From Dactylonectria macrodidyma (taxonomy: Eukaryota > Ascomycota > Sordariomycetes > Hypocreales > Nectriaceae): 64,000 nt of DNA. Positions 1-64,000 of this stretch are shown here, one piece after another (within the stretch, counting starts at the first letter, position 1; each line of letters begins with the position of its first letter). A program made the translations under genes and the position numbers. Under the pieces are notes generated by a model. That model saw only the letters and a list, made by a program, of their open reading frames with translations. It was not told the origin of the DNA and ran no database searches. The DNA is taken from positions 930,001 to 994,000 of the forward strand of contig JAGMUV010000009.1 of NCBI GenBank assembly GCA_020744425.1. The letters run 5' to 3'.

Positions 1-711
1 CTGCCAGTTCATCTTGGACGAAGAGCCGGGGGGGAGGGGTGCGCGGAGATGGGCCAGAGAGGACCTTGGGGACCACTGGACCAAGGAGAGGACGAGTATG
101 AAAAAATACGGGCGTGCTGGAGACGGCATGTATTCGAGGCGCTTGTCCTATTCGGGGGAGGCATCAAGTTGATGTTGCTCCTTTTGGTTAACGAGCAGGA
201 CGGGATAGGGAGCTTCACTACTTTCTTTAGCAGAATTGTGTGTCATTGGGTTGCCCGGATGATTCCGCCGGGCCCAGGAGTTGGCGGTTTCGTAACAATT
301 GAGTCTTGTTTCCTTCCTCCGTTGACTGCTTGACCCAGGCGCTCCACGACAGCCTGGGCGATGTGATAACCCCCAATGCCGTGGTCGTAGTGTTTCCCAC
401 CCCCCTCCAGGCCATGTGCAGACCGCCCGTCGATGTGTGTCATCATGTGATGCGCCGGAGGTTGTTGTAGCCAAGGGCCATGTTCAGCGGTAGTCTCCAA
501 GACGTTGATCAACCCCATATTAAACGTCACGTGACCATGCACGTGAGGGACAGGCCACTGAAGTGAGGCCATGGTTGCGCAAGTCGGGTGATTGAACAAA
601 GCTGAACCAAGGAAGCATGCTGGTTTCTTCCATTCGGATCCTTCCGTGAGCCTAACATGGCGAGACAATCCAGGTCGCATGTCACTTTCTCAAAAGCTCG
701 CCTTAATGACT
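1..711. other. Leading stretch with no recognisable gene
   Basis: Several overlapping open frames of 60-145 codons occur on both strands. None shows a family motif, and none has an obvious splice partner. The stretch lies just downstream of the stop codon of the minus-strand gene at 712-1302, so part of it is probably that gene's 3' UTR. Confidence 0.5.
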
Positions 712-1302
712 TCACGCCGCGGCACCAGTCGTCGAGGGACGGGCAGCGCCGCCGCCGCGTGGAAGCCAAGGACCTAGGGCCGGCAAGCCTCGCGCTTTCT
801 CGAGGCGCTCCCAGGGGTTCTCGTTAGTTGACGGGTCATAGTATCCATCATACCAGGGACCCGGCGGCGGAGGATCCTGGGGTCGACGAGATTGGAAGGG
901 AGCTTGATGGCCAGTGGCAAACCCTCCCTGCGGTGCGGCGGGACGCTGAGGCAAGCTCGCCGGGCGCACTTGCGCCGGGGCCGGGGCCGGGGTCGGGGCG
1001 TCAGTCCCGACGACATCATCGTCGTCGAGGCCAATCTCATCGACGTTGGAGCGGACGGTGGGCGCAGGGCCGAGGGCCGTGGAGTTGGCACCCGTGGCGG
1101 AAGGCTTCGGTTGTGAGATGAGAACCGCATCGGCGCGGGGGTTGTAGCGGCGCTTCTTATTAGGGTGCTGAGCGCCAAAGGAGGCGAAACCCAATGCCTG
1201 CGCCATGAGGGCCTCGTCATCGTCGAGGTCGTCATTGGGGGGGCTGACATCGACGTCGGCTTCGACGTTCGCGTCTTCAGGGGCGATGGAATTGGGATCC
1301 AT
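712..1302 (-). CDS. Conserved-looking fungal protein of unknown function (196 aa)
   Basis: Single-exon frame from ATG 1302-1300 to TGA 712-714, 196 codons. The N-terminal third is acidic (DDDEALMAQALGF near residue 28), followed by FGAQHPNKKRRYNPRADAV, where the basic KKRR patch could be a nuclear signal. The middle is Pro/Ala-rich low complexity. The C-terminal third holds an aromatic block (GPWYDGYYDPSTNENPWERL, about residues 147-166) ending in LEKARGLPALGPWL. The contrast between two ordered, conserved-looking blocks and a disordered linker suggests a real protein. I do not recognise the family. A nuclear or RNA-processing role is a guess from the basic patch only. No intron is needed. 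The next gene downstream on the plus strand begins 1.3 kb away. Confidence 0.7.
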   Translation of the reverse strand: MDPNSIAPEDANVEADVDVSPPNDDLDDDEALMAQALGFASFGAQHPNKKRRYNPRADAVLISQPKPSATGANSTALGPAPTVRSNVDEIGLDDDDVVGTDAPTPAPAPAQVRPASLPQRPAAPQGGFATGHQAPFQSRRPQDPPPPGPWYDGYYDPSTNENPWERLEKARGLPALGPWLPRGGGAARPSTTGAAA

Positions 1303-2645
1303 GGCTGGCGGCCTCAGAAACCGGGCGATCGGGCGGAGAAGGTTTCAGCGAATTGGTACCGGGTGCGGAAATAAAAGGCGAACGCGGGGAGCGCCAGCGA
1401 GAGTAGCCGAGGATGCGGGTGAGCTCGAGGGATGCGGCGAGGACGAGATGGAGGAGAAGAGAATGCGCCTTCGTGAAAATCCGGGGATGCGTCCAGTTCT
1501 TGGCGGGGCCGGATGCCTGTAGCGGCCCGGGCTCGCGGTAATGGGGTTGGTAGAGCCTCACAGCCTTACGGATTGGGATTGGCACGTGTGGCTTTGCTGT
1601 GGCTTGCAGCGTCATTGATCTCTGGAAGGTTGCCGTCTTCTCTCACCTTTTTGGCGTGTGTACGTACCGACTTGAGAGGTTGAGCAATGAGAAGTGGCAA
1701 TTGGCATGTGATTGCGGATGAGAACTCAACAATATTTGTACAGACATTCATCATGACGTGGTGCAGTTTTGGAGAGAGGAGGAATGATCCACCAAGAAGG
1801 CCCCATTCACATGCCAAGACCAGAGACCAGAGGTCAAATGAAGTACGCATCAAAGCAATTTTCAGAGTGCGTCCTCAATAGCAAATACAAACCCATAAAG
1901 AATATTGCTATTCTCACAGTTATTAGCTTTTTTGTAAATCCTCCACGTAACCTACTCTCGCGGCATTCTACAAAGTCGCCAGTGGCTTGTAAACCATCAC
2001 CAAAGAGTGACATGGGGGTCGCAGTTTCACCCAAGCAGCAGCAACCGCATTCTAACATGCTCACATCTCCACATTTCAGCATAAGCTTTATCGCATGCAA
2101 TGAAGCTTTCTCGGCCGTCAATTATTTAATTTTGAACTGAGGTTGGCAATATATCTGCACAAGTCACTGGTTGAAAAGTTTTGCGTTTACTGGTGTTGCC
2201 AAGGACAGGTGAAGTAAGCACGCGTGCATTTACAAAGTGAAGATATCATGCGAAATGTACAAGAATTTGATGTTTGTTGCATGCAACGGGCCGCTAGTTT
2301 GCAGATTGGATGAAAGTTGATTGAGGCATGGTGGCACCTAATAGACACTTCGAGATAGGCCTGCTATAGGAAGAGAGCCTTTTGGTGAAATTAATATTGA
2401 GCGAGGCCAAAATTAAATCGAATTAGTAGTCGAATCAACATAGTTTTCTGCCTCATGTTTGTTTTAGAATCAACATGGGACGAGAAGTAATTGCATACCT
2501 GGCACTTGCTTGTCATACCGTCGATCATTTTCGTATGACCTAACAAATCACACTGCAAGTACCACGACCCTGCAAGTTTCAACATCACACTTCCACATCA
2601 GAAACCTTTCACAACTCCAAAAGGAAGACCTAAGCATCACCTACA
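1303..2645. other. Divergent intergenic region
   Basis: This is about 1.3 kb between the minus-strand gene starting at 1302 and the plus-strand gene starting at 2646. It should contain both promoters. From about 1,700 on it is noticeably more AT-rich than its flanks. No RNA gene, repeat or convincing coding frame was found. Confidence 0.6.
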
Positions 2646-3245
2646 ATGGCCACTCCGCCAGTGAATATTACCCTCAGCCTCCCATCTAAATACGCCTCCT
2701 CTCCACCGGAAGCGTCCTCAGCGCCCGGGCTCGACTGGCTCACAGCATCCTGGACGGTGACGCACTCGACACTCTCCATGTGGCGGTCGGCGCGCAACGT
2801 GCGCATCACGTACAAGCCGCTACCGGCCAACAGCAGCGGCAGCGCGCGGCTAGACGACCTCGTCGAGTACGAGCCCTCGGGCAAGGAAGGCGTGCTCAAG
2901 TCGGTGGCGGGAGTCGACACGCAGGCATCTGGCGGCAGAGCCGGCTGGGACTGGCGCGGCAAGGGCATGTTGATGCTCATCACGAGCCACTGGGAGGTTT
3001 TGGGCTGGGGCGAGGCGACAACGGCCGAAGGCGTCAGGGAGCGGTGGGCTGTGACCTGGTTCGCGCCGACGCTGTTCACGTCTGAGGGACTGGACGTCTA
3101 CTGCGACCGCAAGGAGGGCCTCAGTGCCGAGACATATTCCGCGATCCGCGAGGCGCTGGGGGGTTTGGACGCGGCTGCGTTGGTCGGTATGGTGGAGAAG
3201 GATATGAAGCCGGTTGAGATTCGACTTCCGCGGGTCGAGGCTTAA
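2646..3245 (+). CDS. Lipocalin/calycin-like fungal protein (199 aa)
   Basis: Single-exon gene from ATG 2646 to TAA 3243-3245. The sequence resembles a widespread fungal family with a lipocalin-like beta-barrel, recalled from family knowledge and not searched here. Supporting blocks are LDWLTASWTVTHSTLSMWRS (about residues 30-49), NVRITYKPLP, a DDLVEYEPSGK strand pair, GWDWRGKGMLMLITSHWEVL (about 99-118) and WAVTWFAPTLFTSEGLDVY (about 133-151). Tryptophan-rich strands with short turns fit a barrel that binds a small hydrophobic ligand, but no ligand or reaction can be named. There is no signal peptide, so it is probably cytosolic. The gene converges on the LENG1-like gene, with stop codons 174 bp apart. 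The family-level call is fairly sure and the function is unknown. Confidence 0.8.
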   Translation: MATPPVNITLSLPSKYASSPPEASSAPGLDWLTASWTVTHSTLSMWRSARNVRITYKPLPANSSGSARLDDLVEYEPSGKEGVLKSVAGVDTQASGGRAGWDWRGKGMLMLITSHWEVLGWGEATTAEGVRERWAVTWFAPTLFTSEGLDVYCDRKEGLSAETYSAIREALGGLDAAALVGMVEKDMKPVEIRLPRVEA

Positions 3246-3419
3246 TGCTACGATGAGGTCGGATGATGAGCGTGTACGTTTGGGATACCACACTTTATGC
3301 ACCGGTGTCATATCCTGCTTAGATTCACAACGGGGCAGCCTTTTACTTGTTTGGTTTTCGTGTTCGATTATCGTGGACTTATATTCAAGCATGGGGTATC
3401 TAATTAACTGTTTGCAACA

Positions 3420-4585
3420 TCAATCTCTATGTCCACCTCTTGGTTGTCTCTCTCCGTCATCTCGCGCAGGTGAACGAGAATCCCGTCTTCTTCGTCGCCC
3501 TTCGTCTTCTCTTCTCCCTTTGCTTCTCGTATCATTTCTGGATTCATCTCGGTCATGGTGGTGCCCATGTCTGCTCCGTCTCCTGTCTCTAGAGTCATCT
3601 CTGGCATGTCTGTCACGGTGACTTCTTGACTCCTCTTGGTCCCTGTCGTGATGTTTCCTGTCCGTTGACCGATGCCTGTGATCCGAGTGCCGGGTGGATC
3701 TGTCCGTTTCCTTCTTCCCTTCTCTTTCGTCATGCCTTCGCCGGCGCTTTTCTCGATGGCGCTCCTCTCGACGAAGCTGCTCCAGCTGCGCGGCTTGTTC
3801 TTCCTGGAATTGCTTGCGCTCTTTTTTCAGCTCCCGGACCTTAGATGCGCCCTGCTTCATCATCGCCAGCGGGTCACTGGCAACGATACGTTTCGTATCC
3901 CGCTCTCTGCGCTGCGGGTCCTCCCTGCCCCAGACGTTCTTCATAAGCGCTTGCTGCGCGCTTGGGTTGGACTGCGAGTACCAAGGGCTAGAGATACCGT
4001 CCATTCCCGCCGCGTTGGAGAGGCGCATCGTGTATTGGTCCTCAAAACTCTTCTTCTTCTCCTTGGCTTCCTTTTCTGCCTCCTCATTCTTCTCGGCATG
4101 CGCTCTGGCCTTTTCGTCTCCAAAGAGGTCGATGTGTCCTGCATGATCGACAATGGGTGCAGCGCTTGTTGCCTTGCGCTCCGGCTCGAGAGTCTTGACA
4201 CTCAGCTCATTCTTCTCTCGAGCTACTCGCAGCTCAAATTCGGTATCGTCTTCATCCGGTCGCTTTCGTTTTCGTCGCATAGACCCTGACAGGCGTTGCA
4301 CGCTGCCACCTGTGAGCTCCTGGTGCTTGGGTGGTTCGTCATCTTCGATTAGGGGAGGCGCTTCGCCTCTCAGGATAGCTAGTCGGCGCTGCGCATCAAT
4401 CTCTTGCATGCGCTGTTCCTCGGCCTCTTCGGCAGCCTTGGCGGCGGCTTCGTCGCGACGGACGCGCGCGATGTTGTCGGCATTGTAGACGTTCCATGAC
4501 TTTTTACCTAGCAAGTGGCTGTGGTAGATTTGGTCAGTACGTTAGAAAAAAGAATCCAGACTCAGTTAGTCACTTACAGTGGCAT
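3420..4585 (-). CDS. LENG1-like protein with CIR N-terminal domain, spliceosome-associated
   Basis: Two exons. Exon 1 is 8 coding nt (4585-4578, ATGCCACT), the intron is 4577-4519 (59 nt, GTAAGTG donor, CAG acceptor), and exon 2 is 4518-3420. The joined N-terminus reads MPLHLLGKKSWNVYNADNIA, followed by RVRRDEAAAKAAEEAEEQRM. This is the signature of the Cir_N domain shared by LENG1, CIR and CWC25-type proteins. The total is 368 aa. After the domain come a Lys/Glu-rich coiled region and an Arg/Ser/Asp/His-rich tail (about residues 270-368) like those of splicing factors. Family members are associated with the spliceosome, so a nuclear role in pre-mRNA splicing is inferred. Without the tiny first exon the frame has no ATG in the conserved region, which fixes the start. 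Confidence 0.87.
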
Positions 4586-5082
4586 CCTGGCCTACGCGCA
4601 GACGAAATTAGGAACGGAATTGCTAGGCACACCTGGCGTTGCAAGCAGTGGAGGAAGTTTATTTGGATGTGTCATGAAGCCGAATTCATGACGGATCAAC
4701 CATTTCAGGCTGCTTCTAGGAGCGTCTTGGTGACCTGCCTGGGCCAGTGCGGGAAGGCGGGGCTAATCCCCTCGAAGCATCCAAAAATGGCTACGTATGA
4801 CATAGGGAGCCAGACCGCTAAGCCCCGTTAGGCACTAATGCTTCGAAACTGAGCTGAGACTCTGGGGCCTGCCTGCCTGTGACAGTCGCCCCTCGTTGGC
4901 GTCAGCATATGGAAAGCTCCAGCATGGCGCCTTTCACCACTAGAACTTAGACCTTTCAACTTCCAACACCACACCCTTCCAACCCGCACAAAGCTCTTGA
5001 CCCAATTACCCCCGACGACGGGTTACACACGAGTCTGCTATAGCGTCATCCTCTCCCGATCGTCCCCTCCTCCACCGCCGCA
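4586..5082. promoter_or_regulatory. Shared divergent promoter region, LENG1-like gene / SEC18
   Basis: This is about 500 bp between two divergent start codons (4585 on minus, 5083 on plus). A pyrimidine-rich stretch (about 4,940-5,080, with CTCCTCCACCGCCGCA just before the ATG) looks like a 5' leader of SEC18. No specific operator was identified. Confidence 0.5.
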
Positions 5083-7721
5083 ATGTCGAGAACCCCCTTC
5101 AGCGGGTTTGGCTTGCCTGGATCCAATAGAGGGCCATCAGGCGGAGGCCAACAGCCACATCCCCAGAGAGCACCGTATGGTGATCCTCGCCAGCAGCAGC
5201 CGCAAGGATACGGTGGCCAATACAACGATCCTCGAGCACAGCAAGGCAGGCCTCAGGGTGGTGGCTACGCCGACCAGCCTCGCTCGCCCGGTATGTCGCG
5301 ACACTTAGAGAAGCCCACTGGTGGTGGCAGAGAGGTTCCCTTGCGGGTTGAAAAGGTCACCGACAAGTCGCTCCAGTCCAGACTCATCTACGGCAACCTG
5401 TGAGTACCCTCCGCCTTTGCGAACTCATTGAGGACACATCTAATATAGGAGCCTAAACTTTAAGTTGCGCCGTTTCGCCCGATGACTTCCCCCCCAACCG
5501 CGACGGTTCCGATCTCTACATTATGCTTCGAGGTGGTCAGCCCGCTGGCGAATATGTCGTCACCGCCAAACCGGTTCCCGGCTTCCCTCCAGGCGGTATT
5601 AGCTTGACCGATCCTCAGCGATCATGGGCTGGCATTACCATGAGAGACACATTCACGGGTCAGATCTACGACCCATTCGCTACTGGAGGCAAGGCCTACC
5701 TTGGCTCGATTGATCTCGAGATCGGCTTCGCCTCACCAAACAAGAAGACCGAGGTTCCCTATGACGAGGATGAACTGTCTAAGATGTTCATTGACACATA
5801 TCAGAACCAGGTCCTCTCTCCGAGCCAGCGCATATTGATGGATGTCCGAAACATCCCTCTTCTCATCGTTGTCAAGACAGTCGGTCTCGTTGACCTGGCC
5901 ATGTCATCGGATGATTCTGGAAAACAAACTCACAGAGAACCCCACGCCCGTGGCATCTTAACTAGCCAGAGCCGAGTTCTCTTCCACCGCGATGGAAAGG
6001 GCGATTTCAACCTAAAGCCTTCCATGTCGAAGCCCAACTCCAACGCCATTCTCGCCCCCGACTTCAAGTTTGAGGACATGGGCATCGGTGGTCTAGGTGA
6101 TGAATTCGCTACCATCTTCCGTCGAGCCTTCGCGTCTCGAGTATTCCCCCCAGGCCTGGTCGCCAAAATCGGCATTCCTCACGTCAAGGGAATGCTGCTA
6201 TACGGTCCTCCTGGAACTGGAAAAACGCTCATTGCCCGTCAAATTGGAAAGATGCTAAACGCCCGTCCTCCAAAGGTTATCAACGGCCCTGAAGTGCTCA
6301 ACAAGTACGTTGGTCAGTCAGAGGAGAACATTCGAAAGCTGTTTGCGGATGCCGAAAAGGAGTACAAGGAGAAGGGAGATGAGAGTAGCTTGCACATCAT
6401 CATCTTTGATGAGCTGGACGCCGTATGCAAGCAGCGAGGTTCAGGGGCTGGCGGCGGCACCGGTGTCGGCGACAGTGTGGTGAACCAGCTGCTGTCTAAG
6501 CTTGATGGTGTTGACCAGCTCAACAATATTCTCCTCATCGGAATGACCAACCGAAAGGACATGATTGATGATGCGCTGTTGCGACCTGGTCGACTCGAAG
6601 TTCACCTTGAAATCTCGTTGCCCGATGAGGAAGGTCGCCACGAGATTCTCAAAATCCACACATCCAAAATGCGCGAGAACGGACTCCTAGACCCTGATGT
6701 TGACGTGGCGGAGCTTGCTGGGCTCACCAAGAATTTCTCGGGAGCTGAGCTGAATGGTCTGGTCAAGGCTGCGGCATCGTTTGCCTTTTCCCGCCATACC
6801 GAGGTTGGCCAGCTTGCCGCTGTCAAGCAAGACGTGGCCAACATGAGGATCAACCGCAGCGATTTCATGAATGCCTTGACTGAAGTCCGCCCGGCTTACG
6901 GCGTCTCTGAGGCCGAGCTTGAGGATGCTGTCCGTCTGGGTATCATCCCTTACGGTCCTCATATCAACCTGACCGTTCAGGAGATGATGCGCGTCGTTGG
7001 CATGATCAAGGAGGACCCTAACAAGTTCAGCACATCTGTCCTATTCCACGGACCCAGGGCATCAGGCAAGACAGCCCTGGCAGCGCACATTGCCATGCAG
7101 TCCGGATTTCCGTTTGTCAAGATGGTGACGCCGGCAGATCTTGTGGGATACCGCGACGACTTCGCCAAGAAGGACTACGTACACAAGGCTTTTGCGGACG
7201 CCTACAAATCGCCTGCCAGTATCCTGATTCTAGATGACTTTGAGCGCCTGATCGGTTGGAACCCTATCGGCCAGCGCTTCTCGAACGTCATGCTTGAAGC
7301 CCTGACAACTCTATTAGTTTCGAAACCGCCCAAGGTAAGTCGAGTCGTCTCAAACACTACCATTAACAATACTAACAGTATCACACAGGGTCACCGCCTT
7401 TTGATCTTCGTCACCTCCTCCAAGGCCTCTGTGCTCAGATTGCTCGAGATCGATATGGATTTCGCCAAGAGAGTGCCGGTACCTGCCGTGAACAGTTTGC
7501 AAGAGCTTGCCGTAGTATTGCAGGATTCCCGTATGTTCAACACAGCCGATGTGGGTCAGGCAATCCGCATTATCCAGGGGCGCACGGGCTCGGACCAGGT
7601 TGGTGTTGGCATTAAGACAATCCTCGACTGCATTTTCGAGGCACGGGCTGGAGGCAACCAGGAAGTACTGGAGACGTTCACGGACCTGCTTTGCGAGAAG
7701 ATCCAGGAGTTCAGGGGTTAG
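5083..7721 (+). CDS. SEC18: SEC18/NSF vesicular-fusion AAA ATPase
   Basis: Exons are 5083-5399, 5465-7334 and 7389-7721, giving 839 aa. Intron 1 (65 nt) starts GTGAGTAC. Intron 2 (54 nt) starts GTAAGT, ends CACAG, and is a multiple of three with no stop. SEC18/NSF is the hexameric ATPase that, with alpha-SNAP (Sec17), disassembles SNARE complexes after membrane fusion in the secretory and endocytic pathways. The order visible is a Gly/Gln/Pro-rich N-terminal tail, an N domain (GNLCAVSPDDFPPNRDG from about residue 104), D1 with Walker A GPPGTGKT near residue 352 and Walker B IIIFDELDAV, and a degenerate D2 with GPRASGKT near 633 and ILILDDFERL. Length and domain order match the family. The junction after GNL was chosen because it restores the N domain. 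Confidence 0.96.
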
Positions 7722-10700
7722 AGTGGCTGGTTACGGATAATGACTAGGTGGACGATAGGGAATAGACGTTTATCGTTGTGTTTGAGTACCATAAGTTTAG
7801 ACTCATCTTTATAGAAGATGTTTGAACAGTCCACAGAGTTTGGCCATGGACACCCATGAGTGGTGTCAACAATATGAGATGCGATACTTGATAATGCCCG
7901 CCATTTTAGGATATTTACGATGTTGCAAGTCTGGTTCTTTCTCATGTGGATTAAAAAACTCGCTGTATGCAATAGTTTACAAAATTTTAAGACTCTGCCA
8001 AAAGTCATTTCAACAGCGCGACATGCCAGATTTAGAAAGAAGCGGGGAAAGTTTATCAACTGCAATTACCCAAAAGAGGTGCAGCGGAATAGATAGGTTG
8101 ATTCGTCTCAATTGTGCATTGAATTGTCCAAAAGCGGTTGTACAACGTTCCAGATCTACAAATGCGGTGACGTTTGTGGCTTGTGGTGATCTCAAAAAAC
8201 AATGAGCCAAGGTTTAAATTGAGTCAGGAATACGACAAGAGCCATAGAATCATGACACGAGAATCGAATGCGGCGAACTGGCATAAGCACGGAAGGGAAC
8301 ACACAATGCCGTGATACTCAACTCATGGTCACCGCCTTTGTGCGAGGCCAAAAACTACCGCATCGGGGAGGGGAACTAGGTCGAGCGATGGGGGCTCCAT
8401 TGGTGCTCTACGCGCGCGGGCTCCAAGAGTCACAGGGCCCTGGGAATGACTCGTGGGGGTGCATGAACTGGGTGAGGGGCAAAAGGAACAAGACGCTTTG
8501 CGGAGGCGATGCGTGGTAGTGTCATGCAGGAAAGCAGATGGTTTATCAAGTCGGGGCGGCGATACCGGTGAGAGGGTCCAGTAAAGACCGGTGCTTGGTA
8601 GATGGAGTTGTTGCGGCGATAGGGACAGAGTCATGAGTTCTGTTAGACTGCATTTAGAAGGTAGCTTAGACATACCGGTACCTATTTTCGTAGAGTAGAG
8701 GCCCCAGTGAGGTAAGTGGGCGGCGTTGAGAGCGGGCGGGCGGGCGGACGGAACGGGAGGCGGGATGGGGATGGGATGTGCCATGTGCCAGGCGAGTGCC
8801 ATGTGGGATGGTAGTTTTTCTTGGTCACCTTGTTTCCGCTTCAGGCGCATTCATTCCATTGTCGGAGCGTTGGACACTCGGTAACTGGGTCGAGGGCGAG
8901 CCGCAATGGTGACATGGTGACGAGAAAAACCGTGGATAAGGCGAGGTGTAGGGTAGCATTGCCGCAGAGGATTCGGCAAGGGCGCCAACCGTTCCCCGGG
9001 TGAAGATGGTTGTGTGCCACCAGGCGGCCTCGGAGGATGGATTTGTTTGTTTTTCATGTGTGAAAAGCAAAAGCCATAGTTCGTTTGCAGGCTGGATTTG
9101 CTTATTCTGTTCCCTTTCTCTTGGTCCCCTCGTGTCTGGTGAGACAAGACATGCATGTATGCACGCACGCACCATGGCTGGGACAGTGGCTGCACCTACA
9201 GCTGTCTGCAAGGGCACGAGGCGTTACCCGGGGCGCTGGGTTAGAGGGCTGGGGAACATGCACGGAGCGCTGAAGACGGCCTCTCGTCGACAGCCCTGAT
9301 AATAAGCGGCTCTATGCACCCCCCGGTTCTGGTGACAGGCATACAAGGCGCGGATGCGAGCCATCGTCAAAGCGCACACGATGGTGATGTGATGTGTGAT
9401 GTGTCGGGTTCCCTGCTGAGTAACACTGGAGAATAGAGCGAAAAAGAGAGACAGGACAGGCTGCACAGAGAATGAAGAGGACCGTCAGCGACCGAACTGC
9501 CCAATTGAGGACGGGGCCGGGCGTAGTGGTTGGTTGGTGGCAGTATGATGGTGGCATGGTTGCATAAAGAGGGCTGTCGACCCATGCACGGCTCATGCAT
9601 CATGCACGACGACGCAAGAGCTTGTTAATCAGACTGAAGAGGGAGAGCCTTTTCTTCTTCTCCTCCTTCTCTTGTCGTCATCGGCACGCTTTCTTCTGGA
9701 ACGACTTGGCAGTTTGTGTCTTGGAGGGGGGCGGGTATGAGATGATTCGTGGCGTCACGAAGCAGAGGCATTAGGCATATGTCATGACAGATTGATGAGC
9801 GGTTGATCGATTCATGCCCAGCCATCATCGCCCGCCCACCGCACTGCCGGGTGCTAGACCGCCAGGGCCTTGAGACGCTGCCGAGAAGAGACCCGTACAG
9901 TTCTTCTCGAGTACACACTGTACCTGTTTTTGGGCAACAAGCCAGAACCTGAGGCGGGCCGCTGGGGGAGGCAAGTACTGTAAAATTGCCTAGCACGATG
10001 TGCGATGGAGTCTCCGCGATTGGGGCGACGGGCTAACATGGGGGATCCCTGACGTCGAGCCCAGGCTTTTGGGACCCAACCAGAAGCCCATGACCCCCGT
10101 CATTGACCCATATCTCTCTTCCCAGCCCGGGCCCAGTGCGTCCGCGTCTGGTCCCGTCGCCGGCCCTCACTTTCCCACAGTCTACGCATGGGAAGAGTGA
10201 ACACACACAAAAGGAAAAAGAAAATAAACATGGGTCGGGTCTGTTGCAGAGTCTGCGAGGCTTCTTCCCTGGTTGGAGATGACATGACATGACCCTGGTG
10301 GTCCCTCCCCCTCCCATCTGTTGCTGTACTTTCTTTTTTCGTATTGGACGCAGCCCCTTATATCATTTTCTGTCATTTCAGCTCCCGTTGGTTGGCCCCT
10401 CTCTCTTTCTCGCTGGCGTCTGCAACCACTGGTGCCTTTTCGTCCCGACTCGACTGCGGCTTTCAGCAGCATCCAGAAGGTGGCCCGCGACTGGTTCTAG
10501 TTTGACGCTTCGTCTCCTTTCCCGCCCAATGGGTGCGTAAACCCCCCCGGCCCGGGAGAGACCAGCCCCAGTCCCCGCCTGCGAGCCCGCTGCAACCATC
10601 TCTGGCCCCCCCTCCAACTTCCCTGAGAGACTGCCGGAGCGCTCACTGGCCGGAGGGGACAGCCCTTTGGGGTTTGGTGGCTGGGGGGTTTTCCCGCGCG

Positions 10701-11937
10701 CAGAGGTACCTGCTACCTGGGACGCCGACGGCCTGGTTCCCATCGCGTGGCGCGCCAGCGGAGGGCTGCTCCGGGCTTACCGGCTCTTAGCCAACGCCTA
10801 GCAGGATTCTTTAGCACTGTTGTTAGCACCGTCTGCAGCGCGTCCAGCTGTGTCCCCAACCCCGGCGAGCTGGTCGCATCTCGCTCGTTAGTCCCAGGTA
10901 AACGGTACCTGTAGCACTCTAGCACCGACAACGACTGCTAGTGCGTTTGGCCGAGAAAAGCTGGGTGGAACTCCCGAGTCTTGTTCCGGCCGCTCGCCCC
11001 ACTTTCCACTCGCGCGCACTCATCTCGTCGCCATCCAACCCAACGTCGGCTCTCTCTGTCTAGCCTCAAATCCCCCCCCCCCCGGGCGCCATAGTGTGAG
11101 AAGTGCGTGTGTGTGTCTGTGTGTCTCTCAAGTTCTCTTTGCCGCGCCTTGTTGCCCTGCCTCGTGGCTCTTCTACTGCTCGGGTTCGGTTTTGGGTCTT
11201 CCCTGCCTTGCCAATGCTACTCGTGCCAGTCATACCTGGCTGTTCCTAGACTCTACCTAATAACGCCCATGTTTTTTTTTATTCTTCCTTTTGCTGCGAG
11301 TCCCGTGCTGTAGGTAGCGTTGCCTCGAACTCGACCTGGACCTTCTCGCTCTGTTGCTCTCTCCCTATCCCACCTCGTCTCAGCACCCGCAATCTCGACG
11401 ACAACCTATCACCACCACCACCTGCGACGAGGACAACAACAACACAACAACAGCGCAAGATCCGCGACACAACGACGAGTGCGCAGCGACGCCCCCCTTG
11501 TGATATCCACTGAAAAACAACGTATATTCGGCCGCTGTATGGCGTCGTCACGTCTTGTACGTCCTGGTCCTTCATTGTCCTTCCCCCCCTCGCTCGTATC
11601 CCCATTTCCCATTCAAGGACCCGCTCTCCAGATGGGCCTGCTGCTGGGGGACCTCGTTGCGAATCAAACCTGGCGCTGAAGGGCAATTAAACCTCGCCAG
11701 CGCTCGACCTCACTCTCGGTCTCGCCGCGGTCATCACATCCTCTCCTCTTCCACCCTCTCCCCCTCTTGCGACAACCAACCGTGACGATATGCGCCTCGA
11801 CGGCTGCCACCTTCGCTGCTGCTCCTGCTAACTCAATGCCTTGGCCTCCAGCTCCCGTCGCCTTGAGCACTGCCGGCTGTGCCCTCTCCTAACGAAGACG
11901 ACGACACCACGACGACCTCGAGCCAGCGGCCGTGCCC
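7722..11937. other. Long gene-free interval and probable long leader of the LTE1-like gene
   Basis: This is about 4.2 kb with only short, mutually overlapping frames and no family motif. From about 10,200 on the plus strand becomes C/T-rich with runs such as the poly-C at about 11,070-11,083, a GTGT/CTCT tract near 11,106-11,130 and CAACAACA tracts near 11,430-11,450. That texture is typical of long fungal 5' UTRs. A leader containing upstream short frames for the RasGEF gene is the simplest reading. A non-coding or very divergent small gene at 8-10 kb cannot be excluded. Confidence 0.45.
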
Positions 11938-14900
11938 ATGGCGACCCTCATGGAGCCTTCAGACCCGCTGCCGCCAGCGACTGGCCTCAGCGCTCCGCCA
12001 CCACCCTTCCCCGTCTCCTCGCGCGCCCCGATCAAGGATCCGACGTCCACCACCACTGCGATGTCCAGGTCCGGGGCCGTCCCAAGAGAATTTGCTCCCA
12101 GGGAAGCCCAGACACCCAAGAAGCCCGCTAGGTCGGCCACCACGCGCATGCTCCCAACCACCGCCAGGCCCTTGGTTCCTGTAACTGAGCGGCGATCCCA
12201 TCAACCACGGCGGCCTTCTACCACCCGAGGCCACAAGGAACCTCTTGCTACCACGACCGACTCCGAACAACCCAACAGCTCCTCTAAATACGACATCACA
12301 CCAGATGGTGGATCCGCTGGTCGTGAGGGTCGTCAATTTGCCGTCTCCAACGTTGGCAACAATGGCCGTATATATCTGAGGTACGTTAGTTGTGTCGTCT
12401 GTCGTTTGTCTGTCGTCGTTTTTCCATTCCTCTTGGTATGCAGTGTGCTAGCCTCTCCAGCCTCCACTGAGCCCACTTCGTCATCCTGCTCAATGATTCC
12501 GCTTTGTGGGGGGGAAAGGTCTCAGCTGGTCCCCTCCCGTGATCCGCCCTGCCCTGCGTTCAGAGACAACACCAAGACCGTGTCCAGAAGTCTGGCGCTG
12601 GATGACGCCGAGCTGACATTTACAACTCTTCAGGCCGACTGTCCGCCCCGCCAACCAGCGATGTCCTCAGCCTCAGTTCGTGTTCCCCGTTACCCCACCG
12701 AGCACCGCGGGCTTGGACCCCTTGAATCACGATAGGTCACTAGAGGACCAGAGCAGTGAACTGCACATCAGCCAGTGGTCTTCCACTGCCGACGCCTCGC
12801 CCTTCAACGGCCAGCCTTTCTTCTCTGACCTGCAGGATACCGGCCGGCCTGCAAAACACCGACGAGCTTTGTCTGATAGCACTGTCCACGAGACCGCCAT
12901 GAAGGACCCGGACACGGGCGACTTCAAAATTGTTATTTCCAAGCCCGGCGACGACCACCGGCCCCGCACCATGGAAGACCTTGATCCCAATGCCGTGCCA
13001 CTTCTCGACATCAACATTCCCTCTTGGCGTATAGGAACTCCTCGATTCACCGTCAAAGGCACCCCCGTACTCCGCGGCTCCTCGTACGCTCCCACCGACG
13101 ACTTCCGTTCCAGCAGCGCCTCTCTATTGAATCGCCAGGGCGGGCTCAACAGCTCTCACCTTGAAATGGGATCAGGACGGCCCAGCACCCTCGCTGTGCC
13201 CGTTTTGCGTTTCTCTCGATCTGCGTCTGCCGCCACCACCACTCCCACTCCTCGTCGCACTGTCCACCCGTCATATATGTCGAACCTCAAGATAGAACCG
13301 GCCATGTTCGACGACCTAACCTTCAAGCCCGCCTGCGATGATCGAGCCTTGGTTAGATATTCTCCCGCCACGAGTGCCGTCACCGCCGCCACGCCACCAC
13401 GACTCGTTGCAGAGATCACTTCACCCAGCTTCCTGGATTATGAACTGATATCCGACTTCTTCTTGACCTTCCGCGCCTTTCTCGAATCGGAGGATCTGTT
13501 GCGTATGCTGGTTGCGAGACTTCGATGGGCTTTGGACAGAGAGGATGAGACGGGTATGGTTGTTCGGGTTCGGACGTTCGTTGCCTTGCGCCACTGGATC
13601 CTCAATTACTTTATGGACGACTTTGTTCTCGACTATAACCTCCGAGTCACCTTTTGCGAGTTGCTGAACGACTTTGTTGACGAGCTCTCCAAATGCAACC
13701 GATCCCGAAAAGTACAGTTGAAGATTCTTGGAGAGCTCAAGAAATGTTGGAGGCGGGTCTGTGCATTGTACTGGGATGGCCCTGAATTCGACGACTCATT
13801 GGAGGCCAGTGTTCCAGTTTCCCCTGGCGGCATTGCGGGCCACAGAGATCCAGACCTGAATCCGTCATTCTGGGATCAGGAAGAGGGAGAGCCGCCACAG
13901 CTGGAGAGCATGCTGCCCAAGAGGAGGAGCACCTGCGAGCGAACGAGTTTCGCTGCCGACATCTCTCGAGCGGGTCATGTTGGAGATTCTATCGCCGCCT
14001 TTGAAAACCGACCCAAAACACCAGAGGAGCAAATCACACCAGATCCTCTCGATGGAGATCACAACCCGGCGTCACCCATGAGTATGGCGAGCCTAGATAT
14101 TGTCTCGTGCTCGTTCCCCAACAAGGCTTCGCGATCTGCACATCCTAATGGTCCCCACCCGCTGAGCGCCCATCCAGTAACCACAAGCTCAGTGTACAAC
14201 CAGACCGGTCAGGTAGCAACAACGCCTCGAGCCCTTGTTGGCAAGCGTGTCCGCCCAACCGCCCAGGCGCACAAACGGAACAATAGCATGACTGACTCTC
14301 TGAGGGATCACAATTCTGATAAGGTATCGTTCAAAGATCATGAGTTGTTGATGACGGTTCCGTATGCGGGAAGCCTTGTTCGAGGGAATTTATTGCCGCC
14401 AGCCCAAGCTTTTGTTGACATTGAGCTCGATGACGTTGGCCACAGCGCAAGACAGACCACAACGCTCCACCCGGACTCTCAAGAATTGGTCAAGGCTAGG
14501 GCACAAGCGGGTGCCATGTCAAGTCATGGCATGAAAAAACTACTGGGCAGCGTACGACGAGCTCTGAGCACCCGAGGCCAGGGTGTCTCTCCGACGCAGG
14601 GAAGCTTCATCAACGTGGCGCCAATCGGCCCGCGTGGTGCAACCACGAACCGTATTCCCGGGACAGCCGTTGTCCCACAGAACAGACACCGATACAACAG
14701 CGCCCGACCGCCAGTGAGAATAGACCTGCTTGGCGCTGAGGCGGCTGAGGATTTCAAGAATGCTGTGCGAGAGGAGGCTGCAGCAGAGGCCGAGCGTCGG
14801 GGATACCCCATGGTCTTGCCCAACTCAACATCCGTTCCTGCAGATATCGGGTACTCAGCCGCACACATGGATTCTAGCACATTTAACAGCGTCCCGCAGA

Positions 14901-17599
14901 ATCACAGACACCGGCCTGATAGTGATATGGGAATCACAACTGGGAGCAAGTCGATTGTCATAGTGGATGATACTACTCCTTTTGGCGGCGTGCATCGGAG
15001 TACTGTCAGCGGACATCCTTCTGTTGATGCTTTTGCGGAGGCTTTCAGACTTGGTGGCGGCGATCCCACGCCGCCTACAACCCCCCCGGCTCGTTCAATG
15101 GGAGGCACACCGAGACGGTCTTCGTATCTTCTGAACCAGCACGTTCTAGAGCCATGTCTCTCACAGAATCCACTACCGCCGTTTGTACCGGACCTCGATA
15201 CTCTTGCTCCCGGCCACAGTGCTCGTCCATCCGAGGACCAGACCCGAACTTCTTTGGCGACAACGCAGCGGAGCACTCGCAACTATCCTCCGGTTTCGTT
15301 TCGAGGAGCCCATCGTCGGAACAAGTCTACAAGGACCCACCAGTCGCTAAACTCGATGTTAAACAAGCGCCGATTCTCCTTTGGCAGTGGTATGGGACGT
15401 TCTTCGGTTCGAAGCTTCGACGCCACGACTTGTTCTGGAGTCTCGGTCGCCAACCAGGAGGAGCCTGAAGAGCCCGAAGATCCAATTCCGCAACCCTTGC
15501 GTGTTTTGCGACGACGCCCGGGCGGAGATTTACGAGCAGCCAAGAATGTCGGAGAGCTGGACCCCATCTCAATGCGGAGGTCTCGGTCTGTCGGATCCTT
15601 GACCACATATTCCGAGTCCGTTCGAAGCTCCTATGTCCAGAGCCCTGGCGTAGACTCATTTGGAAACGGTGAGATGGTTTCGATCGAGTACCCGCCGCAG
15701 CGCAAGGGCAAGGAAGTCTTCTCTCTCGGTCAGCTCGCCGAGAAAAAGCCCCCGAAACGTGACCTGTCGTTGTTCAGCACCCATTCGTCGAAACCAGTCA
15801 TGCGGCCATCGTTCGAGGTTGAAGCCCAAAAGCTCGCCCAGATCCCTGACGATGAGGAGGACGATGGCGGTATCGAGTCTGCGCTGATGAAGCTTGAGGG
15901 CAAATATGTGGATAAAAGCGCAAGAGACGACTTTGGAATTGACCCTGCTAGAATTGGACTCGCCATTGGCGAGCCCGTGGTGAATGAGGCAGAGGGCAGC
16001 CATTCTTATGAGAAACTTGCAGCGAGGCAAACCTTCATGTTTGACCCTGACCAGGACGACTTGGTTGACGAGGATAATCATGAGCCCATGGAACGGCAAG
16101 GAGACCGCTTATCGCCGCACCGTCCCTTGACCGAAGTGAAGTCTTTCTTGTCTGAAACATCACAAGAGTCGTATTCTTGCATTCCCATCTTGGACCGAGG
16201 TGGAACGGACGAGGGACGAAGCACGCATGGAGGGCGAGGATGGACCAACATGTCGATCCTCGAAGGACCTGAGGACGATACTACGCCCAAACCAAACAAG
16301 TATGGCTTCCTGGACGACGACGATGCCAATTCGCTACATCCATCTTACGAATTCGTTTCTAAGACGGAGAGCATTGAGGGTATCAGGCCGGGCAAGACTG
16401 CTCCTGGGGAGGAGGAAGAGGACCAATCCTTCCTCAACGATGACAGTGACTTATCGTCGGAGATGTCTGCTGATCCACTCGACGACGATGACGACTTTGG
16501 CACTGACCCTGACTTTGGTCCTAGAGTGGCACTTCCGGCTCACCCTCTCGGTTCCCCTGGCCCGACGCCCGCGCCCCGAAGAAGTCCACCTTCGCCACCA
16601 ATGACTCTAGTGCAGGCGTTAGAGATGTCACCGCCCCAAACGTTCAAGGAGCCCGAAGTGCACGAGGCCCAGTTGTGGAACCAGAAACCTCTTCCACCTA
16701 CCCCAGAGACCTCACCAACAGCCCTATACATTCACTCGACCAGCTCTGCAGATGACCAGACGGCAACAACCGAAGCCCTTCGAATGGCACCCAAGCCTGA
16801 CGTCGCGGATAATGCCAAGTACAATGTTCATCTGCCGTTCATCTTGGCCTTTGACTCGGAAATCCTGGCCCAACAGTTTACCCTGATCGAGAAAGACGCT
16901 CTCAACGAAATTGACTGGAAGGAACTCATCGACATGAACTGGAAGAACGCTACCAACAGCGATTCTCGGTCGTGGGTTGACTTCTTGCGCAACACGGATG
17001 CTCACGGCGTTGAGGTGGTGATTGCTCGTTTCAACATCATGGTCAAATGGGCCATTTCCGAGATCGTCATGACCCAGAATGTCGAGGAGAGGGCGCGATG
17101 TATCGCTAAATACATCCACATCGCGAACCACTGCCGACGCTACCGCAACTTTGCGACCCTTGCCCAGCTCACCATCGCCCTGTCCAGCAACGAAGTCTCG
17201 CGCCTCTCGAAGACCTGGGCTCTTCTGCCTCCTCACGACCATAAGACACTGCATGATCTGGAAAACTTGGTTACGCCCATGCGTAACTTTTACAACCTTC
17301 GCGCCGAGATGGAGGTTGGATCCGACCTGGGCTGCATCCCCTTTGTGGGCATCTACACCCACGACCTCCTCTATAACGTGCAGCGACCGTCGGAGATTGC
17401 CGGCTCGCCCACTACGCCTCCTCTGATCAACTTTGAGCGATGCCGCATCGCCGCTGCCGTGGTCAAGACTCTTCTCCGCCTGCTCGAGGCGAGCACGAGG
17501 TACAAATTCCAACCCATTGAAGGGATTACTGAGCGCTGCTTGTGGATGAGTGCGCTCAGCGATGAGGAAATCCGACGACACTCCGAAAGCCTCGAGTAA
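11938..17599 (+). CDS. LTE1: LTE1-type RasGEF-domain protein (about 1,802 aa)
   Basis: Two exons, 11938-12380 and 12634-17599, separated by a 253-nt intron (GTACGT donor, TTCAG acceptor). Joining them makes GNNGRIYLRPTVRPANQR near residue 140-157, a block I associate with LTE1 orthologues. ATG 11938 is the first Met after an in-frame TAA at 11890 and has good context (GCCCATGGCG). A RasGEF N-terminal (REM) domain lies at about residues 400-515 (LDYELISDFFLTFRAFLES) and a catalytic CDC25-type RasGEF domain at about 1544-1800 (ILAQQFTLIEKDALNEIDW, IANHCRRYRNFATLAQL). The roughly 1,000 residues between are low-complexity. Yeast Lte1 acts upstream of the Tem1 GTPase in mitotic exit and polarity. 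Whether the filamentous orthologue is an active GEF is not shown here. A generic Ras GEF is the alternative. Confidence 0.88.
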
Positions 17600-19217
17600 A
17601 ACCCCACCTACACAACTCGTCTTGTTTTCGCGAATCACAACAACGTACACGGACATTCTGTCGATGCTACCCCCCATCGTCAATGACACGTCGACGACAC
17701 GAATCTTACGACTCTCCGCGGTGACGGCGTTTTATCTACTATTAATGTTTTCATCACAACGGAATACAATGCATAAACAACACATAAACGGCCGATGTGC
17801 CCCCCCCTGTATCTATACACCCCAACAGCAAACGACATGCCCGCTACATGGAGGTGCAGTCCTACATATTACAGCCATGACTAAACATAAGAAGACTGGG
17901 GTCATACGTCCACCCCGGCCGCGCAACAATTTCATCCTCATCATGATCATCATCACCACAGCATCTGGAAGAAGCGGGAGTTGGGAATTCTGGCTGGCCT
18001 TTGTTTCTTTCTCAATTCTGACGGCCTTATATCCTCTTGGCTTTTCCGCCTTGGCTTAGTTTTGTTCCATACCCCCTTTCCGCACCGTGCGCAACGGCTC
18101 TCTGTTTGCGTTTTTTGACCTTTTGTTTTTTTTATCACCTCCCCTTATGGGAGAGTGGCCACCATGGCTTTGTTTTAAGAACCATGTGTGTAGCGTTGGA
18201 TTGGAGAAGAATAATGGATGGCATGGGAGGGAACGGAGGGGCAACATAAAATGGGACGGACGGACGGACGGACGGATGGATGGATGGATGGAGTAGATAT
18301 GGATTGCAGCCAGTGAGGGGATCTTGAACCCAGGAATTGATACCACCTTTGCGATGACAAGATTATATCCCATGTGATTTCTACAATGCGATTGTGTATA
18401 AGGCAGAGCTATATAACTTCAAGGTAATGGCGAGAATAATCTGTCCATGACTAGATATTTATTGCATGTGCCTCGTGCTTTGCATGTCTTGCCCTACTCT
18501 GCCACATCGGATATAAACGCAAGATTTGGAAGGTGGAATAGAGCATGATTGTTTGGCTTGGAGGTCGCACCGTTGGCTTGTCGCCAAAGCAACTTGTCCT
18601 TGGAGAGGATCAGCTGTAAGATTGTCAACTTCGTTCGAGGCAGCTCGGAAGCAAGCAAGACATATGAACATAGGGAAAAAAAAATCTCATCCTCAAAGCG
18701 CCTTTTTCCAGATCCAGTCTGTCAAGAAATATTTCCTTAAGCCGGGGGAACGTTACCTGGAGTGTGCCGACGAATCATCATGTCACACGAGAAGAGCAAT
18801 GGAGGCAGGCAGACGTTTTTTTTTCAATGGCAACTTTTTGATCTTTTTTTTCCCTTCCCAAATCGGACGACTATTGTAGCTTCTGGCTGTCAAAAATCGT
18901 AAGAACAAAGGCGGGATGACGATCAAGTCGAACCCCCTTGGCGATACAGGGCTTTCCCCCCCCCCTTTTCCCGGTGAGTTCCGTCCTCCCAAGCCTGAGC
19001 ATCCGAGAACAAGCGTAGTCAGAAAGCTCGACACAGAGAAAGACAAAAAGAGAGACAATGGGCCAGGGGCGAGTATCTTTCCCTCATTAGCACCTCCAAG
19101 TTGAACCTCAGTCCGCACGATAAGAAAAAAAGCCAGCGAACCCTAGTAACGCCGCCGATGTCGACCAATCGTCAATCGCCACTGTGCGTCGCCCGGAGTG
19201 CCATGAGCTTGCACCCT
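17600..19217. other. Convergent 3' intergenic region
   Basis: This interval lies between the stop of the LTE1-like gene and the stop of RPS0. It presumably holds both 3' UTRs. It contains the tetranucleotide repeat listed separately and several poly-A/T runs (for example 18,816-18,823 and 18,845-18,852). No coding frame with recognisable content was found. Confidence 0.6.
18254..18292 (+). repeat. Compound tetranucleotide microsatellite (GGAC)n(GGAT)n
   Basis: About five GGAC units run directly into about four GGAT units, ending GGAG. The switch needs only a C-to-T change per unit, so one half may derive from the other. Confidence 0.95.
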
Positions 19218-20330
19218 TTACCACTGAGTCTCCTTAGAGGGCTCAGCGCCAGCAGCAGCCCACTCAGTGGTGGCAGGGGCAGCGGTGGAAGCACCCCACT
19301 CCTCACCGGCAGCGCCGTCCCAGCCAGTGCTGGTGGCACCGGCGAAGCCAGCAGCGGGAGCCTCCCAGTCACCACCAGCGATACCAGACTCGATAGCAGC
19401 GGGGGCAGCCTCCTCCTCGGCGCCGATAGCCTTCTCGTCCTCGACCTTCTCCTCGGCCTCGGCCTCGGGGTCACGGTCTAGCGCAAAAGTTAGCAAGGTC
19501 AGGTCGTTGGTGTCAAGCTCGGCAGTGGAACATACAGAAGTAAAGATCGACCATGACGTCCCAGGGGGTCTCGCGGTTGTAGATGGTGCCGCGGAGACGG
19601 AGGACCTCACGGGCGAGCATCCACCAGATGCAGCCGATGGCGTGGCGACCCTTGTTGTTGGTGGGGATGGCAACGTCGACGTACTCGGTAGGGGAGTCAG
19701 TGTCGCAGAGGGCGATGACGGGGATGTTGACGTAGGAAGCCTCCTTGATAGCCTGGGCGTCGGTGCGGGGGTCGGTGACGACGATCAGACGGGGCTCCTT
19801 GAAGGAGCGGGTGATGTAGTTGGTGAAGCTACCGGGGGTGAAGCGACCGGCAATGGGAGAGGCACCGGTGTGGGAAGCGAACTTGAGGACAGCACGCTGA
19901 CCGTAGGGACGGGCAGAGATGACACAGACATCGGCGGGGTTGTCAATGGCGGCGATGATGCGGGCGGCCAGGACAATCTTCTCCCTGTGAGCAAGCATTG
20001 GTTAGCTATGTTTGGCGGGGCATTGGATTTTCGCGATGCCTGATTCTGGTGTTTCCTCTGCGGCGAGCGCAACTTCAACAGCTCCGAATCGGCTCAAAAA
20101 TTGTTGTCGCGCAAGGCCGCAGAGCACCAGAAATAGCACGGCGTTTTTCGAAAAACGTACCAGGTCTTGCCAACGTTGATGACGTTGACACCATCGGCAC
20201 GGGTCTTCCAGAGGTAAGACTCCATGTGCACCTGCAAGTTCTTGCTGCCGAGGTGGGCCTGAGCAGCCAGGAGCATCTCAATGTCCTGGCTGGTGGCGTT
20301 GAAGATCGAAGGCAGGTTGGAGGGAGCCAT
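19218..20330 (-). CDS. RPS0: 40S ribosomal protein S0 (uS2, laminin-receptor family)
   Basis: Exons on the minus strand are 20330-20161, 19984-19536 and 19477-19218, giving 292 aa. Introns are 176 nt (GTACGT...CTCACAG) and 58 nt (GTATGT...GCTAG). uS2 sits at the head-body junction of the small subunit and is needed for 20S pre-rRNA maturation. The N-terminus reads [20 protein letters not shown], the core contains [18 protein letters not shown] and [20 protein letters not shown], and the 3' exon begins [10 protein letters not shown], as expected after DLYF. The C-terminal 80 residues are acidic and Ala/Trp-rich, as in other eukaryotic uS2 proteins. It is divergent from the mitochondrial ribosomal gene MRPS28 across 341 bp. 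Confidence 0.97.
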
Positions 20331-20671
20331 TTTGACGAATGTGATTCCTGGCGGTTGAAGGGGGGTGGAGGGCGGAAAGGAGAGAGTTCGTGATGTTCGT
20401 GGGAGTCGCAAAAGTTCGCGAGACCTTCTGAATTTACCAAAAGTGTGTGTGGTGGGAGAGCCCTGATGGCGCTAGGCTCAGATTGTCGTAGCGCAACCAG
20501 ACTTGGGACGTCAAGTCGTTCTGCACGTGATCTGGTCCGCTAGTCCGCTTCGGGCACCAGCGCAATCCATGCTCCGGCGGCATGGGCCGTGACATGGGAA
20601 TTTTTGAGGTCCGCGCTGGGACATCAATCGTCAGTCTTCAGTATATCGATCTGTTGATTGATGCCTCAATC
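20331..20671. promoter_or_regulatory. Compact divergent promoter, RPS0 / MRPS28
   Basis: The 341 bp between start codons must hold the promoters of a cytosolic and a mitochondrial small-subunit ribosomal protein gene. No known ribosomal-protein element was identified with certainty. Confidence 0.55.
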
Positions 20672-21692
20672 ATGCCGCCCAGACTACAGGCGCTACCGCG
20701 TCTAGGCTTGCTGAACCGTACGACAACCCTGAAACTCTTACAGTGACCCTATAGTTCGAATTACTGACCAATTGTCTCTAGTCTGCCTCCGACCCGCGAA
20801 TCCCTCAACACCAAACTTCCTTCCCCGAATCCAGACGGCCAACCTCTCCCTGCGCGAGAGGAAACGCATCGCCAAGCAGGACCCATACAAGTATGCCCAA
20901 GCGCAGCAGCGCAAGGCTGCCAATGTCCAGCGCCGCGAGGAACTCCAGCGCGAACGAGACGAGGCCGCAGGCGACCCGATCCGAGGTATCACCACGCCGT
21001 TCATAGAGTCTCTGGACTCAGCCGGCCAAAATTTCAAGCCCGTTGCGCCAAGCGAAGGCACAGATACCGATGGTGCGGCCCCACAAAAGGCGGAGCTCTG
21101 GTCCCCCGAGCTGCGAAACTACTTCCTGACGGCGTCGGAGCTGGATGAGGCAGTTCAGCATGCTTACACCCTCACTCAGCCCATGGTCGGCTTGGTCGAG
21201 TCACAAATGGGGCCAGGGGCAGAGGGGGATAAGCTGAAGCTGCACGAACAGAACCACGCCAAGGCTATCGAGGCTCTGAAGCGCATCACAGCCATGAGCA
21301 ACAGCTGCGGCAAGGATCGATTCCACGCCAACGTGCGGCGCATCGTCGACGAGTTCGGTCGACACAACACAGATAAGGTCCTCAAGCCCAAGCCACAGTC
21401 TATCACCCCCAACAAGGTGCCCTCGCCGGGTCGAGCTGGCCCCGATACGGGTAGTTCTGAAGTCCAAATCGCCATCTTGACGGCGAAGATCCGGACCGTG
21501 TCCCAGGCCCTTGAAATCAACCGAGGTTACAAGGACAAGCACAACAAGCGCAACCTCAGGCTGCTGTTGCACCGGAGGCAGAAGCTCCTTAAATACATGG
21601 AGCGTAAGGAGCGGGGAAGCGAGCGTTGGACCAACATGATTGAGAAGCTCGGCCTCACAAAGGCAACATACGAGGGTCAGATCGAGTTGTAG
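20672..21692 (+). CDS. MRPS28: Mitochondrial small-subunit ribosomal protein S15 family (uS15m)
   Basis: Exons are 20672-20717 and 20782-21692, giving 318 aa, with a 64-nt intron (GTACGA...CTGAC...TCTAG). The splice joins MPPRLQALPRLGLLN to LCLRPANPS, matching the LTLCLRP pattern I recall from the Neurospora orthologue. The basic Arg-rich N-terminus fits a mitochondrial presequence. Residues about 60-230 are a fungal extension. The S15 RNA-binding domain occupies about residues 232-318, including AGPDTGSSEVQIAILTAKIR and LKYMERKERGSERW. The bacterial homologue nucleates the central domain of small-subunit rRNA. Location is inferred as the mitochondrial ribosome. Confidence 0.93.
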
Positions 21693-21902
21693 GACTGCTG
21701 TAGAATACCTGTTCTCTATGTACAATACAAAGCCACCATCAAAAGACGGGCGAACTTGTGTAAGCTGCCTTGTGTCTACCCGTATCCACCCTTGCGCCAG
21801 TTGTCGGACCATTTCCGTAACATTACGAGCTCAGTTGCTATACTACACAAAATCAAGCTAAAAATCGAAACATGTTGGGTTGTCATTGCGGGATGCGAAA
21901 AA

Positions 21903-23173
21903 TCAGAAGACGCTGATGTAGTTGCCAATGCGATCCTTCTGGTTCTGGGCTATGCACTCAGCAATCCATGTGATGTTGCGAATTTCCTATGGCTTGTTAG
22001 CTGTCGGTCATTGTGCCGGTTAATGATTGCGAAACGAACCTGCTCCCTGAGCTTTACCCAACCATACACGATGGCGTAGGTGAACTGCCTAGTGAAGGCA
22101 CCCTTGGAGATTTCCATCTCCTTTTGGTAGAACATATCCTCCAAAGTCTTTCCGTCGCCGGAGCCACCGCCCATGTTACCGGGACCGGAAGGCCCGCCGC
22201 CGACAGAGACGGCGTCGAAGAAAGTCTTGAAGTCGTGCACGCCGTCGACCGCCAGACGGACGCCCTCGGGGTCATCAGCTCGCGAGAGCATCAGCGTTCC
22301 CTCAGGGTACAGCTTGCCAAAGCTGGGGTACAGCTTGCTCCGGTCGGCCTTGGTCAGGTCGGTACCAAAGGAGTTAAGGGTAATGTTGATGGCTCGGCGA
22401 TCAGCCTCGAACTCCAGAATCTCAGACATTACTTCGGCAGTAGGTGTTCCCGACATGTCGGGGTGGGTGTTGACAAAGTTGTAAAAGTCCTCCAGGTAGT
22501 TCTTATAAAGAGTATTTCGGACAATCTCAATGTTGAGTTCGTCGAGGTCCTGGTGGCTGAGGCTGCCCTTGAAGTATGGTGCCAGAGGGGTTTCGATCAG
22601 GACGCTGTTGTAAAGCTCCTCGATGTTGGTGGCCACACAGAGCACAGGCATTGTCTCGAACCAGCCGAGAGGATGGCATCGCTCAAGTAGCTCGCGAGTG
22701 TCGCGCTCGTGCAGGGTGCCGGTAATGAGAAGAGCGACATTGTCGATCATGTAGCCATACGTGACGTAATCCATGAAGGTCGCCAGTGACCCGACAGCAT
22801 TGGCGCGGACGTATCGGAACTCTGAGATGAGCTTCTCGGTCGTCTTAGCGGCGAGGCTCGAAGTGGAGGGATTGGGAGGAAGAGATGCGAGGAAGTCTCC
22901 GTAGGCAGGGCCGAGTTGCAGCTTGAGGTCTAGGAGGTCTCAGTACAAGGGGATTGGAGAGTCAAGGTGACCGTTAAAGCATACCGTCGATGGTCTCGCA
23001 CTGGGTCAGGTTATTATAGGCCGAACCGGTGAGCAGGCTGTTGCGATAACCTCGCACAATGCCCTCGACGTAGCTGTTGTCAGGGTCAGTTCCTAGTTGC
23101 TGCATGCCTGATCATGGAAGCTCTCCTAGGGGCCTACATACCCATTGTTGACGTTGAAGAGAAGACCCTCCAT
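21903..23173 (-). CDS. VMA6: V-type proton ATPase subunit d (Vma6)
   Basis: Four exons on the minus strand (23173-23142, 23073-22985, 22929-22040, 21986-21903) give 364 aa, the length I recall for the Neurospora protein. Introns are 68, 55 and 53 nt. The N-terminus is MEGLLFNVNNGYVEGIVRGY. Blocks in the main exon include MDYVTYGYMIDNVALLITGT, HERDTRELLERCHPLGWFET and EFEADRRAINITLNSFGTDL. The last exon encodes EIRNITWIAECIAQNQKDRI and ends YISVF. Subunit d caps the c-ring of the Vo sector and couples it to the central stalk of the vacuolar proton pump. The last intron starts GTTCGT, a non-optimal donor, but the downstream exon is unmistakable. Confidence 0.97.
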
Positions 23174-23669
23174 CCTGTCAGATATTAAATTCGTTCGAAT
23201 CTAATGCGTGTGAGGGTAGCGAGAATATGGACGACGTCTTGCGTGAGTCGGGATGACTTGGACGTTGAAGATGGAGGGAGCTGGGTCGTCGAAAGATGCC
23301 GCCTAGCATTCCCAGCCTGCAAGCAACGACAACGAGCTGCGTCGCGGTCGCTTGCACGTGAGTGGCCAGGGACCCACATCTCTGGTAAAACGGGGTGCGT
23401 ACCTTCACATCCACCGCCCCAGGGAAGTTCCCTCGGATAAATATGACCCCGGATACCGAAGGCCCATGCATGCAGCCCACCTTTGCATCTGCACCAGCAA
23501 AAAAAATTGGGTGGATACTCTAGAGCTTCATCTGAAATTTTTCCTTCGCCCAGCCCACCTTCGCACCTTCCTTTGCAGCGTCGACAGCGAACGGAATTGT
23601 GCCTCGCGAGGAAACTACGACGCCAATCTAACAGTGCGATATTATCGGGAAGGAGCAAACGAAGCCAAG
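23174..23669. promoter_or_regulatory. Divergent promoter region, VMA6 / NOP58
   Basis: 496 bp separate the two start codons. No specific element was recognised. Short open frames in it have no family content. Confidence 0.5.
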
Positions 23670-25644
23670 ATGTCGCTCTTTGTGCTTGCCGAGACGCCGG
23701 CAGGGTAAGTCGCAAGCCTGGAGAATGGGGCACATGGAAGGTGCGACCGGGCAATGGTCCATGGAATGCTAACAATTGGCAGCTACGGCCTGTTCAAGGC
23801 TACGGACAAGAAGATGCTGAAGAATGAGGAACTTGCTGCTGAGCTGGGACGTCCTGAAAAGGTCGTCGAGATGTAAGTAACTGTCATTTTTCTCCTTCAC
23901 CATCTTCGCCATACGCGGCTCAACCAGCTGGACGAGAGACGAAGCACTCCAACCGCGTCTCTTGGGACCAAGGCAATGGACACAACTAACGCGCGCCTTC
24001 TCCAGGCTCAAGTTGAAGAAGTTCGTCAAGTTCGACAGCGCTGCCACCGCTCTCGAGGAGGCTGCTGCCCTGAAGGAAGGCAAGGTCCCTGACCTGCTCA
24101 CTGGACTTCTCGAGGACCTGAAGGCCGAGAAGAAGGCATCGATCGCGGTCGCCGATATGAAGCTGGGCACGGCCATCTCCAACATGGCCGACCTGAACCT
24201 TCAGCCCGTCTCTGGCTCCAACACCATGGACCTCTTCCGAGGCATTCGCGGTCACCTCCCCAACTTGATCCCCGGCCTCGAGACTGAGAACATTGACCGC
24301 ATGGCTTTGGGTCTCTCCCACTCCATGTCCCGTCACAAGCTCAAGTTCTCTGCTGACAAGGTCGACTCCATGATCATCCAGGCCATCAAGCTTCTGGATG
24401 ACCTTGACAAGGAGCTCAACGTGTACGCCATGCGAACCAAGGAGTGGTATGGCTGGCACTTCCCCGAGATGGCTAAGATCCTCAATGATAACCTGGCCTA
24501 CTGCCGTGTCGTCCTCGCTGTCGGCATGCGTACTAATATTGCCGAGAGCGATCTCTCTGAGGTTCTACCCGAAGAGGTCGAGGCCGCGATCAAGGCCGCC
24601 GCTGAGATCAGCATGGGCACCGAGATTACCGATGAGGATCTCGACAACATCAAGCTCCTGGCCGATCAGGTCATCACCTACACCGAGTACCGAGCCCAGC
24701 TATCATCGTACCTCGAGAGCCGCATGCGCGCCATCGCACCTAATCTGACTGCCCTTATCGGCTACCTGGTCGGTGCCCGTCTCATCGCCCATGCTGGCTC
24801 CCTCATCAGCCTGGCCAAGTCTCCAGGTTCCACCATTCAGATTCTTGGTGCCGAGAAGGCGCTGTTCCGTGCCCTCAAGACCAAGCATGACACCCCCAAG
24901 TACGGTCTCATCTACCACTCCTCTCTCATTGGCCAGGCCACTGGACGAAACAAGGGAAAGATTGCCCGTATGCTTTCTGCCAAGGCCGCTTTGGGTCTGC
25001 GTGTCGACGCTCTTGGCGAGTTCGAGGACGATGTTGATGACGAGGAGCGGGCTATTCTTGGCCTGAGCAACCGCATCAAGCTGGAAAACCGACTCCGAAA
25101 GCTCGAGGGCAAGCCCCTCCTCCCCAAGGGTACCAACGTTACCCCCTCAGGCGAGATTGTTGGTGCTGGCCAGTTCACCCTGAAGGAGACTCGCCGATAC
25201 AACGCCGATGCCGATGGTGTCTCTGACGAGGCCGAGGAGCCCAAGTCGTCCAAGAAGAGCAAGAAGTCAAAGAAGCTCATTGAGGAGGTCGACGAGGAGA
25301 TGAAGGATGCCGAGGACAGCGACGACGAGGCCACTGCCACCCCTACCAAGGCCAAGAAGCTCTCCGAAGCTGACTACGAGCGTCTTGCTGAGGCTGCTGG
25401 TATCTCGGTCAAGAAGTTCAAGCGCAAGTATGAGCGCGGGGATGTCGAACTCAACGATGATGGCACCCCCAAGGTCTTCAGCAAGAAGGAGCTGAAGAAG
25501 GCGCGCAAGGCTGAGGAGAATGCCACCCCCTCCAAGCCCGAAGCTGAGAAGAAGAAGAAGCGCAAGCACGACGACTCGGAAGATGAGGCCGAGACCAAGA
25601 AGGAGAAGAAGCAGAAGAAGAAGAAGCGCCATTCCTCGGACTAG
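23670..25644 (+). CDS. NOP58: Nucleolar protein Nop58, box C/D snoRNP core
   Basis: Exons are 23670-23704, 23783-23872 and 24006-25644, giving 587 aa. Introns are 78 nt (GTAAGT...GGCAG) and 133 nt (GTAAGT...TCCAG). The joined N-terminus [20 protein letters not shown] is diagnostic. The NOP5NT domain spans about residues 1-70. The NOSIC/Nop domain follows with [39 protein letters not shown] and [20 protein letters not shown] (about 270-330). The tail from about residue 425 is Lys/Glu/Asp-rich with KKE/KKD-like repeats, typical of Nop56/Nop58. The protein guides 2'-O-methylation and pre-rRNA processing with Nop56, fibrillarin and Snu13 in the nucleolus. The [12 protein letters not shown] start favours Nop58 over Nop56. 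Confidence 0.97.
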
Positions 25645-26824
25645 GAGCCCTTACGGAAGAAGTTGCGGCCTGTGCCGCGACGACGCTGAAACGGAAATCG
25701 AGAGCGGACTGGCTTCGTCCCGCTCCGCCTCCTCCTTTCTCTTACTCGTCTGGACACTCCCGACGGACCATTCCCAACACAACGAACGATTGGACGGTTC
25801 CCGATGTGTAGATATGTGATACCTGAGAGACTTTGGCATGGCAGCTTCTGGCTTAACTGTTGCCCACCCCCTTTTCCTGGTTGGCTGGCGTTTGGGCGGA
25901 AGGGGCATATTGGCGTGGATGGTCATTATTATTTTTCACTTAGTTGTTTTGTGCTTTATCTCCTCCCTATCTCTACTCCCTTTACATACTGTCTTGTGGT
26001 GTACCTAGGTACTTCATTGGATTGGAAGGTTGAGAGAGAAGACGAGAAAGATGATGTATTTTGTGGAGCAGGGTCTAGAAAAAGTCAAGTCTTCGACGTT
26101 CAAAATGATGTTAGACCTCGAGATCAAAGTGACTGTCTACTAATGACATCCCCACAACAGCGGAATCAAAATGGTTTTTTCGAGATGCGATACTACCTAT
26201 TCCATGGATGGACAGTTCCTCCACTCCAACAAAGGGCTTCCACAGGAAAAGATGGAAATAAGAGTTACGAGCAAAGTCATTACACCAGTGCAATCATATG
26301 CTAATTGGAACAAACTGGGTCTTGTATCAAAGAACGACTTGGGGTATCTCTGCCCTGCACACAAAGCCTTATCCATCCGCCTGTCCCTATCATCCTGTGC
26401 CCTTTCGGGCAATATGGGTATCTGTCCAAAGCGACACATCATCATCATCATCGATTCCGTCCATCCTAACCACGTTAAACGTGAGCAACCCCCCGAGAAC
26501 TATACTAAATAGACTGAAATCAAAATACATACAACTGCCATTGTTGTTGGTGCGGTTGGCATTATTAGGGAGTTTTGTCGACGGGAGGGGTATCTGTGTG
26601 GCGAAGCAAAAAAGCGAAGAAAAAAGCATGCGATGATTAGGGATACTGAAGCACCGGTGCTCGAGGGTTTCTGGGTTCGATGGAGAAAAAGCTCTGCGCT
26701 TCTATCGAAGACGGGAAGCGCAGTGAGGAATGCTTTCGAAATCAAGTAGACCAGCCTATACCCATCGAGGGAAACCCTCAAGCGTTAGCCTTCAGTGCCC
26801 CGATCGAGATCGATTGACATCCGC
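25645..26824. other. Convergent 3' intergenic region, NOP58 / stomatin-like gene
   Basis: This is about 1.2 kb between two stop codons. A short CATCATCATCATCATCG repeat lies near 26,439-26,455. No recognisable gene. Confidence 0.6.
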
Positions 26825-28008
26825 TTAGATGTTCTCCACCACACGAGCATGCAAGGCTTGTTCGAAACCGGAGTCCTGACCTCCAAAGTCATTGTAGGAA
26901 ACCTCATTGTTGCCGCTAGACTCGCCAGTGGGGTTTGTCACGGCGGCGTTGAGGGCAGCGGCATTCATGTTTTGCTGGGCGCCAGGCAAGAAGATAACCT
27001 TGCTGTTGGCCGACTTGGCCATGGCTTGCATAGCCTCGAGGTAGCGGATCTGCATGGCAGGGGCGGAGCTAAGGATGTCGGCGGCTTGACGCATCAACTT
27101 GGCGGATTCGACCTGGGAGATGAGATGTCAGTACTTACATATAGGGAAACGGATTCACGAAGGGATGGGATGTACCTCGGCCTTGGCAGCAATGATCTTG
27201 CTCTCACCAATACGCTTGCTCTGGGCAGCCATAGAGAGGGACTCCTGAAGCTCCTGGCTGAAGATGATATCCTTGATAAGCATGCTCTCGACTTGCACAC
27301 CCCAACCAGCGGCGACGTCCTCAATGATCTCGCCGATGGACTGTGCAATCTCCTCACGGCGCTCAATGACATCCTGGAGAACGCGGGCACCAACAACGTG
27401 ACGGAGGGTAGTCTGAGTTCGCTCCATCAGAGCCTGGCGGACGTTGTTGATGCCGAAGGCGGCAATGTGGGGTGCGACAATGTGGTAGTAAATGACCGAG
27501 GTGAGGCGCAGTGTGACATTGTCCTTGGTCATACAGATCTGCTCGGGGACCTCTGCGGTCTGGATCTTGACGTCGATCTGGATGAGGCGCTCACTCAAGG
27601 GGTTGACCTGGACCAGGCCGGGGTCGACAGCCTTATAGAAGCGACCGAACTTTGTAACGAGGCCGACATTACCCTGCTGGACATTCTTGAAGGGGTTGGG
27701 GCAGATGATGCAGCAAGGGATAGCGCCCAAGGTTCCGACGATGTTTCCAAGGCCATTGACTGTGAAGGTTGAATTAGCATGCAGAAATGAGAAAAAGGAA
27801 GAAGTAGAAGTATCGTACTCATGGTACCGTACCAGCCCTTGGGGTTGGCATCGTTCTCAACGATAGTGGCATAGCTGCGCTGGAGATCTTCCTTCTTGGG
27901 TGGGATGACGGCCATCTTGGACTGGGTCTGGAAGCCTCCGGTGCCCTGCTCGGGGGCCTTGGAGGAGCTGTCGCCGTTGACATGGACTGGAGGGGCCGAG
28001 GACGACAT
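26825..28008 (-). CDS. Stomatin-like SPFH/Band 7 membrane protein
   Basis: Exons on the minus strand are 28008-27819, 27759-27176 and 27112-26825, giving 353 aa. Introns are 59 nt (GTACGA...TTCACAG) and 63 nt (GTACAT...TCCCAG). The N-terminal 65 residues are hydrophilic. A hydrophobic, cysteine-containing hairpin follows (GLGNIVGTLGAIPCCIICP), then the Band 7 domain with NVQQGNVGLVTKFGRFYKAV, TKDNVTLRLTSVIYYHIV and RREEIAQSIGEIIEDVAAGW. The C-terminus is an oligomerisation helix and a disordered tail. Stomatins form microdomain scaffolds in membranes and modulate channels. The exact membrane is unknown. An in-frame upstream ATG at 28095 would add 29 residues; I prefer MSSSAPPVH at 28008. Prohibitin proper is unlikely because of the CCIICP hairpin. 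Confidence 0.92.
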
Positions 28009-31000
28009 GTTTGTAGATATCGAATGGGTGTCGCTTGGTGGTGTTGTTTTGATCAAAGGAGTCGTCCCGTCTTCAGTGCGGGTGGTTGGCGGCATGCGAT
28101 GATTGCTGCGCGAGGTTTGAGGCGCGCGAAGAAGCACGTAAGATGGATGTGTGTTTGGTGATGGTGGATGGTGCAGCTGGTGAGATGTGAGATGTGAGAT
28201 GTGACGATGGTGCTGGAAAGAGGAGTCGAAATGTTTCGGGATGGGGGATTCGATTGCTATTTAATTTGATGGCGCGGACCAGGTCATGCCGTCACTGACA
28301 CATTGAGCCAGAGGTGGAAGGAACGGCATCCAAGCACCTGCCGACACACCCAAGACACCTAAGCAATCGTGGGCGTTGGGAGCTGTCCATGTGCCAGACC
28401 AGGCCTAGGCCTTGAGGTACATTGTAAGAGCTTCGCATGGGGGGCCCACCCACTACTCAGCCCTCCGCTGGCGGGGGTTTACTGGTCATTGGGCGCTACA
28501 AGGGTGCTCTGGCAGTGACTGGGGGACGGGTGCCTAGCAGAAGCCTAGCACCTTCGCCCACACTTTGCCCACTGTTCGACTACCTCTCTCTGTGTGATTG
28601 GCTTAGGCCTGCTTCAGTGTGGTTCAAAAGAATGGGGAACATGTGCGGGGCAGGGGACTTGGCAGGTGGTCAGTGGCGTCGTCCCACCGGATGCACGGCT
28701 CACACTCACCACCCCACCCGTACTCACTAAGATCAACTAGAGCTCCAGCGAGGCTCCAGCATTTTTACACACCCAAAGAGACAGGGCGTCGTCTCCTCAT
28801 TTGATCATCACTTTGTCACTGTGGATATCAAGCCTGCATCGTCCTGGCGATACGATGGATGCGACGATGCGACGATGCGACAATGCGAACACCGTCTCTC
28901 TCGCTCTCGCCCAGCTTCCCGCATCCGTCCCGCCCAAAACCATCCTCCAAGCCTCCCTCCTTACCCTCCCCAATAGCAAAAACAGCTCGCAGCGTTTCAA
29001 CCCACCCCTCGTGGAAACACCCCCTTCTCGTAATGTCCAGAGTGATTAGTCCACTTCACCCTCTCGGTTGCAGCGACATCCGGATACGATTCGTCCGCAC
29101 CCCTGTCGTAGAGTCTGGCAATTCTCATGACAACCCACATTCCAAGGTGATGATCAACAATCCAACTGTTCCTTCAGATCTACTACATTGACGCGGGGCC
29201 GCACATAAGCATTTGACGAGAAAGCCCAAATGAACCATTGCCTTGCCTTGCCTTGCCTTGCGTACTTGCTAGGTTCCAGGTATCCTGAAGGTCTGGGTAC
29301 CCAATTACCAACTTACCACACCGCTCCAACAACCTCCAAGCCTGTCGCAACTCATACTTCTTTTCGACACATACCACGCTCAACCCCCCACAAACTCACG
29401 AAACTCGCCCTGTTACTTACTGCCGAAGAGGGGACTGACAAAAGTGCTGTAAACCTAGCTCTCAACTCGCAGTAAAACCCGTCCAAAATTCCCGTCCGAT
29501 CTGCAAGGTGGTGTGCTGAACCGGAAGTCCACGACCCGATTCATCCAATCACGACGTTGGCGCATTATCGTCTCCTCTCGGAAGACCGGGAGCGTGACTT
29601 GCACTGCCTCTGCCCAGCACAACCCAATATCACCAATATCGACGTCAGGCCAAGAAGAAGCGAGCTTGGCGGTGACAATCGACCGATCCATTTTTTTTTT
29701 TCTGCCTTGTGAAATTTATTCAGATGGGGAAGTGGCCGAAAGCCGAAATCGAGGCCGTGTTCTTCGACCGTCGCCCGACCCCAGTTCTAGAATGCTTCTC
29801 GACTCCAGGTCTGGCCAGTTGCAGCGCCACAGCCTACATCTTTGCCACCAAGGTGCAGCCTCGTACCTTGAAATATGACGTCTGTTCCGTCCATAACAAA
29901 TTCCCAATCTGCCCCAGCTCTCCACAACGTCAGCGTAACACCGCCAATGAGATTCGAGATGCTTTAAATCAACCAGCACATCAATTGAAGGCTGAGCCTT
30001 CTTTCATTTTACAACCCACAACCAACATCCTTTCAATTTGCTTTTCCACCACCGCAGTCCACTTTAACCGCTGGGATCAGAGCCCGCCCCGACGCCTTGC
30101 GGCCCCACACCCGCCTTGCCTCGTCCTTCGCCTCCGAGGACCGGCCATCTTAAAGAAGAGATCCCCGATATCTTTTCCCATTCCATGCACATTTCCAGCA
30201 TGAACCATTCCAAGAGCGGTAATGATGATAATGAATTCCGCGAGGCAGAAACGTAGAAGTTCTCATAGAAGCTATCAGGTGATTCTTGTCTTACTCCGCC
30301 GCAAGCGATCTCCCAGGGCGTTGGAACACCTGGGCATAGCCACGAAAATCGTCCATGTTAGCCCAATGGCGCTTATTCCAAATGGGAGCCTGACTTACAC
30401 CCCCCACAAGCCTCTTCCTTCCCCTAAAATCAACATCTCCATCACAAGGCGGTGTTCTATTTCCTCAGCGCTTACTGTCATGGTCCTAAACGCTGACATC
30501 ATGGTCTGGACCAACTCAGGAGAACCAACACGTGCACTTTAAAGAGACAATTCTCGAATACGGTTCGAAATTTACCATTGCAATCTCGTTTGATCTTCTG
30601 CAAGGCTTTCACGATCCTAGCGCTGATTCCGGGGACTCGCTGCCCCAGTGACAGCCAAGTGGCGGAGGCGTACTCGTTCCATGGCGGTGCATTTTGCTTA
30701 TCTACTACTTCGACCAACCCCCTAATCAGGGACCATGTATGACAATGATTTAGCTACATTACCTCGTTGATCTACTGGATGAATAGTCTGCCTCGAGTCA
30801 TGGCCTGGTCCAAGGCAGAATCAACTTCAGCGTTTATTCAAGTGCTCTTGCTTATGCTGGCCACATGAGACTAGACTCCGCCGAGCTTGCGCATGTTCTC
30901 AGGGGATACATTCGGTAGAACCCTTGGTTTTGAAAAGAATGAAGTGCCTGGACTATATTCAACATGCGGCAGAATTTGCCATATAGCAGATCCCGAAACC

Positions 31001-31421
31001 AAAGTGTGAATGCCACGGTATAGGGTAAATCGCGCATGAAAAATCTCGCCTCAGCAGCTCTAGTAATGAAGCACCATGCGAATAGAAGGACTGGCGATAC
31101 TTAGGTCACACTCATTACAGGTGTCATGCCCAGTGTTGATCGAGCGGAGATGGTGGTTGGTGGCTTCGTGAGCCACTTACTTTTTTTTTACTTCCAGCTT
31201 CATCTGAGCTGTTGCTTGGCCCCTGGCTTTGGAGACCAATGTCTTGTCATCCCTTCAATGTCTTTTACCCATATTAGATCAATAATATGAAATAGGTGAA
31301 TAAGAAGATGTAGCAACACAAGTACGCCAATTTGCAATGTGGCTGATTGCGCTGCGGTGGGATGTGGTTAGGATGGTATGCTCTTAGTGGGCTTTTTCGT
31401 CGCAGAGTTCAACAACCGACG
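28009..31421. other. 3.4-kb gene-free interval with short tandem repeats
   Basis: No convincing gene was found. It contains three copies of TGAGATG at about 28,181-28,203, a GATGCGAC 8-mer repeat at about 28,857-28,886, five copies of TTGCC/G at 29,238-29,262 and a poly-T run at about 29,692-29,701. The first few hundred bases should be the stomatin-like promoter. A 164-codon plus frame at 29,709-30,203 has no family content and looks like chance. Confidence 0.5.
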
Positions 31422-31495
31422 TCCCCGATGGCGCAATTGGCTAGCGCGTTCGACTGTTAATCGAGAGGTTGATGGTTCGAGCCCATCTCGGGGAG
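31422..31495 (+). tRNA. tRNA-Asn(GTT), uninterrupted copy 1
   Basis: 74 nt with no intron. The acceptor stem TCCCCGA/TCGGGGA is fully paired with discriminator G. The D stem is GCGC/GCGC with loop AATTGGCTA, the anticodon loop is CTGTTAA (anticodon GTT), and the T arm is GATGG/CCATC with TTCGAGC. A T-rich Pol III terminator follows (TTTCTTTTT). Its upstream flank shares GAGTTC-AACAAC with the next copy 280 bp away, so the two look tandemly duplicated. The T stem carries an A50-U64 pair, unlike the copies at 32,611 and 35,164. Confidence 0.97.
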
Positions 31496-31703
31496 AGATT
31501 CCTTTCTTTTTGCGGTATTTCACGTATTGTGTGTGTGTGTCTGACGATGCGACAATATTGTGTGTGAAGTGTGTGGAGAACATGCAGGTCTTGACTCCCG
31601 TCCCACATTTTCTTCTCTTTTTTTTTTTGCTTAGCGAGGGTTTCGCCCCCACGTACGCTTAGCCACAATTATCGAGGCCGAGTTCCAACAACAACTAGCA
31701 ACA

Positions 31704-31828
31704 TCCCCGATGGCGCAATTGGCTGTAAGTTCATCAGTATCCTGTTTCTTCGTCTCCATTATAACATCATCAAAGAGCGCGTTCGACTGTTAATCGAGAG
31801 GTTGATGGTTCGAGCCCATCTCGGGGAG
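31704..31828 (+). tRNA. tRNA-Asn(GTT), copy 2, split in the D loop by a 51-nt GT-AG insert
   Basis: The two outer parts (31704-31724 and 31776-31828) join into a 74-nt tRNA identical in every position to the copy at 31422-31495. The insert 31725-31775 lies between D-loop base 20a and A21. Its boundaries are unambiguous and read GTAAGT...AAAG. A TATAAC branch-like site lies about 10 nt before the 3' end. The box A and box B promoter sequences are intact outside the insert, and a TTTCTTTTT terminator follows. The canonical nuclear tRNA intron site is 37/38, so this is not the normal tRNA intron class. Confidence 0.9.
31725..31775 (+). other. 51-nt spliceosomal-type intron candidate inside the tRNA-Asn D loop
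   Basis: Donor GTAAGT, branch-like TATAAC, 3' end CAAAG. Precise removal restores an intact D arm (GGCT + AGCGC). The length matches mRNA introns in this window (45-68 nt is common). Confidence 0.8.
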
Positions 31829-32610
31829 TCTCCGTTTCTTTTTGCGTGTCTTTACGTCTTGGTGCCGTGAATGACACTACACAATATCGTATATGTCCAT
31901 CACATGTTTGGCCGTCTCTCGACAGGAGACATGATGCAATTCATACGTTTTCTTCTTCATTTTTTTTCAGATCATGTAGAAGGAAGAATGGAGACTGGGA
32001 TGCGTCGCAAAGTGTATGATGTCCTCAGGTGGCGTCATTTGTTCGGAAGTCTGCTTGAGCTCAGACTCGCTCTAATTCCATCCATTACGAGGACTTCCGC
32101 TTAATTTATTTCTTTGGGCACAAGTCTTGTCAACTTCTCACAATGATGTGAGAAGCATATGGAAGCTTGTTGTGCTTATCCCCTTGCATAGCCTGGACGG
32201 CACATTTCAGTCGGTTTGTGTCGCTATCAAGCTCGAGACTTGAAGCCTTCACACGTCAGCCTTCATATATCCTCGAGATTTAAGTTGCTTAACATGAATT
32301 GCAAATTGTCAGTCTTTACTAAAAGAGCTAAATGAGGAAGAGGCTAATTGGTGATGTTGAGAGTACTGTCCAAGCTGCCTGAACTGGTGGCCAATCGTTC
32401 TATTAAGTAGAGGAAGGAAAACACATAGTGACACAGACACACTACCGGCATTGAAGGCGTGTCTCTGTGCACTCCAACTCTGAACCACAAGTGCGGAATC
32501 CTGCGTCGTGACGGACATCCCCATTGACGCGGTTGCACACCGTTTATCATAGGAGACGAAAAATCAATGGACAACACCGCCGAAGGGCAAAAAAGAACTC
32601 TGGAGACTAA
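31829..32610. other. Gap between tRNA-Asn copies 2 and 3
   Basis: About 780 bp with no recognisable gene. Chance frames up to 77 codons are present. Confidence 0.5.
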
Positions 32611-32740
32611 CTCCCCGAGGTGGGCTCGAACCACCAACCTCTCGATTAACAGTCGAACGCGCTCTTTATATGTTGTTAGAATGATTTCTCTAGAATGAAT
32701 ATGTAGAAGAGGAACTTACAGCCAATTGCGCCATCGGGGA
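32611..32740 (-). tRNA. tRNA-Asn(GTT), copy 3, split in the D loop by a 56-nt GT-AG insert
   Basis: On the minus strand the outer parts (32740-32720 and 32663-32611) join into a complete 74-nt tRNA-Asn with anticodon GTT. The insert 32719-32664 sits at exactly the same D-loop position as in copy 2, again with unambiguous GTAAGT...AAAG ends, here with a perfect CTAAC branch motif about 11 nt before the 3' end. The T stem carries G50-C64 (GGTGG/CCACC), a compensated change from copies 1 and 2 that keeps the stem paired. A T-rich Pol III terminator (TTCTTTTTT) follows on the minus strand. Confidence 0.9.
32664..32719 (-). other. 56-nt spliceosomal-type intron candidate inside the tRNA-Asn D loop
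   Basis: Donor GTAAGTTCC, branch TTCTAACAA, 3' end ATAAAG. It shares the first eight bases (GTAAGTTC) and an AACAT-like 3' region with the 51-nt insert in copy 2, but the middle differs. Confidence 0.82.
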
Positions 32741-33149
32741 CGTTGATTGGTTGGCATCGTCGAAAAATAAGCCTAACACCACCGGGTTCTGGGCACATAC
32801 ACAGGAGGTTGAACCGGTTTTCGTTGAAGGTCTAATAAATTGAGAGTGGTAGAAATGGTTTACGTCTGGTAATCACAATCGGAACATTGGACAAGAGATT
32901 GGCGTGAATGAGCAATTGTTCAAGGGGACGGTGAACGGAAAGCAGCCACAGTAAGAGCTCCAATGATGTCGGGTTTCAACAAAGCAACACTAAGAGATCA
33001 GGTCGCCGACAAAAAGGCAAGTCAAGGATAAAAGAAGTCGAGAATTGAACATCTTTCTTCCATAGATCTCGTCCACCATCTTCAATATAACTCTAGTTCG
33101 TGATGCCATTTCAACGCGGACACTGTTGGCATTAGAGCGAACTTGGCCG
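32741..33149. other. Spacer between tRNA-Asn copy 3 and the decayed membrane-protein gene
   Basis: About 410 bp with no recognisable feature. It presumably includes upstream sequence of the minus-strand tRNA. Confidence 0.5.
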
Positions 33150-34395
33150 AGTGGTGCCTCATGTATTCTAACTTATAACGTTGATGGCTGTTCATGCAAT
33201 GGCGTCCAAGATTAATCTTACAAAAGCCGTAAAACGCGCAATACTCCATGTGCCTGCCCGTTTGAACGCTGGGTGCGACTTGTGCTTGCAATAGCTGCCG
33301 GGATAACCGGGCTCATGCTATTGTTGCAACCCAACCCACAGCGATGTATGGAGGGTTCATGACCTTGAGCATGATGATATCCCACGTATTCCAGACAGCA
33401 AGCACGTAGTAGAAAAAGAAGAACCCTCGTACGTCACTTTCACCTTATGACCAGACCGATAATAGCATGCGGCTAAACCAAACAAAGCGAAACATTACCC
33501 AAAAGAAGAATTTTGCGAAGCACCAGTACGGCGGCTGCAGAAACTGGACAAGACTGGATCGAAATGAGATTTTGGTAACCTCCTTAGATTACTCTTCTTC
33601 CAAGGTTTTGAAGTATTCCTCTGACTTTTTACCCCATGCTTTCCATGTGTCCGAAGAGTTGCCTTGTTGGTCCGCGAAACTCCATATGAGAGCGGCTTCG
33701 TAGATGGCCAGGCCCGCGACCCATATTCAAGAGACTGGCGTAGCCTCATCCTTGTATGTCGCATCATTAAAATGGTAACACTTTTTGGGATCATTCTCGC
33801 CCCAGTGGTGGGGCTCCAGTAGAATAGACGAAGATGCCCAGGTAATTCCTAAGAGGACACTTACCAAAACCAGCAGTCTTCTCGTGTACACCCGCCATTT
33901 TGCCCAGGAGGTAGCATCCGAATCAGGATCTAGATTTTTGACAGCATCATAAATGCAGGCTCGCCGAGTAATCCAGAAGGAGTCTGAGGTTAGCTACCAA
34001 TATGCTGACACCATTTCCCGATGGTAAAAGGTGATTGTGTTCCATTGAGAGAATCCGGCCACCACGATAGCAGCATCTGTGATAACTTGGAGGTCGCAAA
34101 GAGGGCCGAAGGGGTATTCGGCGCCAAGAGCGAATCAATAACTAGTCCCTGTCAAGTTGACCTTTGAAGATGTGACAGTTGCAGCACCGGTCGTGACCTA
34201 TGCAGTCACGACGAAAGCGGTCATAACTTGTGCCATATTAGTGTTTGTGTCTAACAATCAGCATCATGAACTCACCCCAGCTCCAGCGATATCCGAATCC
34301 CCGGCATCTTATACTCGTTCTCACAGTCCACATAGTGATAAGCTCTCTACATGGTCGGAAGCCAGTTGACCGCTCGGGAGGCAGTTATTCTCTCA
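33150..34395 (-). pseudogene. Decayed multi-pass membrane protein gene
   Basis: No long frame survives, but the minus strand reads in linked segments as a fungal multi-pass membrane protein. From high to low coordinates these are CENEYKMPGIRISLELG, an intron-like GTGAGTTC break, ALGAEYPFGPLCDLQVITDA, AGFSQWNTITFYHREMVSAY, RRLLVLVSVLLGITWASS, GLAIYEAALIWSFADQQGN, YYVLAVWNTWDIIMLKVMN and PPYIAVGWVATIA. In-frame stops interrupt it (TGA where Trp is expected after TPVS and before FALGAEY; TAG after FVVTA). TGG-to-TGA and CAG-to-TAG changes fit C-to-T/G-to-A decay. The family resembles fungal integral membrane proteins of unknown function. The ends are approximate. Confidence 0.6.
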
Positions 34396-35163
34396 GATAA
34401 TCGAATTGACTGCTGAAGGATGAGATCGGGCACGAGGGAAATAGGCAGGAGCAGATAAAGTTATGAGGAGGAATTGCGGCCCTAAGGCAATGAAGGCGTA
34501 AAATTTTCTACTTGTTGGAAGCCTCCGTTGTGTCACGGAGAGTGACGTGAATGTGTGGCGTGGGCCATGGAGTAGCTCGAGTAGAGCGTTATGGCGCCAA
34601 CGATTTCCAGGATTTGTATCTAGTATACCACCCCATTGTATATGGGGAACTGAAGGATAAGACGGGCGTGTCGTGGAGACGCCTGGAGGTCGGAAATTGG
34701 GCACGCGTCTCCTGTGGATCGACAGTCCATCCCTATGAACGATGAAGATCAGCTTGCAGTTCGTCAGATAGACACTAAATGCATCCGCGAGCGCCGACAT
34801 TCCCCCGCAAATACAGTAAGGGCAAGTCGTGGGAATGTTTTGGTTGTATGGGACGCATAGTGCTGTGGACTCCCACTGTCGGAGAATAGTTGAGGTGCAG
34901 AAGCCAAACTTTGGACCTGGAATGCCATTTCCTGCTATGGGCGCAAAGACAACCCTTTCCCTGGTATCCAGTCTCTAGCACCTCTCTCAATGGAATTTTG
35001 GTTCATGAAGAGAAAGCAATGATTGACAATGAATTGCGGCATCTGAATGCGACGATTGGTGTCAGGAGCTGCGTTGGCGTGTCTAATTGTTTCCATGATG
35101 TCTTGAAGCACGGTTTGAGACATTGCTTCATGAAATGATATTTTTACTGCCCAAGTATCCACG
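34396..35163. other. Stretch of uncertain content upstream of the decayed gene
   Basis: Minus-strand frames here may include the lost 5' exon of the membrane-protein remnant, but I could not align any part to it. No other feature was seen. Confidence 0.4.
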
Positions 35164-35237
35164 TCCCCGATGGCGCAATTGGCTAGCGCGTTCGACTGTT
35201 AATCGAGAGGTTGGTGGTTCGAGCCCACCTCGGGGAG
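35164..35237 (+). tRNA. tRNA-Asn(GTT), uninterrupted copy 4
   Basis: 74 nt, complete cloverleaf, no insert. The acceptor, D and anticodon arms are identical to copy 1. The T stem is GGTGG/CCACC as in copy 3. A T-run terminator (ATTTTTTT) follows about 13 nt downstream. Confidence 0.97.
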
Positions 35238-35440
35238 TCTACCTCGCATTCATTTTTTTGCTCTCTAACTGTATTTCCCTCATCAGCCGGAGCAGCACTG
35301 GCTGGGTGTAACTGTTATTGTACTGTGTACTGGAACTGTAATAGACTGTCTTCTACTTTAAGTTATACCTTTATAATCCTTTCTTTTTTACTAATTGCTG
35401 CTAACATCTGTTTATGAGATGTCTTATACTTTGGTATCTT
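35238..35440. other. Spacer between tRNA-Asn copy 4 and the inverted-repeat segment
   Basis: About 200 bp, increasingly AT-rich, with no recognisable gene. Confidence 0.4.
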
Positions 35441-35456
35441 GAGACGAAACTCAAGC
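35441..35456 (+). repeat. 16-bp inverted repeat, left arm
   Basis: GAGACGAAACTCAAGC. An exact reverse complement lies at 38,826-38,841. The arm overlaps a small palindrome (CTTGAG...CTCAAG). No clear target duplication is visible outside the pair. Confidence 0.7.
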
Positions 35457-36399
35457 GAGGTCTTAGTTGTCCTAGGTGGCCGCTTTTATGGCCCTCATCA
35501 CCTCCCGGCTCAGCTTCGGCTCAGTCTTTCATCAGCCCTCATCAGCTCTTACTCGCCCCTTAAGCTAAGCGGCCCTATTATTACTCCTGGCCCCAGTTCT
35601 GAGCTCTCGATCCTCAACCCACCCATGCACTACCACACCGGGGACGTAGGAATCACCTACATACTTTAGCCTTTCATCCCCCCCCATCAATTCCCCATGG
35701 TCGGGACCGGTTCCGATAATGAGGGGGTTGTGCCTTTAATAGGACAAGTCCTAGCGTAGGATGGGATTTTGGGCTTCGTACGAAACTTAAAGAATCACGA
35801 CTTTGTAAAGCGCCTCTAGCAACCCAAATTAAATTGAATAACCCAAATCAGAGCTCTTAAGTTATAGTGTAGACCTAAGTAGCCATAAATTTCACTCTCT
35901 TAATCATGCCGCTACATTATAAGGCTATGAAAGAGGCAATCCAGCATTCGAGTAACTAGGCATTTAAGTCCAGTAGGCTAATAACCTATAGCTATCTAGC
36001 AAGGAAACAATTCAACTTGTTTAACTTAACGCAATCCTGCCGAATAGTCCCCCATCCCTCAGTCCAAAACATAGAGAGAAAAAAAACAATTGCTTTCAAA
36101 ATTAGGGCTGAGTTAGAGGGAAGGACATTTCAATACTCGTTGCTCGAATGTTCAGATCAGACCTAAAAACCTCAAGACGCTAAAGTCTACCTTTTCCTAC
36201 TTTTTAAGACCCAGACCCATACTAAAAATACAGCCCCTCGGCCCTCTCCTCATATAGCATCTTCTCGAAGCATTCCATCTCATTAGGCAGCCCCCCGACG
36301 AATCTGTGCTTATTATATCGCGGGGTTAAGGCGGGTCGCTGCGGTGTGCTCGATGCTGCTTACGAGGTAGGGCATGATGTAGCCCTTGGGGAGCAAAGG
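35457..36399. other. RIP-like decayed stretch upstream of the NACHT remnant
   Basis: AT-biased and stop-rich. It begins with a GCTCAGCTTCGGCTCAG-like stretch similar in style to the one at about 38,690-38,810. The lost 5' half of the NACHT gene, including its P-loop, would be expected here but was not identified. Confidence 0.45.
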
Positions 36400-38040
36400 C
36401 GCATCATTCCCAGTCGTTGAAGCCTACAATGTTTAAGTCTTCGTCCAGGACCGTACTGCTTCTTCATCGATGGCCTGGATGAGTTAACGGGCGAAACCTC
36501 GAGCCTGGTTTCTCTTATTCGTAAGATCTCGCAGTACCCTAACGTTAAGGTGTGCGTTACCAGCCGGCTGTGGATCATCTTCGAGGACGAATTCTCGAAA
36601 CCGCAGCTCACGTTTCAAAATCTAACTTATGTCGACATCAAACGGTACCCAGATTCAGAACTGGGCTCGAGCGTTGCGTTCAACGAGCTACAAAGGATGG
36701 ATAAAATAAGTGCCGAGGCCTTGATGGAAAACATTGCCGAAAAGTCCTCTGGCGTCTTCCTCTGGGTGGTCCTTGTTGCTCGCTCCTTGAAGGAGGGCCT
36801 CAGAGATGGTGATAGGCTTCCGGATCTGCACAAGTGACTGAACGAACTGCCCCCTGAATTAGATGATTTGTTTCGGGCGATACTGCATAACTTCAACGGC
36901 CGCTATATGCAATAGGCCTCGGCTCTATTTCAGATACTTAAGGCGTCGCCATCGTCACTGTCTCTTCTCTGCCTGTCCCTTGATGACGAGCTGGATCTAA
37001 TCCGAGCAGTCCGAGCAAAAGCTACCCCCAACCTCTTCTTTCCGAGTGAAGGTTTTACCGGGCGCTTAATATGAGGCACCGACTGGATAGTCGGTGTAAT
37101 GGCCTTCTTAAGGCAGCGCTAATCCTGATTGAGGATGCTCAGCTATTAGAAAGGGACATGTCCAGTGCTATGAAGACTGAACCTACTTCTAGAGATCTGG
37201 CAATTCTGATAACTCCGCTATCACCAGCTGAAGATTCCGACCTAGATGGTGCGAGAATTCTAAGAGACTTGAGCCAACTTCTGCCCGAGCGCGGGATCTC
37301 CTTGCTGATGCCAAAGTCGAGTACCTGCATAGAACCGTCAAGGATTTTCTCAACCAAGAGGACGTATGGAGGCAGATCAAGGCCGCTACGGACTCCGACT
37401 TTCACCATCACCTTGCTCTGGCTGGATCATACCTCCTCTAGCTGAAATGGGTCCACTCTAATATCGGTGCCGTCGTGCCGGAACCAGCCGTTTGGAGTGC
37501 TATCTTCAAGGTGTTGGATTTCTTAGTGCAAATACAAGCTTCGGGAGCCATCGCAGTGGAGTTGATGGACGAACTAGGGAAAACCATGACACCGCTATTC
37601 CCTCGTAAAGACGCCTCGGGCTCAGTGAGTGGCGATGAGCCCTCTATTTAAAATACGGAATCGGCCATCTCTTCGTCAGCGCCCGGAATCGGCTTCCTAC
37701 ATGTAATAGTACAGTGGGATCTTCATAGGTACCTGGATCGGAAGCTGGGCTCAGCGTAAGGCAGTGACGAGGAAATAATATCACTCCTGAAGGCCGTTGT
37801 CTGTGAGCAACCCATCGTCTACCATCGTTCGAGAGGGCCTTCGTTTGCCTGCGTGCGACCGGATTTGGAAACCGTCAAGACATTGCTAGACTACAGTAAC
37901 CTCTTGGAGATGGAGAAGGAATCCTGGTTTCACAAAGCACAGCAAGCACGCATTAAGAATGAGACGCTGAAAGATGACACCCGGAGGAGACCCCCAAACT
38001 TGCTACATTCTCCGCAAAGAGCTCCATCGATAATGTGCCA
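36400..38040 (+). pseudogene. Decayed NACHT-domain (NLR/HET-E-like) gene
   Basis: A plus-strand remnant of a fungal STAND NTPase. The Walker B region reads YCFFIDGLDELTGE at about 36,453-36,495. Then come KVCVTSRLWIIFEDEFSKP, ALMENIAEKSSGVFLWVVLV and ARSLKEGLRDGD, then NELPPELDDLFRAILHNF after a TGA at about 36,836. RHRLDSRCNGLL follows in a second frame, and EYLHRTVKDFLNQEDVWRQI in a third frame near 37,320. At least two frameshifts and several stops (TGA, TAG) are present, mostly explained by C-to-T changes. Such NLRs act in non-self recognition and heterokaryon incompatibility. The P-loop and N-terminal effector domain are not visible, and the C-terminal repeat domain was not identified. 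This copy cannot encode a functional protein. Confidence 0.82.
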
Positions 38041-38825
38041 GTAGAGAAATAGAAGGACGTAGCAACCACTTCATAAAGTAAGGAATCTATTACTGGCGAT
38101 GGACTGACCTGGCGTCGATCTGCGAGAGGCTCGAGGATAGGAGGTTCGTTCAAGGGGTTCATGTCACGATTATCGCTGAAACTGGGCAAAAGGCCGTTTT
38201 AAAGCCACACTTCTAAGCTATTCTCGTGCTACGCCTAGCAAAGGGAGAGTTAGGGTTCTGTTATATGAGATGCTGATTATTATATATGCCGCATTAGTTT
38301 ACGAGGTACCTCCAACAGTTCCGTTGATATTTAGTCAAGGGCTGCCAGAGGCCCCAGAGACCACTTTTCAACCCAACGGGGTCACCTTTATAAACCCGAC
38401 CCCTCCTGCACAGCAAGCTTAGAGGCTTAGGATAAATAAAAAAAAATCTTTTTCTTTTTGCTAATAAAAGCCAATAACTGAAGAGATGCTCTCACACTCG
38501 CTTTATGCTGATATATGGACTTTAGGAAGATATACGCTCATGCTAGACGCCACCCTAGTTACTAATTATATTAAGATCTAGGGGCTAGAGGCATCGCAAA
38601 TATGGGTTTAAGGAGGTCAGATTCTTTAACATAATTAGGTAAGTCTAACCGGGGCTTAAAATGGGCCGTGGTCCCAGAACTAGGGCCCTGCAGGGGCTCG
38701 GCTCAAGCTCAGCTCAAGCTCAGTCCGCCCCAACCTCAACTCGGGCCTTCTCAGCCTGAGCTCAGCACTAACTCAGCTTAGAGCCGAACAAGCTCAGCTC
38801 TAGAAACGGAAATGAATTTTAGTAT
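38041..38825. other. AT-biased decayed stretch downstream of the NACHT remnant
   Basis: No coding signal. The last part holds a cluster of GCTCAG/GAGCTC-like short repeats at about 38,690-38,810 just inside the right arm of the 16-bp inverted repeat. Confidence 0.5.
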
Positions 38826-38841
38826 GCTTGAGTTTCGTCTC
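38826..38841 (-). repeat. 16-bp inverted repeat, right arm
   Basis: GCTTGAGTTTCGTCTC, the exact reverse complement of 35,441-35,456. The pair encloses about 3.4 kb that contains the decayed NACHT gene. Confidence 0.7.
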
Positions 38842-39331
38842 CATGTTGAGTGGTATTGGCGATCTAATAACCTTAAAGAGAAGTTATAGACTGCGTCAAA
38901 ATGAATTGACTTACAGAAGATATAGCCTCAACTTTTGCTTCCACGCACTTTAACAAGAGACTACAATAGAGGCGCAATTAAGACGGAGCATCGCTAGTGA
39001 TGCTCCTTCCACTTTACGCCTGTTTTAGCAAACATCTTAACTATCTTCTTCTCATGAGATAATAATCCTGCATTAACAATTTTACCTATGCAGTAAGTAG
39101 AGAGGTCAAGTGACGTACACACACATCTTTACTGATTATTTTCCAAAGCCCTCTATTGTCTACCATCTACTTAAAAAGCAGTAACTTACTCAATCAGTAA
39201 CTTCATTGCTTACTATGTGTATATCTGCTGCCTGCATTGAAGTAAGAAACAAAAGGGAAGCTATCACCACCCAGCCCAACCACTCACTCCCTAACCATAA
39301 TGACATGGATTCAGATAAAAAGAAACATTGA
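38842..39331. other. Spacer before tRNA-Glu
   Basis: About 490 bp, AT-rich, with no recognisable gene or repeat. Confidence 0.5.
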
Positions 39332-39421
39332 CTCCGGTACAGGGAATCGAACCCTGAGCTCCGCGGAACTGATCTCTCAGGTTATGAGAGCGCGAAATGT
39401 TAGCCATTACACCATACCGGA
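39332..39421 (-). tRNA. tRNA-Glu(CTC) with an 18-nt canonical intron
   Basis: On the minus strand the acceptor TCCGGTA/TACCGGA is fully paired with discriminator G. The D stem is GTGT/ACAT, the anticodon stem TCGCG/CGCGG, the anticodon CTC, and the T arm CAGGG-TTCGATT-CCCTG. The intron at 39384-39367 follows position 37, the standard nuclear site. Its removal leaves 72 nt, normal for tRNA-Glu. It serves as a local control showing that ordinary tRNA introns in this genome sit at 37/38. Confidence 0.95.
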
Positions 39422-39689
39422 TTATGATTGGCTGTTGATGACCAGTGGTCATATGAGTCGATTCAAGAGCAGTCAGAGGCGAAGAGTCAGGGAGCCAATT
39501 CCGAGAATGTGCGCATCAAGACTTGGCTGGGGACTGCCGGAGGGAAGATGCGGAAATTGATTTTGCATCTCCTCCACATAACCTCTTCCGTGAGAAGCAA
39601 GAATACACCAAACTTTTGAGCTTCTGAATAGAAATACGCATGCCCCTTCCATCACGTGATGCAACACCAACAAATTTGCTTGGTGAACC

Positions 39690-39780
39690 GGTCTGGTGGT
39701 CTAGCGGTATGATTCTCGCTTAGGGAAAACCCTACAGCATAGCTTGCGAGAGGTCCCGGGTTCAATCCCCGGCCAGACCC
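39690..39780 (+). tRNA. tRNA-Pro(AGG) with a 19-nt canonical intron
   Basis: Acceptor GGTCTGG/CCAGACC, discriminator C, anticodon stem CTCGC/GCGAG and anticodon AGG. The intron at 39726-39744 contains CCCT, which can pair with the AGGG of the anticodon loop, as expected for substrates of the tRNA splicing endonuclease. Removal leaves 72 nt. A TTCCTTTTT terminator follows directly. Confidence 0.95.
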
Positions 39781-40377
39781 TTCCTTTTTGCTGTTAAGCT
39801 TAATAGATGGCTGCCATTCGATTGCGGAGAAGCAAGGTCCAATGTATAGCGCATGCTCTGTGTGCATGATTGTCGTTCATCTAGGTGCCACTTTCGTTTT
39901 TGTTCCTATGTGCAAACTGCTTCTAGAGTGTTTCTACTTGGCGTCACAAACGGCGGTCAGGAGGGGTGTTGATCAGTTGCCCCTTTGAAAATGGACCATT
40001 AAACGCCTAAGGTCATGATAATCACCACCCCTCGATGATTCTCTAACCCTGATTTGATGGGAAAGTAGAGCTGTTTCTGGAATCCATTGTTAGAGGACTC
40101 TTAATGTAGCGATATTTTCGGATTTATCCCTTGGTAACCCAAATATCTCACCAGTCTTTGAGCCATTCATGCCTCGTTGTTCTGGTAACGCATTCTAGCC
40201 GCGCACCTTCCACATCACGACAGCCTCAACCACATTGTCCGGCCAGCCATTTACGGACCCATTTCAAAACATGAGCCGCATATGGCTAAGCGTCTTGTTT
40301 TCTATGCGTCGTCTTCGAACATACACGCCAGAGATACCATCACCAATACTGCAATATCAAGGTTCTTCAGTTCTACC
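39781..40377. other. Spacer upstream of the amidoligase-like gene
   Basis: About 600 bp that should contain the promoter of the next gene. An in-frame upstream ATG at 40282 could extend that protein by 32 residues. Nothing else was recognised. Confidence 0.5.
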
Positions 40378-41565
40378 ATGTCATCAGCAAGTCGCAAGCG
40401 GAATCGCGCCTTGTCTTTATCATATATTGAAGCGAGGCCGTCTCCACGATCACCCGTACTGCCCGAGCCTGAGAATGACCAATTGCCGCTTCGTTTCGGG
40501 TTTGAACTCGAAGCCATGATCAAGCCAAAGCCCTCTACGATGGAGATACCAGACGACATGAGTGTTTCTGCCCAACGTCGATTTGGCTTCAATCTCCTTG
40601 CTACTATCGTTCAGGTCCTCAATTCGGCCGGCCTTGTATCCGTGGTTTTCGACCCAAACGATAATAAAAGCCCGGATTATAGCTTGTGGAATATTATGTT
40701 AGATGGATCCCTCAGCAAAAGACATCAAGAAGATGGATATTGTATGTCTATTCCAGCGAGAATGGATCTCTATTGACCTTCCCCAGTCCCAGTCGAAATT
40801 GTATCACCAATCGTTGTTTCAGACAGTCGTTGGGGCCGCTTGATGAACCATTTTTGGCGCACCCTTTTAGCTGCTTTCGAATTTCGACAAGACACCACCT
40901 GCGGGTTTCATGCTCACGTGTCACTTCAGGGTCAATACTCCATGAACCAGTTGCGGAGCGTAGCTAAAGCAGTGGCGTTCTAGGAACCAGCAACCGCCAG
41001 GTATACTCCTCTATCTCGGAGTGACAAGGTGATTCCGTTTTGCGTTTCAAATCTTGGAGTTCCGGGGATTCAACAGTTACTTAAAACTCTTGGGCCACTG
41101 CGAGGCATGGCGGCGGTTTATCGCCATATCGACAAGCTTAGTGTCAGAGATGAGATCGTCGACTTCATCTGCCCAAGCAAGCACTATGCGTGGAACTTTC
41201 GACCTTCGAGAACTGGTAGAGCTGGCTCGATTGAGTTTCGAAGACCTCCTGGAGTTTCTACTTGCAAAAAGGCCACGCACTGGGTTGCCTTTACTCTGAG
41301 CTTCGTGTGGATGGCTATGCGTTTTGAGAGCGAGTACTACATCCAGCAATTTGACAAGACTGAGTTGCCCAACAATGGGAACCATCCTGACTTCCAGCGG
41401 CTGCTCCTAAAAGCAGCTGATCAGATTGGCGAATCTGTTCATCTGGACCCTCGTCTTCTTCAACAAGATGATCCAGACAAGCTTCACATAACAAATATGA
41501 GCCAGGAGGCCTTTAATTGGTTGAAAGAGCAGGATTGTCGGTATCAGTGGAGCACAAATTCCTAA
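40378..41565 (+). pseudogene. Amidoligase-family gene with one in-frame TAG
   Basis: Exon 1 is 40378-40741, the intron 40742-40786 (45 nt, GTATGT...CCCCAG), and exon 2 is 40787-41565. Conserved-looking blocks are LPLRFGFELEAMIKPK near residue 41, a DGSLSKRHQEDGYFPVEIVS junction made by splicing, TCGFHAHVSLQGQYSMNQL and SIEFRRPPGVSTCKKATHWV. These fit the glutamine-synthetase-like COOH-NH2 ligase (amidoligase) family found in bacteria and fungi, whose members form amide or isopeptide bonds with ATP. A TAG at 40981-40983 follows AKAVAF where I expect Trp (TGG-to-TAG, a RIP-type change at CpA). The other roughly 379 codons are open, so inactivation is recent, or the stop is a strain-specific allele or assembly error. 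The neighbour, 143 bp away tail to tail, is a GGCT-like gene. Confidence 0.8.
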
Positions 41566-41708
41566 TTATTTTTAGTCTACAGAATCTAGCACTAGCAGTG
41601 AAGTAGTTAGTATGGGCAAGCATTAGGAATTCAGAATTGAGTCCAGTCAAGAATGAAAATCATTTTTATTGCGTCTAGTATAATTGATTCTCTGAAAGAG
41701 AAATATGT

Positions 41709-42656
41709 CTATCTCTTCGCAAATCGAAATGTTAAGCCCTTGACACTCATTCCTTCCATTTCAATCAAGCAACGCACAACTTCGTAGTTATGTGTTTCGT
41801 AGACCCGAAGGGCATCCTCCTGGTCCTCGTTCTGTATATAGAACGCTCTTCCTGAGACTACACCGTTTTCATCATCGATAAGTGCTTTATAAGTGCCCCA
41901 ATCATCTAGACGCCCGCCTCGAATCTCGGCATTTCGATAGGTAGGCTCGCCAGGTAGTGCTAGCAAGTGCGAAAGCACTTCTGGCCTAGCTAATGTACCA
42001 TAAAAGAAGTACCAGACTGGATATTCATTTTGCTGCGGAGAAGGGCGCTCATTGGCTTGGAGTCGGTGTTGAGGTAGGATCGAGTTAATACAAAGGGTAG
42101 GATAGGTAGAGTCAGACGAAAGCTCCTTAGTGGCCCGAGAGTATCGAATAAATGTTGGGTGAAAGCCTGGGGTGGTGCATAAATAAGTCTCGATCTGAGA
42201 TTTCATTATGCTGTTGATTTCGCAAAACAGGCTAGGTGTCCCATCACTGTCTGTTCCTTTGATAACTCGTGGGTCGCTTATCCGGTTCAGAGCATGTGCC
42301 ACTGCTTTAGCAGTTTGTAACGGCCCCTCTAGCTTTAATAGATAAGAAGTCGAAGATTCTGCTTGATTTATCTTATGATGAGCCTTGTGTTGTTGTTTCA
42401 TCAGGTGAGAGGAATATTCGTAAGCTTCTCGGTCGTAGCCTTCGAGTTCTTTCTGTGTACGAATCATGTCCCAGTGCGAATCAGGGATGAGTCGGCGGTT
42501 TGTATCTGCCCTGAAAGCTGCTATTCTTTCTCGAGCCTCGTATTCAGAGTATCCAAAGAGCCGCTGCCACCTTGGGATGGCGTCGTACTCGGCATTAGAA
42601 ACGACCATAAGAGAAGCGGTATTGGCCATGGCTTCAAGCTCTTCGAGAAAATCCAT
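41709..42656 (-). CDS. Gamma-glutamylcyclotransferase/AIG2-like protein (315 aa)
   Basis: Single-exon gene from ATG 42656-42654 to the stop at 41709. The N-terminal 200 residues are a fungal extension (LFGYSEYEARERIAAFRADT near 33-52; a His/Gln-rich stretch near 88-95). The C-terminal third is a GGCT-like barrel, with VWYFFYGTLARPEVLSHLL supplying the YGTL substrate loop. GGRLDDWGTYKALI and ALRVYETHNYEVVRCLIEME follow, the latter matching the acidic-residue and Y-x-R strand of AIG2-like proteins. GGCT-fold enzymes cyclise gamma-glutamyl amines to 5-oxoproline. The substrate here is unknown. The convergent amidoligase-family neighbour suggests making and breaking of a gamma-glutamyl-type amide bond. 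No RIP-type stops are present. Confidence 0.85.
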   Translation of the reverse strand: MDFLEELEAMANTASLMVVSNAEYDAIPRWQRLFGYSEYEARERIAAFRADTNRRLIPDSHWDMIRTQKELEGYDREAYEYSSHLMKQQHKAHHKINQAESSTSYLLKLEGPLQTAKAVAHALNRISDPRVIKGTDSDGTPSLFCEINSIMKSQIETYLCTTPGFHPTFIRYSRATKELSSDSTYPTLCINSILPQHRLQANERPSPQQNEYPVWYFFYGTLARPEVLSHLLALPGEPTYRNAEIRGGRLDDWGTYKALIDDENGVVSGRAFYIQNEDQEDALRVYETHNYEVVRCLIEMEGMSVKGLTFRFAKR

Positions 42657-43569
42657 CGTGTTTAATAACAGCAGGGATAATTCAGGAATAAATGGTATTG
42701 CGGAACTTTGTATTGTGAAAATTCTGTTGCGGAAATAAAAGGCCCTTTTATAGAAGGAGAGATTCTGGCGTGGGTCTTGTGGATGATTGAGTTTGCAATT
42801 TTGACCTTGAGAGCTAGATACTTAGCTAGTTATACGTTGACCATTTGGGTTTATTGTCGTTCGGGACACTTTGAATATGTCTGGTTTTGGCAAACACTAT
42901 TGCAAGTACATGGAAATTGCCTAGTTTTATTCGGGCTTTTAATCTGCTGACCTCTGGTGGAAGCCTAAAATAAGAGGGGTTTTATCAAGCACTCACTTCT
43001 TGTGACGGTTGGGCTTACGCTGGGGCTCTACATCTTTCAGCTTTGTCATGTTCCCGAGACTGAGTTGATGTTCAACAGCCACCCAGGAGCCTTCGATCTC
43101 GCTGCGGGACTTTTGGACAACTCAGAAACGACAGGGGAAACCATATCGCTCTCTAAATGGATTTTGTGTCGGCAGTCTGAGATCTCAAGCTATTAGCATC
43201 ATTCAAACATCAATCACCCATGCAGGGATAGCTTTTCGGCTGAAATTCTCTGCAGGTTCGGCGAGGCAAAGTCCACGTGGGTGAGTGTTCTAATTAATAC
43301 TCATCTAAAAGATGGTGCCACTACCTGATATCGTGAAGAAGGCCCTAAAATTCCCCGACCCGCCCACGGATATCAGAAGAAGCTAATAAACATGGTGAGC
43401 TGCCTGGGCTACTCACTAGCATTTCGACGATTTTGACGGAATCAACTCAATTTTGGTATGGAAATAATCATCCGTTACGTACCAAGAAAACTCGGGGCTG
43501 GGGCATCTGGCGTTGGCTTAGTAGTCAGGGGAATACTTACTTCAGCCGTGAGCAGACATCACTGGCCCA
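42657..43569. other. Interval between the GGCT-like gene and the hAT element
   Basis: About 900 bp including the presumed promoter of the GGCT-like gene. Frames up to 80 codons have no recognisable content. It ends in the 8-bp target copy CTGGCCCA at 43,562-43,569. Confidence 0.5.
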
Positions 43570-43584
43570 CAGGGTTGGACATCT
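43570..43584 (+). repeat. hAT left terminal inverted repeat
   Basis: CAGGGTTGGACATCT. It pairs with the right end with one mismatch and is preceded by CTGGCCCA. Confidence 0.92.
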
Positions 43585-45379
43585 TACGAACGGTAATCGA
43601 ATCGATAGATTCATTCAATGCTAAGTCTTACGAATGTCGAATCGAATTTCTTAGCATTCGATTCGCATCGAATCAAATGGGCACACTCCATTCAATATGC
43701 GAATCGAATATACTATATTTTATTTAATATTGAATCGAATAGTACTAAGTATTCGATCGATTTTTAATTAATTTAGTTAAATAGGGCTTTTAATTATATA
43801 AATATATAAAGGGCTGAAATTTTAGTATAATTAATTAATATATTAAAAAGCTATAAGTATAATTTAATATAATGACCTTAGTATAATATATTATTTATTA
43901 TAAATATATCTTATTATTAAAATGAGTTAGTAAGTATATTTATTCTTTTTAAAAGAGTTATAATATTATAAGTACTTTATAACTTTACTTATTATTCTAG
44001 TAATAACTTATAATTAAATAGGTAATAAAAGTTTAAAGATAATCTATTTTATTATATAGAATAAGATATTTAGTTAATTTCTATAAAGAAATATATAATT
44101 TAGAAAAGATATTAAAATATAAGTTATTTTAATTATAAATTCTAACTTATAAAATTAAGAAGTATTAGTACTATTATTATTATAAAGGTTAGACTTATAA
44201 TAGCCTTTAATATAATTATATAGAGTAGGCTAATACTAGTAATAATAGTGTATATAAGAGTGAAATATACTAAATATATATTGATTTTCTAATAGAATTA
44301 AATAAATATAAAAATTAGTACTTTTAGATTCTCTTATTAAGAGCTTCTTATTATTACTAATTTTAGTATAATTAGAGGAATATTTTAGACTTAGACTTTT
44401 ATATATTAATATATATAAGACTTATAGTCTTTCTTTATTTATCTAATTATCCTTCCTTTATCTTAAGGACTTATAACTAAACCAAGCTATATCTATTAAC
44501 TAAAGTACTAATAACTTTATAAGACCCTTATAGTGCTTTTACTTAGAGTATTAACTTTAAGTACTTACTATTCTACTTTATATATTTTAATTTATAAAGA
44601 GCTTAAGAATCCATTCTTAGTTAATACTAAATTAAAATAAGACTAAATATAAAAGTTAATATAGAGTAGAAAGACTAAGTAATAAAGGAATAAGACTTTT
44701 TAAAGCATATATATAGTAATATAAGCTAATAGGAGCTTTAGAACTAAGAGGAATAAAGACTATATAGAACCTAGCTACTAGAAAGGTTGCTTTTAGCCTA
44801 GGGTCTATAGACCTAACTAACGAGACCTATGAATTAGTTAGTTATAAAGCGCGAGGAGGGTTAGTAGATCAATACTTAAAAGAACTCCCTTCTGCTAATG
44901 CTTAGAATAAAGGTTAACCCTTTTACTATACTAGTGTCTTTATGCATAACTGCTTTGAATTAAGATATACTATATTATTGCTTATACTAATGATTAATAG
45001 TTCATTCATTCTTATAAGACTTAGTAAGTTTAATAGTACTAATGACTTATAAATTTCATATTAATAATAAAATGCATATAATATATATATATAATTAGCT
45101 TTCTATACTTATATAATAATAGATAGATATTACTTAACTTTCTGCATATAGCCTTAATAGCTTCTAATATTATTATTTAGCTTACTTAGTCTATATGACT
45201 GACCTTTCTATCTAGCTAATTATATTATAATATCCTTAGAAATATTCTCTTTAAATAGCCTATTCTCCGATCAGTCAGAGGCTATAGAGCGCATTAAGTT
45301 CTCTTTATCTTCGCTAGCTATCTTATTACTAGTAATATTATTACTAGTAATACTATCGCCCTATCCTCACAGGACTGCT
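43585..45379. other. 5' part of the hAT element, heavily mutated
   Basis: Very AT-rich, dominated by TAA/TAT/TTA trinucleotides. No coding content was recovered. It starts with the subterminal TCGAAT repeats. Confidence 0.6.
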
Positions 45380-46597
45380 ACTAACTTTATTAAAATCGAT
45401 TAGACACTCTAGGGCTGCTAAGAGTAGATAAAATAGCTAGGATTCGAGTACTATACTAGTAGTTAAGACATAAGGGCGTAGTAGTAAGAATATGGGTACT
45501 ATATTAAAGACTATTCTACTTATCGATAGAATAATAAGTTAAAGTAGATCTATATAGACTGCTTTATATAAAGTTTTAAGAAAAAGTCAGATTTTTACTT
45601 TATCTATTTAATAGAGGCCTCTATTAAGAAATACCTTTACACAGCCTATAGGATTTTAATATATCCTCTAGTCTACAGCCTATTAATATATTAATTTAAA
45701 AGGGCCTGAACTAAGCTGCTTATTATAAGGGAAGTATATTATTATATAATCAGACTATTATTAATTTCCTTAATACTAACTTTAATAACCCTAATAATTA
45801 ATACTTCCTTAGTAACCTATATAAGCAATTTAATATTAAAAGTCTTCGAATTCTACTTCTTAATTAGGTTATATACTATAACTTACTATTTAAAATAGTT
45901 AATACTAAGCAGTTCTAGCAGATCCTGCTTTATAATAACCTACTCTTTAATAAGGCCTATATTCCCTTTATAAAGACTCTTCTTTATATACTTAAATCTA
46001 AGTATAGAAGTACTATTAGGCTAGTTACTAAAGTATTATATAGTGCTTGATTCTAAATCCATTTCTCTTTCGATAGCTAGATATTAAAATCATTCGTCTT
46101 ATTCCTTAGAATTAATGCTTAATTCGTCGATCGCGACTTCGTCTAGTACTGAATCCTCCTTAGACTTCGACCTCTTACTGGGCGATATACTGGTGCATCG
46201 CTTGCTGATGAAGTGGCGGATACTCTCGCATTCTGGTAAATTAATGATCCTAATAAGGTTAGGTACTTTACGCTCGATAATGCAGCTAATAATAATACGT
46301 GTATTAGGGACTTTGTATTTAAATATAGCTTCTCTTCTAAAGAGTGACGGATTTAATGCGCTTATTATATCGTTAATCTCTATGTGTGGGCACTACTGTA
46401 TGGTTCTAAGCGGGACAACCTGGCTGTAATTATTGTAGTAGATGGCGATGATTAGGATAATGATAAGGAATAGGTTAATTAAGCTATTAATAAGGTACTG
46501 GATAGAGAGATAGAAGATAATGAGGATAAAGAGATATAGCCTGATGTTACTATTAGTAGCTTTAATAAAAACTTTATATCGTCCTATCTGGCTCTAG
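45380..46597 (+). pseudogene. hAT transposase, N-terminal and central part, decayed
   Basis: Read on the plus strand, with TAA/TAG taken as mutated Gln/Trp, the sequence follows a hAT transposase. LADEVADTLAFW occurs near 46,200-46,232, then VRYFTLDNAANNNTCIRDF near 46,260-46,315 (the catalytic-core strand with its Asp), then a decayed CAYYIVNLYVWALLYGS near 46,358-46,410, which in intact hAT proteins is the RRIRCxGHIINL block. Three stops fall in that stretch. The frame ends at the left LTR of the Gypsy element. The 46.1-46.75 kb part is clearly less mutated than the rest of the nest. The start is approximate. Confidence 0.82.
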
Positions 46598-46999
46598 TGT
46601 GTTAGGCAGGGGGACAAGAGGGACACTACTACCTGAAGTGACGGATGCTGTAGGGTAGGCGGGATGCGTAGTAGAGCGAGGGTAAATAAGACTCATAAAA
46701 TAAAACAGATAAAAAGAAGGCCAGAGCCGTAATCGATCAGCTAGCTAAGAAATAAATCAGATATTCTAGTTAATTAAATAAATCTTATTATAATAATATT
46801 AAAAACAATTTAATAACTTAAAAATAAAAGTAAGTAAGAATATTATTAATTACTATCTATATCTAAGTTATCTCTACCTTTTATCTTAGACTAACTTCTA
46901 TTATCCTTATTAATAGCTTTATTAAGACTAGTACTTAAATTAATTAGCTAATTAAAATGTCTAGGCTATTCTAACTAGTAGGCCCTTAGTCTTAATACA
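46598..46999 (-). repeat. Gypsy LTR, left copy (3' LTR), less mutated
   Basis: 402 bp. It retains G/C-rich stretches such as GGCAGGGGGACAAGAGGGAC, which read GCAGGAGGATAAGAAGGAC in the other LTR. Most differences between the copies are C-to-T or G-to-A towards the right copy. Confidence 0.92.
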
Positions 47000-49900
47000 T
47001 TCCTCTTTATATAGTTAGCACTTTATCCCTATAAGCTTAAAGACTATAAATAATAAAGAGAAGAAAAGCCTTAATAAATAAAGAAAATAATAAGAAAAGA
47101 AAGATAATATATATAAATCTAATATCTAAGTATAGTTAATTAACTAGAATCTAGCTTATATTTATTCTTTTAAGATTATAGTATTTATAAAAGAGGGTTT
47201 AAAAGGAACCTAAGTACTAAGATTATATTAAAGATAGTAAGTAAAGTTATAAAAGTAGCTATAATAAGAACTCTTTAGTAAAATTAACTATAGAGTGTAT
47301 AAAGAGACTAGAAAGTATTTAATTAAATAGTATCCCTTAATAAATTAAATAATTAAGATATATTAATAAGTCTAATAAGTATAAAAGTAGATAGTAATAA
47401 TAATCCTTAAGTAAGTCTTAAAAGCAAAGTATAAATTAATTTATATATAGTAGTATGATCAGCCTAAGAGGGCCTAGTAAGAGGAGGAGGAGCTAATCTT
47501 AACCTTAAGGTATTTATAATAGTATCCTATTAAAATAGAGAAATCAGACTATTTAAAATAAAAGTAATAAAGCTTCTTATTTAATTAATTATATATATCT
47601 ATTAGTAAGGGGCTAAGAGTAAATAAAAAGACTTAGTAATATATATAATTATAATATAAGTAAGAGTATTAATATTATTCTTCTTTACTACTTCTATAGC
47701 TTTTTTAACTATTAATTTAGTAATATAAACTCTTTTAATTCTATTTATAAGTACTTAGTTAAGAATAGCCTTAGTATAATTATTAGTATAAATAATTTAA
47801 TTATTAGCTTTCTTCTTTAATAAAGCCTATTTTATAATAATATTCTTATTAGTCTTCTTTTACTTCTTATTAATAGTCCCTTCATTTAAGTCATTAGAAT
47901 TACTATAGTTATTACTAGCTACTAGAGTAAGAGTTATATAAAGCAGAACTATTTAATTAAATAAATCTATAATACTTAAGCTAAGTTTAGAAGTAAATAG
48001 TAGAATTAAAAGAGTTCTAAAGCATTAGGATTTTAAAGTTACTACTAGCTCTAAGTCCTGTACTAATTAGTTAATAAGTTCCTAGTTAGTATTAAGAGTG
48101 TATAGAATAGTTATATAAGATTTAAATAAGTCAGAGGTTTTAATAATTTAACTTAGTTTAAAAAGAGTAATAGACTCTTTAAATATTATAGTATTAGTAA
48201 GTATAATTATTAATTAAGAGTCCTTAGTCTAGTTCTTAATAGTAAGAAAGTTAATTTAGTAAATTAACTAATAGCTGCCTAGTTTAGTAAGAATAATAGT
48301 AAGTCCTTTAGGTAGTAAACTGTAAATAGAGTAATAAGAGAAAGGCATAGAGGATACTGCTTTACTATGCCTATATTTAGTAATAATAACTTTTCTAAAC
48401 CTAAGTTTATTATAAATAGCTATTAGAAACCAGGTCTTAACCCACTCTTAGCTAATAGAAAGAATGACTTTAAATAGCTTAAGTAATTAATTAAATAGAC
48501 TAATAAGCTAATCTCTTTATAAAAAAGCATATTCTCTTTCTATTAGTTACTTCTTAATGCTTAGAGTTACTAAAGATAGATTTATATATAAATAGACTCT
48601 AAGTCATATAGCTTTAATCATACTTTATAAGTTTAAGAATATAAAGTAAATAGCTAAGTATCTACATTCAAAACTGCTTAGTTAATTAGCTATAAGAATG
48701 CAAAATATATTAAAGTCATAAGAATAGCTTATTTTAATTAAAACTAAGCACTAAGTATAAGTAAATGCTTTCTAGTAATTAAATAAGGTATAACCTCCTA
48801 AAGTATTATAATAAAAGACCTAGTTAAAGTATTAATTAAAGATATATAATACTTAGTAAAAGTCCTTATAATTAACTAAGCTAACTATAAAATACTAATT
48901 AAAAATATCCTACTTAATAGTATAGTAGCTAAAGTTATAGTAAGAGTTTAGTATATATTTAATAATAAAGTCTTTAAAGAGCAAGTACTTATATATTTAA
49001 TTAACTAAATCTATTATCTTCTTAAGTAAATTTATTATAACTATAGAAGCACTATCTAGAAGCAGGGTTAGAAATACTATAATAATATCCTCTAATCTAT
49101 ATATAATTATAATTAGAAAGTCTTTAAGTCCTTCTTTACTAGCCTAAGCATTATCCTATAGCTTTTTATAAAAGTCTTAGAAATAAAGAATATATTCTTT
49201 CTAAAATACTCTAAAGAGTATAGTATTATCTTTATATAAAGGTTATACTAATATAGCCTTTATAAACTTAAAGTCTTTATAATTACTATATATATTAATT
49301 ATCCTTTCTTTATTAAACTCAGGCTATTTTATATAAAAGTATAATAAGGCTAGTTAATTAACTATAATATCCTTTAGCTACTTAACTAAGGATAATTCTA
49401 AAGTATAATAGAATAATCCCTTTCTATAGTTAATAATAGCGATTTCCTTACTTTAAGTAGTATAGGCCTTTAGTAAGAAGTAGGTTTATTTATTATTAAT
49501 AGGACTGCTTATAGTAAAAGCACCTAGTAAGAGGAAGAGTAAAGGATTTATTTAGAAGAAGGCTAAATTAAAAGGTAGTTATTTAGTAATAACTTATTTA
49601 ATTAACTAAATTATAAAGTCATTTAGTAATCTAATATTATAATAATAATAAGATGAAGGGAATAGAAGGTTATAGTTAAAAAGGAGGGTTTTTACTATAG
49701 TTAGTAATAAGGTTTTAAAAATAGGTTTTTTAAGACTAAGTAGCGCAGGCTTGTGAGTATTAGTAAGGCAGGCAGAAATGAAGGTAAGTAATTAGCTTAA
49801 AGAAGTAAAAGGATTAAGAAGTAGAAGGTTATAATAATAAGGTTCTTATAGTAAGTAGTAAAGAGAGATTAAAAGTAAAAGCTTAGCTAAGAGGAAAGGG

Positions 49901-51950
49901 GTTTTTTAAGAGCACTATCTAAGCTAGTTTAAAAGCAGCATTTAATTAAGTAAATGCACTAAATAGTTATAATTAAAGGATAATGAGTTTTATAAATAGT
50001 AGCTATTATAAGAAAAGAGGTTAAGTTATATAAAAGAGAAAGAGAAGAAAGAGAAATAGCTTTCTAAGTCTTAAGTAATAGGAGGTTATTTATTTTCCTT
50101 ACTAGTTATAATTTACTTAATATATATTAATCTTAGTATATGCATTTCCTTTACTTTAAAATACTTCTTTTTCTCCCTTTCCTTTCCTTCCTTTTTTCTT
50201 CTTCTTTATACTTTATTAATATTACTTAATTAATTTATTAATAATAGCTTCTTCTAACTTCTACCTTTCTAATATTACTAAGGTCTATTAAAAAGCCTTT
50301 CTTAATATATGTATTTATATAGCTAGTTAGTTAGAAAGTGATAAATTCTCTCTTTATACTAATTCGACTTAGAATAGCTATTATAAGACTTTATTAACTA
50401 AAAAGGAGCGAAAAGAAGCTTACTTTATATTAGTAAGTATTCCCCTTTATCTAAAACTATTTAATCTAATAGTTCTATAGTTTAAAAAGCACTTTACTAT
50501 CTAGATTTACTTATATATAGCCCTTAATTATAATAGTCTTCCTCTTTTTATTAAATTCACTCTTAAAGGAGAGTTACTTAATATTAACTCTATTAAAAAG
50601 CATATTTAAGCCTAGATTCATAAGGATAAGATAGCTAATATAGTCTTAAAATACTTAATAAAATATATTTCTAACTAGCCCTTTTAATTAGTATATATTC
50701 TTACTAACTTAGGCCATTCCTATAGGTATTTTATTAAAGAACTACTCTATTAATCTAAGTATAAAAAGGCTTTAATTATTACCTTCTTTAAATATTAAAA
50801 TCTACTACTTTATAAATACTATATTTAATTAAATACTTTAAATTACTTTATAATTAAAGAGTATTATATATAGCTATTTTATACTTATTAATCTATTCTA
50901 AGATTTATAAATAGAAAATATATAAATTATATTTAAAATACTAATTCTTAATATAAATAGTCTTTTTTTAGTAAGTATTTAGCTTCTAAACCTAGTTTTA
51001 ATACCTCTCTTAACCTTCTATTTAATATAAAGTATCCTATTAATTCTAATAATTAAGTAGTAAGTATTCTTAACTATATAAACTACCCTTATATTTCTAA
51101 TAAATTCCCCTTAGTTTAAGAGGATAAGTCCTTTTATAATAAAGCTATTTAGAATGCTAAGAAGTGTACTACTTAGGATAAGTCTATAGGCTTTTTTAAA
51201 GCTTAAGTCTTTAGTTTTAATCTATTAGTAGTAATTTAGAATTAGATTAGTTAATTAACTTAGTTTAACTTATCTCTTATATATTAGACTCCTTTATTTA
51301 GTAGTTTTAATACTTAACTTAATAATTATTATATAAGATAAATAGAATTCTATTAGTTAGCTCTTTTATAATTAACTTTTCTCTTATATAAAGTATACTT
51401 ATCTATTTATAATACTATATCTAACTTACTATTTTAAGTAAGTATAGCTTTTATAGCTTTTCTTTTATTTTATAGTTCTAGAGTTATTTAATTAACTAGT
51501 TTATATACTTTATATATTAATTCTAATGCTTATTTAATCTTAAGTTTAATTTTTTAAGCTATAAATTTATATAGCCTTTAATTAGTTAAGATATTAGTAA
51601 GTAATAATTATTTATCTTTTTTTACTTCTTATACTATACCCTTCTTTAAAATAATAATAAGTATAAACTTTAGACTTATTATTATTTCTTACTTCTTTAT
51701 TTTACTTAGAAAGATTTAAAGTAATCTCTTTAGGCTTAGTCTTTATATAAGAGTTAGATTTCTAGTCTTCTCTCTTTTTTAATACTAGTATTAGTCAGTT
51801 AAAAAAGAATCTTAGGGCTTATTTTTAATCTATCCTTCTCTCCTAAGCTTATTTCCTTATTTTAATTCATTTAATTAACTAATCTAGCTTAAGGATTACT
51901 ATAAAAAAGGCGCTTCTAGTAAGAAGGAACTAAAGAATCATTATCTAGGT
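47000..51950. other. Unassigned 4.9-kb interior of the Gypsy element
   Basis: This lies between the integrase C-terminus and the 3' LTR. On the plus strand at about 50,450-51,600 one frame gives a plausible protein texture if TAA/TAG are read as mutated Gln/Trp (for example IALNYNSLPLFIKFTLKGEL near 50,515-50,575). That would be an antisense or captured gene, but the evidence is weak. No other motif was recovered. Confidence 0.35.
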
Positions 51951-53300
51951 TCTACTAACTATCTTTATCTTATTAAAATACTTTAAAGTATTCCTTATAG
52001 TAAGTAATACTAAGTAGTAGCCTATCTAGAGTTTCTAAGTAGTACTAGCCTTTATCTAAAGCTATTTTAATCCTATATAGCCCCTACTATCTAGGCTTAA
52101 ACTTAGCTACTATAAAAAGGTCAGTTTTTCTAGGGTTATTATATTATAATACTAAGTTACTAACCTTTAGTAGAGCTTTTCTTAAAGTGCAGAGAAATCC
52201 TTAATCTATCCTTATTGCTTTTCTCTCTCTAAACTTAGTAACCCTTTGCTTTATAATCTCTATATCCTTATCTAAGAAAGAAAGAGCATAGATTCTAATT
52301 ATAAACATTTAATTAGATATTTTCATATTATCCTAAGAGATTATCCTCTATATAAGCGCATCCCCTTCTAGTAAAAGACCTAGTTTATACTTATATAATA
52401 AGTATATAAGAGTATAGCTATAGAATACTCTTAGTAATACTCTATTTATAAATAGAATAGCTAGAAAGTTAACTAATTAATTCTTAGTCTTTAAAGTATC
52501 TATCTTCTTAATATAAGATATAATATTACTATAGCCTGATTTAATTAATCCGTTTACTTTAGTATTATATATAGAGATATATATAGTCTATATACTTAAG
52601 TCTCTTAAGATATCTATAAGGCCTTATTAATATTCTAACCTATTATTAATAACTACTATAATAAGTATTCTATAATAAGAAAAGATCTTTCTTAAGAATA
52701 AGTATATATAAAAAGCTTTAAGTAACTTTAGAGCTTTAGCTTTAATCTATTTAGTAAGATTATATTTAGCTTCTAATAAGTACTTCTTACTTTAAGACTC
52801 TTTAAGATATTAAGTATTTATATAAATCTTTATTATAAAATAGCTAGGTTTAGTAAGTACTATAGGTTCCTTAGCTCATTATATATTATGGATTTAGTAA
52901 GTCTTATAAGCTAGAATAGCTATATTTATATCCTTATAGAAGTTTAACTAATAATACCTCTCTTTTAAAAGTCCTATGGTTTTCTCTTAGCCTTAATGCT
53001 TATAGTCTTTATAATATAATTTAATTAAATACTTCTATATATCTTTATTTCTAATAACTAGCTTAGGATCGCAGTTTAAATAAGTTACTTATAACTATAG
53101 AGTTCTTTTATAAAAAAAGAACCTCTTTACTTTAAAGTAAAGATATATATACTTTATTTAATATATTCTTAGAGTATTACTAAGTCTATAAGAACCTCCC
53201 TAAGACCCTTAACTTACTAATATATTCATCTTTTAGCGATTCTAATAGTAGTTAAGATTCTTATTAGGTTTTAATTAGGTTAACTATAATAGTATTTAAT
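51950..53300 (-). pseudogene. Gypsy integrase region, decayed
   Basis: On the minus strand near 52,000-52,170 the sequence reads SNLVLQYNNPRKTDLFIVAK followed by FKPRxxGLYRIKIALDKGQ (x marks mutated codons). This is the integrase C-terminal module that usually carries DLV...Y....GPY.V....GTY.L. Further upstream (about 52,850-53,050) a decayed block is compatible with the zinc-binding part. Stops are frequent. Confidence 0.7.
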
Positions 53301-53999
53301 TATTAATTAATAAAGGCCTTAATATTACTTTTAGCTTCTTAGTTTAGTTAATTAGATAAGCCTAGTAGTTTTCTAAATAGCCTATTAACTACTATATTCT
53401 TAATTCTAAGTATATATTAGACTATAAAGTCAAAGAGTAGTAAGTAACTAATCTATCTATTAACTAATACTCTTAGGATATTTATCCCTTTCTTATTAAA
53501 CTAATAGACTAATACTTAAGCATCTATCTCTAATATAAAGTAGATTCTATATAAATATATATATAACTATTTAATTAAAAGCAGAATGCTTTAATATTCT
53601 TTTTTTATAGTATTATAATTATATTCACTCTAAGTCTATATACTAGATTTAAATTTTATTAAATAGCATTTACTATTTACTACTTATATAAGAATATAAT
53701 CCTAACCTAATAGACTAGTATTAATTATAAAAATAACCTCTTTATAATTAGAAAATAGGTTTAGAATAATTAAGATAAGCACTAATAATAATTTATCTTT
53801 TAGTATTTATATAGCCTTAGCTTATAAATTACTTTAAATAAATTTAATATCTTTTTTTAATAAACTTATTAATAGCTTTATAATAGTTATATATTTAATA
53901 ACCTATATCCTATAGTAGCTAGTAATTCCTAAGAATATTCTAACTTCTATATTAGAATTATAGCCAGTTTACTTAGTAATTTTAATAACTTTAGCCTCT

Positions 54000-54720
54000 T
54001 CTAGCAATCTCCTATAAGTACTATAAAAATACCTAATTATTAAAGCAGTTTGTTTATAAAACTATAATTTTAGTATAAAAATAGTATATCTAGCTAGTTT
54101 AATATTTAATAGGGTCTGATCTAAGTTAATTAAATACTTTTTAATATACTATCTGACTCTTAGGCTAGCTTCTTTATTATTATAAGTTATAATAAGTCCT
54201 TTTACTACTATATTATTAAAGAAAGCTATATAAATATCTAGTATTAAATTAAATAAGATATAAGTAATAATCCTTATAAATTAAGCTATAGAGTTAATCA
54301 TTCCTTATAGTAATATATATATCCTTAGTAAGCCTAATAGTATTATAAAAGTAGTTAAATCCTTACTTTCTTTAGCTAAACTGACTTAATTATATCTTAA
54401 GAAGAAGTCTAAAAGTAATAATATCTAGTATATTACTATATTTACTAAGAACTCCTTAGTACTAAGAGGACTTAAGCTATTATAAATAATAATATAGTTT
54501 ATCTTAATAACTAAATTAATTAATTAGATTCTACTATCCTTTTTTACTATAAATATAAAGAAGTTCTTATAAAAGCTATAGCCTTCTTCTAGAATGCCTC
54601 TTCTAAGTTATTAATAAAGTAAGTTAATAACCTTTTAGTATAGTTTTAAAAGGATAGGAATACTGCTTACTTATTAAGCCTTATAAAGAATGACTTTAAT
54701 AACTTATAATAAAATAACTA
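54000..54720 (-). pseudogene. Gypsy reverse transcriptase, decayed
   Basis: On the minus strand, going down in coordinate, the blocks are RRGILEEGYSFYKNFFIFIV then KKDSRI (RT motif KKDGKxR), LLLLDFFLRYN (LLDxFSGY), LTTFIILLGLLRIYILLQGM (TTFxTPxGxxxxxxLPxGL), then AFFNNIVVKG near 54,195-54,225 in place of the catalytic xxDDIVV. Motif order and spacing are those of Ty3/Gypsy RT. Gly-to-Arg/Ser/Glu and Asp-to-Asn losses are G-to-A changes, as RIP would give. The catalytic aspartate is lost. Confidence 0.88.
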
Positions 54721-57700
54721 CTAAGTTAATTCTTTTATAGTCTTTAAAGTCCTAAGCTAATATAGCCTCCTTATTATATAAAATAATAATAAATATATCT
54801 TATTCTTCTTTAAATAAAGTCTTATTTATTTAATTAACTATTTCTACTAATCATTCTTTTATTAACTAACTTCCTTTCTTTAAAGTAGAGAATTTAAATA
54901 TAAAGAAGTTAGAATACTTACTTCCCTTTTCTATCTAAAAAGCAATCTCTACTATTTTCTTTAATTTTTAATAAGGATTGCCTTCTAGTACTAAACTATT
55001 AGATAGTAGATTATTAATTAAGTAGATCTTAATGCTTTTTTATTTAAAGAGAGTATTTATTTTAATATACTAAGTATCTTTATTAAAAGGCTTATTTTTT
55101 TTTAATCTCTTTTTCTTAGTAAAGTATCTTAACTATTCTAATTCTTTTTATATATTAATAATAGTATTAGTATATTAATTAGTTATACTAATAGTAAGGA
55201 TTTAAATAACTTTAGTAAAGTCCTCTTAAAAAAGCATTCAGCTTTTCTTAAAGATATTATTATCCTTTAATAAAAAGTCATCTAGCTTATAGACTATTAG
55301 AGGATTAATTATAAGCAGTATTAATACTCTATACCTCACCTTTCTAAGTATAGTATATTATATTTAATTACTCTTATAGTAAGTATAATTAAGTAAATAT
55401 TACTTAGATTAAAGCAGATTATAAGTTATTCTTAATTAATTAAATAATTAAATATAAGTCTATTAGATTTAATAAATAGTATCCTTAAGATAAATAGAAC
55501 TATAACTATTAAAGAAGGTATTATATATAACTAGATAAGTATATATATATTCTTAAAATATAGAGTTATAGTTACTTTTCTTACTATTAAGATCTTCCTT
55601 TTAGAATAAGAAGTTATTAAAGTACTAACTAATTTAATATTAAAGCTATAGTATTAAGCCTATTTATAGGAAATAAGGTTCTTTTCTAAGCCTAAATTTA
55701 CTAATGCTTTTATTATAATGCCCTTAAGAACTTCTAGCTAGATAATTAGTTATAAAGTGTTTTATAAGTATAATATCTTAAGTAAGTTAGATATACTTAT
55801 AGAATTAATTACTAAACTTAGAGTTAATTAATTAATTAAATTCTTTTCTAATTTTATATAATTTTAAGAATTATTAATAAAATGGACTTTTCTTTTATTA
55901 TCTTTTCTTAAATATTATTCTAAATAGAAATATTTAAAAGCAGAGTTATTTAAATTAAAGAAATGATTTTTATTAAATAACTTAATTATAGTAATAATGA
56001 ATTTAATATAATCCTTAAATAAGTTCTTATTATCCTTATATAATAATACTAAGGCTATTTAGTAATAAGAGTTATTATTTATCTAATTAATTAATTTAGA
56101 TATTATTATAACTATAAGTATTTTTTTTTTAAATATAAATAGCTTAATTAATTATTCTAGGTTAATAAACTCTATTCTATTAACTTATTCTATTACTATA
56201 GTATAATTATTTAAGCAAGCTTAGCCTAATCTTATATCTATAAGCTTAAAGATAGTACTATAAAGTAAGGAGATCTTAACCCTTCTAATAGTATTAAATA
56301 AAGTAGTTATAGCCCTATAGTATTAATCTTAAGCAGAGTATAGATTATCTATTCTAAATTGCTTTCTGAATTTTATTTAATTAGCTAATTTCTAGTAGTT
56401 AAGGATTATTTCTAGGATTATATCCTCTTCTTTTATTAAGCTTATAGAGGTTTATAATAACTTTACTTACCCTATCTTACCTCTCTATCTTTTATTATTA
56501 TAGATATTAACTAATACTTCTTACTTATTATCGCTTTCTTCTATTATCTTATAAGTATTCTCTTCTAAATTAAAATAAACTATTTTAAAAGTAAGGGCGA
56601 CTTATACTTAGTAGACTAAGAGGTATTTCTCTAATTACTCACTCTCTTCCCCTAAGTAGTTTAAAATAAAGATTAGATTAGCCTTTATAATAAGTTCTAT
56701 TAAAATAATAAAAAAAGTAAATATTATATTTATTTAATTAACTAATTTAATAATATATAAATATAGCTTATTAAATATTTCTTATTTATATTATAAAGGA
56801 GTCTAATTATATAAAGATTTAACTAAGCTTTTAATATTTATTACTTAAATTATATAAAGAGGATTATTAATATAAGTTAAAGTAATAATTATTAATTATT
56901 AAATATATAATTCCCTTTAAAAGGCTATTATTAAGTATAATAATAAATACTACTTATTACTTACTCTTAGTTAATAAAAGCCTATTTTAAAATTATATTC
57001 TATATACTCTTTTTTAAAATTATATACTAAGTATTTATATTAATTAGAATAATGACCTAAGACTTAATAATACTAATATCCTTTTATTCTATTAAATAAT
57101 AAAATAGTATTAATTATAAGTAAGGATTTATTATCTAATTAATTAAATAGATCTATTAAGACTTAATTAACTATAATATTCCTTATAGCTTTATTATACC
57201 TTTTTTAATATTCTTATTAATACTAGATTATTATTACTAAGTCTTAATTAGTTTTCTCTATTAAGGCTAAGTAAACTTATAATAACTTAAAGCTATTTAT
57301 TAAGTTATTAATAAGGTTATTATAAGTAATTACTAAAAGTAGTAAAATAGTTATACTAGTAGATACTTATACTTTATAAAGTAAGATATAAGCTAGTAAT
57401 AATAAGTATTAGAAGATTACTTATTTAAAAGGAGTTATAACTAACTATAGTTTTATTTAATTAAATAGATAGTTAAGGCTAGATCATTCTCTAATAGTAA
57501 TATCTATATTTAAGTAAGAAATAATATATTAATATAGAATCTTATATTCTATTTATTTAAACTCTATTAAACTTTTATTACTTTTTATATAGACTGACTA
57601 TATAAGTTTTATAAGTAAGATATAATAAAGGGCCTATAACTAGTAAGAAGTTTTAGAATCCTTTAGATTAATTATAGCTATTAGGAAAGAGTAATAGTAT

Positions 57701-59015
57701 ATTAATTATTAGATAGAGCTTAGATTAATAAATTTAGGAATCTAAGTAATATTTATTTAACTAAGGGTTATTTCTAGAGTTTCTTTAGAATTAAGATCCT
57801 AACCTTTAAATATATTTATAAGGTTCTTCTTTACTATTACTTATTCAAACTATTAGACTACTAATTAGACTAAGGCCTTTATATTATTATTTATATAAAA
57901 ATAAATAAAGTATAATAACTATTATTCTTTAAGTAATCTATTATTTTTAATTATAATTTTAAAAGCCTTTATATAAATTAAGACATTTAATTTATTAAAC
58001 TTATATCTTAGCCCTTATATAATAAAGCGTATTTAAGCTAGAATAGTTATAGTAATATAGTTAAGTTCTACTTTTAAGATATTTACTAAGAGTATTATTA
58101 TTATTAACTTATTAATTAAGAATACTAAAGTTATAAGAGAAGTCATTTCTATAGAGTATAACTAAGGTTAAGCTTACTACTACTCTTTTTAGCCTTTTCT
58201 AAACTGAGTCTTATAACTTAATAAAAGGTATAGTTATAAAAGTAATTAATTAAGTAAATAGGAAAGTTAAGAAGTAAAAGCATATCCTAAGGATTAGATA
58301 TCTTTAAGATTACTTATCTTTATCCTTTATTATAATTATAAGAATTAGAAGAGTCTTATACAGATTTATCTAAAGGAGATAGCTAAAGTAATTAATAAGT
58401 CCTTTATTACTAATTATATAATTAATAGTATTATAAGCTAAGTTAGAATATTAGTTAGTAAAGGTAATTTAATTAGTTAGGCTTTTTTACTATTAATACC
58501 TCTTAAGTAAATAGCTAAAGGGGGATTATTAGTAACTATCTAATTAATTAATTATAAGGGTCTAGACTTAGTCTAAGTCTTAACCTTATAATTTATAATA
58601 GCTTTTTACTTTACTTTTATATTTACTTTAATTATAAATAGTATTATAAGTATCTTATTAGTACTAAATATAATACTTTATAATATTAATAGTAAATCTA
58701 TTATAAATTAATATAATAAAATAGAAATAAAAGGGCTTTTTAATTCTACTTTTAGTAAAATTAATTAATTAGCTAAAGATACTATATACTTTTTAGTTAG
58801 AAGTACTAGGTAAGGTTATTTTTTAAGGTTAATTAGATACCCTATATTCTCTTAATTCCTGCGTCCTTACTTACTTATACTACTTCCTTTTTATACCTTA
58901 CTTAGGTCTTTATAATAGCTTAGAAGTATTATTACTTATTTAATTAATTTACTAATCGATAGGATTAATTAATTAATTAAACTAATAGCTTATCTCCTTA
59001 CTATAACCTCTAAAA
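54720..59015. other. Gypsy 5' interior (gag/protease expected), not resolved
   Basis: By position this should hold the leader, gag and protease of the minus-strand element. Mutation is too heavy for me to recover motifs such as a zinc knuckle or a DSG/DTG protease site. Confidence 0.45.
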
Positions 59016-59417
59016 TGTATTAAGCAGGAGGATAAGAAGGACACTATTACTTAAAGTAATAGATACTATAAGGTAAGCAGGATATGTAGTAAAGTAAAAG
59101 TAGATAAGACTTATAAAATAAAATAGATAAAAAGAAGGCTAGAGCTATAATTAATTAGCTAGCTAAGAAATAAATCAGATATTCTAATTAATTAAATAAA
59201 TCTTATTATAATAATATTAAAAATAATTTAATAACTTAAAAATAAAAGTAAGTAAGAATATTATTAATTACTATTTATATTCGAATTATCTTTACTTTTT
59301 ATTTTAGACTAACTCCTATTATCTTTATTAATAGCTTTATTAAGACTAGTACTTAAATTAGTTAGCTAATTAAAATGTTTAGGCCATTCTAGCTAGTAAG
59401 CCCTCAGCCTTAACACA
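59016..59417 (-). repeat. Gypsy LTR, right copy (5' LTR), heavily mutated
   Basis: 402 bp, the same length as the left copy. It starts TGTATTAAGCAGG and ends CTTAACACA. Confidence 0.92.
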
Positions 59418-60440
59418 GTACTTAATATATTCTTTAATAATATTCAGAACTACTAAGAAGCTAAGAGCACTTATAAGAATACTAAGCCTATAGTTCTATA
59501 ATATCAGCTAAGTAAGTATAACTAGAAGATTATTAAAATGCTAGTTAAGCTTCTAAAGCCTTTTAAGGTTATTACTAAGCAGCTTTAAGGCAGTAGTATT
59601 CCTAGTATAAGATCGACTTATAGTAACTTTAATAAGTACTTTTCTATCTTTAAAATGCTCTTTAACTACTTTAAAAATACTATTAAAAGTATAATCTATA
59701 AAGAAGTTAAGAATCTAGTAAGTAAGAGAAGGAAAGATATTAAAGTTACTATTTATATAAGACTTAATAATAGAACTTATAAATTATTTAAGGTTTTTAT
59801 TAAGCTTAGGTAGAAAAAGCTTTATAAGTACTATGCCTTTCTAACTAGTATTGTATATATAAGCACTATTGTCTTTAACTTGGTGAAGAAGTGGTGTTTT
59901 CTTAACTAACTATAGTCTTAAGTTCTTATTTATAAGGTATAGGGTTAGTAAGCTGATTATAAAGAGAAGCTATTATAGATCTAAGAGAATAGCTATAAGT
60001 AATATAATATTAATAATAAGGTCTTTACTATAATTAGTAAGGCTTTAATAGATTATATTTAATACAGGCTTATTAAGAGTATTATTAGCTTAGTATTTAT
60101 TATTACTTCTAATCTTTATAAGACTATATATAAGGTAAAATAGATAATTATAGTAATAGCGATTAATAATGAATATTCTAAGTACTATATTAAGAATATT
60201 ATTAATAGTTAGTATTATAAAAGCAGACTAATTAACTAGTAAAAGACTAATGCTTATTAGTACTTATAGCTATTTACTATAACTATTAATATACTTAGTA
60301 TTCTATTATTATCTATAGAGAGTAAGAGGATATTTAATAGTATAAGGCTTATAATAATACTATTAAGAAATCAGTTAGAGAAAAAGATAGTAACTATAGA
60401 TTAATGCCTTTAATTATAAAGTAAGACTAGGATTTATATA
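59418..60440 (+). pseudogene. hAT transposase, C-terminal part, decayed
   Basis: Continues the frame broken at 46,597. KLYKYYAFLTSIVYISTIVF near 59,819-59,878 and VKKWCF near 59,884 match the hAT block LxKYYxLTxxxPVYxxxxxLxPxxKW. AYQYLQLFTITINILSILLL, SIESKRIFN and LEKKIVTID at about 60,250-60,400 correspond to the hATC dimerisation domain (the NILSIPAxSxExERxFS pattern). Many TAA/TAG codons sit where Gln/Trp would be. Finding N- and C-terminal parts on the two sides of the Gypsy element proves the nesting order. Confidence 0.85.
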
Positions 60441-60975
60441 CTTTTATTACTATTACTTAACTTAAGTAATAACTAATAGGTTAATATACTTATATTACTA
60501 AAAGATATAAGTAATTTCTAATTTACTTAGTAATACCTACTTTTATAAATTAACTCTATCCTATAATATCTCTTCTTAAATTATAATTATAATAATATTT
60601 ATTTTATTTAGAAGGATATTTTCTATAAGGCCTTATTACTATATTATATACTCCCTTTATATACTTCCTTATATTACTTATTACCCTTATATAAACTAGA
60701 TTTAAATTACTTTATATTAAACAGTCCTTTTATTAATAAATCACTATTTCTTCTAATATTCTTTACTTTTATAAGGATTAGTTATCTATTTAATCGAATT
60801 TAAATCGAATTTAATCGAATCTTAGTATTGAATCGAATAATAAGTGCTTGATTTAATATCGAATCTATAGGAGACGTGCTAGACTCGAATCGAATTATAT
60901 ATAGCTATGCCCGAATCGAATGCTAAGCTATCGAATCGAATGGCAAGGCCGGGCATTCGATTCGATAGATTCGAT

Positions 60976-60990
60976 AGATGTCTAACCCTG
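60976..60990 (-). repeat. hAT right terminal inverted repeat
   Basis: AGATGTCTAACCCTG on the plus strand, followed directly by the second target copy CTGGCCCA. Confidence 0.92.
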
Positions 60991-60998
60991 CTGGCCCA

Positions 60999-61753
60999 TC
61001 TCAATGCGGCATGAGTGGCGAATTACTCAGACATCATTCCTGATAAAAACCGGGAGGATAGCGTAGACCGAAAATACGATAGTTAGACATTAGAGGGGCC
61101 ACCTTCATCCGACCGTATTCTCAAACTAGCGAGTAGGACCGATGAACCGATCGGATCCGCAAGTTAGGTCCCCTTGGCGCGGCAACAGCTAGCCTAGAGT
61201 TCTCCACCCAAAACCACCTAGATTGCGGATGCGAGAGCTGTCCTTGCTGTCTAAGGTAGTTTGGCGTTCTCACGACCATCTGCAGGTACCATGAACCTGG
61301 TCTTCCCGTCGAACGATCTACAAAGTCAAACGAAGATGATCCAGCCTGCTGGGTTCCGCCCACTCTCATGGTATGTAACACTCTTGAAGTTGCTTTTTCT
61401 TGACGCTCTTGCTTTTATTTGTTACTTGCAACTACAAACGTTGAATCGGGACGACTTGGATTGCTTCTGCTTTCAATCGGGTGCTCGGACGTAATGACTC
61501 GAGCCGGAGACGGGCGGAGGGCACAATACGATAGCGTTCGGTCCATTGTGAACCGGCGTCTTGCCCATGCCTCCTAAACGCTTTGGCGCGCCGGCGTCGA
61601 TGGAGACTACAGATTGCGGTTCCTTAGCTCTCTGAATGTGAATGGCGTTGCCTCCAGACACGCTTTAAATCACCATCCACCCCAGCAGCCGCCTATGCTC
61701 ACACAGTTTTGTGAGCCCTTGTGTCTAGTTCAGTGCTCCACGATTTCGTCGCC
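60999..61753. other. Interval upstream of the membrane-protein gene
   Basis: Normal composition resumes abruptly. Frames up to 86 codons have no recognisable content. The last few hundred bases should be the promoter and leader of the gene at 61,754. Confidence 0.5.
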
Positions 61754-63002
61754 ATGTCCTCCTCTGCAAAGGACTACAAGGTGGCAGCCATGGCCGTTGG
61801 GTTTACCATTGGCTTTGGCTTCTTGACAACATGGGAGGCCATAAAACAAACGAAGCGGAATCGGAACCCGCTGCGCAGCACCTACATCTACATGCTATGG
61901 GGCGAGATTATTGCCAATCTTGGTATTATGGTCATCGGCTGGATATGGATCGACAAAGTTGTTGAATCTACGTAAGCTTAAGTGTCCCCTCTGCGTGTAA
62001 GCTGATCCTAATCGTCGTTGTGTAGAGTACCTGTGCTCTTCTTCATCCTCTTTTTCTGGGTCTTCGAGGTCCAATTCTTGATGCAGATCATCATCAATCG
62101 CATCGCAATCATCGCCGAGCATCGAAGCACCATCACTAAGATAAAATGGGGTACTGCCGCGATCATGACGTCCATTAATATCGCTGTGTTTTGCATCTTT
62201 ATTCCGGCGCATCGCGACCCGCCAGTGAGCGATCTGTCAGTGCATTGGCCAAGATACACGTTCATAGTGCTGACCTGTTCTAGCTTCGTCACCATCAACA
62301 GATATTGGGACTGCACGTCCAAGGTCCTAATTATGATCCTCGATGCCGCACTGAACTGGTACTTTCTTCACATTGTCCAGAAGCGCCTCGTTCAGCAGCA
62401 TAATCTTATCAAGTACAAACCACTTGTGTCTTTCAATGCGAAACTTATGGTTATATCAATCGCTATGGATGTAAGCATAAGACACTTGGTCCTGATACGT
62501 GACTCCATCTGCTAACTGAAAGAAATAGGCAATGCTTATAGGGCTGATGTGGCTCCCGAACCACTCTGTTTTTATTCAGTTTCATCCTGTGACATACATG
62601 GTCAAACTGAACATTGAGATGTCAATGGCCAAGCTTATCACCCGTTTGGCTAGCAGGAGTACCTCCGACGAATACTATGACGGCACCAACTCAAATCCCT
62701 CAAATGGCCAGAGCATCAACCAGAGCCAGTCGAATAACAACCACTGGACACAAAATAATACTGTGAAAATGGCTCAGTTGTCCAAGGTTGTGGTTGGTGA
62801 CTCGGATGAGGATCTTACTTCCGGCGAGATTCGTAAGCGAACGGACATTGAAATCAGGGTAGAGTCAGACGCGAACAACTATAGAGCAAGAAGCGGGACC
62901 GCACATACCGTGGATGATGAGATACCTCTTACCGCCAACACCGGACACCCGAAGCAGATGGAGTTAATGGTAACAGAGTCTGTAGCCAGCCGAGACTCTT
63001 GA
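61754..63002 (+). CDS. Fungal multi-pass integral membrane protein (378 aa)
   Basis: Exons are 61754-61971, 62026-62470 and 62529-63002. Introns are 54 nt (GTAAGC...CCTAATC...TGTAG) and 58 nt (GTAAGC...AATAG). The start is the ATG in GCCATGTCC, giving MSSSAKDYKVAAMAVGFTIG. About seven hydrophobic segments follow, such as AAMAVGFTIGFGFLTTW, LWGEIIANLGIMVIGWIWI, VLFFILFFWVFEVQFLMQII, a segment after KIKWGTAAIM, and KVLIMILDAALNWYFLHIV. The last about 120 residues are hydrophilic with Asn/Gln/Ser-rich stretches and an acidic DSDEDLTSGE patch, likely cytosolic. This resembles a family of ascomycete seven-helix proteins of unknown function. A receptor-like role is only an analogy. The tail is where phosphorylation would be expected. 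Confidence 0.87.
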
Positions 63003-63893
63003 GGCCATGCAGACAACATATTAGTGCTAATTCATTTTTTTTTAAAAAAAAAGCCTTAGTCTACGCTTCTCATAATAGAGAAGAGCGACAACCACAATGG
63101 CCATATGTTTGCTCTCTTGAGTCTAACTTACGAGGATTTGACAACGTCATGTGGTGCGGTAGATTGTCCAAAGCCAGTGCATTTCTCATAGAATCAACTT
63201 AACTACAACCAATTCACAAACTAGTCACATTTCATCAATGTTGATCAAAGTGTGACTCATATAATCCGAGAGTCAATTCTAAGCTAACTAAGAGGAGTAT
63301 TTTGTAACTCTACAAATGCATCGTGAAACTCAGCCGAGATGAGTAAATACACCGCAACAAGTTGCAAGCAAGTTACAACCTGTGTCTACAAGTTCTCGCA
63401 CCACAAAAAAACCTCGAAATAAGTTGACATTAAAATCCGGAACCTAGAAGTATCCCCGGAGTTGTTTCCGGGTAATGGGTCAACCCACTCGGGTGGAGCC
63501 TCGGTGGATTTTCAACTTCGCCGACGGCACCATCGCGAAAACTCGCCGATATCGCGTTGCTTTTCCGATGAGCAAATCAGAGTGAAATGGGTTAATAATT
63601 AGTAATAAGCGATCTACGGAGCAAAGCCTGCTGCGAGTTGATCAATTTTCGTGGTTACATCTCGGCTTAGAGTCATCGAACACCTTCTCATCCCGCCGCG
63701 TCCTAACTTAATGTCTGAGTTTTCACCATTCAATGGCAACGGCTTCTGGAAAACTTTGAGAGAACCAAATTATTGAGTGACTACATTATATGCGACATGA
63801 TCAGCAATCTGCATCAAATCGCGGCTTAATCAGGCGTTTTCGAAAGTTGTTTCGCCAGAAGAATCCTCTAATTGAGGGCTAAGTCTAGCAACT
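63003..63893. other. Intergenic region
   Basis: About 890 bp between tandem plus-strand genes. A poly-T/poly-A palindromic run lies near 63,034-63,051, probably in the 3' UTR. No recognisable element in the rest. Confidence 0.5.
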
Positions 63894-64000
63894 ATGTCTG
63901 AGAACCCAGCTCACCATGGCGAGGATGGAGTTGAAACTCTATCATCAACCCAACTTGATGCATCAACGGTGGAGCGCCCCAAAATGCCAAATGAGAAGAA
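63894..64000 (+). CDS. Start of a gene cut by the window end (35 codons)
   Basis: ATG 63894 in context ACTATGTCT opens a hydrophilic N-terminus (MSENPAHHGEDGVETLSST) that stays open to the end of the window and finishes in a Lys/Pro-rich stretch. Such Ser/Thr/Glu-rich, charged N-termini are common in fungal major-facilitator transporters, but nothing here proves a family. It could also be a chance frame. Confidence 0.45.
   Translation, partial: MSENPAHHGEDGVETLSSTQLDASTVERPKMPNEK

What the first reader, a model, noticed from the sequence alone, without database searches (positions are those of the whole stretch)
31704..31828. tRNA-Asn gene interrupted in the D loop by a 51-nt GT-AG intron-like insert
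Seen: the flanking parts match the uninterrupted copy 280 bp away base for base, so the insert edges (31725 and 31775) are exact. They read GTAAGT...AAAG, with a TATAAC branch-like site. Known: nuclear tRNA introns lie at 37/38 and are cut by the tRNA endonuclease, and the tRNA-Glu and tRNA-Pro here obey that. mRNA-type introns in Pol III RNAs are known for U6 snRNA in some fungi. Inference: this is a spliceosomal intron in a tRNA gene, which I do not recall being described. Box A, box B and the terminator are intact, so transcription is plausible.
Basis: partly seen in the sequence, partly recalled or inferred. Interest (0 to 1): 0.93.

Follow-up and report, generated by a model that had tools for sequence, protein, structure and literature searches.

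The report
mRNA-type introns inside tRNA genes
In this fungal genome seven tRNA genes, for asparagine and phenylalanine, are interrupted at the same spot in the D loop by short inserts that carry the splice signals of mRNA introns, so they are predicted to need the spliceosome rather than the usual tRNA-cutting enzyme to become working tRNAs.

Summary
It is not a one-off. A second interrupted tRNA-Asn lies at 32611-32740 (-) and a third on another contig, each with a different insert body but the same site and signals; 3 of the 6 tRNA-Asn genes found are interrupted. Four tRNA-Phe genes carry such inserts at the matching place. In 7 of 7, removal from GT to the first AG at least 5 nt past the branch motif leaves a tRNA. 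Length, branch distance and signal type fit introns mapped here in U6 (two per gene), U3 and mRNA genes. The canonical bulge-helix-bulge register is absent. Exons are conserved, with one compensatory pair, while insert bodies diverge. Best reading: spliceosomal introns at 20/21 of nuclear tRNA genes, probably in Dactylonectria macrodidyma. Ten full-text searches listed no such report. No RNA data were available; splicing itself is inferred.

The parts
31704..31724 (+). tRNA-Asn(GUU) gene g1, exon 1 (positions 1-20a; holds box A TGGCGCAATTGG at 31711-31722)
   Evidence: identical to intact copy 31422-31442
31725..31775 (+). GT-AG insert, 51 nt: donor GTAAGT 31725-31730, branch-like TATAAC 31760-31765, acceptor AAAG 31772-31775; longest T run 3
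31776..31828 (+). g1 exon 2 (positions 21-73; box B GGTTCGAGCCC at 31807-31817)
   Evidence: identical to intact copy 31443-31495
31839..31843 (+). TTTTT, Pol III terminator-like run behind g1
32720..32740 (-). tRNA-Asn gene g2, exon 1
   Evidence: g2 exons joined = intact copy 35164-35237, 74 of 74
32664..32719 (-). GT-AG insert of g2, 56 nt: GTAAGT...CTAAC (32675-32679)...AAAG; interior no more like g1's than shuffled controls
32611..32663 (-). g2 exon 2
32589..32594 (-). TTTTTT, Pol III terminator-like run behind g2
31422..31495 (+). intact tRNA-Asn gene (mature sequence of g1)
   Evidence: ARAGORN and Rfam RF00005, 63.9 bits
35164..35237 (+). intact tRNA-Asn gene (mature sequence of g2)
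   Evidence: ARAGORN and Rfam RF00005, 63.5 bits

Best explanation
Seven nuclear tRNA genes of this fungus, three tRNA-Asn and four tRNA-Phe, carry a 51-56 nt insert with mRNA-intron signals (GTRNGT, a CTRAC-like branch site, AG) at D-loop position 20/21, and these inserts are most likely U2-type spliceosomal introns that the spliceosome would remove from the Pol III precursor to leave a normal tRNA. Proposed path (each step inferred): box A lies upstream of the intron and box B downstream, so TFIIIC/Pol III would transcribe the whole gene to the T-run; U1 would bind the donor and U2 the branch site; the first AG at least 5 nt past the branch motif would be joined to exon 1, which gives exactly the mature D loop. 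In the third tRNA-Asn gene an 11-nt insert at the standard 37/38 place would then be removed by tRNA endonuclease and ligase, probably afterwards because that enzyme reads the folded D arm. The introns probably arose by intron insertion into the exposed D loop and spread among gene copies by gene conversion.
For: (1) Exact edges, and spliced products identical to intact tRNA-Asn copies for g1 and g2; g3 differs by a compensatory acceptor-stem pair (A-U to G-C) once its 37/38 insert is also left out. (2) g2 and g3 came from a whole-gene similarity search that also returned intact genes, with no donor demanded (the query did contain g1's insert), and both have GTRAGT, CTRAC and AG. (3) Insert interiors show no similarity beyond shuffles among the Asn copies (p 0.633, 0.067, 0.562) or between L069 and the other Phe copies (0.19, 0.644, 0.7), while exons are identical or change in pairs and the signals are kept. 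(4) Four tRNA-Phe(GAA) genes give one identical 73-nt product that ARAGORN calls tRNA-Phe. (5) The first AG at least 5 nt past the branch motif is the right one in 7 of 7 (the 5-nt limit was set after seeing g3); the first AG overall in 6 of 7. (6) Of 14 other introns mapped in this genome (6 mRNA, 4 U3, 4 U6), 12 have a branch-like motif starting 14-19 nt before the acceptor, 5 have one of the three donor hexamers seen in the tRNA genes, U6 introns are 51-54 nt, and one mRNA intron (SEC18) ends in AAG. (7) Both U6 loci found carry two GT-AG inserts, so a Pol III transcript here would already depend on the spliceosome. (8) Longest T run in the seven inserts is 3, as a Pol III transcript needs.
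Against: No RNA evidence of any kind. Three intact tRNA-Asn genes exist, so the interrupted Asn copies need not work. All three Asn introns end in AAG, a weaker acceptor than YAG, and g1's branch motif is ATAAC, not CTRAC. The Phe genes were found with donor patterns, so their donors are not independent evidence; those patterns as a whole hit no more often than their reversed controls in two of three searches (27 against 51, 42 against 65, 39 against 25), so only the reading of each place counts. The joined tRNA-Phe has one G-A mismatch in the acceptor stem in all four genes. Both U6 copies have T runs of 4-5 in intron 1, which a strict Pol III terminator rule would disfavour. With shifted registers g3 reaches 3 of 4 bulge-helix-bulge pairs. 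Whether intact tRNA-Phe genes exist was not determined.
Confidence: 0.88

Rival explanations
1. The interrupted tRNA genes are dead or dying copies: inserts that happen to look like introns in genes no longer used.
For: Intact tRNA-Asn copies exist, so loss would be tolerated for Asn; no RNA data.
Against: Exons of seven genes keep the tRNA, one with a compensatory pair change, while insert interiors mostly diverge to shuffle-level similarity. Signals recur in two isotypes at one position, and T-run terminators of 5 or more follow all seven.
Confidence: 0.06
2. The inserts are non-canonical tRNA introns removed by the tRNA splicing endonuclease, as at 20/21 in archaea and in D arms of red algae and nucleomorphs.
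For: Position 20/21 is a known archaeal site and D-arm introns are known in Cyanidioschyzon (PMC4090602 and PMC9602550, passages seen). A shifted register reaches 3 of 4 pairs in g3.
Against: The canonical bulge-helix-bulge central helix has 0 of 4 pairs in the three Asn genes and 0, 1, 1, 1 of 4 in the Phe genes (nine registers were tried for Asn only, best 2, 2 and 3 of 4). The conserved elements are U2-type splice signals, which the endonuclease does not read.
Confidence: 0.04
3. The genes are spliced, but from Pol II transcripts that run across them, so this is ordinary mRNA-like splicing of a long transcript that contains tRNA-like exons.
For: mRNA-type signals; the same spliceosome would act.
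Against: No stop-to-stop ORF of 150 aa or more overlaps 30204-34392 around the window copies; box A, box B and T-run terminators are intact at all seven loci, on four contigs.
Confidence: 0.02

Closest known systems
mRNA-type introns in fungal U6 snRNA (S. pombe and others)
   Same: GT-AG intron with branch site in a short structured Pol III RNA, present in both U6 loci found here (two introns each, with box-B-like stretches).
   Different: Host RNA is a spliceosomal snRNA, not a tRNA. That the S. pombe U6 intron holds an essential box B is recalled, not looked up.
Spliceosomal introns in fungal U3 snoRNA (PMC5832005, abstract and passages seen)
   Same: Short GT-AG introns with CTAAC-like branch in a structured non-coding RNA; the four U3 copies found here each have one. 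[quoted passage not shown]
   Different: Not a tRNA.
Canonical nuclear tRNA introns (37/38, tRNA endonuclease and ligase)
   Same: An intron inside a nuclear tRNA gene; the third Asn gene has one of these as well (11 nt).
   Different: Position (20/21 against 37/38), conserved GT-AG and branch signals, no canonical bulge-helix-bulge register at the edges.
Non-canonical tRNA introns of archaea, nucleomorphs and Cyanidioschyzon (PMC4090602, PMC9602550; passages seen)
   Same: Inserts outside 37/38, including archaeal 20/21 and D-arm ones.
   Different: Those are tied to the tRNA endonuclease and bulge-helix-bulge motifs, or (Guillardia nucleomorph) are 3-24 nt inserts; no GT-branch-AG set is described in the passages seen.

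Membership tests
U2-type spliceosomal intron | GT...AG boundaries fixed by comparison with an uninterrupted product | tested here: met
   7 of 7; edges exact against intact copies for Asn g1, g2, with a compensatory pair for g3; for Phe against tRNA-Phe structure only, no intact copy seen
U2-type spliceosomal intron | donor like GTRNGT and CTRAC-like branch site 10-20 nt before the acceptor | tested here: met
   GTAAGT x3, GTGAGT x1, GTATGT x3; CTAAC or CTGAC in 6 of 7, ATAAC in g1; compare 14 other introns here
U2-type spliceosomal intron | excised through a lariat by the spliceosome | not testable with these tools
   no RNA data
tRNA endonuclease (TSEN) intron | inserted at 37/38 | tested here: not met
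   inserts lie directly before A21; only g3 has a second, canonical one
tRNA endonuclease (TSEN) intron | bulge-helix-bulge at the edges, needed at non-canonical positions | tested here: not met
   0 of 4 (Asn x3) and 0, 1, 1, 1 of 4 (Phe) central-helix pairs in the canonical register; best of 9 registers for Asn 2, 2, 3 of 4; shifted registers not tried for Phe
self-splicing group I or II intron | conserved ribozyme core | tested here: not met
   window scan of Rfam at gathering scores gives only the two intact tRNAs; 51-56 nt is too short for either
functional nuclear tRNA gene | cloverleaf with intact box A, box B and terminator | tested here: met
   ARAGORN calls the joined Phe product tRNA-Phe(gaa), with one acceptor-stem mismatch; joined Asn g1 and g2 equal intact genes; T-runs of 5 or more behind all seven
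functional nuclear tRNA gene | transcribed and charged | not testable with these tools
   no RNA data

The most novel reading that the evidence does not exclude
Nuclear tRNA genes form a standing class of spliceosome substrates in this fungal lineage: tRNA-Phe supply depends wholly on the spliceosome, and at least one tRNA-Asn precursor needs two unrelated splicing machines in turn. Translation of UUU/UUC codons would thus be tied directly to spliceosome activity.
Probability: 0.35. Interest if true: 0.97.

Novelty: new variant of a known kind. Interest (0 to 1): 0.91.

Why it matters
Standard accounts (recalled) and a 2026 review of non-canonical splicing (PMC13149111, passages seen) treat tRNA splicing as spliceosome-independent. 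A tRNA made by the spliceosome would break that division, add a new host RNA to the Pol III spliceosome substrates (so far U6), give a clean test of whether capping or Pol II is needed for splicing, and show that tRNA gene finders miss such genes: ARAGORN calls g2 a tRNA-Cys and does not report g1 or g3. It would also link translation of Phe and Asn codons to splicing capacity.

Tried and rejected
Pseudogene: rejected as main reading on exon conservation against body divergence. Assembly artefact: unlikely, since seven loci on C77, C45, C11 and C1 have inserts of different sequence. Introner-like mobile copies: the 151-base query holding the whole insert matched only six tRNA-Asn genes at E 0.001, so no recent copy of g1's insert elsewhere was seen. 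Endonuclease intron and self-splicing: see membership tests.

Searches that led nowhere: the Asn pattern in IMG/VR (2 hits) and GTDB (32 hits) gave 34 of 34 places without tRNA-Asn anticodon arm or box B; Phe and 3'-junction patterns in IMG/VR gave 0. No collection of other fungal genomes could be searched, so conservation across species is untested. Survey limits: box A + GTRAGT hits, 69 of 69 put through a T-stem and acceptor-stem filter; 4 are tRNA genes and a fifth flagged locus (L090) was judged by eye not to be one. My first box B filter missed the Phe gene and was replaced. The other hits (four with 3 mismatches) were only run through ARAGORN. The Rfam tRNA search scored 63 of 2246 candidates and left out at least some tRNA-Val genes seen, so neither intact tRNA-Phe genes nor other isotypes can be counted. 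The eight-tRNA query scored 40 of 61 candidates and could not reach half-gene matches. U6 and U3 searches scored 47 of 4305 and 48 of 472 candidates, so copy numbers are lower bounds.

Full report
What is there. The window is G000:C77:930001-994000 of a 77.3 Mb genome in 77 contigs. Proteins encoded in the window are closest to Hypocreales, mostly Nectriaceae: a stomatin-like protein 97% to Dactylonectria estremocensis, Sec18 97% to D. macrodidyma, VMA6 94% to Fusarium torreyae. The contig length listed for that D. macrodidyma Sec18, 2,278,839, equals the length of G000:C76, where the protein matches at 97-99% by piece, so the genome is probably D. macrodidyma; this is an inference. At 31704-31828 a tRNA-Asn(GUU) gene is interrupted by 51 nt at 31725-31775; the flanks joined equal the intact gene at 31422-31495, 74 of 74.

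It is a set, not a single case. A search of the whole genome with the 151-base interrupted gene gave six places, all six candidates scored: three intact tRNA-Asn genes (C77:961422, C77:843306, C77:965164; full extents) and three interrupted ones. g2 (window 32611-32740, minus) has a 56-nt insert and its joined exons equal the intact gene at 35164-35237, 74 of 74. g3 (C45:556822-556964) has a 54-nt insert at the same place and also an 11-nt insert at 37/38; without both it differs from the intact gene only at two paired acceptor positions, A-U changed to G-C. The search did not ask for a donor site, though its query held g1's insert; g2 and g3 both begin GTRAGT, hold CTAAC or CTGAC, and end AG.

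A second isotype. Pattern searches for box A followed by a donor gave 69 GTRAGT places (27 and 42; reversed-pattern controls 51 and 65). All 69 were put through a T-stem and acceptor-stem filter: it kept the three Asn genes, one tRNA-Phe gene (L069, C11), and one locus (L090) that by eye is not a tRNA gene. The GTATGT search gave 39 places (reversed control 25), three of which read TAGCTCAGTTGGGGTATGT; these three are tRNA-Phe genes (L166 on C1; L167, L168 on C45). Five further places read were not tRNA genes, and 31 were not read. The four Phe genes give the same 73-nt product, which ARAGORN names tRNA-Phe(gaa), with one G-A mismatch in the acceptor stem. In tRNA-Asn and tRNA-Phe alike the insert sits directly before A21.

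The signals. Over the seven inserts (Asn g1, g2, g3, Phe L069, L166, L167, L168): lengths 51, 56, 54, 54, 54, 55, 55; donors GTAAGT, GTAAGT, GTGAGT, GTAAGT, then GTATGT three times; branch ATAAC, CTAAC, CTGAC, then CTAAC four times; acceptors AAAG, AAAG, GAAG, ACAG, GCAG, GCAG, ACAG. The first AG at least 5 nt past the branch motif gives the exact tRNA in 7 of 7, and the first AG of all in 6 of 7; the 5-nt limit was set after seeing g3. For comparison I mapped 14 other introns of this genome: three in VMA6, two in a stomatin-like gene and one in SEC18, placed by protein alignment, one in each of four U3 loci, and two in each of two U6 loci. In 12 of 14 a branch-like motif begins 14-19 nt before the acceptor; SEC18 shows 25, and one VMA6 intron only a weak motif at 36. 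Five of 14 have one of the three donor hexamers seen in the tRNA genes; the others are looser (such as GTACGC, GTTCGT). Lengths run from 51 to 124, the U6 introns 51-54. SEC18 ends in AAG as the Asn inserts do.

U6 as precedent in the same genome. The Rfam U6 model found two loci, both slightly under the gathering score, with the 5' part of the model unaligned. Read by eye, the U6 sequence is interrupted twice, around the 9-nt piece AGAGAAGAT, by GT...CTAAC...CAG inserts with box-B-like stretches (TTCGAACC in intron 1 of both copies, TTCGATTCC in intron 2 of one and TCGATTCC in the other). Only 47 of 4305 first-look candidates were scored, so further U6 copies are possible. If these are the working U6 genes, the spliceosome of this fungus must already process Pol III transcripts. 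That U6 is made by Pol III and that the S. pombe U6 intron holds box B is recalled knowledge.

Why not the other machines. The canonical bulge-helix-bulge central helix forms 0 of 4 pairs in the three Asn genes and 0, 1, 1, 1 of 4 in the Phe genes; with shifted registers, tried for Asn only, the best are 2, 2 and 3 of 4, so a relaxed motif is not strictly excluded for g3. Predicted folds of the precursors of g1 and g3 keep the D stem with the insert inside it, while g2's does not; these folds say little, because the same program does not fold the intact tRNA-Asn into a full cloverleaf either. No group I or II match was found in the window.

Why not dead genes. Insert interiors (first 6 and last 18 nt left out) are no more alike than shuffled ones among the Asn genes (p 0.633, 0.067, 0.562) and between L069 and the other Phe genes (0.19, 0.644, 0.7), though the three C1/C45 Phe inserts are clearly related (p 0, 0, 0.001). 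Raw identity of interiors in the unrelated pairs is 0.49-0.56 in gapped alignments. Exons meanwhile stay identical or change in pairs. Gene conversion among exons could contribute to this, but would still have to preserve tRNA halves on both sides of a diverging insert.

What is not shown. There is no transcript, no lariat and no other species. Three intact Asn genes mean the Asn introns need not be essential. T runs of 4-5 in U6 intron 1 sit badly with a strict terminator rule, though fungi tolerate such runs to differing degrees (recalled).

Literature. Ten full-text searches of the open PMC library listed no paper that, from its title and the start of its abstract, describes a spliceosomal intron in a nuclear tRNA gene; two searches found no paper at all, one search was on the organism, and searches listed only part of the papers found (30 of 42, 10 of 40, 15 of 21). 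Passages of four papers were seen; none was read whole. PMC5832005 names U3 and U6 as the only small structured RNAs known to be often interrupted. PMC4090602 has no occurrence of 'spliceosom' and lists archaeal 20/21 introns with bulge-helix-bulge motifs. PMC13149111 calls tRNA splicing spliceosome-independent. Canzler 2016 on U6 introns was not held. Subscription papers and preprints were not searchable, so priority is not proven.

Noticed in passing
L017/L057 (G000:C34:3697181) and L018/L058 (G000:C56:1255336): Both U6 snRNA loci found carry two GT-AG introns flanking a 9-nt exon (AGAGAAGAT); the introns hold box-B-like stretches, so promoter elements may sit inside the introns.
   Followed up: partly
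L112-L115 (C17, C5, C56, C34): The four U3 snoRNA loci found (two of them under the Rfam cut-off) each have one GT-AG intron at the same site with differing bodies (57-124 nt), the same pattern as in the tRNA genes.
   Followed up: partly
L006, G000:C45:556822-556964: A tRNA-Asn gene with two inserts of different kinds: a GT-AG one at 20/21 and an 11-nt one at 37/38.
   Followed up: yes
window 5083-7718; G000:C4:382347-384982; G000:C76:358141-360776: Three SEC18 genes on three contigs match one protein at 91-99% by piece, odd for a housekeeping gene, perhaps duplicated or hybrid segments; the C4 match counts one TGA inside. A 10-kb stretch round the tRNA cluster has no such second copy.
   Followed up: partly
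window 35427-35608: Stretches of about 60-170 bp here match seven other places in the genome at 73-81% identity, perhaps an old dispersed repeat beside the tRNA cluster.
   Followed up: no
window 46598-47012 and 59016-59430: A 415-bp direct repeat, 86% identical.
   Followed up: no
window 32611-32740 (-): ARAGORN with introns allowed reads g2 as a tRNA-Cys with an anticodon-loop intron, a sign that gene finders mislabel such genes.
   Followed up: yes
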